Below, one piece after another: positions 1 to 64,000 of a DNA stretch of 64,000 bases. The stretch covers positions 1 through 64,000 of the forward strand of contig JAQGMG010000002.1 in the NCBI GenBank assembly GCA_028292485.1. Direction: 5' to 3'. The stretch comes from Rhodocyclales bacterium. Lineage in GTDB: Bacteria; Pseudomonadota; Gammaproteobacteria; Burkholderiales; Rhodocyclaceae. Position 1 is the stretch's first letter. The number at the start of each line of letters is the position of its first letter. The translations under genes and the position numbers were made by a program. The notes under the pieces are model-generated. The model ran no database searches and was not told the DNA's origin. It saw nothing but the letters and a program-made list of their open reading frames with translations.

Positions 1-149
1 CTGCGTCGACCTGCCGCTACGGATTTGATCCGGCGACACCAGTCGAGGAGGACGAAGCAGATTTTGAGAAAAACCAGACAGTGGCGAGGGGACTGGAATC
101 TATGCCACTGACTTGCAGTGTGCCTGATTCGCCCGACAAGGCAAGCTAA
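1..149 (+). CDS. 3' end of an unidentified CDS entering from the left
   Basis: Frame 3 is open from the window edge to a TAA at 147-149 and encodes about 48 acidic, proline-containing residues (including PVEEDEADFEKNQTVARGLE). The codon choice looks coding and the other two forward frames close early. No family is recognised and no start is visible, so this is only a possible C-terminus of a gene lying mostly to the left. The 129 bp between its stop and the convergent kinase gene holds no clear terminator. Confidence 0.35.
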   Translation, partial: ASTCRYGFDPATPVEEDEADFEKNQTVARGLESMPLTCSVPDSPDKAS

Positions 150-278
150 AAGTTGATGAATGACAAATTGCCACACAATCCGGAGGCACCAGCGTGGGGC
201 CAAGACCCTTCAAACCCGCGCCGGTGCTCGCTCCGGGCATAGCCCGTATCGAAGAGGTGATTTCTGCCTGGCGATGTA

Positions 279-1637
279 TCAAGAGTGAAAACCGGTCCGA
301 GGCAGGCGTACTTCGAAGCAGGCGCCGCCGCCTTCGCGTGCCAGACAGACCACCTCGCCGCCATGCAGACGCGCGATGCGCCGAACCAGCGCCAGGCCGT
401 AACCGGCACCTTCTCCCCGTTCCGCACTGCCGGCCAGGCGATAGAATGGATCGAACACCTTTTCGCGCTCCGCTGCGGGCACGCCGGGGCCACGATCCAG
501 CACGCGCAGCAGTACGCTGTCATGTGCGCCGAGCACTTCGACTTCGATGGACGACGCGGCAGGCTCGCCGGGTCGGGCGCTCGAGCCGTAGCGGCGTGCG
601 TTGTCGAGCAGGTTGCGCACGAGGTGGCGCAACAGGCGTGCGTCGCCATTGATGATGATGGATTCACCGCCAACACTGGCGTCGATGCGACTGGCTTCTT
701 CCGCAGCGAGCCCGAGCAGATCGACGCTTGCCAACTGCAGGCGCGGGCTGTCTTCGGCCAGCCGGCTGGCCAGCAACAGTTCGCCTATGAGGGCATCGAG
801 CTCGGCGATGTCGCGTGTGATCTGTGCATGCAGGTCCGGCCGCGAGGTGTCATGTACGTCGCCGAGCAGATCGGTTGCCATGCGGATGCGTGCGAGCGGC
901 GAGCGCAGTTCGTGCGAGGCGGCGGCAAGCATCGCGCGCTGGCTGTTGACCAGCGCTTCGACGCGCTCGGCTGCCTGGTTGAAACGGCGCGCAAGTTCGG
1001 CAACTTCATCGCAACCATCGATGACCATGCGTGTCGACAGATGCCCTTCGCCCCAGGCGTCGGCCTGTTGCTGCAAGCGCTCGAGCCGACGTGTCAGGCG
1101 GCGCGCCACCGGCCAGGTGCCGAGCGCGACCAGCAGGGCAAGCGCGGCAATCCAGGCCAGTGCGATGTGTTTGGCCTGTGCGCCCCAGCGCAGCAGCAAC
1201 TGACGTCCATCGGCGAAAACGATGACATTGGAAAACCGATGTGCCTGGCCGTTCTCCTCCTGTAAAAATGTCAGCGGCATGGTCTCGCCGCTGGCGGCGA
1301 TACGCAGACCATCGTGGTCATAAAGCGCCACACTGCCATGCACGGTGGCAGCGATGTCGGCCAGCGTCGCTGCCTGCTCGGCCGCCCCGGCATTTGCCGG
1401 CAGCAGGCGCGTCAGCAGTGGCTTGATGTGCGCATCCATGCGCGTCTCGCCCGGCACCCGAAAGGTCCAGAAGACGCAGGCCGCAATCAGGCACACGAAT
1501 ACGACGACGGCCATGAAGCCAAAATAGATCTGCCGGTACAGGTGATGGCGCACGAAGTGATGCCGCCCGCGCCGACGATGCCGACACAGTGCGTTGATGC
1601 CGACGTCATGTTGCTTGTCAGTTTGCTCTGTCTTCAT
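279..1637 (-). CDS. CpxA/RstB-type sensor histidine kinase
   Basis: Inner-membrane sensor kinase of 452 aa. Visible in order: a basic, His-rich N-terminus, TM1 (about 39-58), a periplasmic loop of about 100 residues, TM2 (about 157-174), a HAMP segment, the dimerisation/phosphoacceptor motif SHELRSPLAR with His242, an N-box (NLLDNARRYG) and G-boxes (DRGPGVP, GAGYGLALVRR). These are the hallmarks of an OmpR-partner HPK. Its ATG overlaps the regulator's stop by 4 bp (ATGA), so the two are translationally coupled. The CpxP/Spy-like gene at the head of the operon suggests an envelope or metal stress signal; that is inferred from context. Confidence 0.93.
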   Translation of the reverse strand: MKTEQTDKQHDVGINALCRHRRRGRHHFVRHHLYRQIYFGFMAVVVFVCLIAACVFWTFRVPGETRMDAHIKPLLTRLLPANAGAAEQAATLADIAATVHGSVALYDHDGLRIAASGETMPLTFLQEENGQAHRFSNVIVFADGRQLLLRWGAQAKHIALAWIAALALLVALGTWPVARRLTRRLERLQQQADAWGEGHLSTRMVIDGCDEVAELARRFNQAAERVEALVNSQRAMLAAASHELRSPLARIRMATDLLGDVHDTSRPDLHAQITRDIAELDALIGELLLASRLAEDSPRLQLASVDLLGLAAEEASRIDASVGGESIIINGDARLLRHLVRNLLDNARRYGSSARPGEPAASSIEVEVLGAHDSVLLRVLDRGPGVPAAEREKVFDPFYRLAGSAERGEGAGYGLALVRRIARLHGGEVVCLAREGGGACFEVRLPRTGFHS

Positions 1638-2344
1638 CGGCTCTCTTCGTCCTGCCGCTGTGCAAACACATAGCCGGCACCGCGTACGGTGACGATGCGT
1701 CGCGGGCTGCGCGAGTCGTCTTCAATGGCCGCGCGGATGCGCGAGATGTGAACGTCGATGGAGCGGTCGAAGGCTTCCAGCGTGTCGCCGCGCGCCAGCT
1801 CCAGCAAAGCTTCGCGCGACAGCACGCGGCCGGGGTGCGTAGCCAGTGCCCATAGCAGGGCGAACTGATGCGCCGTCAGCACAAGGGGACGGCCATCGAG
1901 GCGGGCTTCGAGCGCGGCCTGGTCGATTTCCAGCCGGCCGAAGCGCAGCGCTTCGCTGGCGGCAGAGCCCTTCACCTGGGCGCGGCGCAAGAGCGCACGC
2001 AGGCGGGCCAGCAATTCGCGCGGGCTGAAAGGTTTGGGCAGGTAATCGTCGGCGCCGAGTTCGAGGCCGACGATACGATCCACTTCTTCGCCGCGTGCCG
2101 TCAGCATCAGGATAGGCAGATTGCCACGCTCGCGAATGCGGCGGCATAGCTCGAAGCCATCACCGTCGGGCAGCATGGCGTCGAGAATCAGTGCATCGAA
2201 GCCCTCGTCGCGCAGGCGGCGCTCACCTTCGGCCAGGGTGTGCGCCAGCGTGACAGGCAGACCACGCGCACCGAGATACTCGGCCACCATCGTCGCCAGC
2301 GACACATCGTCATCGATCATCAACAACCGTTCAGCCACGCGCAC
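1634..2344 (-). CDS. OmpR/CpxR-family response regulator
   Basis: 236-aa two-domain regulator. The receiver has the acidic DDD cluster near residue 11, phospho-acceptor Asp55 in LILDAMLPDG and Lys104 in YLPKPF. A winged-helix Trans_reg_C domain follows (about 130-230, with VLSREALLELARG and the closing VRGAGYVF motif typical of OmpR-type regulators). The start overlaps the end of the upstream small zinc-ribbon gene by 14 bp and the stop overlaps the kinase start, so all three are probably one transcript. It probably controls the operon from the region upstream of the CpxP-like gene. Confidence 0.94.
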   Translation of the reverse strand: MRVAERLLMIDDDVSLATMVAEYLGARGLPVTLAHTLAEGERRLRDEGFDALILDAMLPDGDGFELCRRIRERGNLPILMLTARGEEVDRIVGLELGADDYLPKPFSPRELLARLRALLRRAQVKGSAASEALRFGRLEIDQAALEARLDGRPLVLTAHQFALLWALATHPGRVLSREALLELARGDTLEAFDRSIDVHISRIRAAIEDDSRSPRRIVTVRGAGYVFAQRQDEESR

Positions 2345-2624
2345 TCATCTCCATGGTCTGTTCTATTGAAATGGTTTTCATGCTCAAGGCTGAAGGATCG
2401 AAATGAGTAGCGGCACACACGAAAGCCTCGTCGCGCACAATGCACCCGTCATCGAATTCCAGCAACGCCGTATCTGCGCCGTGCCCCTCGCAGGCAGGGC
2501 AAAGCGCTACCAATCGGCACACGCCTGGTGGCAACCCGTCTGCCTTGGTCAGGCGGCTTTGGCGGCTGCACGCAGGACAGCATAGCAGCAGCATTTGCGG
2601 CATGGCTACGTCGTGTGCAGGCAT
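2331..2624 (-). CDS. small Cys-rich (zinc-ribbon-like) protein
   Basis: 97-aa ORF starting at ATG 2624, only 4 bp after the stop of the CpxP-like gene and overlapping the regulator start by 14 bp. An AGGGA ribosome-binding site lies about 9 nt upstream of this ATG, which is why it is preferred over the longer reading frame. Two CxxC-like knuckles (CCPAC at the N-terminus and LCPAC about 25 residues later) suggest a zinc ribbon; the rest is acidic. There is no signal peptide, so it is probably cytoplasmic. Family not recognised. Its place inside a two-component operon suggests an accessory or metal-related role (inference). Confidence 0.6.
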   Translation of the reverse strand: MPAHDVAMPQMLLLCCPACSRQSRLTKADGLPPGVCRLVALCPACEGHGADTALLEFDDGCIVRDEAFVCAATHFDPSALSMKTISIEQTMEMSARG

Positions 2625-2628
2625 GGCG

Positions 2629-3207
2629 TCATGTCCCTGCAGCAGGCTGCCAGCGTGACAGCAGCTCGCGCCGTTGCGAGGCCGACAGCACACTCGCCAT
2701 TTCAACCACCTCCTGCGTCAGGCGGCGCGACACGGCATCGGCACGTTGTACAGCTTCACTGCGTAGTTGCTCCACACGCACGGGGTCCACCGTTTCGGCA
2801 CTCAGCGCGCTGTAGAGGGAGGCCCGCATGGCGCGGTGTGCCTGGATCAGGACAACGATATCGTCCGCTGCCGTACGCGCGATGATCGTTGCCTTTTCGC
2901 GTTGCGCGCTGGTCGCCGAGACACGGTCCATCATGCGACTGGTCACGCGTTCGGCATGTTCGCGCACATGCGCGGGTGATGGTTCCTGCTGGCTGAATGC
3001 ATGACCGAAGCCGTGGCAGCCGTATCTGTCATGCCCGTAAGCGTGCCACGCAAAGACGGCGCCAATGATGACAGCCAGCACCAGCAGTCTGGCCCACCAT
3101 GGGCGCCTGCCACAGCAGCAGCCGCAACGGCCGCTGCGACAGCTTTTGCCTTGACTCTTGCCATCCTTGACTTCGTCTAGTTGCGGGTCCTGATCGATTG
3201 TCGCCAT
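2629..3207 (-). CDS. CpxP/Spy-like periplasmic (heavy-metal sensor type) protein
   Basis: 192 aa, starting at ATG 3207 with a GAGGAG ribosome-binding site about 7 nt upstream. The cytoplasmic N-tail is Cys-rich (CRSGRCGCCCGRR, about 23-35), followed by one TM segment (about 38-54), a His/Gly/Cys-rich stretch (HAYGHDRYGCHGFGHAF) and a long helical periplasmic part with a degenerate LTxxQ-like end (LSASQRRELLSRW). This matches the architecture of CpxP/Spy/CnrX-like small helical sensors. First gene of an operon with the zinc-ribbon protein, response regulator and kinase. Metal binding is inferred from the Cys/His clusters. The 137 bp upstream carries the presumed operon promoter. Confidence 0.75.
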   Translation of the reverse strand: MATIDQDPQLDEVKDGKSQGKSCRSGRCGCCCGRRPWWARLLVLAVIIGAVFAWHAYGHDRYGCHGFGHAFSQQEPSPAHVREHAERVTSRMMDRVSATSAQREKATIIARTAADDIVVLIQAHRAMRASLYSALSAETVDPVRVEQLRSEAVQRADAVSRRLTQEVVEMASVLSASQRRELLSRWQPAAGT

Positions 3208-3344
3208 GCTGTACTCCTCGAATGCCGGGATTGGCATGAGGATGTTGATGCGCATGGCTTGCGCGACTGTCTCCGCAATGTAAAGAAGTATGAACCTGAC
3301 AGGTCGCAACCATGCGACAGGCATGGCGGGAGAATGCTCGGGAA

Positions 3345-4721
3345 CTACATGCCGGGCGGTACGCTGCCTTGCGGCCAGAGAATCCAGATACGGCCCTGCT
3401 GACGCATGCGGCCCGCCATCGAACCTGCTTCCGGGCCGAAGCCCCAGAAGAAATCGGCGCGCACGCGACCGCGGATTGCGCCGCCCGTGTCCTGCGCCAG
3501 CATCATGCGTTGCATGGGTTTGCCATCGGGCATGTTGAACGCCAGGAAGACCGGCGCACCGAGCGGAATGCTGCGCGGATCGACCGCAATCGATCGGCCA
3601 GCCGTCAGCGCCAGCCCTTGCGCGCCTTTCGGCCCTTCGTTCGCCGCCGCTTCCTCGCGGAAGAAAACGTAGCTGGGGTTGGCAGCGAGCAGCTCCGGTA
3701 TGCGTTGTGGATTGGCGCGTGCCCACACCTGGATACCTTGCATGCTGGCCTTGTCGAGCGTCAGCTCGCCCTTGTCGACCAGCCAGCGGCCGATGGATTT
3801 GTAGGGGTGGCCGTTCTGGTCGGCGTAGGCGATGCGTACGCGGCTGCCATCCGGGAACTGCGCCTGCCCCGACCCTTGCACCTGCAGGAAAAGGTACTCG
3901 ACCGTGTCCTCGGCCCACATCAGTGTCTTGGCAGGCACTTGCTGTGGATCGCCAGCGGCCAGTTGCGCATTGGTCCAGTAGGGCACCAGCTTGCGGCCTT
4001 CGAGTCGGCCGCGCAGACGCATGCCCTTGAGCTCAGGATATACATCGGCCAGGTCGACCGTAATCAGATCATCCGGCACACCGAGTACCGGCGTCGCAAA
4101 GCGCGCGGTGGGCGTGCGGCTGGCGCGGATCAGTGGTTCGTAATAGCCGGTGATGAGGCCCTGTTCGCTGCCATCGGTATTGACCAGCTGCCAGGGAGAC
4201 AGCCGTGTCTGCAGGAATTCGTGAATCTGCGCATCGCTCGCCTGTGCGCCGAGTTCGCGCGCTGCATCGCAAGTGCTGCTCCATGCTTTCTGCATATCGC
4301 CACGTAAAGCCCTGCACGAAGTCAGCAGTGCCGGCCAGGCCTGTGTCAGCTTGTCCTGTTGCCAGCCAGGCAAGGCAGCCCAGTCGGCGCTGCGCCACGG
4401 TGGCGTCGCCGGTACGGGCGGCTTGGGCTGATCGGGGGCGGGACACACGGCAACCGGCGGCGGTGTCGCAACTGGCACGCAGTTGGCAGGAGCTTCTGCA
4501 ACGGGGCTGGACTGCTGCGCGGCGGGCGGCAGTTGCACGACGTTCGGCTCACGCACCGGTGCAGGCGTGGTTGTCGTGCAGGCGGCCAGTAGCGTCATGA
4601 CGAGGCCCAGCGCGGCGCTGCGCAGGCCTGGCCTATACTCGGGGTCTGTGAATGGTTTCAATACCGGTTTCAACGCTGGTTTCAATGCTGGGGCGGATAT
4701 GGAAGATGGTTTGTGGGTCAT
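3345..4721 (-). CDS. mltA: membrane-bound lytic murein transglycosylase A
   Basis: Outer-membrane lipoprotein that cleaves peptidoglycan glycan strands to 1,6-anhydromuropeptides. The N-terminus has a hydrophobic stretch ending in the lipobox LLAAC; MltA-domain motifs follow (LITGYYEPLI, VQGSGQAQFPDG, RVRIAYADQNGHPYKSIG), and the C-terminal 3D domain has AQDTGGAIRG and RADFFWGFG carrying the conserved acidic residues. From ATG 4721 the protein is 458 aa, but this gives an unusually long 30-residue region before the hydrophobic core, built partly from a 12-bp tandem repeat. The real start may be an internal TTG. With ATG 4721 its 5' end overlaps the divergent gene at 4699. Confidence 0.93.
   Translation of the reverse strand: MTHKPSSISAPALKPALKPVLKPFTDPEYRPGLRSAALGLVMTLLAACTTTTPAPVREPNVVQLPPAAQQSSPVAEAPANCVPVATPPPVAVCPAPDQPKPPVPATPPWRSADWAALPGWQQDKLTQAWPALLTSCRALRGDMQKAWSSTCDAARELGAQASDAQIHEFLQTRLSPWQLVNTDGSEQGLITGYYEPLIRASRTPTARFATPVLGVPDDLITVDLADVYPELKGMRLRGRLEGRKLVPYWTNAQLAAGDPQQVPAKTLMWAEDTVEYLFLQVQGSGQAQFPDGSRVRIAYADQNGHPYKSIGRWLVDKGELTLDKASMQGIQVWARANPQRIPELLAANPSYVFFREEAAANEGPKGAQGLALTAGRSIAVDPRSIPLGAPVFLAFNMPDGKPMQRMMLAQDTGGAIRGRVRADFFWGFGPEAGSMAGRMRQQGRIWILWPQGSVPPGM
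4654..4689. repeat. three tandem 12-bp repeats at the 5' end of mltA
   Basis: Three consecutive 12-mers begin GGTTTCAAT or GGTTTCAAC (4654, 4666, 4678). On the minus strand they encode repeated Leu-Lys-Pro blocks before the MltA signal sequence, if translation starts at 4721. They lie between the mltA signal peptide and the divergent small-ORF start, so they could instead be a repeat in a shared promoter region. Confidence 0.8.
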
Positions 4722-4884
4722 TTTGCTGGAGGCGGGTGTGGCCTTGGGCCTGTTGCTGCTGATTGTGTGGTCAACCTGGCCGAAAGGAAAGTCCGAGCGT
4801 AACGGAGCGCAAGTTACAGGCCCAAGCGAAAAAGAAAAACTGCGAGATAAAGCGCGGGAAGTGGAAGCGGAGAGAGCCAAGTGA
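4699..4884 (+). CDS. small single-pass membrane protein coupled to the downstream ATPase
   Basis: 61-aa ORF starting at ATG 4699. One hydrophobic helix (about residues 5-25, VALGLLLLIVW) is followed by a highly charged, Lys/Glu/Arg-rich tail. A purine-rich GGGGCGG lies just upstream. The stop overlaps the GTG start of the ATPase gene (GTGA at 4881-4884), a classic coupling arrangement, which is the main reason to believe it. No family recognised. Its 5' end overlaps the annotated 5' end of divergent mltA by 23 bp. A membrane anchor or partner for the ATPase is a reasonable guess, not shown. Confidence 0.6.
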   Translation: MEDGLWVILLEAGVALGLLLLIVWSTWPKGKSERNGAQVTGPSEKEKLRDKAREVEAERAK

Positions 4885-5756
4885 GCCCGGCCGATATCGA
4901 GCGACTGGTGGCGCGCGCCGAACACCTCATGGCGCGCTTCGAGGCCATCTTGCCTGCTGCGCCACCCTTGCCGGACTGGACCGCGCTGGCGCAGCGCTGG
5001 CGCACCTACCAGGGGCGCGGCTGGCTCGAGCCCTTGCACAATCTGCAGCCGATACACCTCTCCGACCTGCAGGATATCGACGACCAGAAGCAACGTGTCG
5101 ACGCCAACACGCGCCAGTTCGTGCGCGGCCAGCGTGCCAACAATGTGTTGCTGACTGGCGCGCGCGGCACCGGCAAGAGTTCCATCGTGCGTGCCGTGCT
5201 GACCGAATATGCTGGCGAAGGCTTGCGCGTGATCGAAGTCGACAAGACCGATCTGATCGATCTGCCACACATCGTCGATCTGCTGCGTGACCGATCGGAG
5301 CGCTTTCTCCTGTTCTGCGACGACCTCAGTTTCGAAGACGGTGAGCCGGGCTACAAGGCGCTCAAGAGCGTGCTCGATGGCAGCTTCGCTTCGGTGCCGG
5401 ACAATGTGCTGATTTATGCCACCAGCAACCGCCGCCACCTCATGCCCGAATATTTCTCGGAGAACCTGCAGGCGACTCACGGCAATGACGGAGAGCTCCA
5501 TCCCGGTGAAGCGGTGGAAGAGAAGGTATCGCTATCCGACCGTTTCGGCCTGTGGGTATCGTTCTACAGCTTCAATCAGGAAGCCTATCTGCAGATCGTG
5601 CGCCACTGGCTCGGCGTATTCGGCGTCGACCTTGCTGGCTGGGACGAGACGATCCGCCGCGAAGCATTGCAGTGGTCGATGATGCGCGCTTCGCGCAGCG
5701 GCCGCGTGGCCTGGCAGTTCGCACGCGATTATTCAGGGAAGACTGCTGCGTTATAG
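4881..5756 (+). CDS. DUF815-type AAA+ ATP-binding protein
   Basis: 291-aa P-loop ATPase starting at GTG 4881, coupled to the upstream small ORF. Walker A GARGTGKS (93-100), a Walker B-like FLLFCDDLSFED (about 141-152), a sensor-1-like segment (IYATSNRRHLMPE) and the downstream conserved block with LSDRFGLWVSF match the DUF815 family of predicted AAA+ ATPases. Predicted cytoplasmic; physiological role unknown in this family. It converges with the membrane-protein pair at 5774 with only 17 bp between stops. Confidence 0.85.
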   Translation: MSPADIERLVARAEHLMARFEAILPAAPPLPDWTALAQRWRTYQGRGWLEPLHNLQPIHLSDLQDIDDQKQRVDANTRQFVRGQRANNVLLTGARGTGKSSIVRAVLTEYAGEGLRVIEVDKTDLIDLPHIVDLLRDRSERFLLFCDDLSFEDGEPGYKALKSVLDGSFASVPDNVLIYATSNRRHLMPEYFSENLQATHGNDGELHPGEAVEEKVSLSDRFGLWVSFYSFNQEAYLQIVRHWLGVFGVDLAGWDETIRREALQWSMMRASRSGRVAWQFARDYSGKTAAL

Positions 5757-5773
5757 GCGCGCGGCAGTTTGAA

Positions 5774-6778
5774 CTAGCGCCGTGTCGCCAGCCGCGCTGA
5801 CAGCGCAATCGCATCGGCCGCCAGTGGGTCTTCCGGAAAGCGCCGCACCAGCGCCTCCAGCAAGGTTTGCGCTATGGCATTGCGCCCCAAGCCGCCGAGC
5901 GCCTGGGCAGACAGCAGAAATGCTTCTGGAATGGCGCTGTGCGCCGGATTGCGCACGTCGAAGTGTTTGAGCAGGCGCAGGGTTGTGGCATGCCTGCCCA
6001 GTTCGATGGCGCGCTGAGCCAGCCCCAGCGCCTGATCCACCGGAGGGTAGTAGTTGGCGTCCAGGCGGGCGCAGTCTTCGGCGATATTGAGCGCCATGTC
6101 GTGGCGACTGGTCTGGCATAAGGCGTTGATGAAGTCGGCGCCATGCAGTTGCAGAGCAAGGATTTGTGTTTCGTCATTGCGCAGGCGGTTGTGCAGGGCG
6201 AGCCGGGTGGCGATGCTGTCTGGCTCGCGCAAGACCAGGTCACGCAGCATGCGATGAGCCGGGCCCACCTGTTCGAGCGCTTCACCGAGCGCAGCCGTCA
6301 GACCGCTTTGCGTATTGCGGGTGCCGACGCGTGGGCGCGGGCGCTCGACCGTGTCGATAACCATCTCGGTCATGGCGTTGTGCAACTCGGCTTCCAGTGC
6401 GCGCACCGCCTGTTCCTTGCTGCGCGCCAGATTGCTCAGCGCTTGCCACAGACCAAGGGTGAGAACGAGCTGTGACAATTGCGACAGGATCTGACGCGTG
6501 ATGGCGTCGATGCCCAGCGCGGCACCTATGTCACCGGCATGACCCGGCAGGCCGCCCTGCGTCAGCACGAGGGCGAGTACGGCGGCGCTGATCAACCACT
6601 GACCATGAATGCCAAATACGGGAACGCTGCGCAGCTTTTGCGTCACGTGGATCAAGCCGGCCGCCAGTGCTGCCATCAACAACAAATGCGCCCAGCCTGC
6701 ACCCGCAAACAGGTCATCGGTAAAAAGCGTGACGCTGCTTTGCATGAGCGTTGTGAGGCCTAGCCAGAGCAGGATCAC
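5774..6778 (-). CDS. unknown membrane protein with helical (TPR-like) C-terminal half
   Basis: 334 aa. The first 115 residues contain about three hydrophobic segments (near 1-17, 28-45, 60-75, possibly a fourth at 93-110), followed by a charged helix (SKEQAVRALEAELHNAMTEM) and an alpha-helical region rich in Ala/Leu with spaced helix pairs resembling tetratricopeptide repeats (AIPEAFLLSAQALGGLGRN). The family was not recognised. Its ATG overlaps the stop of the 132-aa membrane gene upstream (ATGA), so the two are probably co-translated and may form a membrane complex. Confidence 0.7.
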   Translation of the reverse strand: MILLWLGLTTLMQSSVTLFTDDLFAGAGWAHLLLMAALAAGLIHVTQKLRSVPVFGIHGQWLISAAVLALVLTQGGLPGHAGDIGAALGIDAITRQILSQLSQLVLTLGLWQALSNLARSKEQAVRALEAELHNAMTEMVIDTVERPRPRVGTRNTQSGLTAALGEALEQVGPAHRMLRDLVLREPDSIATRLALHNRLRNDETQILALQLHGADFINALCQTSRHDMALNIAEDCARLDANYYPPVDQALGLAQRAIELGRHATTLRLLKHFDVRNPAHSAIPEAFLLSAQALGGLGRNAIAQTLLEALVRRFPEDPLAADAIALSARLATRR

Positions 6779-7173
6779 AGCGCATCCTCCACGCTTTCGC
6801 TGACGGGCCGGCTTTGCAATGTCACCATGCAGAACAAGGCAAACAGCACGAGACGGGCGACAGCGGTGAAGGTATCAATGCCGGCGCCGTACGTAGGGAT
6901 GTACGGCAATGCGAGTGCGGAGGCAGACAGCAGTCCGGCAACCAGCAGGCCGCAGCCGGCGAATGCCCACAGCAGCCAGGATGGGCCGGCATAGCGACGC
7001 CGGAATTGCGTGAGCCAGGCAAGGACGATGGCCGGTACCAGCGATAGCGCGATGATCAGGGCGAACGATTGCGGCGGGCTCAGCGATGCCAGCCATTCGG
7101 CCCGCGCGGGGGCCGCCATGCAAAACATCCCTGTCATGCCGATGACAAAGTGAAGAGGTTTGAGTGACTGCAT
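6775..7173 (-). CDS. small multi-pass membrane protein, unknown function
   Basis: 132 aa with an N-terminal signal-like segment ending PARA-EW (about 1-26) and three further hydrophobic helices (about 34-53, 64-88, 104-120). No conserved catalytic motif is seen. It is the first gene of a two-gene unit overlapping the next gene by 4 bp. Start taken at ATG 7173 because the N-terminus then reads as a normal signal or first TM helix. Function cannot be assigned. Confidence 0.65.
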   Translation of the reverse strand: MQSLKPLHFVIGMTGMFCMAAPARAEWLASLSPPQSFALIIALSLVPAIVLAWLTQFRRRYAGPSWLLWAFAGCGLLVAGLLSASALALPYIPTYGAGIDTFTAVARLVLFALFCMVTLQSRPVSESVEDAL

Positions 7174-7475
7174 GTCTGGTCAGCGGTAAGGATGTTGGAT
7201 TGTGCCCGCAAGTTGTGCCTGCACGATATGCTGGATGTCCGCGATCTGCCGTGCTTGATGCCATGGCGCGGCGCGAGCGGGGAGTATAGCGACCCGCGCC
7301 GTGCTGCAGCTTGGGTTCGGACCGGAGGCGCGGGTATCCTGTGGCTGTCGGCGGAGAACTGCCAGATATGTCGCACCTGAATGTCACTCCTGAATGTGCC
7401 ACCTTTCTCGCAGGCAGTTCGTTGCACCAAGCCTGTATTACTTCATCGGTCTATTTCGCTTTTTCTGCAGATAAC
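7174..7475. other. divergent intergenic region, no gene seen
   Basis: 302 bp between a leftward membrane gene and the rightward Nudix-ThiE gene, so it should hold both promoters. The open frames crossing it have poor coding character. I see no strong hairpin, riboswitch motif or clear sigma-70 hexamer pair. Confidence 0.5.
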
Positions 7476-8426
7476 ATGGTCAAACAGGTCGCAGTCGCAG
7501 CAGCAATCATCACCCGCACGGACGGCAGCTTTCTGCTCGGCCAGCGAGCGGCTGATACGGTGTACCCAGGCTATTGGGAATTTCCCGGCGGCAAGGTGGA
7601 AGCCGGTGAAACGCCGCGTCAGGCGCTGGTGCGCGAGTTGTCGGAGGAGCTCGGCATCGTCGTCGACGCGGCCTGGCCCTGGCTGATGCGCGAGCACCAC
7701 TACGAACATGCGCATGTGCGACTGTATTTCTTTGAAGTACCTTATTTACCAGATGAGTGGCATGGCGAGTTGCAAGCGCATGTGCATGCGGCCATGGCCT
7801 GGCAGCAGCCCGGTCGGCTCGAAGTCGGCCCGATGCTGCCCGCCAACGGCCCCATCCTCAAAGCGCTGAATCTTCCGCGTGTAATGGCCGTGACGCACGC
7901 CAGCGAGATTGGCATCGACCAGCAGCTCGCCGCACTTGACCATGCGCTCGTCCAGGGTGTGCGCTGCGTGCAGGTGCGCGAGCCTGACATGCAAGTTGCG
8001 CAGCGCGATGCCTTTGCGCGCGAAGTATCGCAGCGCTGCCATGCGCATGGTGCGATGGCTTTCTTCAATGGCGACCCCGTTGATGCTGCAAGGCTCGGCA
8101 TGGACGGCGTGCATCTTCCTGCGGCACAGCTGGCGGGCCTGACCGAGCGGCCATCGCTGGAATGGGTTGGCGCTTCGTGCCACACGCGTGCCGAACTCGA
8201 ACACGCTGCACGTCTTGGGCTGGACTATGCCGTGCTCGGCGCGGTCAAACCTACTGCCAGTCATCCTGGTCAGGAAGCCATTGGCTGGCAGGCTTTCAGC
8301 GATATGACGAGTGATTTGTCGATTCCGGTCATGGCCATTGGCGGCCTCGCAGCGGCCGACATGGTCGAGGCACGGCAGGCCGGCGCGCATGGCATCGCTT
8401 GTATCCGGGCAGCGTGGAAAGAATGA
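7476..8426 (+). CDS. Nudix hydrolase fused to ThiE/TenI-like domain (MutT-type)
   Basis: 316-aa two-domain protein. Residues 38-61 form a perfect Nudix box (GGKVEAGE....RELSEELG), and the domain aligns with MutT 8-oxo-dGTP diphosphatases. From about residue 135 the protein is a thiamine-phosphate-synthase-like TIM barrel (VRCVQVREPDM, GMDGVHLPAAQL, VLGAVKPTASHPGQE, VMAIGGL). This fused architecture is known in other proteobacteria (for example a Pseudomonas mutT). Probable role: sanitising oxidised nucleotides; the ThiE-like part's role is unclear. Start set at ATG 7476, where homology begins. The stop overlaps xerC by 4 bp, implying coupling. Confidence 0.88.
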   Translation: MVKQVAVAAAIITRTDGSFLLGQRAADTVYPGYWEFPGGKVEAGETPRQALVRELSEELGIVVDAAWPWLMREHHYEHAHVRLYFFEVPYLPDEWHGELQAHVHAAMAWQQPGRLEVGPMLPANGPILKALNLPRVMAVTHASEIGIDQQLAALDHALVQGVRCVQVREPDMQVAQRDAFAREVSQRCHAHGAMAFFNGDPVDAARLGMDGVHLPAAQLAGLTERPSLEWVGASCHTRAELEHAARLGLDYAVLGAVKPTASHPGQEAIGWQAFSDMTSDLSIPVMAIGGLAAADMVEARQAGAHGIACIRAAWKE

Positions 8427-9310
8427 ACTCTCTCAGCGAGATCGAGGACTACCTCACCTATCTTGCTGCGCAGCGGCGCGCCAGTGTGCACACGCTGACC
8501 AATTACCGACGCGATCTGTCCCGCCTGCAGGCGTTCGCAACGACGCGGGCCCTCACTGCGCTCAATGCGCATGACATACGCCGCTTTGTGGCGAAACTGC
8601 ACGCAGGTGGTCTGCAGGCGCGCTCGATTGCACGCACGCTGTCGGCCTGGCGTGGCCTGTATCGCTGGCTGGTGCGCCACGGCAGAGCGGAGAGCAATCC
8701 AGCGCTTACCGTGCGGCCGCCGCGTGCGCCCAAGACCTTGCCCAAAGTGCTTTCGCCCGATCAGGCGGCAACCTTGCTCAACGCTGCGCCGGAAGATCCG
8801 CTCGAGCTGCGCGACCACGCGATGTTCGAGCTCTTCTACTCATCAGGCCTGCGCATTGCAGAGCTTGCCGGGCTCAATATGACAGGCGATTTCAGTGTCG
8901 CCGACGGGGAAGTCACCGTGTTCGGCAAGCGCGCCAAGACGCGACGGGTACCGGTCGGCGGAAAGGCGCTGGCTGCGCTGGCCGCGTGGCTGCCGATGCG
9001 CGCCCAGCTGGCGGTGGTCGATGAGCAGGCGCTTTTTGTCAGCCAGCGCGGTACGCGGCTGTCGATGGGCATGATCCGCAAGCGGCTCGAACGGTGGGCG
9101 CAGCTGCAAGGCATGCCTGTACACGTCTATCCGCACATGTTGCGCCACAGCTTCGCCAGTCATGTGTTGCAGTCATCGGGCGACCTGCGGGCCGTGCAGG
9201 AGCTGTTGGGCCACGCCAGCATCAGCACGACGCAGATCTACACGCACCTCGATTTCCAGCACCTGGCGAAGGTGTATGACACAGCGCATCCGCGCGCCAA
9301 GAAGTCCTGA
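8423..9310 (+). CDS. xerC: site-specific tyrosine recombinase XerC
   Basis: 295-aa recombinase that resolves chromosome dimers at dif with XerD during division. An N-terminal SAM-like core-binding domain (1-85) precedes the catalytic domain with YSSGLRIAELAGL (first Arg), HMLRHSFASHVL (HxxR) and ISTTQIYTHLDF (Tyr nucleophile); the fold and length fit XerC rather than an integrase. ATG 8423 is chosen because it gives the family-typical N-terminus and a 4-bp overlap with the upstream Nudix-ThiE gene. In many relatives xerC follows dapF/DUF484, which here lie 9 kb away. Confidence 0.93.
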   Translation: MNSLSEIEDYLTYLAAQRRASVHTLTNYRRDLSRLQAFATTRALTALNAHDIRRFVAKLHAGGLQARSIARTLSAWRGLYRWLVRHGRAESNPALTVRPPRAPKTLPKVLSPDQAATLLNAAPEDPLELRDHAMFELFYSSGLRIAELAGLNMTGDFSVADGEVTVFGKRAKTRRVPVGGKALAALAAWLPMRAQLAVVDEQALFVSQRGTRLSMGMIRKRLERWAQLQGMPVHVYPHMLRHSFASHVLQSSGDLRAVQELLGHASISTTQIYTHLDFQHLAKVYDTAHPRAKKS

Positions 9311-9350
9311 CGCGATCGATGCCATTTGCGTGACGTGCGCGCCAGCAAAA

Positions 9351-9380
9351 AAGGGCCGCCTCGCATGCGAGGCGGCCCTT
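9351..9380 (-). terminator. strong intrinsic terminator (perfect 30-nt palindrome)
   Basis: A perfect palindrome with 15-nt arms (AAGGGCCGCCTCGCA and its complement). Read leftward it is followed by a T-tract, so it ends the PEP-CTERM transcript; the rightward strand gives only a short T run for xerC. It sits between two convergent genes. Confidence 0.9.
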
Positions 9381-9405
9381 ACGAGTTACTGCCGACCTGC
9401 GATTC

Positions 9406-10185
9406 TTACGCCGCAGTACGGGTCTTTCTCCTGCTGACGCCAATGAGTCCGGCAAAGCTCAATGCGAGCAACGCCAGTGAATCGGGTTCCGGCACATTGG
9501 TAGAAGCAAAGCTGCCAGCCTGTACGAAAATGCCTGAATCGAAATCGCTGTCGCCCACATCCTGCACGAGGAATTCGATCGTGTTCACACCCAGGCCAAC
9601 TTCTGCATAGCTGGTCAGCACTCTGGTGAGGCCGTCGTATTGCGTGTCGATCGAGCCGTCGTCATTGCTGCGATAGTAAGCGGCGTTGCTGCCCGAGTTG
9701 ACGTTGTTGATCGACACTTCGAACGAGCCTGAATCGGTCGTCGGCAACAGCGCGATATTCACGCCATTGAGCAGCACCTGGAAGGTGTCGTTGAACTCGC
9801 CGACATACTCTTCATACTCTTCAGACGCGAACAGGTAGTTGAAGAACAGTCTGCCGCTCGCGCTGGTGAAGTCGAACTTCAGGCTGGAGAAACTGCCTGC
9901 ACCCGAGCAGCCGCTCTGGTCGTTGCTACCCGCTGCACAAGCCAGGCTGCCATTGGTCAACACGACACCCGATTGCAGACCGAGGTTGCCGCCGTTCGAG
10001 AAGCTGCCGACACCGCCGGTGGTGTCCGTGCTAAGTGTGGGTGTGCCGACGATGGTAATGCCCGAGCCGGCGAAGCCGGCTACGAGCGAAGCAGCATCAC
10101 TGCTGGAACTGACGACCATGGCCTGGGCCGGGCTGGCCAGAGCCAGGCCGGCTGACACCAGCATCATCTTGTAGAACTGTTTCAT
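9406..10185 (-). CDS. PEP-CTERM protein with choice-of-anchor-L-type domain
   Basis: 259-aa exported protein. A signal peptide (about 1-22, ASPAQA cleavage) is followed by a Ser/Gly/Asn-rich beta domain with the FNYLFASEEYEEYVGEFNDTF-like block typical of choice-of-anchor L domains. The C-terminus is a complete PEP-CTERM sorting signal: VPEP motif, hydrophobic helix and a terminal RRK cluster. Such proteins are processed by exosortase (EpsH/XrtA) and are linked to exopolysaccharide matrix. It follows the glycosidase gene by 52 bp and ends just before the strong terminator, suggesting a two-gene operon. No exosortase gene is in this window. Confidence 0.88.
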   Translation of the reverse strand: MKQFYKMMLVSAGLALASPAQAMVVSSSSDAASLVAGFAGSGITIVGTPTLSTDTTGGVGSFSNGGNLGLQSGVVLTNGSLACAAGSNDQSGCSGAGSFSSLKFDFTSASGRLFFNYLFASEEYEEYVGEFNDTFQVLLNGVNIALLPTTDSGSFEVSINNVNSGSNAAYYRSNDDGSIDTQYDGLTRVLTSYAEVGLGVNTIEFLVQDVGDSDFDSGIFVQAGSFASTNVPEPDSLALLALSFAGLIGVSRRKTRTAA

Positions 10186-10237
10186 CGCATTCTCCTGTTT
10201 CGATTCTTGTTGATTGATTGAAATACTGGTTCAGTTT

Positions 10238-11674
10238 TTATTCCAGGCGCACGACGACAGCGCTTGCCATGGGCAGGCTTACCGTTACACGGCCTGTGTT
10301 GAAGATCGATAGACGCGAGGCGGCGCCGGCCCAGCTGCCGTCGCCGTTGATGCTGGCGCCGCCGATGGTGATGCCGGTAATGACCGAGACGTCGTTGGCG
10401 GGCGCGCGTAGCGTCCATGCCTTGGCGCGTTTGTAGATGCGGCCTGGATCGAGGGAGACCGTTGCATCGCGGCCTGCGGCATCGAAACTCTTGTTGATCA
10501 GTGTGATGGACATGCTGTTGTCAATATCGACGGCGGCGTAGGCCGTGATGTTGACGTTGTCCGTATTGGTTATGGTCAGCGGTACCAGATTGCCATGGCC
10601 GCCCAGGTCGAATGCCTTGAGGGCATAGGCGAGGGGTTTGGCGACGTAGGTCGCGCTGACGGTGCGTGGCTGGATGGCGTCATAGAAACCGCCGGTGTGG
10701 AAATTCACGCCGATTGCACCGTGCGCCGCCCACCAGTACATGTAGTCCAGGCCCCACAAGGTGGCGGCATAGGTATCGCTGACGCCAGAAGCGCCGCCGA
10801 TCGAGTAGGTATTCGTTTCTTCCAGGCGGTATGGCAGGCCTGCAGCTTCAACTGCCGGTACGAACTTGTTGTAGAACGTCAGGTAGCTGTTCGGGAATGT
10901 CGCGGCGAGGATCTTCTTGCGCTCGGCGGCCTGGTCCGTAACGTTCTGCGAATTGCCAGCGGAATACCAATGCTGGGTGACGTACTTGATCTTGCCGGTT
11001 GGTCCGAAATCGTTGGAGAACAAGGCTGGCCAGGTCGTCACGCGGCCGCTGGTGGCCGATGGGCCGACGAACACCACATTGCCTGCATGAGGCTGTGCCA
11101 GCACGTCGGACATGTAGGACGCTGCCAGTGAGCGGTACTGGTTGTAATCGGTGAAGCTGCCGTTGTCGGGCTCATTACCGATTTCGATGGCTTGCAGATT
11201 TGCGCTGTAGTCGCGTGCCAGTGTTTCGGCGATGGCAATCTGGTAGGCCTGGTCGGTCGTCGTTTCGCCTGCGGCAGTCGGCTTCATGCGCAGATTGAAA
11301 ACGACATTCAGATTGCCGGCCTGTGCGAACTGGAACAGGGCAGCGCGATCCGCATCGGTCGAGGCCGTGGTGAGGCGTTCCGACGAGTTGCCGCCGATGC
11401 GCAGATTCTTCACCCCGAGGGTGCGGAACATGTTCAACAAGGACGTATTGGTGGGCGCGAACAGGTGGCCGCCACTGGCATTTGCCACCAGGGTGCCGCC
11501 TTCATAACTCAGGCCGATGTAGTCACTACCGATGGGCTGCTTCTTGCCTTCCGGGCTCACAGCGATGGTGATGGCAGACGCGGCCGCCTGCGCAGTGGCG
11601 AAGACGTGTGTCAGACACAGCGCGATCGTTGCGGAAAGGGCAAGGCGTCGCCCCATTGAGGTTCTCGTACGCAT
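10238..11674 (-). CDS. secreted GH79-like glycoside hydrolase
   Basis: 478 aa with a Sec signal peptide (about 1-30, ATAQA). A TIM-barrel region carries LRIGGNSS, the acid/base motif EIGNEPDN (Glu168) and a second acidic motif RLEETNTYS (Glu285/286) that fits the nucleophile of clan GH-A enzymes; a C-terminal beta-sandwich follows (about 370-478). Layout resembles GH79 (beta-glucuronidase/heparanase-like). Probable substrate is an acidic or uronic-acid-containing polysaccharide, possibly exopolysaccharide, which cannot be told from sequence. First gene of the unit with the PEP-CTERM protein. Confidence 0.75.
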   Translation of the reverse strand: MRTRTSMGRRLALSATIALCLTHVFATAQAAASAITIAVSPEGKKQPIGSDYIGLSYEGGTLVANASGGHLFAPTNTSLLNMFRTLGVKNLRIGGNSSERLTTASTDADRAALFQFAQAGNLNVVFNLRMKPTAAGETTTDQAYQIAIAETLARDYSANLQAIEIGNEPDNGSFTDYNQYRSLAASYMSDVLAQPHAGNVVFVGPSATSGRVTTWPALFSNDFGPTGKIKYVTQHWYSAGNSQNVTDQAAERKKILAATFPNSYLTFYNKFVPAVEAAGLPYRLEETNTYSIGGASGVSDTYAATLWGLDYMYWWAAHGAIGVNFHTGGFYDAIQPRTVSATYVAKPLAYALKAFDLGGHGNLVPLTITNTDNVNITAYAAVDIDNSMSITLINKSFDAAGRDATVSLDPGRIYKRAKAWTLRAPANDVSVITGITIGGASINGDGSWAGAASRLSIFNTGRVTVSLPMASAVVVRLE

Positions 11675-12009
11675 GTTTTCTCCAATCTGAATTCGCGCCT
11701 GGTTTTTTCCGGGTCAAGCCCGGGGGCGCGTGTATTTAAAAGAATCGGCGCTACCTGGATGGCAGATGCGCCAACCCCGGTTTGCTAGCCGAGCCCAAAA
11801 CTGTCGAGATAATATCGCCACACTGGAAATTATCGAAAGCATTTGGAAATATGTTTAAAAAACGCATATTTGTTTGAATTCAGGAATATTTCTTGCGAAC
11901 GCGCCGGATTTCGCAAACAGGCGTGCCAGGCACCTTGCCGCCGTGTATCAGCTGGGGGAAAAGGGGAAATCGGGACCTGCCGCGACGGGCAGGGAACAAG
12001 CGAGTATTG
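11675..12009. promoter_or_regulatory. AT-rich leader of the glycosidase operon with inverted repeat
   Basis: 335 bp without a gene between the inositol-phosphatase stop and the glycosidase start. The stretch 11815-11890 is markedly AT-richer than its surroundings and contains an inverted repeat AAATATG (11847-11853) / CATATTT (11865-11871), a plausible operator for the leftward glycosidase. No riboswitch is recognised; the rest is featureless. Confidence 0.35.
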
Positions 12010-12849
12010 CTAGAGGATGGGCGGCATTCCTGCATGGTCCTGCAGCCAGCCAAGCCATTGCGCGTGCAATTGCGGGTTGGTCGCAAGCACGGCAGTGCTT
12101 TTATGCGGTGGCTCGGCGTTGAGTGCGTGACCATTGAGCTGGCTGCTGGTGCCGCCGGCTTCGGCGAGAATCAATCGGCCTGCCGCGTAGTCCCACAGCG
12201 CCTGACCGCCATGAAGATAGACATCCAGCCGACCTGCTGCCACAAAACACCATTCCAGCGCACTGGAACCGAAGTTGCGCTGCGAGTAAAACGGCTTGCG
12301 TGTGACCAGGGCTGCGGCAAGCACGTCGGGCAGGCGCTTGAAGTCGATGCCGGCCACGGCGCCGGCCAGTTGTCTGGGCGCCTTGCGTAGTGGCAGTCGC
12401 GTACCGTTCAGCCATGCGCCCTGGCCGAGACTGGCGTAGTAGGCCTCGTCCGTGATCGGGTTGTAAACCACGCCGAATTGCGTTTCGCCTCCGACCATCC
12501 AGGCAACCGAAACGGCAAACAACGGTATGCCGTTGGCAAAATTGGTGGTGCCGTCTATGGGATCGATACACCACAGGCCTTCGGCCCCGCTAAGCCAGAG
12601 CTCGCGATGCTGGGCGGGCGTCATCTCCTCGCCGATGACGGGTGCTTCATGGATCTCCGGCAGGCGCGCAATGAGCGCTTTCTGCGCTGCCAGATCGGCT
12701 TCGGTAACGGAGCTGCCGTCGCTCTTGTGCTGGCGCGCCGCCTTCAGGTAACGCGGCAGGATGGCGTCGCGCGCTACGTCGCGGACCAGCGATTCCAGGG
12801 CGCGAACCTGCGCCAGTTGTGGCGTTCTCATCGCAGCAGCCGTTGCCAT
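12010..12849 (-). CDS. inositol monophosphatase-family phosphatase
   Basis: 279 aa. Metal-site motifs of the FIG superfamily are clear: GEEMTP (first Glu), WCIDPIDGTTNFANG (DPIDGTxN) and the C-terminal WDYAAGRLILAEAGG (WDxAAG). Substrate may be inositol-1-phosphate or 3'-phosphoadenosine phosphate; the sequence alone does not choose. ATG 12849 is preferred over the longer frame because it begins 13 bp after the stop of the redoxin gene, consistent with a two-gene operon, and the family alignment begins there. Confidence 0.85.
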   Translation of the reverse strand: MATAAAMRTPQLAQVRALESLVRDVARDAILPRYLKAARQHKSDGSSVTEADLAAQKALIARLPEIHEAPVIGEEMTPAQHRELWLSGAEGLWCIDPIDGTTNFANGIPLFAVSVAWMVGGETQFGVVYNPITDEAYYASLGQGAWLNGTRLPLRKAPRQLAGAVAGIDFKRLPDVLAAALVTRKPFYSQRNFGSSALEWCFVAAGRLDVYLHGGQALWDYAAGRLILAEAGGTSSQLNGHALNAEPPHKSTAVLATNPQLHAQWLGWLQDHAGMPPIL

Positions 12850-12862
12850 GCTGTTTGCATCC

Positions 12863-13432
<570 letters not shown>

Positions 13433-13572
13433 TGGTTTGCCATTTCCCTGCACTCACTTCGCACATTCATTCAAAAACCGGGGAAAATGCCCTGTTTTAG
13501 CGACGTGTCGCTGCTTGCGCCTGACCGATCCGTGCGCGGCGCGACGCCTGATGTCTTCAAAGATCATAGCTC

Positions 13573-14352
13573 ATGCTCCCACGCTTTTTCTGCCCCATGT
13601 CGTTGAGCGTGGGAACCGAGATTGTCCTGCCACGCGAATTGGCGCATCACGCAGGTCAGGTCCTGCGCTTGCATGCGGGCGACAAGCTGGTGCTGTTCAA
13701 CGGAGAAGGCGGCGAATTCCGTGGCAGCTTGCACGGGGCGGGCCGTGAGCTTCGTGTAAGTTTGGAGGATTACGATGCGAGGGACCGCCAGGCGCCTCTG
13801 GACATTACCCTGGTGCAGGCCCTCGCCGTTGCGGACAAGATGGACTGGATCGTGCAAAAGGCTGCCGAGCTGGGCGTGCGGCGCGTGCAGCCCGTTGCGG
13901 CCGAGCGAAGCGTGCTGAAGCTGGTCGGTGATCGCGAGGCCAAACGCCTCGCACATTGGCGCCAGGTGGCGATTTCGGCGGCAGAGCAATGTGGCTGCAA
14001 TCGGCCTTTGCAGGTCGATGAGATGCAGACATTGGCAGGGTGGCTGGGGAAAGATGCATTGCAGGGCAGCTCATCGGACGACGCTTCCGACGCGTCACCG
14101 GCGGGCCGGGCCCGGAACGTGCAGCGCTGGATACTGCATCCGGAAGAAGGGGAGCGGCTTTCGCAACTGAAGCGCCCTGCCGGGCCGGTGGCGCTGTTGG
14201 TTGGCCCTGAAGGGGGCTGGAGCGCAACCGAACTGGCGGCGGCCGGGCGCGCTGGCTGTCAGCCGGTAGCAATGGGACCGCGCGTATTGCGAACCGAGAC
14301 GGCGGGAGTCGCGGCTGTGGCGGCGATGCTGGCCCTGTGGGGCGATTTCTGA
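13573..14352 (+). CDS. rsmE: 16S rRNA (uracil1498-N3)-methyltransferase RsmE
   Basis: 259-aa SPOUT methyltransferase that makes m3U1498 in 16S rRNA using SAM. An N-terminal PUA-like segment (MLPRFFCP...VLRLHAGD) is followed by the SPOUT core with the knot motifs LLVGPEGGWSATE and GPRVLRTETAG, both diagnostic. A roughly 30-residue insert (about 150-185, GKDALQGSSSDDASDASPAG) is longer than usual. Starts 33 bp upstream of argA's end-to-start gap and shares its direction, so it may be co-transcribed with argA. Confidence 0.94.
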   Translation: MLPRFFCPMSLSVGTEIVLPRELAHHAGQVLRLHAGDKLVLFNGEGGEFRGSLHGAGRELRVSLEDYDARDRQAPLDITLVQALAVADKMDWIVQKAAELGVRRVQPVAAERSVLKLVGDREAKRLAHWRQVAISAAEQCGCNRPLQVDEMQTLAGWLGKDALQGSSSDDASDASPAGRARNVQRWILHPEEGERLSQLKRPAGPVALLVGPEGGWSATELAAAGRAGCQPVAMGPRVLRTETAGVAAVAAMLALWGDF

Positions 14353-14384
14353 AATTGCAGTGATTTGTCATTTAGGGGGCTGTT

Positions 14385-15881
14385 TTGAACGAGAGCGGGA
14401 AAAGCGGCAGGGCGGGCGGCAGAGCGGACAGCAGCGCGGGCAGCGAAGCTGAGGGCCAGGACGCGAGCGTCGGCGTCAGCAATGCCGGATCCGGCGCCAT
14501 GCCGAACGATGCAGTGACGGGGCAACGTCAATTCCGCGAAGGCTTGTCTGCGGCCGTGCGCATGACCGATGACGATGCCATACGCTTCGTCGACTGGGTG
14601 CGCGGTGCTGCGCCGTATTTCCACGCGTTCCGCGGCAAGACTTTCGTGCTGGCATTCGGCGGTGAGGTTGCGCAGGGCGAGCTGTTGCAGGACCTCTGCC
14701 ATGACGTCAACTTGTTGGCCGCGCTCGGCGTGCGGCTGGTGCTGGTGCATGGCGCGCGTCCGCACATCGAGCAGGAGCTGGCAAGACGCGGCCTGGAATC
14801 GCGCTACCACAATGGCCTGCGCATCACGGATGTACGTGCGCTGGAAGCGGTCAAGGCCGGCATGGGTATCACACGTATCGAGCTCGAGGCCTGCCTGTCG
14901 CAAGGCTTGCCGAACACGCCGATGGCTGGCGCATGGATGCGCGTCACCGGCGGCAACTTCATCACGGCGCGGCCGATCGGTGTCGTTGACGGCATCGATC
15001 ACTTGTTCACCGGCTCGGTGCGCAAAGTCATCGCCGAGGAAATCGCCGCCGACCTCGACCAGCAGAACGTTGTGCTGATCACCCCGCTGGGCGTATCGCC
15101 GGCGGGCGAGATATTCAACCTCGCCATGGAGGAAGTGGCCGAGGCGGTTGCCGTCGCGCTCAAGGCCGAGAAGCTCATCTACCTGTGCGATGCGCCGGGC
15201 CTGCTCGACGACGAGGGGCGGCTCATCGAAGCCATCACCGCCGATGAAGCCGAACGCATGTTCAACGAAGGCAAGGGACTCACCGAAGACATGCATCTCT
15301 TCCTGCCACGCGCGATTCGCTCGGTGCGGCAGGGCGTGGCACGCGCGCATTTGATCGATCGCGACAAGGACGGTGGTCTGCTGCTCGAATTCTTCACACG
15401 TCAGGGTGTCGGCACGATGGTCACGCGCGACCCGCTGTATCGTCTGCGCGAGGCCAATAGCGACGACGTAGCGTCCCTGGTATCGATGATCGCGCCGCTG
15501 GAGGCCGACGGTACGCTGGTTCGCAGACCGCGCGAATTGCTGGAACAGGAAATCGCACGCTTTACCCTGGCGGAAAATGACGGTGTCGTCGTCGGTTGCG
15601 CCGCGCTCTATCCGTTCGCCGAGGAAGGCGTGGCCGAAATGGCGTGTCTGGCGGTGACGACCGAATATCGTCGTGCGGGTCTCGGCGACCGACTTGTGAA
15701 GAGCATCGAGCAGCGTGCACGGGCGCAGGGCCTGACGCGCTTGTTCGTGCTCACCACGCGTACCGAGCACTGGTTCCGCGAACGTGGTTTTGCCGAAGTG
15801 AGCCCGGATGCGCTGCCCGGGCGCAGGCGCGATTTGTACAATTTCCAGCGACGCTCCAAGGTCTTGATGAAGTCCCTGTGA
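14385..15881 (+). CDS. argA: amino-acid N-acetyltransferase (N-acetylglutamate synthase)
   Basis: First enzyme of arginine biosynthesis: acetyl-CoA + glutamate to N-acetylglutamate. An amino-acid-kinase domain (FVDWVRGAAPYFHAFRGKTFV onward, GVRLVLVHGARPHIE) is followed by a C-terminal GNAT domain (about 355-498; [15 protein letters not shown] acetyl-CoA loop). From the TTG at 14385, which has a well-placed AGGGGG ribosome-binding site, the protein is 498 aa with an extra Gly/Ser/Ala-rich tail of about 55 residues not seen in typical 440-450-aa ArgA. ATG 14499 is the alternative start. Confidence 0.93.
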   Translation: MNESGKSGRAGGRADSSAGSEAEGQDASVGVSNAGSGAMPNDAVTGQRQFREGLSAAVRMTDDDAIRFVDWVRGAAPYFHAFRGKTFVLAFGGEVAQGELLQDLCHDVNLLAALGVRLVLVHGARPHIEQELARRGLESRYHNGLRITDVRALEAVKAGMGITRIELEACLSQGLPNTPMAGAWMRVTGGNFITARPIGVVDGIDHLFTGSVRKVIAEEIAADLDQQNVVLITPLGVSPAGEIFNLAMEEVAEAVAVALKAEKLIYLCDAPGLLDDEGRLIEAITADEAERMFNEGKGLTEDMHLFLPRAIRSVRQGVARAHLIDRDKDGGLLLEFFTRQGVGTMVTRDPLYRLREANSDDVASLVSMIAPLEADGTLVRRPRELLEQEIARFTLAENDGVVVGCAALYPFAEEGVAEMACLAVTTEYRRAGLGDRLVKSIEQRARAQGLTRLFVLTTRTEHWFRERGFAEVSPDALPGRRRDLYNFQRRSKVLMKSL

Positions 15882-15943
15882 ACACGTGATCGATCAACCG
15901 AAACAACCAGTATCGCAATAGCCGAACAGCATAACGATTTGCA

Positions 15944-17692
15944 ATGAGAGCTCCGTCATCATCCGATAAGCCAGACATCCGCCCAGCGCGCCGCTCGCCG
16001 CTGGATTGGCGTCTGGCGCGCCGGTTGTATGCGGTAGGCTCCGCTTTGCTGGTGGCAGTGCTGACCTCGTACATCAGCGAAGGCAGCATCTTTCACGTCG
16101 CCTCCGTGTCGTTGTTACTCGGCGCCGTGGTGTTCGTGTTGCTCGCCATGGCCTTGCGTCTGGCGCGCGGAGCCTCGACACAACGCCTGGAGAATTTGCG
16201 CGCAAGCGTCGAAGCCGCGATCAAGACGCAGATTGTGCCGGGATTGCCGCACGAAGGCCTGCGCGCATTCGATGAGCTCAGCGACACCATCACCCGCTGG
16301 GGGCAGACGGCGCAGCAGCGCGCCGAGCATTTACGCGAGCAAGTGAGCTGGTACCGTCAGCTGGCCGAAGACTCCGTGGGCATCGAAGCCTACTTTTCGC
16401 GGGGTGGACGCTTGCTGTGGCTCAATCCCGCGTCCGAAAGCGTGACCGGCTATTCGCTCAAGGAATGCTTCGAGGCGTCGAACCTGGTTGACCTGTGGGT
16501 CTACATCAAGGATCGGCCACTCATGAAGGAACTGGCGCGCCGTGCGCTGGGAGGCGAGGCGCGTGAAGATCACGAGCTGCGCGTTCATCATCGTGACGGC
16601 AGCCTGCGCTGGTTCTCCTGCCGCTGGAGCGTCAACCGCGATGCCAATGACAAGATAGTCGGCGTGCGGTTCTCTGCGCAGGATATTCAGCGCCGCAAGG
16701 ACGTCGAGCTCAAGCTGCTTGAAACGGTGGCAGCATTGCGCCGCGCCCAGGCGCTCAAGGAGCACTACCTGAAGCGCAGCAATGACGAGAAAATGCGTCT
16801 GTCATCACTGCTCGATACGGTCGAGCAGGGCATCCTGTTCGTCGATCGCGACCGACGCATCGTGTACATCAACCAGCCGGCCGTCGAGCTGTGGCAGCTG
16901 ACCTCGCGCGAAGCCATTGTCGGTACGCGTGACACCCTGCTGATCGAGCGTACGCAGAGCATGCGCGCCAACGACGAAGAGTATCTGCGCCACATCGAAG
17001 AAGTGGTAGCGTCGCGCCAGAACAGCGAACAGTTCGATGTACTGCTCAATGACGGTCGCATCATCCGCGAAGTGTCGGCAATCGTGCCCTCATCCGATGG
17101 TTCCAAGCCGATCGGTCGCGTATGGGTTTTTGAAGACGTGACCGAAGCGCGCTACGCCGAGCAGCGACTCACCGAACTGGCCGAACGCGACCCGCTCACC
17201 GGCCTCTACAATCGCCGCCGCTTCCTCGAGGAAATCGAACGTCATCTGGCCGATGGCGAGCGTCGTGGCGAGCAGGTCGGTTTGCTGAGCTTCGACCTCG
17301 ACGGCTTCAAGCCGATCAACGACACCTTCGGTCACCAGGCGGGCGATGAAGTGCTGATCCGCCTGGCTGCCGAGATCGGCAGCATCGTGCGCCGTAACGA
17401 GATGTTCTTCCGCCTTGGCGGTGACGAATTTGCCATCCTGGTCGCGCACACAACGACCGAGCGCATGGTGCAACTTGCACGCCGCGTGCTGGAAAAAGCG
17501 AGTGGCCTGATCTTCAATTTCGACGGCACGCTCGCCAGCATCACCGTAAGCGTCGGCGTAGCTATCGCGCCGGATCACGCGAAGACGGTGGACACACTGA
17601 TTGCCAGTGCGGACCGTGCCATGTATCAGGCAAAATTGCAGGGCAAGAATCGCTGCGAGATTGCAACGCCACCCGACGAGACGGCCGAATGA
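15944..17692 (+). CDS. membrane PAS-PAS diguanylate cyclase
   Basis: 582 aa. Two TM helices near the N-terminus (about 25-43 and 48-68), a linker, two PAS-type domains (about 125-250 and 275-400, with LNPASESVTGYSLKECFE), then a GGDEF domain (RLGGDEFAIL) making c-di-GMP from two GTP. The five-residue-upstream inhibitory site is not canonical (RNEM rather than RxxD), so product feedback may be absent. No EAL domain. Stands alone between argA and yacG. Confidence 0.92.
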   Translation: MRAPSSSDKPDIRPARRSPLDWRLARRLYAVGSALLVAVLTSYISEGSIFHVASVSLLLGAVVFVLLAMALRLARGASTQRLENLRASVEAAIKTQIVPGLPHEGLRAFDELSDTITRWGQTAQQRAEHLREQVSWYRQLAEDSVGIEAYFSRGGRLLWLNPASESVTGYSLKECFEASNLVDLWVYIKDRPLMKELARRALGGEAREDHELRVHHRDGSLRWFSCRWSVNRDANDKIVGVRFSAQDIQRRKDVELKLLETVAALRRAQALKEHYLKRSNDEKMRLSSLLDTVEQGILFVDRDRRIVYINQPAVELWQLTSREAIVGTRDTLLIERTQSMRANDEEYLRHIEEVVASRQNSEQFDVLLNDGRIIREVSAIVPSSDGSKPIGRVWVFEDVTEARYAEQRLTELAERDPLTGLYNRRRFLEEIERHLADGERRGEQVGLLSFDLDGFKPINDTFGHQAGDEVLIRLAAEIGSIVRRNEMFFRLGGDEFAILVAHTTTERMVQLARRVLEKASGLIFNFDGTLASITVSVGVAIAPDHAKTVDTLIASADRAMYQAKLQGKNRCEIATPPDETAE

Positions 17693-17726
17693 ACGGCTGT
17701 CGTGAGCAGCCCACTATCGAGTACTC

Positions 17727-17945
17727 ATGAGCGAATCAAATCAACAAGTTCCGAAGAAGCCCCGATCCGTCAGCTGCCCGACTTGTGGCAAGCCTGTCGT
17801 GTGGGAGCCGGCCAGCAGCTGGCGCCCGTTTTGTTCCGAACGTTGCAAGCTGATAGACATCGGTGCCTGGGCGTCCGAAGCCTATCGCGTGGCCGGGCCG
17901 GAGCTTGATCCAGGCGAGGGCAGCGAGGACGTGCCACCGTTGTAA
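17727..17945 (+). CDS. yacG: DNA gyrase inhibitor YacG
   Basis: 72-aa zinc protein. The four-Cys site CPTCGKPV...[14 protein letters not shown] is diagnostic of YacG, which binds GyrB and blocks DNA binding by gyrase. Expected length and the LIDIGAW block match; the acidic C-terminus is typical. It begins 34 bp after the diguanylate cyclase stop and is followed by a palindromic repeat. Confidence 0.93.
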
Positions 17946-17959
17946 TGCGTAGGTTGAGG

Positions 17960-18063
17960 GTAGGTTGGGGTGAGCGCAGCGATGCCCAACATCGGTCGCG
18001 GAAAATCGTACAGCGCTGGATCAACGTTTTGCGTTGGGCATCGCTCTGCTCACCCCAACCTAC
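17960..18063. repeat. palindromic repeat, family A copy 1
   Basis: 104-bp element with 31-nt near-perfect inverted ends (17960-17990 and 18033-18063; ends GTAGGTTGGGGTGAGC). The inner ~40 bp is also similar to the other copies. An extra partial end (GTAGGTTGAGG) is duplicated just to the left at 17949. Lies between convergent yacG and DUF484 and could act as a two-way terminator. Confidence 0.9.
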
Positions 18064-18083
18064 CCGGCTACCGCCGCATCGTC

Positions 18084-18734
18084 TTATCCCACGTGCCGCA
18101 ACACCGCAGCACTCACCAGATCGCCTATGCGCTCGACATAGAGTGTGCCCATCTCGGGGAAGAAGCGTTGCGCATCTTCGCTGCCCAGGGCAAGCATGCC
18201 GAACACTTGCGCGTCGCGTCGTAGTGGAATCAACGCCCACGAACGCAATTGCTCGGCAGATTCGCCGAACCATTCCAGCACTTCCGTCTGCTGCGGCGTG
18301 CCACACAGGGGGCGATGCAGGTCGGCGGCAAAGAACAGCAGGCTTTCGCTGACTTCGACGAACTCGGGTAAGGGGCGCTTGAGAATGCTGTTCCAGATGC
18401 GCAATTGCACATGCGGCACAGCGAAATCTTCGATCAGGTGCGTGTAGATCGCCTGGCTGACCGACTCGAAACTCTCGGCGATGAGCAAGGCCAGGATGAG
18501 GTGATGTACCTTCTCCGATATCGAGTCATTCTCTTCACCGAAGCCCACCAGCTCTGACAATTTGCCCTGCACCTGTTGCAGCTTGTCGCGCAGGGTCGAC
18601 ACCTGGCGCTCGGTCAGCGAAATGGCCTGGCCGCCGGTGTGATGCGGCACGGTGAGCTGTGCCAGCAGATCCGGGTTTTCTTCGAAGAAGGCCGGGTTGT
18701 CTTGCAAAAAGCGGATGACATCTTGAGCGTTCAT
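18084..18734 (-). CDS. DUF484 (GAF-like) family protein
   Basis: 216 aa from ATG 18734. The N-terminal signature DVIRFLQDNPAFFEENPDLL plus the coiled region (LTERQVSTLRDKLQQVQGKL) and a GAF-like C-terminal half are typical of DUF484, usually found between dapF and xerC in proteobacteria. Third gene of the mutY-dapF-DUF484 unit, 52 bp after dapF. Function in the family is not established. Confidence 0.88.
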   Translation of the reverse strand: MNAQDVIRFLQDNPAFFEENPDLLAQLTVPHHTGGQAISLTERQVSTLRDKLQQVQGKLSELVGFGEENDSISEKVHHLILALLIAESFESVSQAIYTHLIEDFAVPHVQLRIWNSILKRPLPEFVEVSESLLFFAADLHRPLCGTPQQTEVLEWFGESAEQLRSWALIPLRRDAQVFGMLALGSEDAQRFFPEMGTLYVERIGDLVSAAVLRHVG

Positions 18735-18786
18735 TCTGGATTTCCGGGGCTGAAAGAATAGGGGTCTGTAGCAATCCGCAATGTAT

Positions 18787-19650
18787 TCATCGCGCGGGCA
18801 ATTCAATTTCGCTTTCGAAAACGGAGACAGCAGGACCGGTCATGAAAACGGATGTGCCGATGCCGTCCCATGCAATCGACAGATCGCCACCATGCGTTTC
18901 GACACGCACGGGCGAGGCAAGCAAGCCGCGCGAGATGCCTGCGACTACCGCTGCGCAAGCGCCAGTGCCGCACGCCAGTGTTTCGCCGGCACCGCGTTCG
19001 AATACGCGCAGCCGGATGTTGTGCGTGTCGAGCACCTGCATGAAACCGGCATTCACGCGCGCCGGGAAGCGTGGGTGCTTCTCGATCAACGGCCCCTGGG
19101 TTTCAACGGGCGCCGTGTCGACATCCGCCACTACCTGAACGGCATGCGGGTTGCCCATCGACACAGCCGTAATGGCCACTTTTATCCCTGCGACATCGAG
19201 CGGCTGGATCAGATCGGCGGCGTTGCCGTCATCGGCAACAACAAAGGGGATACGAGCCGGCTCGAACACCGGCACACCCATGTCCACGGTGACCTCGCCA
19301 TTGCTTTCGAGACGCGGCGAGATGACCCCGCATTTTGTCTCGACGCGAATCTCGCGCTTGTCGGTCAGATGCTGGTCGAGCACGAAGCGCACGAAGCAGC
19401 GCGCACCATTGCCGCATTGCTCCACCTCGCCGCCATCGGCATTGAAGATGCGATAGCGAAAGTCCACGCCGTCCTGCGTCGGGCGTTCAACGACAAGAAT
19501 CTGATCGCAACCGACGCCGAAATGGCGATCTGCGATGAAGGCTGCCTGGCCGCGCGTAAGGTCGACAGATTGGCGCACGGCATCGATGACAACAAAGTCG
19601 TTGCCAAGGCCATGCATCTTGGTGAAGCGGATTTTCGTGTTGGTACTCAT
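18787..19650 (-). CDS. dapF: diaminopimelate epimerase
   Basis: 287 aa; interconverts LL- and meso-diaminopimelate for lysine and peptidoglycan synthesis. N-terminal [13 protein letters not shown] and the two catalytic cysteines are clear: Cys79 in [11 protein letters not shown] and Cys227 in [14 protein letters not shown] 19650 gives the standard N-terminus. Lies 35 bp after mutY in the same direction. Confidence 0.96.
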
Positions 19651-19685
19651 TGCGGCATTATCGCAGCCGCGATGTCGTAAGGCCA

Positions 19686-20723
19686 CTATTCAAGCGACGC
19701 CAGCAAGCGCCTGATTGGCGCTGGCAGCCCGACTGCGTCGAGCGCGTCCAGCGCAGCCCAGGCCAGTGTTGGCTCATTGAGCGTCGTCGGCATTTGCTCG
19801 AACACCACGAGCCAGGGCTGGATCGTCAGCGTGAAGTGCGTGAAGCTGTGCCGCACAGGCGCCAGCGCTGCGGCACTGGCGGTGACAGACAGGCCGAAGC
19901 GTCGCTGCAACAGACCGCCTGCATCTTCGTCGGGTGCAAGTTCAGGCAGGCTGAAAAGCCCTCCCCATATGCCGCTTGCCGGGCGCTGTTCCAGCAGCAC
20001 GCGATTGCCTGCGCGTAGTACGAGCATGGCGTTCTCCCGTTGGGGCACCGCCTTGCGTGGTTTGGCGGTGGGCAGCTCGCCTTGTCGGCCTTCGATGCGC
20101 GCCGTGCAAGTGATGTGTACGGGGCAGTGCAGGCATAGCGGGCGGCTGCGCGTGCACAGCGTTGCGCCGAGATCCATGATGGCTTGTGGATAGATGTCGG
20201 CGCCCTGTTGTGGCACCAGCGATTCAGCCAGCGCCCACATGCGTTGCTCGATGGCACGTTCGCCCGGAAAGCCGTCAATGCCGAAATGGCGCGCCAGGAC
20301 GCGCTTGACGTTGCCGTCGAGAATCGCAACACGCTCGCCGTAGCAGAACGAGGCGATTGCGGCCGCGGTAGAGCGGCCGATACCCGGCAGCTTGACAAGC
20401 TCGGCGGCTTCGCGCGGAAATACGCCGTCATATTCGCTGACGACGAGCTGTGCCGCGCGATGCAGGTTACGGGCGCGGGCGTAGTAGCCAAGGCCGCTCC
20501 ACAGCGCCAGCACGTCGTCGAGCGGCGCGCCGGCCAAGGCGGCTACATCGGGAAAGCGCTGCAGGAAGCGTTGGTAGTAGGGGATGACCGTGTCGACCTG
20601 CGTCTGCTGCAGCATGATCTCGGAGAGCCAGATGTAGTAAGGCTCTCGGTTCTGTTGCCAGGGGAGGTCATTGCGACCGTGCGTGGACTGCCAGTCGATA
20701 AGGGTGCGCGCAAACTCGCTCAT
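19686..20723 (-). CDS. mutY: A/G-specific adenine glycosylase
   Basis: 345 aa; removes adenine mispaired with 8-oxoguanine. The helix-hairpin-helix ([18 protein letters not shown]), catalytic Glu ([13 protein letters not shown]) and Asp (ILDGNVKRV), the 4Fe-4S loop with C-x6-C-x2-C-x5-C ([17 protein letters not shown]) and a C-terminal NUDIX-like 8-oxoG recognition domain are present. ATG 20723 is chosen; the longer frame runs into the family A repeat that lies 25 bp upstream. It complements the MutT-type Nudix protein at 7.5 kb. Confidence 0.96.
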
Positions 20724-20747
20724 GGCGGCGAGTGTAGCGGGGGACGG

Positions 20748-20850
20748 GTAGGTTGGGGTGAGCGAAGCGATGCCCCACGCGGAAAGTTGATCCTGCGCTG
20801 CACGATTTTCGCGACCGATGTTGGGCATCGCTTCGCTCACCCCAACCTAC
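20748..20850. repeat. palindromic repeat, family A copy 2
   Basis: 103-bp element with 31-nt inverted ends (20748-20778 and 20820-20850). Its core is the reverse complement of copy 1's core. The right end contains the stop codon of the hybrid kinase (TAG at 20849-20847), and the left end lies 25 bp upstream of the mutY ATG, so it fills the whole kinase-mutY gap. Confidence 0.92.
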
Positions 20851-22790
20851 ATTCGGACGTCGGACCAGCGCGCAACCGCACCATGCAGCGCTTCGAGCGA
20901 AACGGGCTTGGTGATGTAATCGTTCATGCCTGTGGCCAGTGCGCGGGCGCGCTCTTCGGCCATGGCGTCGGCACTGACGCCGACGATGTAGCACGCTGAG
21001 CCTGCATCGCGCAGCGCGGCGGTCGCTTCGAGGCCGTCCATGATGGGCATGGAGGTATCCATGAAAATCATGTCGAAGTCCTGTTCGCGACAGAACTCGA
21101 GTGCATCCTGCCCGTTGACGGCGCTGATGATGGTGCGTGCGCCGAGCTTGCGCAGCAAGTTGGTGAGCACCATGAGATTGACGGCGTTGTCCTCGACGAT
21201 GAGGATGACCGTATCTGCATTGAGGGCAGTCGTCTGTGCGTAGTTGTGCTGCGGCGCGCTGGCGGAAGCATCAAGGCCGAAGCCGGCCGTGAACCAGAAC
21301 TCGGAGCCTTTGCCCGGTTCGCTATTGACGCCGATCTCGCCGCCCATCATCAGGCACAGCATGCGGCAGATTGACAGGCCCAGTCCCGTGCCACCAAAGC
21401 GTCGCGTTGTGGACATGTCGGCCTGCTCGAAAGGCGTGAAGATGTGTTCCTGTTTGTCTTTTGGAATGCCGATACCGGTGTCGCGGACGCTGAACAGCAG
21501 GCTTGTCTGGCGCCCGCTTGCTTCGCACGCGCTGACATTCACATTGATTTCTCCGGACGCGGTGAACTTGAACGCATTACCGATCAGGTTGAGGAGGATC
21601 TGCCGCAGTCTGACCGGGTCGCCGAGCAGGCATGTCTGTACTTCGGAGGAAAGGTTGATCGAAAAACGCGGCCCGTTTTCGCGTTGCTGGGCGGCAAAGA
21701 GCTTGCGCAGGTCTTCGAGCAGGGCACGCAGATCGAAGCTGGTGGTTTCCAGTTGCAGCTTGCGTGCTTCGATCTTCGAGTAATCGAGAATGTCGTTGAT
21801 GATCTGCATCAGCGCTTCACCGCTGCTGCGCATGGTGTCCACGTATTCGCGTTGTTCTTCGGGCAGTTCGCTCATCTGCAGCAACTGCGCCATACCGATG
21901 ATGCCATTCATCGGCGTGCGGATTTCGTGCGACATCATGGCCAGGAATTCACCTTTGGCACGGCTCGCCGCATGCGCAATGTCGCGAGCGGTTATCAGCG
22001 CCTGTTCCGCACGATGGCGTTCGGTCACGTCGGTTACCGAAATGACGCGACCGATCACCTGTTCGCCATGTTTGGCTGGGCGCGATTTGCATTCGAATAC
22101 GCGTTCGTCATTGAGATGGAGCGTGTCGAAACTCTCACCCTCATCTGCCGACGAAAGCATGGCAAGACTCTGCTGTTCCGATAGTGGCGCCTTGAGCTGT
22201 GCGGCAATGAATGCAAACAGGCGTTTGTCGTCGTGGCGCAGCAGCAACTCGGCAGGCAGCTGCCACAGTTCGGCAAAGCGCCGGTTCATGTTGGCGATAA
22301 AACCGTTGCGATCGAGCACCAGGATGCCGTCGGCCGTTGCTTCGAGTGTCGCGCGCAGTTGTGAGGCCATGTGGGCCATTTCTTCTTCAGCGTGCTTCTC
22401 GGCGGCGATATTCTCTGCCCGCACGATCAGCCAGCCGGCCTCGTTGTGGCTGCGCAGAATGCTCTTGCGCGTCACCAGCGTGCTGCCGTCGCCGCACTGG
22501 TACATGCCTTCCGTGTCGGTGACTTCGGCGTTGCCGCCGTTGCGAACCTCTTCCCAGAAAAACACGTCGGCGAGCGCGCATTCGATGTCGGTGATCGGGC
22601 GTCCGATCAACTCCCCGGACGCGTAGCCGAGTTCCTTGAAGGCCGCGGTATTGGCCGCAATGATCTGCAGTGAGCCGGGGTCCACGAGTAGCAGGATCTC
22701 CCGCGAAAAGCCGAGCAGTTCAGCAAGCAGTTGGCTGTCCTGCGCGGGCGTGCCTGCGGCGCCGTCCTTTGCGTCGGGCAGGGCCTTCAT
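20847..22790 (-). CDS. soluble hybrid sensor kinase (PAS-PAS-HisKA-HATPase-REC)
   Basis: 647 aa with no TM segment, hence cytoplasmic. Two PAS domains (about 25-130 and 145-260; second with GILVLDRNGFIANMN), phosphoacceptor His288 in MSHEIRTPMNGIIGM, N-box and G-boxes (GGTGLGLSI), and a C-terminal receiver (IFMDTSMPIMDGLEA). Its start overlaps the HD-GYP gene's stop by 4 bp, so the two probably form one signalling unit. The last codons are contributed by the repeat terminus: the TAG stop belongs to family A copy 2. Confidence 0.93.
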   Translation of the reverse strand: MKALPDAKDGAAGTPAQDSQLLAELLGFSREILLLVDPGSLQIIAANTAAFKELGYASGELIGRPITDIECALADVFFWEEVRNGGNAEVTDTEGMYQCGDGSTLVTRKSILRSHNEAGWLIVRAENIAAEKHAEEEMAHMASQLRATLEATADGILVLDRNGFIANMNRRFAELWQLPAELLLRHDDKRLFAFIAAQLKAPLSEQQSLAMLSSADEGESFDTLHLNDERVFECKSRPAKHGEQVIGRVISVTDVTERHRAEQALITARDIAHAASRAKGEFLAMMSHEIRTPMNGIIGMAQLLQMSELPEEQREYVDTMRSSGEALMQIINDILDYSKIEARKLQLETTSFDLRALLEDLRKLFAAQQRENGPRFSINLSSEVQTCLLGDPVRLRQILLNLIGNAFKFTASGEINVNVSACEASGRQTSLLFSVRDTGIGIPKDKQEHIFTPFEQADMSTTRRFGGTGLGLSICRMLCLMMGGEIGVNSEPGKGSEFWFTAGFGLDASASAPQHNYAQTTALNADTVILIVEDNAVNLMVLTNLLRKLGARTIISAVNGQDALEFCREQDFDMIFMDTSMPIMDGLEATAALRDAGSACYIVGVSADAMAEERARALATGMNDYITKPVSLEALHGAVARWSDVRM

Positions 22791-24097
22791 TGCTGTTTGG
22801 CTCCGTTTACGGAGTCCGCATCAAAGTAATACGTCACCCGTTTGCGCGGGCTGAGGTAGTCGTAGACGGCGGCGGGTAGCTGGATCGGCCGGATCGCCTT
22901 GATGATATTGAGTTCGGGCTCCTGTTCCAGATCGATTGACAGCGCCTCCTCCTTCGGTACCGCCGCATCGTAGAGCAACACCCAGGGGCGCAACGGCTTG
23001 GCTGGATTGACCGATTGCACCAGGGCGATGGCGTCATTGGACAGCTTGACGATGCTGCCGGGTGGATAGACACCAAGGCTGCGGATCATCAGTTGCAGCG
23101 CGCGCGGTTCGAACTTCGCACGCCGCTGCGCGAACATCATGGACAGCGCTTCGTGCGGTGTCAGGGCACGCGTGAGGTCACCGGGATTGCAGAGGTTGTC
23201 GTAGTGATTGACCAGCGACACGATGCGCGCCAGCGGGTGAATGGCGTCGCCCTTGAGCCCCTTGGGGTAGCCACTGCCATCGGCCAACTCGTGGTGCTGG
23301 GCGATGATGGTCTGCACCGTCTCCGGCAGGCCCACCTTCTGCGCCAGACGCACGCCGTAGTCCGTATGCAATTTGCGTAGCTCGCGCTCGGCATGGTTGA
23401 ACTCTTCGGGGTTCTTCTTCAGAACCTTGTCGGGCACATCCATCAGGCCGATGTCGTGAAACAGCGCGCCTAGTCCAAGCAGGCGCGTGTCCTCGGTAGC
23501 CAGACCAAGATCGCCCGCCAGCATCATGGCGAGCACCGCCGTATTCAGGCCATGGTAATAGACCTCTTCGCCGCCAGCCTTATCGCCCATGACGTGCAGC
23601 GTGATCTCCGGCTCTTCGAGAAAGGCGTGCACCATCTGGTCGACCAGGGCGCCGACTTCCTGCAGGCATTCACGCGGGCTCGATAGCAGGCTGCGATTGA
23701 CGTTACGCATGATGCTGCTGGCCTTGAGAAACGACTTCTCGATCTGCGTCTGCTTCTCCTTGCGTTGCTGCAATTGCCGCGAGCGCTCACGACGAGCTTC
23801 ATCCAGAGGATTGACGGGATCAGGCGCACTGACTTGCTGTATCGGTCCGGGCGTGGCGGCTGGCGCGGCTTTGGCACCGGTCGGCTGAGCGTCGCTGCGT
23901 GCCGGATCAATGCGGAACTGCTTGACCCCGAGGCCGCGCAAGGTGGAAATCTGATCCGGCGACTTGATCTTGAAACTGCTGAAGCTGAACGGATGGCTGA
24001 ACCACGGCAGATCGATATGCACATACAGCCCGACGCACAACTGCTCGGGCGCAATGAAGACCTCGTTCGTTTCCTCGGCAGATCGTGGCTTGTTCAT
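22787..24097 (-). CDS. HD-GYP c-di-GMP phosphodiesterase (DUF3391 N-terminal)
   Basis: 436 aa. An N-terminal DUF3391-like part (PEQLCVGLYVHIDLPWFSHPF) is followed by a charged helix (about 90-135) and the HD-GYP domain with FHDIGLMDVPDKVL and HHELADGSGYPKGLKG, the catalytic HD and GYP signatures. Predicted to hydrolyse c-di-GMP in the cytoplasm. First gene of the unit with the hybrid kinase. Confidence 0.94.
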   Translation of the reverse strand: MNKPRSAEETNEVFIAPEQLCVGLYVHIDLPWFSHPFSFSSFKIKSPDQISTLRGLGVKQFRIDPARSDAQPTGAKAAPAATPGPIQQVSAPDPVNPLDEARRERSRQLQQRKEKQTQIEKSFLKASSIMRNVNRSLLSSPRECLQEVGALVDQMVHAFLEEPEITLHVMGDKAGGEEVYYHGLNTAVLAMMLAGDLGLATEDTRLLGLGALFHDIGLMDVPDKVLKKNPEEFNHAERELRKLHTDYGVRLAQKVGLPETVQTIIAQHHELADGSGYPKGLKGDAIHPLARIVSLVNHYDNLCNPGDLTRALTPHEALSMMFAQRRAKFEPRALQLMIRSLGVYPPGSIVKLSNDAIALVQSVNPAKPLRPWVLLYDAAVPKEEALSIDLEQEPELNIIKAIRPIQLPAAVYDYLSPRKRVTYYFDADSVNGAKQQ

Positions 24098-24323
24098 GAG
24101 AGGAGAAGGGTGGCTAATCTGTTTTGCAAAACCGGCGTTCGGCTGACAACGCTCGTTGCCTGGCTGACCTGATCCGCATACCTGGCGTCAGCAGCAAAGG
24201 CCACGAGACGGCATATTCTGCAATGTATCTGGCGAAATAACGGCAGCGACAGTGACATGTTTAGCTTTAAGGCACCCGCACCTCTCGCGAGCAGCCATTC
24301 TCGCCACGCCACTGAAAGTCACC

Positions 24324-24352
24324 TTGCGCACGGTGCGGTCGACGGCTACAAT
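24324..24352 (+). promoter_or_regulatory. sigma-70-type promoter of tRNA-Phe
   Basis: TTGCGC (24324-24329) and TACAAT (24347-24352) are separated by 17 bp and end 13 bp before the tRNA 5' end, an ideal layout. Confidence 0.75.
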
Positions 24353-24365
24353 GCCGAGCTCATTT

Positions 24366-24441
24366 GGCCTGGTAGCTCAGTTGGTAGAGCAGCGGATTGA
24401 AAATCCGCGTGTCGGTGGTTCGATTCCGCCCCAGGCCACCA
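24366..24441 (+). tRNA. tRNA-Phe (anticodon GAA)
   Basis: 76-nt cloverleaf. The acceptor GGCCTGG pairs with CCAGGCC; the D arm is GCTC..GAGC; the anticodon loop TTGAAAA gives GAA; the variable loop is short; the T arm loop has TTCGATT, and the 3' CCA is encoded (24439-24441). No attachment-site duplication or integrase is visible nearby. Confidence 0.98.
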
Positions 24442-24473
24442 GATTCCACGGGGCTCGTTATTGGCTCGTGACC

Positions 24474-24498
24474 ACGGGCCAAGCGATTGGCCCGTTTT
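24474..24498 (+). terminator. terminator of tRNA-Phe
   Basis: 9-bp stem ACGGGCCAA/TTGGCCCGT with a 4-nt loop, followed by a short TTTT run, 32 nt after the tRNA. Confidence 0.8.
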
Positions 24499-24654
24499 CA
24501 TTTGTGGTTGCGTTGGCACCACGCTGGCAGATGTTCAATCGGCGGGTGCCTTGCCTGCGGACGTCTCCGCAGCGAGCATGTCCAAACGCTGCCAATCTTG
24601 TTATAACCGCAACGGACAACCTACCTCTGGCGGATGCCTGCTGCGATGCAGCCC

Positions 24655-25971
24655 ATGCAACTTGTCGCCCTCGGCCTGAATCATCACACCGCGCCCATCG
24701 CCATTCGCGAACGCCTGGCGTTTCAGCCTGAGCGTCTGGCGGCGGCGCTGGGCGAGCTGATAAGCCTGCCCGCCGTGCATGAAGCGGCCATCGTGTCGAC
24801 CTGCAACCGCACGGAACTCTACTGCGCGACACAGGATGCGCAGCAGGCGGCTGATTGGCTGGCCGCTTATCACCGGCTGTCGCTGCCCGACATTGCGCCT
24901 TACCTTTACAGCCATCCCGATAACGACGCCGTGCGCCATGTGTTCCGGGTGGCCAGTGGACTCGATTCGATGGTGCTTGGCGAGCCGCAGATTCTTGGTC
25001 AACTCAAAGAAGCCGCGCGCCTTGCCGAGTCGGCAGGCAGCCTCGGCAGTACCTTGCATCGCCTGTTCCAGAAAAGCTTTTCGGTTGCCAAGGAAGTGCG
25101 TTCGACAACCGCCATCGGCGAGAGCGTTGTGTCGATGGCTGCTGCGGCGGTGCGTCTGTCAGAGCGCATCTTTGGCGACATGCGCGAGACGCGTGTGCTG
25201 TTTGTCGGCGCCGGCGAAATGATCGCCCTGGCGGCAGCGCATTTCGCCGGTTCGACACCGCAGCGCATGAGCATCGCCAACCGCACCATGGCACGCGCCG
25301 AACAGATCGCCGAGCGCGTGCGCGGCGACGCAATCAGCCTGTCGAGCGTCGGCGAGCGCCTGGCGGATTATGATGTTGTCGTGTCATGCACCGGCAGCCC
25401 CTTGCCTATCATTGGTCACGGCATGGCCGAGCGGGCGCTCAAGGCGCGCCGTCAGCGGCCGATGGTGATGGTCGATCTGGCCGTGCCACGCGACATAGAG
25501 CCCGAGGTCGCGCGCCTGTCCAACGTATTCCTGTACACCGTGGACGATCTCGTGCAGATCGTTTCAGAAGGCAAGGCGCTGCGCCAGGCGGCTGTGCAGG
25601 ATGCCGAAGTCATTATCGATCTTGGCGTTCTCAATTTTGCGCAATGGGTCGATGGTCGCGAAGCGGTGCCGACGATCCGTGCCTTGCGCGGCCATGCCGA
25701 ACTGTTGCGACAGGAAGAGCTGTCGCGTGCGATGCGTGCCTTGTCGCGTGGCGAGTCTGCCGGGCAGGTGCTCGAACAGCTCTCGCGCGGCCTGACCAAC
25801 AAATTGCTGCACGGCCCTTCGCAGTTTCTCAATCGCGCCGACGTCGACACCGCTGCGCATGCGTCGGAGACGGTGAGACAAGTCTTCAATCTCGACCCAT
25901 CGCTTGAATCATCGTTTGAACCATCGCCCGGCCTCTCGCGCCGCAGCGAAGATGACACCGGAACACAATGA
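24655..25971 (+). CDS. hemA: glutamyl-tRNA reductase
   Basis: 438 aa; reduces Glu-tRNA(Glu) to glutamate-1-semialdehyde with NADPH, first step of C5 haem synthesis. Starting at ATG 24655 the protein opens [15 protein letters not shown] and puts the catalytic Cys in TCNRTELY at residue 50, as in E. coli; this decides the start over ATG 24634 and 24646. NADPH loop ([16 protein letters not shown]) and C-terminal dimerisation helices follow. Its stop overlaps prfA by 4 bp. Confidence 0.96.
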
Positions 25972-27050
25972 AACAGAGCATTCGCAATAAACTCGAACAA
26001 CTCGCCGAGCGTCTTGAGGAACTCGACGCCTTGCTCGCCACCGAGACCGCCACGGCGAACATGGATCAGTATCGCAAACTGTCGCGCGAGCATTCGGAAA
26101 TCGGCAACGTCGTGAAGTTGTGGAAGGACTTCCTCCAGGCCGAGGCGGATGAACGCACTGCGCAGGAAATGCTGGCCGATCCGGAGATGAAGGAGCTGGG
26201 CCTCAGCGAACAGGCCGACGCTCGCGAAGCGCAGGCACGTATCGAAGCCGAGCTGCAATTCTCTCTGTTGCCGAAGGACGCCAACGATGAGCGCAATCTG
26301 TTCCTCGAAATCCGTGCCGGCACTGGCGGTGATGAGGCGGCGTTGTTCGCTGGCGATCTGCTGCGCATGTACACACGTTTTGCCGAGCGTCAGGGCTGGC
26401 GTGTCGAGATCGTGTCGGCAAGCGAATCCGACCTGGGCGGCTACAAGGAAGTCATCGCGCGCGTGGTTGGTTTCGGTGCTTACTCGAAGCTCAAGTTCGA
26501 GTCCGGCGGTCACCGTGTGCAGCGTGTGCCGGTCACCGAGACGCAAGGCCGCATTCACACCTCGGCATGTACGGTCGCTGTCATGCCGGAGGCCGATGAA
26601 GTGGCCGAGGTGAACATCAACCCGGCCGATCTGCGTATCGACACCTTCCGCGCCAGCGGTGCGGGTGGTCAGCACATCAACAAGACCGACTCGGCGGTAC
26701 GCATAACGCATATTCCGACCGGCATCGTGGTCGAGTGCCAGGATGATCGTTCGCAGCATCGCAACAAGGCGCAAGCCATGAGCGTGCTGGCTGCGCGCAT
26801 CAAGGATGTGCAGACGCGCGCCGCACAGCAGAAGGAGGCTGCGACGCGCAAGAGTCTGGTTGGCAGTGGCGACCGCTCCGAGCGCATCCGCACCTACAAC
26901 TTTCCGCAGGGGCGCATCACCGATCACCGCATCAATGTCACGCTCTACAAACTGGATTTTGCGATGGATGGCGATATTGGCGAGCTGATCGATGCACTGA
27001 CGACCGAGCACCAGACCGAGTTGCTCGCCGCGTTGACCGGCGAGACATGA
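25968..27050 (+). CDS. prfA: peptide chain release factor 1
   Basis: 360 aa; reads UAA/UAG and triggers hydrolysis of peptidyl-tRNA. GAGGQHIN contains the GGQ peptidyl-transferase-centre motif, and [15 protein letters not shown] the surrounding conserved block. Coupled to hemA (ATGA overlap) and followed 19 bp later by prmC, which methylates its GGQ glutamine, the standard operon. Confidence 0.97.
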
Positions 27051-27069
27051 GGCAGGTGGCGCACGTACG

Positions 27070-27900
27070 ATGATCTTGCCCACGACCCTGGGTGACGCCC
27101 TGCAAATTGCGCGTGGTCGTATCGATAGCGTCGATGCCAAACTCCTCCTGCGCGAGGCAAGCGGGTGCAGCGCGGCGACGCTGGTTGGTTTTCCCGAGCG
27201 GGCATTGCCTGTCGAAGTGGCGCAGCGTTATGTCGATTGGCTATCGCGCCGCGAGGCGGGCGAGCCGGTTGCGCATCTTGTCGGCAGTCGCGAATTTTAC
27301 GGGCACATGTTTCGCGTCACCGCCGACACCCTGATTCCGCGCCCGGATACGGAGTTGATAGTGGAATTGGCCATTGAGCGCCTGAAGCTGCTCACCGCGC
27401 CTGCAGTGCTGGATCTCGGAACAGGCAGCGGCGCGATAGCAATCTCGCTGGCGCTCGAATGCCAACATGCCAATGTCACGGCGACAGACGCCAGCGCGGC
27501 AGCGCTCGCCGTCGCTGCAGACAACGCACAATGCCTGTCGGCGCCACTGCGCTGCCTGCGCGGCAACTGGTTCGAGCCGGTGAGCGGCGAGCGATTTGAC
27601 CTCATCGTTTCCAACCCGCCCTACATCGCGGCAGACGATATTCATCTCGGCCAGGGCGATGTACGTTTCGAGCCGCTTTCGGCGCTGGTCGCAGGCAGTG
27701 ACGGCCTCGACGACATCCGTCATATTGCAAAGCTGAGCCCCGCGCATTTGCAGCCGGGTGCCTGGCTATTGCTCGAACATGGTTACGATCAGGCGGATAC
27801 CGTGCGCGCGCTGCTGAGCGCAGCAGGGTTTGTAGAGGTGCAGTCCTGGCGCGATCTGGCCGGCATACAACGGGTGAGCGGCGGCAGAGCGGCCTATTGA
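27070..27900 (+). CDS. prmC: release factor glutamine N5-methyltransferase
   Basis: 276-aa class I SAM methyltransferase that modifies the GGQ glutamine of RF1/RF2. SAM-binding loop VLDLGTGSGAIAISLA and catalytic NPPY (SNPPYIAADD) are present, with an N-terminal helical bundle. The stop overlaps the stop region of the convergent diguanylate cyclase by 7 bp. Confidence 0.95.
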   Translation: MILPTTLGDALQIARGRIDSVDAKLLLREASGCSAATLVGFPERALPVEVAQRYVDWLSRREAGEPVAHLVGSREFYGHMFRVTADTLIPRPDTELIVELAIERLKLLTAPAVLDLGTGSGAIAISLALECQHANVTATDASAAALAVAADNAQCLSAPLRCLRGNWFEPVSGERFDLIVSNPPYIAADDIHLGQGDVRFEPLSALVAGSDGLDDIRHIAKLSPAHLQPGAWLLLEHGYDQADTVRALLSAAGFVEVQSWRDLAGIQRVSGGRAAY

Positions 27901-29291
27901 CCGATGGGGCCGTCGGGTATCGCGCGGGCTTGATCCAGTCGTGCCGCCGAGGCAAACAGAAAGCCGCCGCCACGTTGCTTGACGGCGTACATGGCGACAT
28001 CAGCGGCGGCCATCAAGGTGGTGAGATCATCGCCGTCTTGCGGGAACAGTGCAGCGCCCACGCTTACACCAAGCGGCAGACTCAGACCATCAATTTGCAG
28101 CGGCGCCTCGAACAGGGCCACGACACGGCGACACAGCGCATCGGCTTGGGACTGGTCAGCGAACGCCTCGAATGAAATGAGGAACTCGTCGCCCCCCAGG
28201 CGTGCCAGCGCGTCGGACTGGCGACATACCTGCTGAAGGCGCTCGCCCATGATCTGCAATACGCGATCGCCCACCGCGTGGCCGTGGGTGTCGTTGATAT
28301 GTTTGAAACCGTCGAAATCGAGCAGTACCAGCCCGAACGGCGCATTCTGACGGCGCGCCTGTTCAATGCGACGTTCCAGGTAAGGCAGGATGAAGGCGCG
28401 GTTCGCCAGGCCGGTGAGGGCATCGGTGCTGGCCAGCGTGCGCAGCTCTTCCTCGAGCTCCTTGCGGCGCTCTATGTCATGAGCCAGATCGGCGTTCACG
28501 CGCTCCAGTTCGGTGGTGCGCTCGCGTACGGCGTTTTCAAGGCGTTCGTTCTGGACGATCAGCTCTGACCGCGCTTCCAGCAGGCGTTGTACCAACCGTG
28601 AAAAGGCTCCGTACAGGCGGCCGATGTCGTCGTTGGCGTTCATGTGTGGCAAGTCGGGTATCTGCACAAGGCGATCGGGCTGGATACTGTCTGCCGTGCG
28701 CACCAGGCTGGCCAGCGGCCGCCCGACGGCGCGCCAGAAAATGCCTTGCTGGAAGATCAGTCCTACGATGAAAAGCCCGAAAGCGCAGGCCGCCAGCCAG
28801 CCCACATTGCTCAAGGTGGCATGCAGGACAGCGTCATCGTTGATCGCGACGATGGCATATCCGACCACCTCGCTCTTGCCACGCACAATGGGGTTGAGTA
28901 CCAGCACGCCGGTCCGGGTTGCTACCGTTTTTGTTCCGTCTGCATCGGGCAGCTCTGTATTGCGAGGCCATTCGATGTCTCCTCTGCCACTGTGATATTG
29001 CTGCGCGCCTTGCGCGTCGAAAATCGCCGCGACGCGCAGCATCGGATCGCTCCGAATGACTTCCGCACATTGGTCATCGAAACGCAGGAAATCGGCGAAG
29101 CCCATGTCGAAGGCGACCAGGCGGCTCGCTCGCGTCGCCAGCTCATCGGCCGCCAAAGTGGCACGGATGATGGCGTTCTCTGTCTGCTGGTGTTGCAGGA
29201 AAAACCCGCCGAGTACCGTCAGCACTGAGGCGACCAGCACTGAAAAGACCAGCGAAATCAGGTTGATACGCAGCGGCAGCGAAACAGCCAT
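27894..29291 (-). CDS. membrane diguanylate cyclase with HAMP
   Basis: 465 aa. TM1 (about 10-30), a periplasmic sensor of about 130 residues, TM2 (about 165-185), a HAMP region, a coiled coil with ERTTELERVNADLAHDIERR, and a GGDEF domain (LGGDEFLISF) preceded by an RxxD product-inhibition site (RQSD). Probably feedback-regulated c-di-GMP synthesis in response to a periplasmic cue. It follows the binding-protein gene by 6 bp, so that protein is the likely input (inference). Confidence 0.92.
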   Translation of the reverse strand: MAVSLPLRINLISLVFSVLVASVLTVLGGFFLQHQQTENAIIRATLAADELATRASRLVAFDMGFADFLRFDDQCAEVIRSDPMLRVAAIFDAQGAQQYHSGRGDIEWPRNTELPDADGTKTVATRTGVLVLNPIVRGKSEVVGYAIVAINDDAVLHATLSNVGWLAACAFGLFIVGLIFQQGIFWRAVGRPLASLVRTADSIQPDRLVQIPDLPHMNANDDIGRLYGAFSRLVQRLLEARSELIVQNERLENAVRERTTELERVNADLAHDIERRKELEEELRTLASTDALTGLANRAFILPYLERRIEQARRQNAPFGLVLLDFDGFKHINDTHGHAVGDRVLQIMGERLQQVCRQSDALARLGGDEFLISFEAFADQSQADALCRRVVALFEAPLQIDGLSLPLGVSVGAALFPQDGDDLTTLMAAADVAMYAVKQRGGGFLFASAARLDQARAIPDGPIGQ

Positions 29292-29297
29292 GGCTCT

Positions 29298-30314
29298 CTA
29301 TGGGCTCCAGGCGAAGCGCGTCAGAACTTCCGTGTTGAGCAGCACACCGCTATTTATCGAGAGCCCGAGCTTGCGGGCGCGCGCCAGCGAAATCATGGGC
29401 CGCCCCTTGGCCGTTGCTCCCGGTGGAATGCTCGAAGGCGGCACCTTGTCGACGAGGATGCGTCGCGCCATGCGGCCGGCAAGCAGGCCTTGCTCAACGC
29501 CCGAAACGGCCATTGCCACGAGCGTGCCGCGTTCGACGCGCGTGTCCCAGAACGCAAAATCGGGCAGGGTGCTGTTGTCGGCCGTCCAGTGCAGTACCTC
29601 TTCGTAGTCCGCGAACTTGCCGTCCGGCTTCTTGAACAGGAAGACCCCGAGCAGGCCCACGGCGTCAACCTTGCCCTGCAGGGCAAGCATGTTTGCCTTG
29701 TATTCCTCGAAGGTTTTGGGCTGCAGCCATTCCACAACCTCGACATCCTTGCGTCCTGCCAGGTCGGCACGGATGCGCCCTGCGACGCCTACCCAGGTCG
29801 GGTCATCGTCGAGCACGATGGCCAGTCGCAAGCGCCGCAGAGATGGCCTGATTTCGCGCAGAAGGCTCAGCGTGCCAAGAAAATGCTCGCGTTCAAGTAC
29901 GCCCGTGACGTTGGATGACTTGTCAAAACCGTAGTCCCGGTGTTCCTTGTTGACGCCGGAATAGACAAAAGGGATTTTGGAATTGATGAATTTGACCGCT
30001 ACCTCGGTCTGAACCACATCGTCGCTGGTATAGACCAGATCAGGTTTCCAGGTCTCGATCAGCTCAATGGCATCCTTCGCCGCCAGTTTCAGTTGTTCGG
30101 GGCTCTTGCGCTTTGCGTCCAGTTCCACTACGCGCAACGTGATGTCCGATATGCCGAGCCCTTCGCGGAAGCCGCGCAGCTGATCCTGAGTCCAGGACCA
30201 GTCCGCGCTGTAGCTCATCACATGGAGAATCTTCAGCGGCTCGGCGTGGAGCAAGGAAAAAAGCAGCGCGAGGCATCCGGCGAGCGTAAACCTGAAAAAG
30301 AGCGAGAGTCTCAT
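29298..30314 (-). CDS. periplasmic ABC-type substrate-binding protein (ABC_sub_bind-like)
   Basis: 338 aa from ATG 30314 with a signal peptide ending LLHA-EP. Two Rossmann-like lobes are indicated by PLKILHVMSYSADW, KPDLVYTSDDVV, IPFVYSGVN and RLRLAIVLDDDPTWVGVAG. This resembles the TrpX-like ABC_sub_bind family. There is no permease or ATPase gene beside it; instead the membrane diguanylate cyclase begins 6 bp later, suggesting a ligand-sensing protein rather than a transporter part. Confidence 0.85.
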   Translation of the reverse strand: MRLSLFFRFTLAGCLALLFSLLHAEPLKILHVMSYSADWSWTQDQLRGFREGLGISDITLRVVELDAKRKSPEQLKLAAKDAIELIETWKPDLVYTSDDVVQTEVAVKFINSKIPFVYSGVNKEHRDYGFDKSSNVTGVLEREHFLGTLSLLREIRPSLRRLRLAIVLDDDPTWVGVAGRIRADLAGRKDVEVVEWLQPKTFEEYKANMLALQGKVDAVGLLGVFLFKKPDGKFADYEEVLHWTADNSTLPDFAFWDTRVERGTLVAMAVSGVEQGLLAGRMARRILVDKVPPSSIPPGATAKGRPMISLARARKLGLSINSGVLLNTEVLTRFAWSP

Positions 30315-30402
30315 CGGTTGTCCCGTTGCAAAGAACTCATATCGGTCCGACGGCAGCAAGAGAAGTTCCTGCCGACGCGACTGTCATTGGCCGCAGTGGT
30401 CA

Positions 30403-31545
30403 CTAAATGGGGGAGTGAAGGCCTTGTGTCTCGTCCAGAGGCGGGCCGAAGCCTTCGACCGGAGTGGGTTTACCGGTCAGGTAACCCTGCAATAGCAGGA
30501 AGCCCATGTCACGACACACTTCGGCCTCAGCTTCGGTCTCGACACCTTCTGCCAGGGGGATCGAGCCCAGATCGAGTATCAGGCGCACCAGATCGCCGAC
30601 CACACGCCGTTTGCGTTCGCTGGCACGATCTATTTCGCGTATCAGCGCCATGTCGAACTTCACGAAATGCGCCGGGATTTCGCCAAGCTCGTTAAGGCGT
30701 GCCTGGCCAGCGCCAAAGTCGTCGTAGGCGAAGCGCACGTTGATATCCTTGAGGCGCTCGGCCAGAACGCGCATCTGCGCCGTTTCGGTGACGGCGGTTT
30801 CATGCACTTCGACGACCAGGTCGAGTGTCGGAAAGTCGCGCAGCAGGCTCTTGAGCGAGCGGTAGAACTCTTCGGTAAACGTTTCCTTGGGGTGCGTATT
30901 GACGAAGACCGCGCTGCCTTCGAGATAGGGGGCGAGGGCGCGCAGGCCATATTCGCGAAAGGCCACGCTGAGTTCAACTTCGCGGTGAAGCGTGGCGGCC
31001 AGTTCGAACAGCCTGATTGGCGAGCTGGGCAGCGGCGGCAACTTGGCCCGGCCGAGCAATTCGTAGGCAAACAGGCTGTTGTCGGCAGCATGCACGATGG
31101 GCTGGGCCGCTCCCGTCAGGCCGCGACCACCAAGCAGCGCAAGGAATTCTGCTTCGTGCGCTACAAAGTATTCCGACAGCATGGTGTCGGGTGAGATGAC
31201 GATGGTGTGGGTGGATGTAGCAGGTATGGCTGCGTCGGCAATCGTGTATTCCTTGAGGCGGAACTCCGCTGTACCGAAATGCACAATGTCGCCGACCTGC
31301 AGCAGGCAGGAGCCTTCGATGCGTTCGCGATTGACGAAGGAGCCGTTGGTGCTGTCCAGATCGGTGAGTTTGAGGCGGGTGCTGACGTCGAGCGTGAGGT
31401 AAGCGTGATGCCGGCTCAGGCCGACAGCCGTGACGACGAGATGATTGTCCGCATCGCGGCCGATACGATAGGGCAGATGGTCGATGTTGCGCGTGACGAT
31501 CGAACCATCCGCCGCAACGGATTCCAGAAACCATTGTCTTTCCAC
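30403..31545 (-). CDS. FHA-EAL fusion protein
   Basis: 380 aa. Residues 25-95 form an FHA domain (YRIGRD, LSRHHAYL, DLDSTNGSFVN), which binds phosphothreonine peptides; residues about 145-365 are an EAL domain. Catalytic positions look intact: Glu162 (AYELLGR), Asn216 (VNTHPKE), Glu247, Asp275/Asp276 (YDDFGAG), Lys296, Glu333 (AEGVETE) and Gln353, so it is probably an active c-di-GMP phosphodiesterase. No TM. The fusion would tie c-di-GMP turnover to Ser/Thr phosphorylation; no kinase partner is in the window. No gene occupies 31546-31715. Confidence 0.9.
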   Translation of the reverse strand: MERQWFLESVAADGSIVTRNIDHLPYRIGRDADNHLVVTAVGLSRHHAYLTLDVSTRLKLTDLDSTNGSFVNRERIEGSCLLQVGDIVHFGTAEFRLKEYTIADAAIPATSTHTIVISPDTMLSEYFVAHEAEFLALLGGRGLTGAAQPIVHAADNSLFAYELLGRAKLPPLPSSPIRLFELAATLHREVELSVAFREYGLRALAPYLEGSAVFVNTHPKETFTEEFYRSLKSLLRDFPTLDLVVEVHETAVTETAQMRVLAERLKDINVRFAYDDFGAGQARLNELGEIPAHFVKFDMALIREIDRASERKRRVVGDLVRLILDLGSIPLAEGVETEAEAEVCRDMGFLLLQGYLTGKPTPVEGFGPPLDETQGLHSPI

Positions 31546-31715
31546 GACAGACTGTCCCCTACAGCTGAATGCGTGTCGGCGCGGTGTAGCGCCGATTTCA
31601 GGAGTCTAGACCAAGAGCACCGCATTGAGTGTGCAAGTCTGCTCGTTCGGGAAGTGAAATTCGGCAAACTCTGGCGCGCGAAGGGTCGGGCCTGGAGATA
31701 GCGCCGGCCTTTCCG

Positions 31716-32606
31716 TCAGTACAGTTTTGGCTGGCCGGGCGGCCGGGTCTTGAAGCGCTTGTGCACCCAGTAGTACTGAGCCGGGATCTTGCGCACTTCA
31801 GTTTCGATCCAGGCATTCATGCGTGCCGTATCGGCCGTGACATCCTCCCCCGGAAAGTCCGTCCATGGTTCGCAGAACTCGCCGACATAGCCGCGGCCCC
31901 AGGATTTCATGCGAACCACCAGCGGAATGACGACGGCATTGCCGAGGCGGGCAATGCGCGGCAGGCCCGGAATTGTTGCGGTCTGGACGCCGAAGAAGGG
32001 TACGAAGATCGACTCCTTCGGTCCGTAATCAAGATCCGGCAGATAGTAGAAAGGCCGGCCCTGCTTGATGGCGCGCACGGCACCACGAATGCCTTCCTGG
32101 CGAGACAGGAGTACCTGCGAGCCGAAACGTGTACGGCCGTGCAGCAGCATCTTTTCGAGCAGCTTGTTGAGCTGTGCGGCATACATGCTGACGCAATCCA
32201 TCTCCATGGCCATGCGTGCGCCAGCCATGTCGAGCCCCACAAAATGTGGCACCAGCATGACTACGCCGCGCCCTTGAGCATGCGCTGCACGGACACGATC
32301 CACGCCATGCAGCTCGACAAGGCGGCGCACCCGCCGCTCACTGGCCCACCAGATCACACCTCGTTCCAGCATGCTGCGTGTCACGGCAACGAAATTGCTG
32401 CGTGCCATGCTGCGCCGCTGTGCTTCGCCGAGGTCGGGAAAGCACAGTCGCAGATTGGTCATGACGACGCGTCGACGTGCGCCGACGAGTGCGTACAGCA
32501 GGTGCCCGAAGAACCAGCCAAATGCTGCCTGCAAGGGCAGCGGCAGCCAGTGCAATAGCCACATGAAAACGAGGAAGAGACGTGTGCCGGCGTGATACAT
32601 ATTCAT
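31716..32606 (-). CDS. lipid A biosynthesis lauroyl/myristoyl acyltransferase (LpxL/HtrB family)
   Basis: 296-aa inner-membrane enzyme adding a secondary acyl chain to Kdo2-lipid A. An N-terminal anchor and the H-x4-D motif PHFVGLD are visible, together with LPDLDYGPKESIFVPFFG, characteristic of the family. Second of two adjacent paralogues, 6 bp after the other stop. Which acyl chain each adds cannot be told. Confidence 0.93.
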   Translation of the reverse strand: MNMYHAGTRLFLVFMWLLHWLPLPLQAAFGWFFGHLLYALVGARRRVVMTNLRLCFPDLGEAQRRSMARSNFVAVTRSMLERGVIWWASERRVRRLVELHGVDRVRAAHAQGRGVVMLVPHFVGLDMAGARMAMEMDCVSMYAAQLNKLLEKMLLHGRTRFGSQVLLSRQEGIRGAVRAIKQGRPFYYLPDLDYGPKESIFVPFFGVQTATIPGLPRIARLGNAVVIPLVVRMKSWGRGYVGEFCEPWTDFPGEDVTADTARMNAWIETEVRKIPAQYYWVHKRFKTRPPGQPKLY

Positions 32607-32612
32607 GGTTCG

Positions 32613-33470
32613 TTATCGTTCTGACGGCGGCGCGACACCTGCCGGCAGCTTGTAGCGGTTATAGCCCCACAGGTATTGCGTCGGGCAATACTGAACGAGG
32701 CGTTCGATGTTGCGATTGATGGCATGTGTACGCTCTTCGAGCGTGCCGCTGATTTCTTCGGCCGGTTCAAAAACGTGAATGCGCCAGCCGCGACCAGCAA
32801 TACGCTCGCCCCAGAACAGCAGCACCGCGGTGCCCTGTACTTCGGAGAGCCGCGCGGCCAGCGTCATCGTGTAGGCCGGTTTGCCAAAGAAAGGTGACCA
32901 CAGGCCTTCGCCCTTGCCCGGCGCCTGGTCCGGCAGTAGTCCGGTTGCCTCACCCTGACGCAGGGCCTTGATAAGGCGCCGCACGCCGCCAAGATCTGCT
33001 GGCGCGAGCTTGATCTGTCCTTGCTCGCGACCCGTCCGCAGGATCGGCTCGATGACACTTTGTTTGGGCGGCCGGTAGAGCACCGTCATCGGCATGCGCT
33101 CGCCGATGTAGAGGGAGACAATTTCAAAACAGCCGAGGTGCGGTGTCAGCGCCAGCACGGCTCGGCCCTCAGCGCGCAGCGCTTCCACTTTCTCCCAGCC
33201 AACCACCTCGACGACATGCCCGAACACCTTGGCGAGGGGGCGTTGCCATATGTACGGCAGCTCGAACATCATGCGTCCGGTTTCCGCCGCTGCCTGGCGC
33301 AATTCCGCCGGTGTCGGCGCGCGCCGCAGAGCCAGCCCCATGTTGTCGCGCATGCGCAGGCGATAGCGACCGGACACTCGATACGTCAGCAAGCCCGCAA
33401 TAGCGCCAAGCCGGTGTAACGCCGGCAACGAGAAATGACCGAGCCAGCGGAAAAGCGAGGCAATGAGCAT
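32613..33470 (-). CDS. lipid A biosynthesis acyltransferase (LpxL/LpxM family)
   Basis: 285 aa from ATG 33470, with an N-terminal hydrophobic anchor and an H-x4-E motif (PHLGCFE) in place of H-x4-D, a common family variant. LPDQAPGKGEGLWSPFFGKPAYT is the expected active-site-adjacent block. Lies divergent to metK and immediately before its paralogue; the pair is common beside metK in betaproteobacteria. Confidence 0.93.
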   Translation of the reverse strand: MLIASLFRWLGHFSLPALHRLGAIAGLLTYRVSGRYRLRMRDNMGLALRRAPTPAELRQAAAETGRMMFELPYIWQRPLAKVFGHVVEVVGWEKVEALRAEGRAVLALTPHLGCFEIVSLYIGERMPMTVLYRPPKQSVIEPILRTGREQGQIKLAPADLGGVRRLIKALRQGEATGLLPDQAPGKGEGLWSPFFGKPAYTMTLAARLSEVQGTAVLLFWGERIAGRGWRIHVFEPAEEISGTLEERTHAINRNIERLVQYCPTQYLWGYNRYKLPAGVAPPSER

Positions 33471-33637
33471 GTGGGGCAAAGGAGAAGACAAGGCGGATCT
33501 GCACAAGATGAAACCGCCGTAGTGTGCCGCATTTGGCCTGTGCCGAGTGTGGTCAGGCGAAGCTGGCTTGAGCCTGCACAAGTGGCAGTACGGGGAAGCG
33601 GAGCGAAGGGTCTTGCGCCAGTGCGTGATTCATCCGT

Positions 33638-33643
33638 TATAAT
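33638..33643 (+). promoter_or_regulatory. -10 element of metK leader promoter
   Basis: Perfect TATAAT; a TTGCGC at 33613-33618 gives a long 19-bp spacing. Predicted transcript start about 33650, immediately before the structured leader. Confidence 0.6.
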
Positions 33644-33648
33644 TGCGG

Positions 33649-33745
33649 ACTCGCCGAGTTAAAGACAACTTGCAGGGCGGGGGCTGATCTGACGAATCTT
33701 CGGGTTTGTGGGTCGTTGCCAAAATGCTGCTAAAGCGTCGTCCGC
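33649..33745 (+). ncRNA. putative SAM-II-like riboswitch (long-loop) before metK
   Basis: The start resembles the SAM-II core: P1 CGCC (33652-33655) pairs with GGCG (33676-33679) and encloses GAGTTAAAGACAACTTGCAG; the known core reads GA-U-UUAA....UUGCA. Downstream GCTAAA (33729-33734) supplies the second conserved strand, and GAC (33664-33666) can pair with GTC (33737-33739) as the pseudoknot. Between them is an extra 7-bp hairpin with a UUCG loop (33692-33709), like the long-loop variants. Recognition is from memory of the motif; a covariance search would decide. Confidence 0.6.
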
Positions 33746-33750
33746 TCGAA

Positions 33751-33789
33751 CCCCGGAGTTGGCCGCGCCAACGAAATCCGGGGTTTTTT
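33751..33789 (+). terminator. intrinsic terminator in the metK leader
   Basis: Stem CCCCGGA (33751-33757)/TCCGGGG (33777-33783) with an inner GTTGGC/GCCAAC hairpin and six Ts (33784-33789). It ends 16 bp before the metK ATG, so with the upstream leader it looks like SAM-responsive attenuation. Confidence 0.9.
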
Positions 33790-33805
33790 CGTTTCAGGAG
33801 CAGAC

Positions 33806-34972
33806 ATGAGCAATGAATTTCTTTTTTCTTCGGAGTCAGTCTCCGAAGGCCATCCAGACAAGGTCGCCGACCAGATTTCCGATGCGGTGCTGGACGCGAT
33901 TCTCGCCGTCGACCCGCATGGCCGTGTTGCCTGCGAGACGCTGGTATCGACCGGCCTCGTCGTGATTTCAGGCGAGATCACCACCAACTCGCATATCAAT
34001 TACCGCGAGATCGCGCAGGAAACCGTGCGCCGCATCGGTTACGACAATTCCGACATCGGCTTCGACTACAAGAGCTGCGCCATCCTGACCGCCATCAATC
34101 GTCAGTCTGTCGATATCGCTCAAGGCGTGAATGAAGGTGAAGGCCTCGACCTGGACCAGGGTGCCGGTGACCAGGGTCTGATGTTTGGCTATGCCAGCAA
34201 CGAGACAGCCAGCCTGATGCCGCTGCCGATCTATTATGCTCACCGCATAATGCAGCGCCAGGCCGAAGTGCGCAAGGATGGACGCCTGCCGTGGCTGCGT
34301 CCCGATGCGAAGAGCCAGTTGACCGTGAAGTATGTCGACAACAAGCCTGTCGCCATCGACACCGTTGTCGTCTCCACCCAGCACAGTCCCGACGTTTCCC
34401 ACGCGCAGTTGTCGGAAGCAGTGATCGAGGAAATCATCAAGCCGGTACTGCCGAAGGAACTCATTACCGGCAATGTGCGCTACCTCATCAACCCGACCGG
34501 GCGCTTTGTCATCGGCGGCCCGCACGGCGATTGTGGCCTCACCGGTCGCAAGATCATCGTCGACTCCTACGGCGGCGCAGCGCGTCACGGTGGTGGCGCG
34601 TTCTCCGGCAAGGATCCCTCGAAGGTCGACCGTTCCGCCGCCTACGCGGGTCGCTATGTCGCCAAGAACCTGGTGGCTGCCGGCGTCGCTGACCGCATCG
34701 AAGTGCAGGTAGCCTACGCCATTGGTGTGGCCAAACCCGTGTCGCTGTCGGTCAATACCTTCGGCACCGGCAAGATCAGCGATGACAAGATCGTCGCCCT
34801 GATCGAACGCCATTTCGACCTGCGTCCGAAAGGCATCATCCAGTCCCTCAACCTGTTGCGCCCGATCTACTCCAAGACCGCCGCCTACGGCCACTTCGGT
34901 CGCGACGAGCCAGAGTTCACCTGGGAGGCGACCGACAAGGCGGCAGCCATCCGCGCTGACGCCGGACTGTAA
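33806..34972 (+). CDS. metK: S-adenosylmethionine synthetase
   Basis: 388 aa; makes SAM from methionine and [40 protein letters not shown] and [20 protein letters not shown] are diagnostic. Start at ATG 33806 with CAGGAG five nt upstream. Regulated most likely by the attenuator-type leader. Together with ahcY and metF, 4 kb downstream, it forms the activated-methyl cycle. Confidence 0.98.
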
Positions 34973-34992
34973 GCCAGCTTTCAGCCAGTCAA

Positions 34993-35017
34993 AAAAGGCC
35001 GCGCAATGCGGCCTTTT
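34993..35017 (+). terminator. metK terminator
   Basis: Six As, then GGCCGC (34997-35002), a 5-nt loop and GCGGCC (35008-35013) followed by TTTT; 20 bp after the metK stop. Confidence 0.85.
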
Positions 35018-35132
35018 CAATTGCGCAGATCAAAGTGCATGATCAAGTCTGCGGTCACCGCGCCGTTAAGGACAAAGGGATGCGCCGTGCTGTCTGCACG
35101 TGTCGCGCGGATGAATAGCAACCAGTTGAATC

Positions 35133-36377
35133 ATGCTGAAGCGCATCAAGGTCGATCAACTTCGCGTCGGAATGTATCTCCACGAGCTTTGCGGCTCATG
35201 GCTGGAGCACCCATTCTGGCGCACCTCCTTTCTCATCACCAGTGACAAGGAGCTCGCCCGCATCAGGAAGAGCGGTGTGCGCGAGGCATGGATCGACACG
35301 GCGCAGGGGCGCGATGTGGATGCCGACGCGGCGGAGGCGCTCGACAAGCAGGAATCCGATCGCGAAACGGACCAGGAACTGGCCAGCATCGAGGTTCGCC
35401 TGGCACCTTCTCTTGAACGCTGCTCCATGGAAGAGGAAATGCAGCGTGCGGTCAGCATCTGCAATAACACGCGCGACGCTGTCGCCACGCTGTTCACCGA
35501 AGCGCGCATGGGCCGTGCGCTGGATGCTGCCGACGCGATACCGCTGGTGGAAGACATCGCCGCATCAGTGTTTCGCAATCCCGGTACGCTGATCAGTCTG
35601 GCGCGCCTGAAGGTCAGTGACGATTACACCTACATGCATTCCGTGGCCGTATGCGCGCTGATGATTTCGCTCTCACGACAGTTGGGCCTCGACGAGACGC
35701 AGACGCGTGAAGCAGGCATGGCCGGCCTGTTACATGACGTTGGCAAGATGTACATCCCGATCGAGATACTCAACAAACCCGAACGTCTGACGGACGAAGA
35801 GTTCGATATCGTGCGCGGGCACCCCGAAGCCGGCCATCGCATGTTGCTTGAGGGGCACGGTGTTGGCGAGATCGCGCTGGATGTATGCCTTCATCATCAC
35901 GAAAAAATGGACGGGACTGGCTACCCGCATCGGCTAGCCGCCGAAGATATCAGCCTGTTTGCACGTATGGGCGCGGTTTGCGATGTGTATGACGCCATTA
36001 CATCGAACCGGCCCTACAAGCGCGGCTGGGACCCTGCAGAGTCACTGCGCAAGATGACCGAATGGTGCAAGGGGCATTTCGACGAAGCGATTTTCCATGC
36101 CTTCGTGCGCAGTCTTGGCATCTATCCGGTCGGCTCGCTGGTACGGTTGCATTCGAGCCGTATTGCGGTGGTTGTCGAGCAGTCGGAGTCTTCCTTGCTG
36201 GCGCCGGTCGTGCTGGCTTTCTATTCGACACAGCGTAGCGAGCGTTTCGAGCCCGTGCGCGTGGACCTTTCCGATCTCACGGCCAACGACGGTATCGCCA
36301 GCCGTGAAGATCCGGAGAAGTGGAACTTCCCCGACCTGGACTCGCTGTGGATGAGCGTCGTCAAGGCGCCTGTCTGA
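35133..36377 (+). CDS. HD-GYP c-di-GMP phosphodiesterase (DUF3391 N-terminal)
   Basis: 414 aa, paralogous to the HD-GYP protein at 22.8 kb: N-terminal DUF3391-like VDQLRVGMYLHELCGSWLEHPFW, then HD-GYP with LHDVGKMYIPIEIL and HHEKMDGTGYPHRL, retaining the metal ligands. Monocistronic in appearance, convergent with the C13 peptidase gene (12 bp between stops). Confidence 0.94.
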   Translation: MLKRIKVDQLRVGMYLHELCGSWLEHPFWRTSFLITSDKELARIRKSGVREAWIDTAQGRDVDADAAEALDKQESDRETDQELASIEVRLAPSLERCSMEEEMQRAVSICNNTRDAVATLFTEARMGRALDAADAIPLVEDIAASVFRNPGTLISLARLKVSDDYTYMHSVAVCALMISLSRQLGLDETQTREAGMAGLLHDVGKMYIPIEILNKPERLTDEEFDIVRGHPEAGHRMLLEGHGVGEIALDVCLHHHEKMDGTGYPHRLAAEDISLFARMGAVCDVYDAITSNRPYKRGWDPAESLRKMTEWCKGHFDEAIFHAFVRSLGIYPVGSLVRLHSSRIAVVVEQSESSLLAPVVLAFYSTQRSERFEPVRVDLSDLTANDGIASREDPEKWNFPDLDSLWMSVVKAPV

Positions 36378-36389
36378 TTCGTTCCGTCC

Positions 36390-38351
36390 TCATCCCGTGG
36401 ATGCCCGTGGCATTTTATCCAGTATGCGCTTCACGGCTTCGCCGCCACCCGTCTGTGGTTCGGAAGGGGTCAGCGCCTCACTTTTCTCGCGCTCGGCGAT
36501 ACTCTTTTTCGCGATATCGAAGGCCTGTTCGAAGGACTTTGTCTGGCGCAGCGCTTCGTTGAAATAGGCGCGCCCGAAGAAGGTCCAATCGGCCTCGTGG
36601 CTGCAGCCATGTGAGTTGCGATCGGCACGCGCAGCCGTCATGACCCAGGTTTCCGCATCGGCCAGCGGCGGCACGAAGCCGCCCGAATAGCATGAGGAAA
36701 CGACGACTACGCGGTGACGAATACCTGCCTTGTCGAGCACAGCCTTGAGGCGCTGTGGCGTGAGATCGTCGAACTTGAACGGCCACATGCTCAGGTCGAA
36801 GCGATAGTCGTCCCCGCCATGCGATGTCATGAACAGGAACAGCACGTCTTCGTCGCGGTTCATGCGCTGCGCCATGCCTTGTACGACTTGTTTCAGCGAG
36901 GTCACGCTGGCCAGGGGATACTCATTCAGCGTCGCTGGATTGTTCAGCAACACGGCGCTATGGCCGGCCGTGCCGAAGCGTTGCGCAAACAGCTGTTCGA
37001 CGCTCTTCACTTCGCGCATGAATACGTCCTGATTGCCATGACCGCCGAGTGCCAGCAGGAATAGCTCTGGTTTCCCCGGCAGCCCCGGTTTGATGCGATT
37101 GAGCGTCTCTGCCAGCAGACGCGGCTGGCTGTACAGGATCGCTTCACGCGTCGGCGCTTCCCAGCGCTCGCGTTGCGCTGCGGAGGCAGCGCTGGACGTC
37201 TCTTCGCTAGCGACCCACAGGCCCTGGCTCCGCGGTGTCAGGCCAAGCGGCAAGGCAAGCAGATAAATGACGATGAGCAGGGCGCCGACGCGCTGTTCAG
37301 CGGGCAGGCCTGTCGCACGAATCAGGATGAGCACTGAGATGACCATGCCATATGCAAATGGCAACCACCAGATCAGCGTCCCCCACTCGCCCGCGATGCG
37401 CCACCAGCTAGCTGGCAGAAAGCTCATGATCTGCATCAGCACGCCGAGCCAGCACCACATCACCTGCATGCCCACCGCCGCATGTAGCGTGTGCTTTTCA
37501 TTGCCTGCGAGGCGCGCTGTCGCCCAGGCGCAAAGCAGTAGCCAGGGTACCCCGTACAACGCGGTGGGTAGTGCATAGGCATTGAACTGACCACCCCAAC
37601 CGAAGCGCAGCAAGTCCCCACTGAGGCCGATCGCGATACCCAGCAGGGTCAGGGCGATCAATTGAGGTACCGACGGGCGTAGACACTGCATCGCCCGTGT
37701 CCGCATTCCAAGCCACAGCAGGCCCGTGAGCAGATTGCTCCATAGCGCAGCGCCAAAGCTATCAGGAGAGGCTATCGCTTCAACACGCGCATCAGGAATG
37801 CGATGCATCAGTGCGGCTTCAATCTGCGTGACAAATGTACGGTGCGCATCGTCGTCAGCGAAACAGCGATGCGGGATCAGCAGGCATTGATAGCCACGCA
37901 GGAAAATGAGCGTCGCATCGCTGCGGGACTCGACCGCGCTTACCGCGTTCCAGCCCAGTCGGCTTTCGCCAATTTCGCTTGAAATGCGCAGCCCTTCGGA
38001 CGAGACGCCGACCCGATATTGCGCAATGGCTCCGCGTGCCAGGAGAACGAAGCGCTGCCTTTGTGCCCACAACACCAGGCCGAGGAAGACAAAAGCAATC
38101 AAGAGCACGCCAGGCAATGGATGGCTTTGGGCCAATTCGACCCCTCCCCAGCTCATAGCGCAGGTAATGGCGATGACGAGCCAGTAGCGCCAGCCGAGCA
38201 TTGCGCGTACTCCCGGCTTGAGCTTGGCGCCGCTTGCCCGCAACGCGAGCAGCCGCTCATCAAGGGATGTATCGACCTCGACAGCAAGTTCTGCCGAGAA
38301 GAGGGGCGGTTGGGCTGGCGTCGATTCCGTCACGGAAAATCCTTTTGGCAT
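36390..38351 (-). CDS. membrane-anchored C13 (legumain/caspase-like) peptidase
   Basis: 653 aa from ATG 38351. Three parts: an N-terminal pair of TM helices (about 54-75, 80-96) with a YcxB-like segment (about 100-185); a central membrane domain of about six helices (about 200-370); and a C-terminal soluble C13 peptidase domain (about 425-650) with the catalytic dyad His511 (FMTSHGGDDYRFDLS) and Cys554 (SSCYSGGFV), each preceded by a hydrophobic strand as in caspase-fold proteases. Probable cysteine endopeptidase with Asn/Asp-type specificity (family knowledge, not shown); substrates and trigger unknown. It is divergent from ahcY. Confidence 0.85.
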   Translation of the reverse strand: MPKGFSVTESTPAQPPLFSAELAVEVDTSLDERLLALRASGAKLKPGVRAMLGWRYWLVIAITCAMSWGGVELAQSHPLPGVLLIAFVFLGLVLWAQRQRFVLLARGAIAQYRVGVSSEGLRISSEIGESRLGWNAVSAVESRSDATLIFLRGYQCLLIPHRCFADDDAHRTFVTQIEAALMHRIPDARVEAIASPDSFGAALWSNLLTGLLWLGMRTRAMQCLRPSVPQLIALTLLGIAIGLSGDLLRFGWGGQFNAYALPTALYGVPWLLLCAWATARLAGNEKHTLHAAVGMQVMWCWLGVLMQIMSFLPASWWRIAGEWGTLIWWLPFAYGMVISVLILIRATGLPAEQRVGALLIVIYLLALPLGLTPRSQGLWVASEETSSAASAAQRERWEAPTREAILYSQPRLLAETLNRIKPGLPGKPELFLLALGGHGNQDVFMREVKSVEQLFAQRFGTAGHSAVLLNNPATLNEYPLASVTSLKQVVQGMAQRMNRDEDVLFLFMTSHGGDDYRFDLSMWPFKFDDLTPQRLKAVLDKAGIRHRVVVVSSCYSGGFVPPLADAETWVMTAARADRNSHGCSHEADWTFFGRAYFNEALRQTKSFEQAFDIAKKSIAEREKSEALTPSEPQTGGGEAVKRILDKMPRASTG

Positions 38352-38439
38352 TCTTGCTTGCGAAGTTCGAGAATATACCGTCAAGTCAGGCGTGGCACGG
38401 GCGCTTCCGGGCGGGGGTGTTCTCCAGGCGCTTTGTCCG

Positions 38440-38445
38440 TATAAT
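38440..38445 (+). promoter_or_regulatory. -10 element of the ahcY promoter
   Basis: TATAAT immediately before the SAH aptamer; no good -35 hexamer at optimal spacing. Predicted start near 38452. Confidence 0.6.
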
Positions 38446-38452
38446 CCGCCTT

Positions 38453-38545
38453 CTCCGAGGAGCGCTGCGAGATGCTTTCTGATGCATCCCAGGCTCGGAC
38501 CCGGCAAGCGACAAGCCTGTCGGCCAAGATTCAACTGCGCTCACC
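38453..38545 (+). ncRNA. SAH riboswitch upstream of ahcY
   Basis: The ahcY-motif signature GAGGAGCGCTGC (38457-38468) and CCCAGGCTCGG are present: P1 CCGAG pairs with CTCGG (38494-38498), and GAGCGC (38460-38465) can form the pseudoknot with GCGCTC (38537-38542). The class binds S-adenosylhomocysteine and switches on its hydrolase gene, exactly the gene that follows. Confidence 0.93.
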
Positions 38546-38639
38546 TGTTCAACCGTGCCGGGCACGGGAATACGGTGAGCCGCGATGTCACTCTGACTTT
38601 GCTCCCCCTCCCTCCGGCCATTACGTTCAAGGAGCAAGA

Positions 38640-40058
38640 ATGAACGCCGTGGCAGATGTAACGCAATTCAATGACTATGTGATCGCCGATCTCAAGCTGG
38701 CCGGCTGGGGCCGCAAGGAGATCCGCATTGCCGAAACCGAAATGCCGGGCCTGATGGCCATTCGTGATGAATTCGCGAAGGCGCAGCCGCTCAAGGGTGC
38801 GCGGATCACCGGTTCGCTGCACATGACCATCCAGACCGCCGTGCTCATCGAGACGCTGGTCGCGCTCGGTGCAGAGGTGCGCTGGGCTTCGTGCAATATC
38901 TTCTCGACGCAGGATCATGCCGCTGCGGCAATCGCCGCTTCGCAGATCCCGGTCTTCGCCGTCAAGGGCGAAACGCTGGTCGACTACTGGGACTACACCC
39001 ATCGCATTTTCGACTGGGCCGACGGCATCCACTCGAACATGATTCTCGATGATGGCGGCGACGCTACCCTGTTGCTGCACTTGGGCGCCAGGGCCGAGAA
39101 AGACTTGTCGGTCATCGCCAAACCCGGCTCGGAAGAAGAGACCATCCTGTTTGCCTCGATCAAGGCCAAGCTGGCGACCGATCCGACCTGGTACTCCGTA
39201 CGCCTCGCCGCAATCAAGGGCGTGACCGAAGAGACCACTACCGGCGTGCATCGTCTATACCAGATGCATGCGCGCGGCGATCTCAAGTTCCCCGCCATCA
39301 ACGTCAATGACTCGGTCACCAAGTCCAAGTTCGACAACCTCTACGGTTGCCGTGAATCGCTGGTCGACGGCATCAAGCGCGCCACCGATGTGATGATCGC
39401 CGGCAAGGTTGCCGTGGTCGCCGGTTACGGCGATGTCGGCAAGGGCTCGGCACAGGCATTGCGCGCACTGTCGGCGCAAGTCTGGGTCACGGAAATCGAC
39501 CCCATCTGTGCGTTGCAGGCTGCGATGGAAGGTTACCGCGTGGTAACCATGGACTATGCTGCCGACAAGGCCGATATCTTTGTCACGACCACTGGCAACT
39601 TTCATGTCATCACTCATGACCACATGGAACGCATGAAAGACCAGGCCATCGTTTGCAACATCGGCCACTTCGACAATGAAATCGAAGTCGCAGCGCTGGA
39701 AAAATACGAGTGGGAAGAGATCAAGCCACAAGTCGACCACATCATTTTCCCGGACGGCAAACGCATCATCCTGCTGGCCAAGGGTCGCCTGGTGAATCTC
39801 GGCTGCGGCACCGGCCACCCCAGCTACGTCATGTCATCGTCATTCGCCAACCAGACCATCGCACAGATCGAGTTGTTCACGCGCAATGCGGATTATCCGG
39901 TGGGTGTTTACACGTTGCCCAAGCATCTCGATGAGAAGGTCGCGCGCCTGCAATTGAAGAAGCTCAATGCGCAACTGACCGAGTTGACCGATGAGCAGGC
40001 CAGGTACATCGGCGTGCCGCTGGAAGGTCCATACAAGGCTGACCACTACCGTTACTGA
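38640..40058 (+). CDS. ahcY: adenosylhomocysteinase (SAH hydrolase)
   Basis: 472 aa; hydrolyses S-adenosylhomocysteine to homocysteine and adenosine with bound NAD+. NAD loop [13 protein letters not shown] and C-terminal YKADHYRY are characteristic. ATG 38640 has AAGGAGC six nt upstream; the open frame upstream runs through the riboswitch and is not coding. A 12-13-bp hairpin and metF follow. Confidence 0.98.
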
Positions 40059-40061
40059 TCG

Positions 40062-40098
40062 GCTTGGAAGAGTGGGCGCAGTCTCACTCTTCCCAAGC
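40062..40098 (+). other. hairpin between ahcY and metF
   Basis: GCTTGGAAGAGTG pairs with CACTCTTCCCAAGC (one bulged C) around a 10-nt loop, with no T-tract, so it is probably an mRNA stability or processing element between co-transcribed genes. Confidence 0.6.
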
Positions 40099-40113
40099 AA
40101 TCGAAAGACAAGC

Positions 40114-40953
40114 ATGAGCAGACGAATACCTTTCAGTATCGAATTTTTCCCCCCGGCCACACCCGAGGGCATGGACAAGCTGCGTGGTGTGAGGGAGCAA
40201 CTGGCGACGCTTGGGCCGGAATTCTTCTCTGTTACCTACGGCGCCGGCGGCTCGACGCGGGACCGCACTTTGCAAGTCGTGCGCGAGATCTGCGCCGCCG
40301 GGCTGGATGCGGCGCCGCATCTCTCGTGCATCGGTGCGACGCAAGCGAGCATCCGTGATCACCTTGCCGAGTTCCGCGAAATCGGCGTCAAGCGCATCGT
40401 GGCATTGCGCGGCGATCTACCATCGGGCATGGCTGATCCCGGCGAATTCCGGTATGCCAACGAGCTGGTCGAATTCATTCGTGCCGAGTCGGGCAAGGAG
40501 TTTGTGATCGAGGTTGCCGCGTATCCCGAGACACATCCACAAGCGCGCAGTGCGGACAGTGATTTTGCAGCTTTCCGCAAGAAGGTCGAGGCCGGGGCGA
40601 GCTCGGCGATCACCCAGTATTTCTACAACGCCGACGCCTACTTCTATTTCGTTGAAAGCGTGCGTCGCGCGGGCATCGAGACGCCGATCGTACCAGGCAT
40701 CATGCCGATCGCCAGCTTTATCAAACTTGCACGGTTCTCCGAATCCTGTGGTGCGGAAATTCCGCAGTGGATGCGGCGCAAGTTCGAGGGTTTTGGTGAC
40801 GATGCAGATAGCATCCGGGCTTTTGGTCTTGATGTGGTCACCACATTGTGCGAACGACTGATTGCCGGTGGTGTGCCCAGCATGCATTTCTACACCTTGA
40901 ACCAGGCGGCGCTCACGAGCGAGCTGGTAAAGCGGTTAGGACTTGCGCAATGA
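40114..40953 (+). CDS. metF: methylenetetrahydrofolate reductase
   Basis: 279 aa; reduces 5,10-methylene-THF to 5-methyl-THF with FAD for methionine synthesis. FSIEFFPPATPEG (substrate Glu), VTYGAGGSTRD and ALRGDLP are family landmarks. Follows ahcY by 55 bp and is likely on the SAH-controlled transcript. Confidence 0.97.
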   Translation: MSRRIPFSIEFFPPATPEGMDKLRGVREQLATLGPEFFSVTYGAGGSTRDRTLQVVREICAAGLDAAPHLSCIGATQASIRDHLAEFREIGVKRIVALRGDLPSGMADPGEFRYANELVEFIRAESGKEFVIEVAAYPETHPQARSADSDFAAFRKKVEAGASSAITQYFYNADAYFYFVESVRRAGIETPIVPGIMPIASFIKLARFSESCGAEIPQWMRRKFEGFGDDADSIRAFGLDVVTTLCERLIAGGVPSMHFYTLNQAALTSELVKRLGLAQ

Positions 40954-41007
40954 GCTAGGAACGGCCAAGGCGGTTTGATTCATCGCAACGGACACAGGAA
41001 ATTTGCC

Positions 41008-43212
41008 GTGGAAAAGCGTACTGACTTGCATATCGGATATGTACTGTTCGATCCACGCTTTGGCGCGTTCATCTGGACCGTTGGGGAAAACTGCCTGCGT
41101 ACCGAGGCGTCCAAGCGTGGCATGCAGCTAACGACGGTGCAGGTGCTGACGGTCGAAGAACAGGCGGCGGAACTGGGCAAGCTCCTCGACAGGGGTGTGG
41201 ATGCCATCATATTCAAGCCGATGGCGCGGACACACCACGACATTTCCGAGTTCTTGCGCAGAGCCCGGGCGGAACACGTTCCCGTTGTCACCATGGACTC
41301 TTCGGTGGACGATGACGGCATCGTATGCACGGTAGGTTCCGACAATGCGCGCGGGCAGGCACTCATCGTCGAGCAGGTGATCGAGAAACTTGGCCAACGT
41401 GGCAAAGTTGCCTATTTCTGCGGCGATCAGCGCGTTCCGACCGGGGCACTGCGAACGCGCAGCTTCCACGAAACCATCAGCCGATACCCCGAAGTCGAGG
41501 TGGTTTACGAGTCTATGCTCGACTGGCTTGCCCCGATCTCACGACGTGAGCAGGGCGTCAGTTTCGCGCGCGAGGCGTTGCAGAAAGCACCTGATCTCGA
41601 TGCCATCATTTCAGCCACCGATGAGGGCGCGCTGGGGGCCATAGAGGTGCTCAAGGAAGCGGGCTTGTCGAGCAGGGTATTCGTCGCCGGCTTCGATGGC
41701 ATCCCCGAAGCCCTGCTGGCTGTCGAGGCGGGCACCATGCTCGCTACCGTGCGGCAATTGCCGCGCGCCATTGCAGCACGCACACTGGACGTCATTGAAG
41801 CACTGTTGGGCGGTGAGTCAGTGCCACAGCAGTTCCTCGTCAACGTGGCCCTGACGACGGCCGACAAGGTTGGCAGTGCGGCACTGGATGCCCTGGAATT
41901 GATCCCCGGCCTGATCGTCAATCTCGCCGCCAATCATCAGGAGCAGCGCAAGCTGCAGCAAACCATCATCACCACGCAGCAGAATATCCTGCAGACGGTT
42001 GCTGCGGTGTCGACAGCGGTCGGCAGTATTCGCGACCCCGAAGACATGATGCGCAAGGTTGTCGATCTGCTGCACGAGCGTTTCGGCCTGCTGTGCGCCA
42101 ATCTCTACACCCTGCCCGCCACCGGCGAGGGTAACGGTCGGCTCGTGTTGCGGGCACATAGCGGGGCTGACACGCCGGCGTCGGCAGACGACACTGCCGG
42201 CGATGGCGTCATGCAAAATGGGTTGGTGGACAAGTCGGAGTTGACGATCCCGCTGATCTCGGGAGAGCACGTCATTGGCGTGCTCGAGTTGCACAGCACG
42301 GACGCAAGGGCGTTTGATGATGACAGTGTGTCGATCATGAACGCCATCGCGCACCAGATCGCGGTGGCGATCGATAACGCCAGCCTCTATCGCGAGACCG
42401 TGTTGCATGCACGGCACGAGGAAGAGAATCGTGAGAGGCTGATGATTGCCGAGAAGATGGCTTCGCTCGGGCGCCTCACGGCAGGGATTGCGCATGAAAT
42501 GAATACGCCACTGGCCGCCGTGCGCGCCGCTGTCTCGGAACTCGAAAGCCTGGTCAACGAGTACCGCGAATCGATTGGCGACGACAGCGTGAACGATCAG
42601 GATCATCGGGAAATCTCGGACGAGATGCTCAAGTCCCTGCATCTGGCGCAGAGTGCGGCGGAACGGGCGGCCGGTTTTGTGCGTGGCGTGAAATCGCAGA
42701 CCCGCGACCTGAGCGCGCAACAGCGTGTCAGCTTCAATGCCGTGACGGTGCTTCAGGAATCCATCCTGCTCTTGAGTCACGCCTTGCGCGAAGGGAATTG
42801 CACTACTGATTTCGAGCACACGCGCGATGCGATGGAAATCGTTGGCTCACCGAGCCGTCTGGCACAGATCATCACCAATCTGGTCACCAATGCGATTGAT
42901 GCGATGGGGGCGCAAGGCGGCGGCAAAATCGAGGTGTCCCTCGTTGAGGAAGCCGGCTTCCTGATCTTGCGCGTCCGCGATCACGGCTGTGGCATGCCGC
43001 CCGAAGTGCAGTCCAAGGTTTTCGACCCGATGTTCACCACCAAGCCCTTCGGCGAGGGCACTGGCCTGGGGTTGACCATCGTTCATGACATCGTCAAAGG
43101 CGATTTCAATGGTTCCATCGACATAGACAGTCGTGTAGATGAAGGCACGACATTTGTCATTCGTCTGGCACGCGGAGAGAAGCCACCCATCCCCGCACCG
43201 GCGGGCAGCTAG
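41008..43212 (+). CDS. soluble histidine kinase with periplasmic-binding-protein domain and GAF
   Basis: 734 aa from GTG 41008, which has an AGGA site 8 nt upstream. The N-terminal 300 residues form a ribose-binding-protein/LacI-like sensor (GYVLFDPRFGAFIWTVGENC, IIFKPMA, VVTMDSSVDDD, VFVAGFDGIPEAL); a GAF-like domain follows (about 335-465), then HisKA with His496 (GIAHEMNTPLAAV) and HATPase (GEGTGLGLTIVHDIV). No signal peptide or TM helix, so the PBP-fold sensor would be cytoplasmic. It faces the REC-GGDEF gene tail to tail, a likely partner. Confidence 0.88.
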   Translation: MEKRTDLHIGYVLFDPRFGAFIWTVGENCLRTEASKRGMQLTTVQVLTVEEQAAELGKLLDRGVDAIIFKPMARTHHDISEFLRRARAEHVPVVTMDSSVDDDGIVCTVGSDNARGQALIVEQVIEKLGQRGKVAYFCGDQRVPTGALRTRSFHETISRYPEVEVVYESMLDWLAPISRREQGVSFAREALQKAPDLDAIISATDEGALGAIEVLKEAGLSSRVFVAGFDGIPEALLAVEAGTMLATVRQLPRAIAARTLDVIEALLGGESVPQQFLVNVALTTADKVGSAALDALELIPGLIVNLAANHQEQRKLQQTIITTQQNILQTVAAVSTAVGSIRDPEDMMRKVVDLLHERFGLLCANLYTLPATGEGNGRLVLRAHSGADTPASADDTAGDGVMQNGLVDKSELTIPLISGEHVIGVLELHSTDARAFDDDSVSIMNAIAHQIAVAIDNASLYRETVLHARHEEENRERLMIAEKMASLGRLTAGIAHEMNTPLAAVRAAVSELESLVNEYRESIGDDSVNDQDHREISDEMLKSLHLAQSAAERAAGFVRGVKSQTRDLSAQQRVSFNAVTVLQESILLLSHALREGNCTTDFEHTRDAMEIVGSPSRLAQIITNLVTNAIDAMGAQGGGKIEVSLVEEAGFLILRVRDHGCGMPPEVQSKVFDPMFTTKPFGEGTGLGLTIVHDIVKGDFNGSIDIDSRVDEGTTFVIRLARGEKPPIPAPAGS

Positions 43213-43248
43213 ACGATCTTCATCGCCTGCAGGATATTGCTTCCCGGG

Positions 43249-44730
43249 CTATTCGCTTTTCGACAAGGGTAGCCAGGCCACCGGCGCGCCGGACTCGAAA
43301 TGGCAGCCATTCACCTGGTGTTTTGCCCGGTACAGAGCCCGGTCGGCTTCATCGATCAGCGTGCGCGCCATGTTTTCGAAATAGGACAGCGGAATAGGTT
43401 TCGGTGCGAGTGTGATGTCGAAGTCGTGCGGCTGCAGCACGCTGATGCCGATACTGCCCTCGACCGGCAAATCGCCAGCGGGGCTCGACACGGTCTTGCC
43501 GCTCAACGCCTCCAGAATGCGCCTGGCGATGATCTGGCCTCCCTCAGAGCCGGGCTCGCGCAGCAGGATGGCAAACTCATCGCCGCCGAAACGGCCGCAG
43601 ATATCGATATCCCGCAGGCATTGGCGCAGCGCCTTGCCCACGATGACAAGGGCACGGTCGCCGCCGAGATGCCCGGCGGTATCGTTGATTTGTTTGAGCT
43701 TGTCGAGGTCGACCATGAGCACCGATAGCGGACGCTTGGCACGGAATGCGGCGCGCAGTTCGCGCAGGAACCACTGATCGAAGAAGCGACGCACATAGAC
43801 GCCGGTGAGCGGGTCCAGCGTGGCCATCTCGTACAACTGCGAATTGCGGATGGCGACGGCCGCCTGGTTGGCGAAGACTTGCAGCAATTCGATATCGCGC
43901 TGCAGATTGACCGAGCGGTCCAGATAGACGATGCCGATGACCACTTCACCGACGCACAGCGGCACGATGGTCGAATTCTCGATTACGCGAACGTCATGCT
44001 GTTGCAGGGTGTCGCGTACAACATCCAGCTCTTCTGTATCGAGGCAGTCCGCCGCGTGCTTGTAGCCGGCGAAACGGCCGGTGCTGGCATGGATGGCGAG
44101 CTCCATCTCGTCCGCGACCATGACGAGAAAGCCCTCTGCCTGCACTTCACTTGTGCGTTGCACGCTCTTTGGGTCGATGGCCAGGAAAGAATCCGCTGCG
44201 CCGAGCAATCCGGCAATCTGCAGGATGATGCCTTGCAGGAGATCGTCAAGCGGCTGGATCTTGTGCAATGACGGTGTCGCGTCGAGGATGTAGCGCAGGC
44301 CTTGCCGGCTCTTGTGCAATAGCTGGACGGTGTAGGCTGCCTTGAGCCCGACATCGGTCCAGATCAACAACTTTTCGGGCCCCTCGCTCTTGTCGTGATA
44401 GCCCTGGATGTCGAGGCGCCGCAGGAGCTCGCGTGGCGGTTGTTCGCTGGCGTAGCCGGTTTGCAGGATGACCTGGGTGTGATCGTTGAATTTGCGCAGC
44501 TCCAGCACCGTCTCTTCGCCGGTCATGCCGGGCATGAAGAAATCCAGCAGCAGCAGATCGATGTGCTGATCGCGCAGTACCTCCAGCGCCTTGGCGCCAC
44601 TGTCGGCCCACAGGACGGTATGACCTTCGCGTTCGAGCAGGCTGCATGTGGCCTGAGCGTAATCCGGGTCGTCCTCGGCAAGCAGGATGGTCCAGCGAGA
44701 AGCGTTCGCTACTTTTGACTTACGAGCCAT
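43249..44730 (-). CDS. REC-GAF-GGDEF response regulator
   Basis: 493 aa from ATG 44730, with GGAGA upstream. An N-terminal receiver (LLAEDDPDYA; phospho-Asp in LLLLDFFMPGMTG), a GAF-like middle and a GGDEF domain (FGGDEFAIL) with an RxxD inhibition site (RDID), so an intact diguanylate cyclase controlled by phosphorylation. Convergent with the PBP-domain kinase gene, 36 bp between stops. Confidence 0.93.
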   Translation of the reverse strand: MARKSKVANASRWTILLAEDDPDYAQATCSLLEREGHTVLWADSGAKALEVLRDQHIDLLLLDFFMPGMTGEETVLELRKFNDHTQVILQTGYASEQPPRELLRRLDIQGYHDKSEGPEKLLIWTDVGLKAAYTVQLLHKSRQGLRYILDATPSLHKIQPLDDLLQGIILQIAGLLGAADSFLAIDPKSVQRTSEVQAEGFLVMVADEMELAIHASTGRFAGYKHAADCLDTEELDVVRDTLQQHDVRVIENSTIVPLCVGEVVIGIVYLDRSVNLQRDIELLQVFANQAAVAIRNSQLYEMATLDPLTGVYVRRFFDQWFLRELRAAFRAKRPLSVLMVDLDKLKQINDTAGHLGGDRALVIVGKALRQCLRDIDICGRFGGDEFAILLREPGSEGGQIIARRILEALSGKTVSSPAGDLPVEGSIGISVLQPHDFDITLAPKPIPLSYFENMARTLIDEADRALYRAKHQVNGCHFESGAPVAWLPLSKSE

Positions 44731-44921
44731 GCATCTCTCCTGTACGTGACCTCGGGTGAAGTGGCCACGGCCGCGCATCCGGGTTTCGACCCCCGTGATC
44801 ATGTCTGCCGAATACGCATGCTGCCAAAACTAACGGCAATTGGGGCGACGACTTCAATCGTACACGCTTGTGACAATGAAAAAATCAATGTCGCGGTTCA
44901 CCCGACGCATGGCCCGGGTCG

Positions 44922-46457
44922 TCAGCGCAGCAGCAGGACCGCCATGATGCATGTCAGCACCGCTACGGCCACCGCCAGCAAGGTGTTGATACGGCTCTGC
45001 CGTGCCAGTTGCATGCCCAGCCATGCCGTTTGCAAGGCGGCCTCGTCATGGCGTGACCGCGCTAGCGACCTGTGCAGCAGTCGCGGTATTTGCGGCAAGG
45101 TGGCGGCCCAGGAGGGCGCTTCTTCCTTGAGATGACGCAGCAAGGCGCGCCAACCCATCTGGTCGCTCATCCAGCGTTCGAGAAAGGGCTTGGCCGTATC
45201 CCACAGATCGAGTTCCGGATCGAGCTGGCGCCCCAACCCTTCGATGTTCAGCAGCGTCTTCTGCAGCATGACCAGTTGCGGCTGCACTTCCATGTGAAAG
45301 CGCCGTGCAGTCTGGAACAGGCGCAACAGCGTCTTGCCAAAGGAGATCTCTTTCAGCGGCCGGTCGAAGATCGGCTCGCACACGGCGCGAATGGCGCTTT
45401 CGAATTCGTCTATGCGCGTATCTGCCGGTACCCAGCCGGCATCGAGGTGGGCTTGCGCAACACGCTTGTAATCGCGTTTGAAGAAAGCCAGGAAATTCTG
45501 TGCGAGATAGGCTTTATCGCGGTCGGTCAGCGTGCCCATGATGCCGAAATCGAGGGCGATGTACTGACCACGGCTCAGGCCGTCGGTGCTCACCAGAATG
45601 TTGCCGGGGTGCATGTCAGCGTGGAAAAACCCGTCGCGAAACACTTGCGTGAAGAATATCTCCACGCCGGCACGCGACAGCGCCGACAGGTCGACGCCTT
45701 TGGCCAGCAAGGCGTCGATCTGCGAGATCGGCGTGCCGGCCATGCGTTGCATGACCATGACTGACGGACCGCAATAGTCCCAGTACACCTCGGGCACGGC
45801 GAGCAGCGGTGAGTCCTTGAAATTGCGCCGCAGCTGCGAGCAGTTTGCCGCTTCGCGCATGAGATCCAGTTCGTCACGCAGGTGTTTTGCAAATTCGGCC
45901 ACCACCTCGCGTGGCTTGAGACGACGTCCATCAGCCCACAGCTTTTCAATCAGGGTCGCCGCGACATCGAGCAGTGCCATGTCCTTGGCAATGATGCGAT
46001 CGATACCGGGGCGCAGCACCTTGATGGCCACTTCGGTGCCGTCAGGCAATTCGCCGAAATGCACCTGTGCGACCGATGCGGAGGCCACGGGTGTCATGTC
46101 GAAGCGTGAGAACACCTCGGAAACGGGGCGGCCATATTCGGCCTGCAGGCGGGCCAGCGCCAGCTCGATAGGGAAGGGCGGTACACGGTCCTGCAGTTTG
46201 GCGAGCTCGTCTGCCAGCTTCGGGTCGAGCAGGTCGCGTCGCGTGGACAGCATCTGGCCGAATTTGACGAAGATCGGCCCCAGCGATTCGAGCGCCAGGC
46301 GCAGGCGGACTTCTGGCGGCGCGGCAAAGTGGCGCCGCGGTAGCAGACGCTGCAGCCATGCGCCAATGCGCGTGGTCGCGGCATGATCGAGGATCATCTG
46401 ATCCAGACCATGACGTCGGCCAACCAGAGTTATGCGGGCAAGGCGGAGAAGGCGCAC
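44922..46457 (-). CDS. ubiB: UbiB-family atypical kinase (ubiquinone biosynthesis)
   Basis: 511 aa from GTG 46457. KxGQ ([11 protein letters not shown]), Ala-rich nucleotide loop ([10 protein letters not shown]), [14 protein letters not shown] and LDFGIMG match UbiB/ABC1/ADCK kinases, needed for aerobic ubiquinone synthesis. Two C-terminal hydrophobic helices would anchor it. The GTG is preferred because the homologous N-terminus (VRLLRLARI) begins there. Confidence 0.9.
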
Positions 46458-46626
46458 GGCGTTGGCGGTTAAGGCAAAGCGGGGATGGTAGCCGATGCGT
46501 CGCCTGGAGAACACAAGGCTTTCACCGCAGAGGTACAGATTTGGTTTTACGCCGGTTGTCCGCAAATTCTGCGCTGCCGCTTGCGCGGATTTCGCCAGAT
46601 GGCACAATCGCGGCTGCGGTACCAGG

Positions 46627-46673
46627 GCGTGCTCACAGTAGGCGGACGATCCGCCCGCCTACTGTGAGCACGC
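46627..46673. repeat. 47-bp perfect palindrome, family C
   Basis: Perfect 19-bp arms (46627-46645, beginning GCGTGCTCACAGTAGGCGG, and 46655-46673) around a 9-nt core, in the divergent ubiB/DUF805 gap. Unrelated in sequence to the other repeats here. No T-tract. Confidence 0.9.
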
Positions 46674-46708
46674 TCTAAGACCCAGATAATTAGAACAGGG
46701 GAGCATGC

Positions 46709-47083
46709 ATGTCATTGTCTTTCAGGCAAATGTATCTGGCACCGTACGTCTTTCTCTCCGGGCGGCTTCAGCGCTCGCGCTTCAACTGGCTTCTCCTCGT
46801 CTTGATCGTTGTATTCGTCGTTTTGTTCGTCTTCATCGACGCAACATTCGGCCATCCGCAAACGCTTGTTCTCTATCCCTTTCTTGCCTGGGGTGCGCTG
46901 GCCTTGAGCACGCAGCGCCTGCATGACCATGGCAAGTCGATGGCTTGGCTGCTGCTTCTGCTCATTCCGGTATTCGGCCCGCTGTGGTGTTTCATTACGC
47001 TGTGTTGCCGCGCCGGCTCTTCCGGCGAGAACCAGTATGGTGAAGACCTGCTTTCCTGCCATGCCGATTACCTGACGGTGTAA
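46709..47083 (+). CDS. DUF805 membrane protein
   Basis: 124 aa with three hydrophobic segments and the DUF805 signature GRLQRSRFNW...LALSTQRLHDHGKS. Only 3 bp precede the next gene, so it heads the oxidase-methyltransferase unit. Function unknown in the family. Confidence 0.85.
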   Translation: MSLSFRQMYLAPYVFLSGRLQRSRFNWLLLVLIVVFVVLFVFIDATFGHPQTLVLYPFLAWGALALSTQRLHDHGKSMAWLLLLLIPVFGPLWCFITLCCRAGSSGENQYGEDLLSCHADYLTV

Positions 47084-47086
47084 TAG

Positions 47087-49333
47087 ATGACAGCGCAACA
47101 GACCATCGTCAATGACGTAAGCGGCCTCAATCCGATGCCGGTGTGGGTCGTATCCGCGCCGACCAGCATCGAAGAAGTGCAGGAGGCCATGCGCCGCACC
47201 AATGCGCCGATCTCCATCGGCGGCGGCCACTTCAGCATGGGCGGGCAGACCAGTAGTCCCGGCAGCTTGCATCTGGACATGCGCGAGCTGAACAAGGTGC
47301 TGCTGTTCGCGCCGCAGGAAAGGATCATCCGTGTGCAGGCCGGCATCCGCTGGTGCGACATCCAGAAATTCATCGATCCGCACGATCTGTCAGTCAAGAT
47401 CATGCAGACCTATGCCAATTTCACGGTCGGCGGTTCGTTGTCGGTGAATGCGCATGGCCGTTACATGGGCGCCGGGCCGTTGATCCTGTCGGTGCGCTCG
47501 ATTCGCCTGGTGCTGCCCAACAGCGATCTGATCGACGCTTCGCCGACGCGCAACGCCAATCTTTTCTATGCTGCCATTGGCGGCTATGGCGCGATCGGCG
47601 TCATTGTCGAAGCCGAACTGGACCTGGCCGACAACAGCCGCATGGAGCGCATCGAAACCAAGATGCCGGTGCGCAAGTATGCCGAATGGTTTGGCAAGCA
47701 AGTGCGTAATGCGCCGGCAGTAGTGCTTCACAACGCCGATATCTATGCGCCGCACTATTCGCGCGTACGTGCTGTCAGCTGGGTCGAAACCAAGCGTCCG
47801 GTGACAGTGCCGTATCGCCTGCAGCCGCGCCGCGCCATGTATCCGCTGCAACGCTATTTCCTGTGGGCGGTTTCCGAGACACCGCTCGGCAAGTGGCGCC
47901 GCGAGCACATCGTCGACCGTGCCGTGTATTTCCGGCGGCCGGTGCATTGGCGCAACTACGAGGCGGGCTACGACGTCGCCGAGCTGGAGCCCTGGTCGCG
48001 CAAGAAGAGCACCTATGTGCTGCAGGAGTATTTCGTGCCTGCCAAGCGCATCGACGAGTTCATGCCCGGCATGGCACGCGTGCTACGGCGACACGACGTA
48101 AACGTTCTCAACATATCCATTCGCCATGCGGCGGCCGATAGCGGTTCATTGATGGCGTGGGCGCGCGGCGAGACCTTTGCATTCGTGCTGTACTACAAGC
48201 AGCGGACCGGCGAGGACGCGCGCGAACAGGTAGCCGTGTGGACACGCGAGTTGGTGGACATCGTGCTGGGCGTTGGCGGCACCTACTACCTGCCCTACCA
48301 GCCGCATGCAACGCCGGAGCAATTCCATCGTGCTTATCCGCGGGCGCGCGAGTTGTTTGCGCTCAAGCGTGAGCTCGATCCTGGCTACCGCCTGCGCAGC
48401 GTGCTGTGGGACAAGTACTATGCGCCGACTCTGCAGGACGAGCCGACGGCTAGCGCAAGCGAATCCGAGCACATGGGCGAGTTCCATCGCGTCTATCACG
48501 ATGTCGGCCGTCGCGACGACTTCTATCGCTTCCTGCAGAACATCTTTCATCTCTATCCGGAAGAGCGCTTCCATGCGCTCATCAAGAGTGGATGCCAGCG
48601 GCATGACGATGATTCGTCCATCTACCGCTACGTCCAGCAGTTTCTGCCGCAGATCAAGCCTTTCCTCTCCGAGCTGACCTACGCCCTGCCTGCATTGCGT
48701 ACGCAAAAACGCGAGATGGCGCGCCAGACGCTCGAACTGCTTGGCGAGCGCCGCAATATCAGCGGCTACATCGAAATTGGCAGCACCGGTCGTTACGTCA
48801 GTGCGCTGCGCCGCCATGTGCGTTTCCGTGGCGATGTCATCCTGCTCAACGACGTGGCGCCCAGCAACTCGCCGGCCGACATCATGGAGCGCGGCGGCGT
48901 GGCGCAGATCGGCCGCTGGTTGCCGCTCGACCTTTACGCGCCGATCAGTACCGAAGCGGTGCGCGACAACAGCATCGACGTGGTGAGTTGCTACATCGGC
49001 CTGCACCACATCGAGCCCGCCGATCGGCCGGCCTTCCTCGCATCGATCCATCGCGTGCTGCGCCCCGGCGGCCTGTTCATCCTGCGCGACCACGATGTGA
49101 CCACGCCCGAGATGCGCACCTTTGTTTCGCTGGTGCACACGGTCTTCAATCTTGGTCTCGGTGTTCCCTGGGAAACCAACTTTGAAGAGCCGCGCTATTT
49201 CACCTCGGTCGATGAATGGGTGCAGCGTCTCCACACTGCCGGTTTCAACGATACCGGTGCACGCTTGCTGCAGGACAATGATCCGACGCGTAATGTGCTG
49301 ATGTCATTCACCAAGCGTGGCTTGTCGGCATGA
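47087..49333 (+). CDS. FAD-binding oxidase fused to SAM methyltransferase
   Basis: 748 aa. Residues 15-165 form a p-cresol-methylhydroxylase-type FAD domain (PISIGGGHFSMGGQ; His48 could be the covalent flavin ligand; VGGSLSVNAHGRYMGAGP, IGGYGAIGVI), most like the DprE1/aldonolactone oxidase superfamily; a substrate domain follows to about 460. Residues about 525-748 are a class I methyltransferase (YIEIGSTGRY, DVVSCYIGLHHI, LRPGGLFILRDHD). The combination is one I do not recognise. Its stop overlaps the next gene (ATGA). Possible lipid, sugar or polyphenol modification pathway; substrate unknown. Confidence 0.82.
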   Translation: MTAQQTIVNDVSGLNPMPVWVVSAPTSIEEVQEAMRRTNAPISIGGGHFSMGGQTSSPGSLHLDMRELNKVLLFAPQERIIRVQAGIRWCDIQKFIDPHDLSVKIMQTYANFTVGGSLSVNAHGRYMGAGPLILSVRSIRLVLPNSDLIDASPTRNANLFYAAIGGYGAIGVIVEAELDLADNSRMERIETKMPVRKYAEWFGKQVRNAPAVVLHNADIYAPHYSRVRAVSWVETKRPVTVPYRLQPRRAMYPLQRYFLWAVSETPLGKWRREHIVDRAVYFRRPVHWRNYEAGYDVAELEPWSRKKSTYVLQEYFVPAKRIDEFMPGMARVLRRHDVNVLNISIRHAAADSGSLMAWARGETFAFVLYYKQRTGEDAREQVAVWTRELVDIVLGVGGTYYLPYQPHATPEQFHRAYPRARELFALKRELDPGYRLRSVLWDKYYAPTLQDEPTASASESEHMGEFHRVYHDVGRRDDFYRFLQNIFHLYPEERFHALIKSGCQRHDDDSSIYRYVQQFLPQIKPFLSELTYALPALRTQKREMARQTLELLGERRNISGYIEIGSTGRYVSALRRHVRFRGDVILLNDVAPSNSPADIMERGGVAQIGRWLPLDLYAPISTEAVRDNSIDVVSCYIGLHHIEPADRPAFLASIHRVLRPGGLFILRDHDVTTPEMRTFVSLVHTVFNLGLGVPWETNFEEPRYFTSVDEWVQRLHTAGFNDTGARLLQDNDPTRNVLMSFTKRGLSA

Positions 49334-50421
49334 TGATGGCATTGCGCGGCAAGCCGGTCTGGTTTGTGTGGCATGTCCCTGTGTGGCATGTCTTTATGGT
49401 GCTTGTGACAGCGCTCACGCTCACGCTCGCCTGCGGCGCAGCGCAGGCGGACTCCGTTGCACCGCCTGAACAGCGGCGCGGTGCCGAGCAAACCTACCTC
49501 ACCTTTCCCGAGTGGTATCTGGTGCACAGCCCCGCCGAGTACGCGAGCTACCTTGCGGCCGATCGCCGGCCAAGCGATTTTCCGTTCTGGGGCCACATCG
49601 GCCAGTTGTGGAGCAGCTACGGGCACGTGACCCGGGCGACGCGCGACCAGCCTTTCAATATCGGCTATCACGTCATGATCGTGGTGATCGCCTCCAGCAC
49701 CACGGTCGAGTATGCGTTGCGCTCGGTCTATGAAGTCACCATCGGGCGACTTTTCGAGCTGACCCGCATGCACGGGCCGACGAGCGAAGAGCGCTACGCC
49801 GCGAAGACAGCGCAGGACTATGTGGATTTCATCCGCGTCCAGCCCTGGTACGAATTCGACTTCAGCGCACGCCTCAAGGCGGTGTGGGCCGAAACGGGCA
49901 GCAGCGGGCCGGATGGTTTGCGTAAATGGGAGCGCAAATACGCGCTGAGCACGGAATACGGCGTCAAGGCGCTTTATGCCATTCTCATCAAGAAGCTCAC
50001 TAGGGCTGCCTACGACGCGCCGCGCCCGACGACCGCAGTACTGGTCGATCGCTGGGTCGACCGCCTCGACGGCAACTGGCCCGAGATGCAGCGGGTGCGC
50101 AGCTTTCCCAACGGTGGCGAACTCGTCCTGCTGCCGCGTTACGAAGCATTCAAGACCGTGGCCATTGCCATTGCCCGCAGCGGCGCGAATTTCGCCGAGG
50201 TGGCCGGGAATGGGCCCGATGCACGCATTCTTATCAGCGTCATCGTTCCGCGCGAGTGGCGGCCCGATAGCGAGGGCTCGGCAAGCTTGTTCGAGCAACC
50301 GATCCTGACCATGCCGGAAGAGAAACGGGTCGCCCTGACCGTACCTGTTCGCCAGCTCGCACAGACCTTGCGCGAACTCGACGGCATGCAGATTACGGTC
50401 GAGCATGTCTACGATTACTGA
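49330..50421 (+). CDS. secreted protein of unknown function paired with the oxidase-methyltransferase
   Basis: 363 aa with a signal peptide (about 1-41, AQA-DS). The mature part opens with an aromatic-rich block TYLTFPEWYLVHSPAEYASY and contains a possible hydrophobic helix (about 108-124, VMIVVIASSTTVEYAL). No catalytic motif recognised. Start overlaps the upstream stop; three in-frame ATGs are possible (49330, 49333, 49336). Coupling implies a shared pathway with the upstream fusion enzyme. Confidence 0.78.
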   Translation: MMMALRGKPVWFVWHVPVWHVFMVLVTALTLTLACGAAQADSVAPPEQRRGAEQTYLTFPEWYLVHSPAEYASYLAADRRPSDFPFWGHIGQLWSSYGHVTRATRDQPFNIGYHVMIVVIASSTTVEYALRSVYEVTIGRLFELTRMHGPTSEERYAAKTAQDYVDFIRVQPWYEFDFSARLKAVWAETGSSGPDGLRKWERKYALSTEYGVKALYAILIKKLTRAAYDAPRPTTAVLVDRWVDRLDGNWPEMQRVRSFPNGGELVLLPRYEAFKTVAIAIARSGANFAEVAGNGPDARILISVIVPREWRPDSEGSASLFEQPILTMPEEKRVALTVPVRQLAQTLRELDGMQITVEHVYDY

Positions 50422-50463
50422 CCGCAGCGCGTCGCAATGATTGGCTCGCTCTAAATCACGTTC

Positions 50464-50670
50464 ATGCCTACGCCCGGTGCCTTGTTCGCTTCAATCCTGT
50501 TTGGCCTGGTCGGCGCGCTAGCCTTCGGCTACGGCAAAAGGAATGCTGCCTGGCGACCGATGCTCATCGGCCTTGCGTTGATCCTGTTCCCTTATTTTGT
50601 TTCCGCAACCTGGCTGCTTTACCTGATCGGTGCAAGCCTGTGCGTAGTGCTGTTTGCCTTTCGCGGCTAG
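50464..50670 (+). CDS. small two-helix membrane protein
   Basis: 68-aa ORF of almost wholly hydrophobic residues with two or three helices separated by GKRNAAWRP. No clear ribosome-binding site. Lies 42 bp after the secreted protein and before hemE; possibly part of the unit. Unrecognised. Confidence 0.5.
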   Translation: MPTPGALFASILFGLVGALAFGYGKRNAAWRPMLIGLALILFPYFVSATWLLYLIGASLCVVLFAFRG

Positions 50671-50790
50671 CCGCAAGCGGGTCGTGCGCCAGGCCGCTTC
50701 GGCTCGTCGTCGCACTGCCGCAAATTCGTTAGCTTTGCCAAATTCGCAGCGGTACAATCCGCCTCCCAACCCACAGCGGGGTGATGCGCG

Positions 50791-51915
50791 ATGAGCCGTC
50801 CCACCAACGACACACTGCTTCGCGCCTTGTTGCGCGAACCGACCGATTACACGCCGGTATGGCTGATGCGCCAGGCTGGGCGCTATCTGCCGGAGTACCG
50901 CGAGACGCGAGCGCGTGCCGGTAGTTTCCTGGATCTGTGCAAGAACCCGTCGTTCGCCACCGAAGTTACCTTGCAGCCGTTAGCGCGATTCCCGCTGGAC
51001 GCGGCAATCCTGTTTTCCGACATCCTGACGGTGCCCGACGCAATGGGGCTGGGGTTGTACTTTGCCGATGGCGAGGGTCCGCGCTTCGAACGCCCACTGC
51101 GCACCGAGGCCGCCATCCGTGATCTGATCGTGCCCGGCATGGAGTCGCTGCAATACGTTTTCGACGCGGTCAGCGAAATCAGCAAAGCCCTCAAGAACAG
51201 CGTGCCGTTGATCGGCTTTTCCGGCAGCCCGTTCACATTGGCCTGCTACATGATCGAAGGCGGTGGCTCGGACGATTTCCGCAATGTGAAGGCGATGATG
51301 TACAGCCGTCCCGAGCTGCTGCATCACATTCTCGACATCAATGCGCGCACGGTTGTGCGCTACCTCAATGCGCAGATCGAGCGGGGCGCGCAAGCCGTCA
51401 TGGTGTTTGACACCTGGGGCGGCGCGCTGTCAACACATGCCTATCGCGAGTTTTCCTTGCGCTACATGCAACAGATCGTCGATGGCGTGACGCGTTCGCG
51501 CGATGGCGAACTGGTGCCGCTGGTTCTGTTCACCAAGGGCGGTGGTCAATGGCTCGAAGACATTGCCCGCACCGGCTGCGACGCCGCAGGGCTGGACTGG
51601 GCGACAGACCTGGGCGTGGCCAGGGCGCGCGTCGGTCACCGGCTTGGTTTGCAGGGCAATATCGACCCCGGCGTGCTGATGGGCAGCCCGCAGGGCGTAG
51701 CGACCGAGGTCAAGCGTGTCCTGGAGGAATTTGGTCCGCACTTCGGCCACGTCTTCAACCTTGGTCATGGCATCTCGCAATACGCGCCGCACGACAACGT
51801 GCGCGTGCTGGTTTCAACCGTCCATGAGCACAGCCGCAGCATGCGCGCCGAGCAGGAATTCAGCGAAGTGGCGCCGCCGGCCGATGACTGGACGAGCCCC
51901 ATCGTTCAGCTTTGA
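50791..51915 (+). CDS. hemE: uroporphyrinogen decarboxylase
   Basis: 374 aa; converts uroporphyrinogen III to coproporphyrinogen III in haem synthesis. [19 protein letters not shown] (propionate-binding Arg) and [19 protein letters not shown] are diagnostic. GGGGTG upstream serves as ribosome-binding site; a TACAAT at 50753-50758 is a possible -10. Confidence 0.97.
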
Positions 51916-52435
51916 TGGCTGGCGGGCGCGTAACGGGGCCGTTATTCAGAGGTGTGTGGCCGCTCAGCCAGTGTGTGAGGTATTTCACACTGAAACGTGC
52001 CCGCAGAGCCACGAGTGGCGCGGCTCTCCGTGTATGACATTCGAGTGATGAGGTACGGTATCGCCATCATGGGGCTTGACTTATGCACACACAGTGGCTC
52101 CACCGCATGGCGACTGGGTAATCGCCCGTAACAATCCTGAAATACGTTCGTAAGTCATTGTTTTATAATAATTCTTGGCTGTTTTATTGGCGCTAGCACG
52201 AAATAGAATGCTTGTGCAAGCGCGTTTGACAAAACCGCAACAGCGTCTTTTCCCACATTTTTATCCACAGACTCTGTGGACAATGAAACTTTGGAATTCT
52301 CCGGCAACGGCTTGCACTCAATAGCTCACCCATCGCCTCACTAATGTGCTGCAAGTTTCTGATGCAAATATCTTTTCAACTTCACCACAGCAGCGTGTCT
52401 CGCACGCGAAGCGGCGCTGAGTCGGAGCGCACAGG
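51916..52435. other. 520-bp hemE-priA intergenic region with DnaA-box-like sites
   Basis: No gene is visible. TTATCCACA (52261-52269) is a perfect DnaA box; TTGTCCACA on the minus strand (52275-52283) and TTATGCACA (52081-52089) fit the consensus TTWTNCACA at all or all but one position; TTTCCCACA (52249-52257) and TATTTCACA (51981-51989) are weaker. A palindrome TCCACAGA/TCTGTGGA spans the first two (52264-52280). AT-rich stretches lie at 52155-52190 and 52365-52385. Candidate origin, DnaA-titration site or DnaA-regulated priA promoter. Confidence 0.5.
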
Positions 52436-54667
52436 GTGACGTCGCCCGAGATGGGGAAAAAACAGGCGAACACGCAGGGTACGCGCGTGGCTCGCATCGC
52501 ACTGCCGCTGCCGAAACCACGCCTGTTTGACTACCTCGTCGGGGACTGTGCCGAGCTGGCTGTCGGACTGTGCGCGCGCGTGCCTTTCGGACCGGGTGAA
52601 AAGACTGGCGTGATCGTCGCCCTCGACCCGTCGGACGCGCCGCCGCGCGAAAAACTACGCCCCGTTCGCGAATTGCTGGTCGACGTACCGCCGCTGCCTG
52701 ACCGCTGGCTGGCCATGGCCGAGTTTGCCGCGCGCTACTACCAGCATCCCCTGGGCGAGGTCATCGCCACCGCCTTGCCGCCCGGTCTCAAGCGCGCGGT
52801 AAGGCTGCCGCGCGAGGACGACCCGCTGCTCGCGACTACCGCTGAGGGCCGGGCTGCGCTGGTCGCCGCAAAAAAACTGACGCGTGCGCTGGCGGCGGTC
52901 AGCCTGTCGACCAGTGCAGGGCCGATGCGGCGCAGCGCCATGCTCGAACATCTGCACGAAGGCGCTGCCGAAGGCATACGCGGTGCGCGCAGCAAGGGCT
53001 GGCTGGAAGTAGTGGCGGCCAGCAGCGATATCCGTATGCTTGACGCCATGCAGCTCAATGCCGAGCAGGCGGCCGCCGTGGCCGCCGTAAGCGCTGCGCT
53101 GGTAGCGAAACCGGCTGCGCGTTTCGAGAGCTTTCTCCTGCACGGCATTACCGGCAGCGGCAAGACCGAGGTCTACCTGCACCTCATTGCCGAAGCGCTC
53201 GCGCTGGGCAAATCGGCGCTCATGCTGGTGCCGGAAATCGGGCTGACGCCACAACTGCTCGAACGCGTCGCCGGCCGTTTTCCCGGTGCGCGCCTGGTGT
53301 CCTTGCATAGCGGGCTGGCCGACGGCGCGCGTTCGCGCGGCTTCGTGCAGGCGCTGCGTGGCGAAGCCGACATCGTGCTCGGCACGCGCCTGTCCGTGTT
53401 CGCACCACTACCGAACCTCGGCCTCATCGTGGTCGATGAAGAGCACGATGCATCATTCAAACAGCAAGAGGGCTTGCGCTATTCGGCACGCGATCTGGCC
53501 GTGTGGCGGGCACGTAACGAAGGCTTTCCCATCGTGCTTGGCTCGGCCACGCCGTCGCTGGAAACATGGCTGCATGCCGACGCCGGTCGTTATACGCGAT
53601 TGTCATTGACGCTGCGCGCGGTGGCCGAAGCGCCACCCGCGGTGAAGCTGGTCGACACGCGACGCATGAAGCTCGACCAGGGCCTGTCGCCGCATCTGCT
53701 CGACGCCTTGCGCGAGCGCTTTATACGCGGCGAGCAAAGCCTGGTGTTCCTCAATCGTCGCGGCTATGCCCCTGTCGTAGCCTGCCCGAACTGCAATTGG
53801 GTGAGCGCCTGCAAACATTGCTCGGCCAATATGGTGTTCCACCAGGCCGACGCAATCCTGCGCTGCCACCATTGCGGCGCTGAAGAGAAAGTGCCGCGCA
53901 CCTGTCCGGTATGCGGAAGTCATGACGTACATGCTTTCGGGCGCGGCACGCAGCGGCTCGAAGAGCGGCTCGGCGAATACTTTCCTTCGGCGCGCATCCT
54001 TCGCGTGGATCGCGATTCGGTGAAGACGCCAGCGCAGTGGGAGGCAGTGCGCCGACAGATCGACACAGGTGAAGTCGACATCCTCATCGGCACGCAGATG
54101 CTCGCCAAGGGCCACGACTTTCCACGCCTCACGCTGGTCGGCATTGTCGGCGCGGACGCGTCGCTGTATTCATCCGACTACCGCGCACCTGAGCGCTTGT
54201 TCCAGCAACTCATGCAGGTTTCAGGCCGCGCGGGGCGCGCAGAGTTGCCGGGTGAAGTGTTGATCCAGACTGAGTTTGTTGACCATCCGCTCTTTCGTAA
54301 TCTCGCCACGCATGATTTTCCTGGCTTTGCTGCCATGCAGCTCGCCGAACGGCGCCAGGCGGGCTTTCCGCCGTATAGCTATCACGCGGTGTTGCGTGCG
54401 GAGGCGCCTGAGCTGAAGGATGCGATGGAATTTCTCAAGGCCGCGCGATCCTCGGCTGCTGCTCTGGAAAGTGGCGTTCGTTTGTTTGATCCGGTGCCGA
54501 TGCGATTGGTGCGGCGTGCAAGGTTGGAGCGTGCGCAACTGGTGCTGGAAGCGGATTCGCGGCCAGTTCTGCAGGCCTTGATGACGCAATGGATAACGTT
54601 GCTGTATGCCATGCGTATACCGCGCGATCTGCGCTGGCATCTGGATGTGGATCCCGGCGATCTTTAA
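52436..54667 (+). CDS. priA: primosomal protein N' (replication restart helicase PriA)
   Basis: 743 aa; 3'-to-5' helicase that restarts stalled forks by loading the primosome. N-terminal DNA-binding part (ARIALPLPKPRLFDYLVG), Walker A LHGITGSGKTEVYL, DEEH box (VVDEEHDASFK), the eight-Cys zinc region (CPNCNWVSACKHCSANM, CHHCG, CPVCG) and QVSGRAGRAE are present. Start taken at GTG 52436; ATG 52451 is possible. Confidence 0.96.
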   Translation: MTSPEMGKKQANTQGTRVARIALPLPKPRLFDYLVGDCAELAVGLCARVPFGPGEKTGVIVALDPSDAPPREKLRPVRELLVDVPPLPDRWLAMAEFAARYYQHPLGEVIATALPPGLKRAVRLPREDDPLLATTAEGRAALVAAKKLTRALAAVSLSTSAGPMRRSAMLEHLHEGAAEGIRGARSKGWLEVVAASSDIRMLDAMQLNAEQAAAVAAVSAALVAKPAARFESFLLHGITGSGKTEVYLHLIAEALALGKSALMLVPEIGLTPQLLERVAGRFPGARLVSLHSGLADGARSRGFVQALRGEADIVLGTRLSVFAPLPNLGLIVVDEEHDASFKQQEGLRYSARDLAVWRARNEGFPIVLGSATPSLETWLHADAGRYTRLSLTLRAVAEAPPAVKLVDTRRMKLDQGLSPHLLDALRERFIRGEQSLVFLNRRGYAPVVACPNCNWVSACKHCSANMVFHQADAILRCHHCGAEEKVPRTCPVCGSHDVHAFGRGTQRLEERLGEYFPSARILRVDRDSVKTPAQWEAVRRQIDTGEVDILIGTQMLAKGHDFPRLTLVGIVGADASLYSSDYRAPERLFQQLMQVSGRAGRAELPGEVLIQTEFVDHPLFRNLATHDFPGFAAMQLAERRQAGFPPYSYHAVLRAEAPELKDAMEFLKAARSSAAALESGVRLFDPVPMRLVRRARLERAQLVLEADSRPVLQALMTQWITLLYAMRIPRDLRWHLDVDPGDL

Positions 54668-54676
54668 GAGTTTGAT

Positions 54677-54762
54677 GTAGGTTGGATGAGCCAAGTGTTA
54701 TCAGACGCTTGGAAGTTGCATCAACACAAACATCGGATAACGCCTGCGGTCATCCGACCTAT
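54677..54762. repeat. palindromic repeat, family F
   Basis: About 86 bp with inverted ends TAGGTTGGATGA (54678-54689) and TCATCCGACCTA (54750-54761), 11 of 12 positions complementary. Related in its first bases to family A but with GGATG in place of GGGGTG. Lies 10 bp after priA. Confidence 0.75.
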
Positions 54763-54815
54763 CCGCTCTCTCTCACTCGACGTGTGCAAGTCTAGGGTTT
54801 ACATACTCGCTAGCG

Positions 54816-55601
54816 TCACTGCGTCGTTCTTTTTGCTGGCGAAGTAGTTGGTTTCGTCCTACGACTTTCTCGTTTCAATTGCGTAGATTTGTATCTGAAT
54901 GGTCCTCGCACGTCTGTTAGATGCGCTTTTATTTCAGGAGTTTGGGCCGCAGGATCATTATCCATTGCCTTGCGTATATCCGGATTGAATACATTAAATA
55001 TGAGATCTGGAATGACTGTCAGATCGCGAGCCATGTCAAGAAGAGTGTTTGCTTTGAAATAAATAGTACTGCTTTTCTCCTGGAGATTCTGAGTGAGGTG
55101 GTCTGACGTATAAAACCAGTTTTCCTTGTTCCTCATGTCAGGAGTTGCGCCGTTGTGTGCGAGCCTATCGCGTATTGATTGGATGTCACCTAAGTGGGCA
55201 AAGATTCGGTCGAGTTCGGCGGTTACCGCGTCGTCAGCATTTGTGACGCTAAGTAGTCTATTGAAAGAGTCTTTCATTGGTTTTAATCGCATTGATCCAA
55301 GCACCGCCCGTACAGCCGCTCTTCGCTGGAGGGATAAGGAGGCCTCCCGCTGAATCTTGGTGCGCGCTAAGGGATCTTGAAGAAATTTCACTCGCTCTTC
55401 CCCAGAAGGAGGCTGCCGATAATATTTTGAAGGGAAGACGGCTTCTTCTAACAAATTGGACAGCACGACATGCAAATCATTTTCTACTCGCGCATATGCA
55501 TGAAAGAATTTACCAAGGGCCATAAAATATTCATTCCATAGCGCATCAGGGATGTAAGTTCTGAAGTCTCTGTCTTTATCTGGGTCTGTTTTCACGGCCA
55601 T
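54816..55601 (-). CDS. AT-richer hypothetical protein with HEPN-like RX4H motif
   Basis: 261 aa from ATG 55601 (a longer TTG start at 55631 is possible). Mostly alpha-helical; the segment IQSIRDRLAHNGATP contains R-x4-H, the catalytic motif of HEPN ribonucleases. The C-terminus is basic. Base and codon use are clearly more AT-rich than neighbours, it has no family match I recognise, and palindromic repeats bound it on both sides (54677-54762 and 55644-55753), as for inserted cargo. The HEPN call is tentative. Confidence 0.6.
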   Translation of the reverse strand: MAVKTDPDKDRDFRTYIPDALWNEYFMALGKFFHAYARVENDLHVVLSNLLEEAVFPSKYYRQPPSGEERVKFLQDPLARTKIQREASLSLQRRAAVRAVLGSMRLKPMKDSFNRLLSVTNADDAVTAELDRIFAHLGDIQSIRDRLAHNGATPDMRNKENWFYTSDHLTQNLQEKSSTIYFKANTLLDMARDLTVIPDLIFNVFNPDIRKAMDNDPAAQTPEIKAHLTDVRGPFRYKSTQLKRESRRTKPTTSPAKRTTQ

Positions 55602-55643
55602 AGGATTGTGTGTAAGATTTTGATTGCACAATGGGCCAGCCCT

Positions 55644-55753
55644 GTAGGGTGCGCAACATTTTTTTGTTGCGCACGCCGCCCAGCCTCTCGATCACCACGG
55701 TTGATATTTGAATCCTTGAACGGTGCGCAACAAGAAGACGTTGCACACCCTAC
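55644..55753. repeat. palindromic repeat, family E
   Basis: 110 bp with ends GTAGGGTGCGCAAC (55644-55657) and GTTGCACACCCTAC (55740-55753), 13 of 14 complementary, and two internal hairpins, one being GTGCGCAAC/GTTGCGCAC around a T-rich loop. The right end contains the TAG stop codon of guaD. Confidence 0.88.
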
Positions 55754-57069
55754 GCCGTTACCTTGTCGCCAAGAATATGCGTAGCACTCACGCAACGCTC
55801 ATCTCCCAGCGTAATTAACGCAAACAACTTCTCCTCAATGCTCTTCGCATGATCAACGCGCCATTCAAGTTCCGGCGTGGCCTTGAAATCGAATACAGCG
55901 AAGTCCGCTTCCTTGCCGGCCTTGAAATTGCCAATGAAGTCATCCAGCCCAAGCGCCTGTGCGCCGCCCAGCGTTGCGAGGTACCAGGCACGCCATGCCG
56001 ACAAGGGCTTGTGCTGGGCCTGCCCGACTGTGTATGCCGCCGCCATGGTACGCAGCATCGACAGGCTGGTGCCGCCACCCACGTCGGTTGCCAGGCCGAC
56101 CGGCACGCCGACCGCATGCGCAGCGTCGTAGTGGAAGAAGCCGCTGCCCAGGAACAGGTTGGAGCTGGGACAAAAGGCGATTGCCGTGCCGGTCTCGGCG
56201 AGTCTTGTCCGCTCACCCGCATCGAGGTGAATGCCATGACCATAGATGGCGCCGCGTCCGAGCAGCTTGTAGTGGTCGTAGACGTCGACGTAGTTGCTGT
56301 GGCCGGGGAAGAGTTCGCCGACCCATTCGATTTCGCGGCGATTCTCCGACAGATGCGATTGCAGATGCATGTCGGGGTAGCCGTTGAACAGTTCGCCGGC
56401 CACGTGTAGTTGCTCCGGCGTCGAAGTCGGTGCGAAGCGCGGCGTGACGCTGTAGCGCAAGCGGCCTTTGCCGTGCCAGCGTTCGATCAGTTTGCGGCTG
56501 TCGTTCAGCGCGCTCTCCGGTGTGTCGCGGAGGTTCTCGGGGCAATGGCGATCCATCATTACCTTGCCGCACAGCATGCGCAGGTTGCGCGATTGTGCGG
56601 CTTCGAAGAATGCGTCGACCGAATGCGGATGGACTGTCGCGAAGACAGATGCCGTTGTCGTGCCATGAGCGAGCAACCGGTCGAGAAAGAAGGCAGAGGC
56701 TTTTTCCGCCAGGCTGCGATTCGAGAAGGCCGCCTCGGCAGGAAAGGTGTAGTGCTCGAGCCAGTCGAGCAGTTGCCGACCGAAAGAGCCCATGACCTGA
56801 ACCTGCGGGTAGTGCACATGCGTGTCGACGAGGCCGGGCACGATCAGCTTGCCGCTGTAATCGAAGGTGCGGGCGGTCTGCTTGGTGAGTGTCGGCAACG
56901 CGGTGATGATGTCGCGCCATGGGCCAGCGCGCACGACCTTGCCGTGCTCGATGAGCAATGCGCCATCTTCGAAATACTGCCAGGCACTGGCGTCATCCCC
57001 TTCGCCCGGATCGGCCAGGAAGTGCAGGATGCTGCCGCGTACCAGCGTTGCAAATGTCTGTGGATTCAT
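55750..57069 (-). CDS. guaD: guanine deaminase
   Basis: 439 aa from ATG 57069, preceded by GGGGGGAA. Converts guanine to xanthine. Metal site DTHVHYPQ, LDWLEHYTFPAE, the QSHLSENRREIEW block and DVGGGTS are characteristic of GuaD amidohydrolases. Its TAG stop lies in the end of repeat E. Last gene of the purine run. Confidence 0.93.
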   Translation of the reverse strand: MNPQTFATLVRGSILHFLADPGEGDDASAWQYFEDGALLIEHGKVVRAGPWRDIITALPTLTKQTARTFDYSGKLIVPGLVDTHVHYPQVQVMGSFGRQLLDWLEHYTFPAEAAFSNRSLAEKASAFFLDRLLAHGTTTASVFATVHPHSVDAFFEAAQSRNLRMLCGKVMMDRHCPENLRDTPESALNDSRKLIERWHGKGRLRYSVTPRFAPTSTPEQLHVAGELFNGYPDMHLQSHLSENRREIEWVGELFPGHSNYVDVYDHYKLLGRGAIYGHGIHLDAGERTRLAETGTAIAFCPSSNLFLGSGFFHYDAAHAVGVPVGLATDVGGGTSLSMLRTMAAAYTVGQAQHKPLSAWRAWYLATLGGAQALGLDDFIGNFKAGKEADFAVFDFKATPELEWRVDHAKSIEEKLFALITLGDERCVSATHILGDKVTA

Positions 57070-57180
57070 GGTTTCCCCCCGGGTGCCCCGCAGATTATCG
57101 GCTGCCGTGCCGAGGTGGGTATTCGTCCGGACAAATGGCGCTATCACGGCGCCGATAGTCTTGCGGTGCATCGCGATTTA

Positions 57181-57204
57181 CATCTGCCTGAAGCCTGGCA
57201 GATG
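57181..57204 (-). other. hairpin between 8-oxoguanine deaminase and guaD genes
   Basis: CATCTGCC and GGCAGATG, 8-bp perfect arms around 8 nt, in the 156-bp gap; no T-tract. Confidence 0.55.
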
Positions 57205-57225
57205 CACGAAACCGATTGAGCTTGT

Positions 57226-58584
57226 TCAGGCTGCCTCGGCCAGTTCTCGGGCGAAAGCGTTATGTTGTTGAACTACTGTCGGCAAATCGATGGTGGCCAG
57301 TACGCCGTCGCGTACGACAATGCGTCCGTTGATCACCGACCACGCTACTTGCGGTGGAGCGCAGAAAACAAGAGCCGCGACCGCGTCGTGCACTGCGCCG
57401 CCTGCCATGCCGACATGGCCGGTTGCAAACGCTACGCAATCGGCACTCATGCCCGGGGCGATGGCGCCGATGTCATCCCGGCCCAGCACTTTCGCGCCGC
57501 CCAGCGTGCCCAGCTCAAGTGCCTGCCGCGCACTCATTGCCGCCGGACCGAAACCGACACGCGCCAGCAGCATGGCCTGACGCGCTTCGCCAAGCATGTG
57601 AGCGCCGTCGTTGGATGCCGAACCGTCGACACCAAGACCGACTGCGACACCCGCAGCGCGCATCTTCGGGATCGGCGCAATGCCTGAAGCCAAGCGCATG
57701 TTCGAGCATGGGCAATGCGCCACACCCGTACCGCTGTGCGCAAACATATTGATGCCTGCATCATCGAGCTGCACACAGTGCGCATGCCAAACGTCGCTGC
57801 CAGTCCAGCCCAGGGATTCAGCGTATTGCACGGGTGTCATACCGAACTGCTGCAAGCTGTAGGACACATCCTTCACATTCTCGGCCAGATGCGTATGCAG
57901 GCGCACGCCATAACTGCGTGCCAGTTCGGCCGACTCGCGCATCAGGTCACGGCTTACGGAGAATGGCGAGCAGGGCGCGACGGCGACATGCAGCATGCTG
58001 TGACGGCTCGCATCGTGATACGTCTCGATGAGGCGACGCGTGTCGCGCAGGATGTCTGCTTCCTTCTCTACCACGCGATCCGGCGGCAAACCGCCTTGCG
58101 ACTGGCCCACGCTCATGCTGCCGCGGCTGGCCGTGAAGCGCATGCCAATATCATGTGCGGAGGCGATGGAATCGTCGAGCCGGCAACCGTTCGGATAGAT
58201 GTAGAGATGGTCAGACGAAGTCGTGCAGCCGGACAGGATCAGCTCGGCCATGGCCGTGAGCGTGGAGATGCGGATCATCTCCGGCGTGAGATTCGCCCAG
58301 ATCGGGTAGAGCGCCTGCAACCAGTCGAACAGCTCCGCATCCTGCGCGGCGGGGATGGCGCGCGTCAGGCTCTGGAACATGTGGTGATGGGTGTTGATCA
58401 GGCCCGGCATGAGCACATGCCCGCTCAGATCGATGACTTCGTCGGCTTGCTGTGGCAACTCGTGCGCTGTGCCGACTGCTTCGATGATGTTGTTGCGAAT
58501 GAAAATGCCACCACCGGTAATCTCGCGGCGCGTGGCGTCCATGGTGACAAGTACATCGGCATTCTTGAGGAGGAGAGTCGGCAT
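57226..58584 (-). CDS. 8-oxoguanine deaminase
   Basis: 452-aa amidohydrolase. GLINTHHHMFQSLTRA holds the metal His pair and matches the 8-oxoguanine/guanine-type deaminases of proteobacteria (Pa0142-like); HTHLAENVKDV, HAHCVQLDD and GVDGSASND complete the metal and catalytic set. Probably deaminates 8-oxoguanine to urate, which fits the MutT and MutY genes in the window. Followed by guaD after a 156-bp gap. Confidence 0.88.
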   Translation of the reverse strand: MPTLLLKNADVLVTMDATRREITGGGIFIRNNIIEAVGTAHELPQQADEVIDLSGHVLMPGLINTHHHMFQSLTRAIPAAQDAELFDWLQALYPIWANLTPEMIRISTLTAMAELILSGCTTSSDHLYIYPNGCRLDDSIASAHDIGMRFTASRGSMSVGQSQGGLPPDRVVEKEADILRDTRRLIETYHDASRHSMLHVAVAPCSPFSVSRDLMRESAELARSYGVRLHTHLAENVKDVSYSLQQFGMTPVQYAESLGWTGSDVWHAHCVQLDDAGINMFAHSGTGVAHCPCSNMRLASGIAPIPKMRAAGVAVGLGVDGSASNDGAHMLGEARQAMLLARVGFGPAAMSARQALELGTLGGAKVLGRDDIGAIAPGMSADCVAFATGHVGMAGGAVHDAVAALVFCAPPQVAWSVINGRIVVRDGVLATIDLPTVVQQHNAFARELAEAA

Positions 58585-58594
58585 GGCGCTTTAT

Positions 58595-58709
58595 GTAGGT
58601 TGGGGTGAGCAAAGCGATGCCCAACATCGGTTGCATGAATCGTACAGTGCTGGATCAACGTTTCGTGTTGGGCATCCTCATTTGCCAAGGTCGGCTCACC
58701 CCAACCTAC
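58595..58709. repeat. palindromic repeat, family A copy 3
   Basis: 115 bp. Left end 58595-58625 is near-identical to the family; the right end is interrupted by about 12 extra bases (around 58677-58692). Fills the gap between the permease and the deaminase genes, leaving 10 bp to the deaminase ATG. Confidence 0.88.
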
Positions 58710-58716
58710 GCTCGCT

Positions 58717-59655
58717 TCAACCACCCGCGATGAATGGCTTGCCAAGAGAAGCAGGCAGGTTGAGCTGCAGCAGTTTGCGGTCGCGCGAGATCAGCACCAG
58801 CACCACGATGGTGGCGATGTAAGGCAGGGCCGAGAGAAGCTGAGAGGGAATTGCCACACCGAAACCTTGCGCATGCAGTTGCAGGATGGTGACACCGCCG
58901 AACAGGTAGGCGCCCAGCATCAGTCTGGCTGGCTTCCAGGTGGCGAAGACGACCAGCGCGACCGCAATCCAGCCGCGCCCTGCCGTCATGTTCTGCACCC
59001 ACAGCGGCGTGTAGACCACCGACAGGTAAGCACCCGCAATGCCGGCCATGGCACCACCAAACAGCACTGCGCCATAACGGATGGCGGTGACCGGATAGCC
59101 GATGGAGTGTGCCGCTTCGGGCGACTCACCGACAGCGCGCAATACGAGGCCGAGGCGTGTCTTCGCGAGCACCCAGGCGACCAGGCCAAAGGTTACGAAA
59201 GACAGGTACACGACGATGTCCTGGTTGAACAGCACCGGGCCAAGCAGCGGGATCTTCGATAGCAGCGGAATGGCGATGGGTTTCACGCCTGACAGGCTGT
59301 AGCTGACGAATCCCTGACCGATGAACGCCGAAAGCCCGAGGCCGAAGATGGTCAGCGCCAGGCCTGAGGCCGCCTGATTGGCACCAAGAGAAAGTGTAAG
59401 TATGCCAAACGGGAGTGAGGCCAGGGCCCCGGCCAGCGCGCCGGCCATGAGCCCGACCGCGAGATTGCCTTCGGTGGCAACTGCCGCAGCAAATGCGGCA
59501 ACGGCACCGATCAGCATCATGCCCTCGACACCGAGATTGATGACACCGGTTTTTTCTGTAACGAGCTCGCCGAGGCCGGCGAAGACCAGCGGGGTAGCAG
59601 CACCCAGCGTGCCGATCAGGATGGGAATCAGATGGACGAAAAATGATTCGATCAT
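58717..59655 (-). CDS. nucleoside-type ABC transporter permease (BPD_transp_2)
   Basis: 312-aa inner-membrane permease of the BmpA-type nucleoside uptake family, with about 8-10 hydrophobic helices and the GVINLGVEGMMLIGA signature near the N-terminus. Overlaps the partner permease by 4 bp. Context (guanine deaminases, xdh) indicates purine or nucleoside import. Confidence 0.92.
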   Translation of the reverse strand: MIESFFVHLIPILIGTLGAATPLVFAGLGELVTEKTGVINLGVEGMMLIGAVAAFAAAVATEGNLAVGLMAGALAGALASLPFGILTLSLGANQAASGLALTIFGLGLSAFIGQGFVSYSLSGVKPIAIPLLSKIPLLGPVLFNQDIVVYLSFVTFGLVAWVLAKTRLGLVLRAVGESPEAAHSIGYPVTAIRYGAVLFGGAMAGIAGAYLSVVYTPLWVQNMTAGRGWIAVALVVFATWKPARLMLGAYLFGGVTILQLHAQGFGVAIPSQLLSALPYIATIVVLVLISRDRKLLQLNLPASLGKPFIAGG

Positions 59656-60737
59656 GCTGTGGCCTCCTTGATCAGGGCGCGTGGTTTGCGCCGCTTCAGG
59701 CGATAGTTGACGAAGGCATCGGCGCCGAGCAGGAAGAACAGCAGCATACCCTGGAACAGGCCGGTGATTGCCGAAGGCAATTGCAGCGAGACCTGGCCCG
59801 CATCGCCACCGATATAGATCATCGCCATCAGGATTCCTGACAGGACAATGCCCAACGGATGCAGGCGGCCGACCCAGGCGACGATGATAGCGGCATAGCC
59901 GTAGCCGGGTGACAGCGACAGCGTGAGCTGCCCGACCGGCCCGGCGACCTCACCGGCACCGGCAATGCCGGCAGTCAGGCCCGAGATGACAAGGCTCAGC
60001 CACACTGTCTTGCGCGATGAGAAGCCGGCGTAGTGCGCCGCTGCCGGTGCTTGCCCGCCGACGGAAATCTGGAATGCCGTGAAGCTGCGCGATACGAAGA
60101 CCCAGAAGATCAGCACGGCCGCAATGGTGATGAACACCGAGGTGTTGATGCGCAGGCCATCGAACAACAGCGTGAATAGCGCGCTGTCATTGAACATAAT
60201 GGATTGTGGAAAGTTGCTCCCATCCGGGTCGCGCCAGGGCACGCTGACCAGCCATGACAGGAGCAGGGTGGCGACATAGGTGAGCATCAGCGTCGTCAGT
60301 GTTTCTTCGGCATTGAAATGCGTCTTCAGCCACGCCGGAATGGCACCCCAGAATGCGCCACCGATTGCGCCGGCGATGACCATGCCCGGCAGCACCCACC
60401 ATGTTTCAGCGCCGTTGCTGTAGATGGCTACACCGCTGGCGCAGATCGCACCGACCAGCAACTGGCCTTCGGCACCGATGTTGTAGATGCGCGCGCGAAA
60501 GCCCAGCGCCAGTCCTTGCGCTATGAGGATCAGCGGCGAGGCCTTGAGCACCAGCTCGCTCCAGCCATTGCTTGTTTCCAGCGGCTCGATGAAGAACACG
60601 TAGAAGGCCTTGAGCGGGCTGACGTGCAGGCTGTAGAACAGCAGCGCACCGACCAGCAGCGTGAGCCCGATGGCAATCAATGGCGCCGCCCATTGCATGA
60701 CGACGGAAGGGTTGGCGCGGGGTTCGAGTAGGGGCAT
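59652..60737 (-). CDS. nucleoside-type ABC transporter permease (BPD_transp_2)
   Basis: 361 aa with about 8-10 hydrophobic helices; motifs include YNIGAEGQLLVGAICASG and ALGFRARI, typical for YufP/NupP-like permeases. Its stop overlaps the second permease's start (ATGA). 225 bp including repeat B separate it from the ATPase gene upstream. Confidence 0.92.
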   Translation of the reverse strand: MPLLEPRANPSVVMQWAAPLIAIGLTLLVGALLFYSLHVSPLKAFYVFFIEPLETSNGWSELVLKASPLILIAQGLALGFRARIYNIGAEGQLLVGAICASGVAIYSNGAETWWVLPGMVIAGAIGGAFWGAIPAWLKTHFNAEETLTTLMLTYVATLLLSWLVSVPWRDPDGSNFPQSIMFNDSALFTLLFDGLRINTSVFITIAAVLIFWVFVSRSFTAFQISVGGQAPAAAHYAGFSSRKTVWLSLVISGLTAGIAGAGEVAGPVGQLTLSLSPGYGYAAIIVAWVGRLHPLGIVLSGILMAMIYIGGDAGQVSLQLPSAITGLFQGMLLFFLLGADAFVNYRLKRRKPRALIKEATA

Positions 60738-60824
60738 GGCGGTCGCGTTATTGGTTAGCGTGTCGATTGTTGCGGCCAGAAAACTCGTGGTGTGTCTTGT
60801 CTACTCCACAGCAAATGACTCTGT

Positions 60825-60923
60825 CCGTTCGTGCTGAGCGTAAGAGAGCGAAGCGACTGAAGTCGAAGCATAGGCGCGCGTGCCCACACTTCGACTTCGC
60901 TGCGCTACGCTCAGTGCGAACGG
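60825..60923. repeat. palindromic repeat, family B
   Basis: 99 bp with imperfect inverted ends beginning CCGTTCGTGCTGAGCG and ending CGCTCAGTGCGAACGG, in the 225-bp gap between transporter ATPase and permease genes. The remaining parts of the gap show no gene. Confidence 0.85.
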
Positions 60924-60962
60924 ATATCTGATATTGCGCACGGATTAAAACACCGCAAAGCA

Positions 60963-62537
60963 TCAAGCCACTTCCTTCTCAGCCTTACCGGCCATCAACA
61001 AGCCTATGCTTTCAGCATTCGTCTGCTCTTTCGGCATTGCTGGCGAAAGCTTTCCTTCCGACAGCACCGCGATGCGGTCGCAGATTTCGAACAGCTCATC
61101 GAGTTCTTCCGAGATCACCAGCACGCCAACGCCACTGCGCGACAGGTCGATCAGCGTTTGACGCAGGAAAGCCGAGGCACCGACGTCCACTCCCCATGTG
61201 GGCTGCGCCACGATCATCGCCTTCGGCGATTGCATGATCTCGCGACCGACGATGAACTTCTGCAGATTGCCGCCTGACAGGCTGCGCGCCGCAGACTGGG
61301 CGCCGTTGCAGCGCACGTCGAAGCGCTCGATGCAGCGTTTGGCGAATTCGCGCGTGGCGGCATAGTTGAGCAGGCCATAGTGCTTCATGCCCGCTTGCCG
61401 GTGGGCGGTAAGCATGGCGTTGTTGGCGAGCGACATGGCCGGCACGGCACCACGACCGAGTCGTTCTTCGGGCACGAAGGCCAGGCCGAGGTCGCGCCGC
61501 TGACCCGCATCGAGTTTTCCGACGGGCACGTCATCGAGTAGTACAGCGTCATTGCCCACCGTTTGCTCGCCGGAAAGCACAGCGAGCAGTTCGGCCTGTC
61601 CGTTGCCGGAGATGCCGGCGATCCCTACTACTTCACCGCGCTGCACGCGCAGGCTGATGTCCTGCAATGAAACGCCGAAGGGGTCGATCGAGGTCGCCGA
61701 CAAGTTGCGTACTTCCAGCGCGCAGTTGTTGTTGCCGGTGTAGTCAGGCGATTGGCATACCGGCAGATCGCGGCCGATCATCATGCGCGCCAGGCTGCCC
61801 GTGGTTTCCTGTTTCGGATTGGCGTGGCCGGTGACGCGGCCACCGCGCATGACGGTCGCGCTGTCGCAGAGATCCTTGATCTCGTGCAGCTTGTGGCTGA
61901 TGTAGAGAATGGAGACGCCTTCAGAGGCGAGCTGGCGCAGCGTCTCGAACAGTTTGCGCACGGCTTGCGGCGTCAGTACCGAAGTTGGTTCGTCGAGGAT
62001 CAGCAGCTGTGGGTCCTGCAGCAGACAGCGGACGATTTCGACGCGCTGCCGCTCGCCTACGGAAAGGCTGTGCACCAGGCGGTACGGATCGAGTGGCAGG
62101 CCGTATTTTTCCGACACTGACTTCACGCGCACGGCGAGCGCCTTCAGATCGAATGGCGCGTCGAGCGCGAGTGCAATGTTTTCGGTGACCGTCAGCGTCT
62201 CGAACAGCGAGAAGTGCTGGAACACCATGCCGATACCCAGGGCGCGCGCCGCTGCCGGATTGGCGACGACCGTCTCGCGGCCGTTCCACATCAGTTGCCC
62301 GCCGTCGGCTTGCACGGTGCCGTAGATGATTTTCATCAGCGTACTTTTGCCGGCGCCGTTTTCGCCCAGCACCGCGTGTATCTCGCCAGGCATGACGCTC
62401 AGGCTCACGTCGTCGTTGGCGACCACGCCGGGATAGCGTTTGGTGATGTGCTGCAGCGACAGGCGTGGCTCTACGGGTGTCTGGCTGGCGGCCTTGCCGG
62501 CCAGCTCCGCAAGGCTATCGTTCGTCATAGGCGTCAT
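60963..62537 (-). CDS. nucleoside-type ABC transporter ATPase (double ABC domain)
   Basis: 524 aa from ATG 62537. Two ABC domains: N-half with GENGAGKST and LSVGERQRVEI, C-half with ISGNGQAELLAVLSG (a degenerate Walker A, as usual in this family) and LSGGNLQKFIVG. The tandem layout fits RbsA/YufO-type importers of nucleosides. Overlaps the end of xdhC. ATG 62528 is possible. Confidence 0.92.
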   Translation of the reverse strand: MTPMTNDSLAELAGKAASQTPVEPRLSLQHITKRYPGVVANDDVSLSVMPGEIHAVLGENGAGKSTLMKIIYGTVQADGGQLMWNGRETVVANPAAARALGIGMVFQHFSLFETLTVTENIALALDAPFDLKALAVRVKSVSEKYGLPLDPYRLVHSLSVGERQRVEIVRCLLQDPQLLILDEPTSVLTPQAVRKLFETLRQLASEGVSILYISHKLHEIKDLCDSATVMRGGRVTGHANPKQETTGSLARMMIGRDLPVCQSPDYTGNNNCALEVRNLSATSIDPFGVSLQDISLRVQRGEVVGIAGISGNGQAELLAVLSGEQTVGNDAVLLDDVPVGKLDAGQRRDLGLAFVPEERLGRGAVPAMSLANNAMLTAHRQAGMKHYGLLNYAATREFAKRCIERFDVRCNGAQSAARSLSGGNLQKFIVGREIMQSPKAMIVAQPTWGVDVGASAFLRQTLIDLSRSGVGVLVISEELDELFEICDRIAVLSEGKLSPAMPKEQTNAESIGLLMAGKAEKEVA

Positions 62538-63666
62538 CGTGCGTGAACTCCCTCTCCCGGCTGCTGGCGTATTGCTCTCTTGCTTGCAAGAGCTGGGCCA
62601 CAACGGCGATGGCGATGGCCTGCGGAGACTTGTCACCGATGCCGGGTACGCCGATAGGGCAGGTCATGCGTGCCAGTTGTGCCGGCGAGATACCTTGTGC
62701 ATGCAGGCGGTGCTCGAAGCGCGCCCGCTTGGTGCGCGAACCGATGAGGCCGAACCAGGCGAACGCATCGCGGCGCAGGATGCGCGCGGTGAGTTCGAGG
62801 TCGAGCGTGTGGCTGTGGGTGAGGACGAGAAAGAAGGTGTCGGGCGTTGCGTTATCGACTTCCTCCTCGGGCGTGCCGGTGGCGATGCAAGTGACGTTGG
62901 TTGCGGGTGAGCCGAACAGATCGTCGCGGACGTCGACCCAGCGGATCTGCGAGTCGAGGGTAGACAGCACTTGCACGATGGCGGCACCGACGTGACCTGC
63001 GCCGAAGATGGTGATGTTGAATGCAGGGCGGGAGATGTGCTGAGTCAGGCGCCATGCTGGATACGCGACGATAGACTCTTTTGAAGGCACATCATTTGAT
63101 GCACCCTTTCCCCTCTCCCGGTGCTGACGCACCACCCTCTCCCTAATGGAGAGGGAACGGCAAAGCTCGGTGCCGGCAGTTCCCTCTCGGTGGCCCGTTG
63201 GGCCGGGAGAGGGAAAAGGGGATATCTGGAGACAGGTCTCTGCAGTCGTTTGCATCTCATCCGGGCGAGTCATATGCCAATGTGATGGAGCCTCAGACGA
63301 CGACAATGTTCGTACCAGCGATGTGCCATTTGCGATCATCGCTGAACGTTCAGTCCAGACCTCACAGGCAGACTGCGCGATGCGTTCGAACACCAGCCAC
63401 ACTACGCCGCCACAACATTGACCCAGGCTTGCACCAAGTGACAGCTTGACGAGGCTTGGCCCAGACGGTTGCAGCAGCATGGCGCGCGCATGCGCCATCG
63501 CTTCCCATTCCAGATGCCCGCCGCCAATCGTGTCGACGGTCCGCGTCATGCTCACCAGCATGTTGGCGCCCGCCTCGCGCGGCACCGAGCCGCGCGTCTG
63601 CGCGACGGTCACAAGCACGAGGTCTTCGTGCGCGAGCAGCTCAGGTAACGTCTGCCAGCAATTCAT
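62515..63666 (-). CDS. xdhC: XdhC-family molybdenum-cofactor insertion protein with in-frame repeat insert
   Basis: 383 aa; needed to insert sulfurated molybdenum cofactor into xanthine dehydrogenase. An N-terminal XdhC/CoxI domain (VAQTRGSVPREAGA, IGGGHLEWEAM, GQCCGG) and a C-terminal Rossmann domain (ITIFGAGHVGAA, LIGSRTKRARF, GIGDKSPQAIAI) are split by about 39 residues (about 149-188) rich in Arg/Pro/Gly, encoded by repeat D (63104-63220). The frame is intact, so the protein may still be made. It follows repeat A4 and xdhB. Confidence 0.9.
   Translation of the reverse strand: MNCWQTLPELLAHEDLVLVTVAQTRGSVPREAGANMLVSMTRTVDTIGGGHLEWEAMAHARAMLLQPSGPSLVKLSLGASLGQCCGGVVWLVFERIAQSACEVWTERSAMIANGTSLVRTLSSSEAPSHWHMTRPDEMQTTAETCLQISPFPSPGPTGHREGTAGTELCRSLSIRERVVRQHRERGKGASNDVPSKESIVAYPAWRLTQHISRPAFNITIFGAGHVGAAIVQVLSTLDSQIRWVDVRDDLFGSPATNVTCIATGTPEEEVDNATPDTFFLVLTHSHTLDLELTARILRRDAFAWFGLIGSRTKRARFEHRLHAQGISPAQLARMTCPIGVPGIGDKSPQAIAIAVVAQLLQAREQYASSREREFTHDDAYDER
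63104..63220. repeat. palindromic repeat, family D, inside xdhC
   Basis: 117 bp (exactly 39 codons) with 18-nt inverted ends (63104-63121 and 63203-63220, one mismatch, CCCTCTCCC core) and an internal hairpin CCCTCTCC/GGAGAGGG (63135-63155). A palindromic sequence of this sort is normally intergenic. Confidence 0.9.
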
Positions 63667-63677
63667 GGCAGCACACC

Positions 63678-63780
63678 GTAGGTTGGGGTGAGCGCAGCGA
63701 TGCCCAACGCCCAACGTTGATCAAATTCCTCACCCGTTGCTGGACCGATGTTGGGCATCGCTGCGCTCACCCCAACCTAC
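63678..63780. repeat. palindromic repeat, family A copy 4
   Basis: 103 bp with 31-nt inverted ends (63678-63708 and 63750-63780). The right end overlaps the 3' end of xdhB, supplying its last residues and the TGA stop (63769-63767); the left end lies 12 bp upstream of the xdhC ATG. Confidence 0.92.
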
Positions 63781-64000
63781 CCGTAGCAGTGTTTTCGGAC
63801 ATATCCCCTATCGCACGCAAAATTGCCTCTGCCGTGGCCGGAGCCTGCAGCGGTGCGACGCTGCCGCGTGCGGCCGAGCAGGCATCGCGTAGCGCGAAGA
63901 AGACGCTGAAGGCGAGCATGAGTGGTGGCTCGCCGACGGCCTTGGATTTGTGGATAGTCTCTTCGACATTGGCGTTGTCGAACAGGCGTACGTTCATTAC
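63767..64000 (-). CDS. xdhB: xanthine dehydrogenase molybdopterin subunit, C-terminal end (partial)
   Basis: About 77 C-terminal residues, continuing past the right edge. KAVGEPPLMLAFSVFFALRDA includes the active-site Glu of the Mo-site (GEPP), and APATAEAILRAIG is the usual end of XdhB. The final residues GRLG and the TGA stop come from repeat A4. With guaD this would oxidise xanthine to urate. Confidence 0.85.
   Translation of the reverse strand, partial: VMNVRLFDNANVEETIHKSKAVGEPPLMLAFSVFFALRDACSAARGSVAPLQAPATAEAILRAIGDMSENTATGRLG

Follow-up and report, generated by a model that had tools for sequence, protein, structure and literature searches.

We analysed a window of 64,000 nucleotides from a Rhodocyclales bacterium (contig JAQGMG010000002.1), in which three consecutive genes on the forward strand span positions 46709-50421. 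The first gene (46709-47083, +) encodes a small polytopic membrane protein of 124 aa that belongs to the DUF805 family (PF05656, E 4.6e-20; 72.6 bits against a Pfam gathering score of 25.7), with two clear hydrophobic segments by hydropathy and a third by eye. Its stop codon lies 3 bp ahead of the ATG of the second gene (47087-49333, +), which encodes a 748-aa polypeptide without an N-terminal signal in which Pfam places both FAD_binding_4 and Methyltransf_11 within a single open reading frame. The fusion and the third gene (49330-50421, +) share 4 bp, ATGA, in which the stop codon of the one runs into the ATG of the other; this last gene encodes an exported or anchored partner of 363 aa with no named family. 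The arrangement is thus as described in a first-pass annotation, which had reported a FAD oxidase joined to a methyltransferase, translationally coupled to a secreted protein and closely preceded by DUF805.

The N-terminal part of the fusion (approximately residues 1-446; 47087-48424, +) resembles DprE1 and aldonolactone oxidases, as judged from its best PDB profile match and the oxidase tree. FAD_binding_4 (PF01565) covers residues 22-151 (1.7e-19; 70.3 bits against a gathering score of 26.4), and just 8 residues stand ahead of a conserved ND motif. The best PDB profile match was DprE1, the decaprenylphosphoryl-ribose oxidase (E 2.8e-25), in two segments (profile positions 28-189 and 389-444). 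By sequence the flavin domain is nearest to DprE1, yet it falls far below the NCBIfam cut-offs both of the DprE1 family (NF053785, 85.2 bits against 500) and of the sugar-lactone oxidases (TIGR01678, 63.4 against 396.8 bits; TIGR01679, 61.3 against 292.25 bits). The lysine of the DprE1 TAKDSR segment, which we take to be an active-site residue, aligns with Tyr404 of the fusion, and this tyrosine is found in 40/40 relatives. Covalent attachment of FAD at His48 had also been suggested. This histidine is present in the window fusion, and its column holds His in 5/13 fused and 0/27 unfused relatives, Arg in 34 of the 40 and Gly in 1; the column after it is His in 18 unfused relatives with an exported partner. 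Because the column is not conserved, we rejected covalent FAD at this site as a family trait; the window protein itself may still carry it.

These results bear on an alternative in which the unit would act like DprE1: the flavoenzyme would oxidise a polyprenyl-phosphate sugar on its sugar moiety, the methyltransferase would decorate that moiety, and the small membrane protein would serve as a flippase. DprE1 is the top match in both the PDB and NCBIfam, including the C-terminal segment, which favours this possibility; against it stand the score of 85 bits where the family requires 500, the invariant replacement of the TAKDSR lysine, and the lack of a DprE2-like short-chain dehydrogenase beside the cassette, as judged by reading the neighbouring translations. 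DprE1 also differs from the window protein in that the latter has a fused methyltransferase and other partners, and we consider this alternative unlikely.

The C-terminal part of the fusion (48482-49330, +) is a class I SAM-methyltransferase-like domain with an N-terminal extension of about 90 aa, based on Pfam matches to Methyltransf_11/25/23 and on alignment. Methyltransf_11 (PF08241) matches residues 624-666 (1.3e-8; 35.8 bits against a gathering score of 21.2), and the EIG..GR loop (the glycine-rich SAM loop) and a GLHH motif are invariant in 12/12 aligned domains. This score and the glycine-rich loop place the domain, by sequence, among the class I SAM methyltransferases. The cyclopropane-fatty-acid synthase family was absent from its Pfam matches at E<=1, and a PDB entry bearing the cyclopropane-synthase name (3ccf_A) matched the fusion weakly (E 0.0084). 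A profile of the methyltransferase domain matched 3 of 369 genomes at E<=1e-10, identical to those with the exported family; rows from the window, G317 and G518 had gone into the profile, G317 and G518 having been collected through the exported protein, and the recovery of these three is therefore built in. No further genome among the 369 held the methyltransferase apart from the fusion or without the partner at this threshold. A free-standing methyltransferase of the family was rejected after a search of 28 genomes (3 fused, 25 without a fusion), as there were weak matches only, in 3 of the 25 fusion-free genomes (best 7.1e-5). A defence system was also rejected, the only PADLOC match being a weak one to the methyltransferase (E 0.0054).

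A second alternative is that the unit is an operon for an aldonolactone-family oxidase of a sugar or alditol lactone, to which the methyltransferase was fused incidentally. ALO, L-galactonolactone dehydrogenase and xylitol oxidase share the FAD_binding_4 domain with the fusion and were among its PDB matches, TIGR01678 gives 63 bits, and one fused relative (L046) carries a weak ALO C-terminal domain (1.1e-4) slightly below the cut-off (22.5 against 23.1 bits). The TIGR01678 score is far under the 396.8 bits of that family, however, and we met no aldonolactone oxidase with such a fusion or such partners. Moreover, the methyltransferase motifs are invariant across deep divergence and the 369 genomes yielded no copy of the domain outside the fusion at E<=1e-10, which argues against an incidental fusion and leaves this alternative likewise doubtful.

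The third protein bears a hydrophobic stretch at residues 16-34 followed by AQA, which by eye fits a Sec signal and agrees with the signal peptide originally noted. It matched no Pfam family at E<=1 and no family in NCBIfam, PHROGs or PADLOC, and against the PDB its best single-sequence match had an E of 0.13, with no profile match at E<=10; an exported relative at locus L045 scored 17 bits against Lit, under that family's cut-off of 24. We discarded a single-sequence structure model (pLDDT 39). A model with pLDDT 73 and pTM 0.72 predicts a helical domain and a C-terminal alpha/beta domain, and a Foldseek search with it gave no clear fold match (best E 0.12). The C-terminal 66 residues of the model had a structural match with Z 8.1 and rmsd 1.9, and the helical part matched a PhoU-like protein with Z 9.7, which is within background for helical models.

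The first-pass annotation had named a failure of the three genes to co-occur elsewhere as a counter-indication, and this does not apply. We found them in identical order at 8/8 other loci, seven proteobacterial and one in a Planctomycetota MAG, and this repetition indicates that the arrangement is not due to chance. Andreprevotia chitinilytica DSM 18519 is a cultured strain that carries the unit. A survey of 398 genomes, some of them related to one another, tied the exported protein to the oxidase: the exported family was present in 21, the oxidase in 22 and both in 18 (Fisher p 1.4e-24). Searches with the exported protein supplied the majority of the 13 fused loci, which carry that selection bias; linkage is tested fairly by the two surveys that started from the fusion protein of the window. 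These recovered fused genomes in 4/200 and 2/398 (the latter with at most two candidates scored per genome), or five distinct genomes including the window's own (G000, G016, G023, G099 and G802), and the exported gene was adjacent in 5/5, that of G802 being cut by the contig end. Start codons of relatives were picked by script; L042 and L004 duplicate L008 and L010 and did not enter the trees, and L013 and L014 are near copies. Unfused oxidases without the exported gene occurred in seven sampled genomes (3/200 and 4/398), and around the nine lone unfused oxidases no gene but the oxidase formed a cluster spanning at least three loci, so that conserved neighbours were rejected for them. Large hypothetical proteins near matches on two Legionella plasmids were considered as further fusions and rejected, since they resemble neither the fusion nor one another. 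Concerning a characterised homologue of the fusion, which the first-pass annotation had held up as a counter-indication, no protein of solved structure and no NCBIfam entry covered the two domains together, and the literature searched describes no unit of a FAD-oxidase/methyltransferase fusion with DUF805 and an exported protein. Taken together, these data support a real, conserved three-gene unit.

The distribution of the unit also bears on whether it makes a small secreted secondary metabolite. The exported family is patchy, occurring in 6/200, 3/369 and 21/398 genomes across surveys, as might be expected of such a pathway. Few neighbours recur outside the core genes, however: an ABC ATPase near four loci (two in one genome) at a distance of several kb, and dehydrogenase-type genes at six loci of the second form described below. 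In addition, no synthase or ligase set was seen on reading the neighbouring translations, and we regard this explanation as quite improbable. The initial suggestion of an undescribed envelope or secondary-metabolite pathway thus holds up better in its membrane or envelope half. That the genes are mere neighbours without a functional link, as two loci with the exported gene lacking a close oxidase (L061/G608 and L044/G144) and the oxidases found alone might suggest, is very improbable, given the co-occurrence counts above and an order and coupling kept in distant phyla.

A second form of the unit, found in Ruegeria (R. pomeroyi DSS-3) and in genomes of other classes, consists of an unfused oxidase, the exported family and a DUF4383-type membrane protein. 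DUF805 lies directly upstream of the fusion in 10/13 fused loci (L045, L046 and L099 are without it) and in 0/18 loci with an unfused oxidase and partner, whereas the DUF4383-type protein is present in 18/18 of the latter and 0/13 of the former; the swap is exclusive, with the profiles for both proteins built from the counted loci, most of which had been found earlier by tblastn. The Ruegeria protein reaches the DUF4383 gathering score (PF14325, 28.1 bits against 27), and the other 17 were called DUF4383-type from their similarity to it. Homology between the DUF805 and DUF4383-type proteins was rejected by a negative profile comparison. At one locus (L012) DUF805, oxidase and methyltransferase share one open frame. 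The tree of the exported family also divides by whether the oxidase is fused or unfused (support 98/97). In a tree of 40 oxidases, grouping the 13 fused sequences together was rejected (AU p 0.00025), which speaks against one shared origin for every fusion; but the sequence that falls apart from the rest, L046, sits on a very long branch, and for this reason we do not build upon multiple origins.

The two forms differ in targeting, as judged by eye and hydropathy. All 27 unfused oxidases have RR-type, Sec-like or hydrophobic N-termini, whereas 11/13 fused oxidases have no export or anchor sequence; L046 is exceptional in that the N-terminus of its fusion includes a hydrophobic stretch and the partner there bears no N-terminal signal. 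It seems, then, that flavoenzyme and partner can cooperate with the former on either membrane face, as would be possible with a membrane-held substrate.

The closest functional precedent, by analogy and with BfaA likened from its description, is probably the FAD oxidoreductase BfaA and methyltransferase BfaB, which modify membrane acyl chains in 10-methyl branched fatty acid synthesis (PMC5660069, PMC7791843). As in the window, the two activities are encoded together; their site of action is believed to be the membrane, and joining BfaA to BfaB by engineering, in the domain order seen here, raises conversion, according to the parts of these papers available to us. In the same parts the native genes are separate, BfaB belongs to the Cfa (cyclopropane synthase) family, to which Pfam does not assign the window methyltransferase, and neither DUF805 nor an exported partner is described. 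The UfaM/UfaD/UfaO furan fatty acid pathway likewise methylates and oxidises acyl chains in the membrane (PMC7380195, in the part available). UfaD is presented there as a relative of phytoene dehydrogenases/desaturases and UfaO as DUF1365; both families are absent from the Pfam matches of the window's three proteins, and UfaD, being of a different flavoprotein family, was rejected as a relative of the flavin domain.

We propose, with a probability of roughly 0.45, that the unit is a membrane-bound redox/methylation module for a candidate lipid or lipid-linked substrate. At its core, a DprE1/aldonolactone-oxidase-type flavoenzyme would act jointly with a small polytopic membrane protein and the exported or anchored partner. 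In the lineage of the window, the fusion would stay on the cytoplasmic side, within reach of SAM, and its two domains may act on one membrane-held substrate by methyl transfer and by a redox reaction, possibly on a lipid acyl chain, an isoprenoid or a lipid-linked group. The DUF805 protein might hold the enzyme at the membrane or pass the substrate through, and the exported partner would act on the opposite face. The second form has no methyltransferase; there the flavoenzyme would itself be exported or anchored through its twin-arginine-like or hydrophobic N-terminus, and the DUF4383-type protein would take the place of DUF805. The data directly show the linkage and co-occurrence of the genes, their domains, the exclusive exchange of one membrane protein for the other and, by eye and hydropathy, the contrast in N-terminal targeting sequences; we infer the membrane-bound substrate, the order and direction of both reactions, and what the membrane proteins and the exported protein do. 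Weighing against the proposal are a methyltransferase outside the family of BfaB, the loci and genomes in which the exported gene or an unfused oxidase stands without the other, the exceptional targeting at L046 and the three fused loci that have no DUF805. A more specific and tentative version of this module is trans-membrane lipid modification, in which the fusion would oxidise or reduce and methylate an inner-face lipid held by DUF805, and the exported enzyme, of a new family, would take over outside.

The window therefore holds a natural fusion whose family is tied across phyla to an unannotated protein family and to either DUF805 or an unrelated DUF4383-type protein. Pairs of FAD oxidoreductases and methyltransferases are known makers of unusual membrane lipids, and if trans-membrane lipid modification is correct, related lineages with the flavoenzyme outside and no methyltransferase would yield a new class of envelope lipid. 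The unit is open to testing in cultured environmental strains, and solving it would assign functions to several orphan families together.

An ORF listing of the window recovered three genes exactly where the first-pass annotation had placed them, all on the forward strand: a DUF805 membrane protein gene (46709-47083), a gene for a single protein joining an FAD oxidase to a methyltransferase (47087-49333), and a gene for an exported protein (49330-50421). The spacing it described also held, as the DUF805 gene precedes the fusion by 3 bp and the fusion's stop overlaps the start of the exported gene. Pfam assigned DUF805 to the first protein and FAD_binding_4 and Methyltransf_11 to the second, and no Pfam family was found for the third. 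GC content of the region (0.61) equals that of its surroundings. The exported gene is single-copy in the window's genome, and DUF805 has one distant further copy there (40% identical). A second, unfused oxidase copy, 47% identical, lies on another contig of the same genome (G000, contig C53, 13333-14646; loci L069 and L091), with a twin-arginine-like N-terminus and without the partner genes beside it.

That the three genes belong together, as had been proposed, is borne out elsewhere. A scan of genome contigs using the exported protein as query gave the order DUF805, fusion, exported gene in 8/8 loci. These come from Andreprevotia, two Rhodanobacter and five MAGs (one of Rhodocyclales, two alphaproteobacterial, one proteobacterial but otherwise unplaced, and one of Planctomycetota). 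Across loci, the fusion and exported gene overlap or are separated by up to about a dozen bases. The Rhodocyclales MAG and the window have common downstream flanks (uroporphyrinogen-decarboxylase-like and PriA-like proteins, recognised by eye); in the remaining loci, neighbouring translations indicate flanks that differ from the window's.

Phylogenetic profiles support the same association. In the phylum sample of 398 genomes, several of which are congeneric, the oxidase (E<=1e-25) was found in 22 and the exported family in 21 (a few matches being fragments or weak), with both in 18 (Fisher p 1.4e-24); four genomes had an unfused oxidase but lacked the exported gene. In the order sample (200 genomes), six had the exported family, which in one was a weak fragment and in another had no close oxidase with it. 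All four genomes with the fusion in this sample had the exported gene, and three had an unfused oxidase without it (exported family in 6 genomes, oxidase in 7, 4 common to both, p 8e-6). For five genomes with an exported gene or fragment and no close oxidase, profile searches returned distant FAD proteins in two and nothing in three. In the class sample the exported family was present in 3/369 genomes, and the methyltransferase family in the identical three, whose recovery is by construction since their sequences (window, G317, G518) were included in the profile; no further genome among the 369 matched.

A second form combines an unfused oxidase, a DUF4383-type membrane protein, the exported protein and often one more small protein; it is carried by two Ruegeria megaplasmids and by 16 genomes from other classes within the phylum. 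Its genes run together in 10/18 loci, and in the other 8 the oxidase is on the opposite strand, about 0.5-2.2 kb away. DUF805 accompanies 10/13 fused but 0/18 unfused-with-partner loci, whereas DUF4383-type proteins accompany 0/13 and 18/18, respectively; no relationship between the two membrane proteins was detectable. The exported-family tree splits partners of fused from partners of unfused oxidases (support 98/97). In a third group of oxidases (n=9), neither a methyltransferase nor an exported gene adjoins. In six loci the exported gene has a membrane-anchored alpha/beta hydrolase nearby, all six belonging to one subfamily (about 38-46% identical): L053 (10830-11813), L056 (11012-11995) and L100 (10622-11602), whose members are closer to each other, L008 (4219-5229), L055 (15318-16358) and L044 (10838-12022), where no oxidase was found.

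The two forms also differ at the oxidase N-terminus, judged by eye and hydropathy. The N-terminus of all 27 unfused oxidases is twin-arginine-like, Sec-like or hydrophobic, whereas 11/13 fusions have at most 21 residues ahead of the flavin domain and no export-type or hydrophobic stretch. As a SAM-dependent enzyme is expected in the cytoplasm, the presence of the methyltransferase goes with the absence of export. There were two exceptions: in L012, the Planctomycetota MAG locus, DUF805, oxidase and methyltransferase share one open frame (2994-5585), which rests on one MAG contig and may reflect a sequencing fault, and in L046 the fusion has an N-terminal hydrophobic stretch while its exported-family partner has no N-terminal signal.

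The exported protein was modelled from a 9-sequence alignment (pLDDT 73, pTM 0.72), with two predicted domains: one helical, about 185 residues long, and one alpha/beta, at the C-terminus. Foldseek returned no significant match to this model. VIA-align placed its C-terminal 66 residues onto domains that we regard as ferredoxin-like (Z about 8, rmsd 1.9). For the helical part it gave PhoU-like bundles, with Z of the usual size for helical models. The family alignment has many conserved charged and aromatic residues, which would be compatible with a part in binding or catalysis.

Other features of the window were recorded. Upstream of DUF805 is a 25-nt inverted repeat with a 3-nt loop (46624-46676; RNA fold of 46610-46710, -55.8 kcal/mol, z -7.4). 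Elements of roughly 260 bp on other contigs of the genome (C54 and C16), which look like miniature inverted-repeat elements, have ends that agree with the arms of this repeat apart from 1-2 differences; the repeat may be a shortened copy of one. By eye, the gene at 40975-43212 joins sugar-binding-protein-like, GAF-like and histidine-kinase domains and faces a response-regulator/GGDEF-like gene on the reverse strand (43249-44802). Between the PriA-like and amidohydrolase-like genes, GC content is low (0.526 over 54001-56000 vs about 0.61), and an ORF in this stretch (54816-55631) has no counterpart in the ORF list at the equivalent place in the close relative L007.

The nearest solved structure to the flavin domain is DprE1, the decaprenylphosphoryl-ribose oxidase (E 2.8e-25, matching at both domain ends). 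Trp89, Gln107, His123, Glu314, Arg346 and Tyr404 are invariant in 40/40 relatives, and Lys427 is kept in 39; His48, put forward by the first-pass annotation for covalent FAD attachment, is not conserved among them and so falls as a general site. For the methyltransferase domain, solved structures gave only generic matches, YcgJ and METTL6 among them (best E 3.4e-4). No description of the cassette was found in searches of open-licence literature on DUF805 with FAD, methyltransferase and oxidase, on DprE1 homologues in Proteobacteria, on lactone oxidases with a methyltransferase domain, or on DUF4383 (one paper listed, PMC11876180). Its best precedent is the BfaA/BfaB pair of 10-methyl branched fatty acid synthesis. 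According to two reports, BfaB, the methyltransferase, introduces a methylene group into an acyl chain of the membrane, BfaA, the FAD oxidoreductase, reduces this group, and an engineered BfaA-B fusion raises conversion (PMC5660069, PMC7791843). By analogy, the cassette may modify a substrate held at the membrane in two comparable steps; its methyltransferase belongs to another family, and the cassette is therefore not a bfa system.
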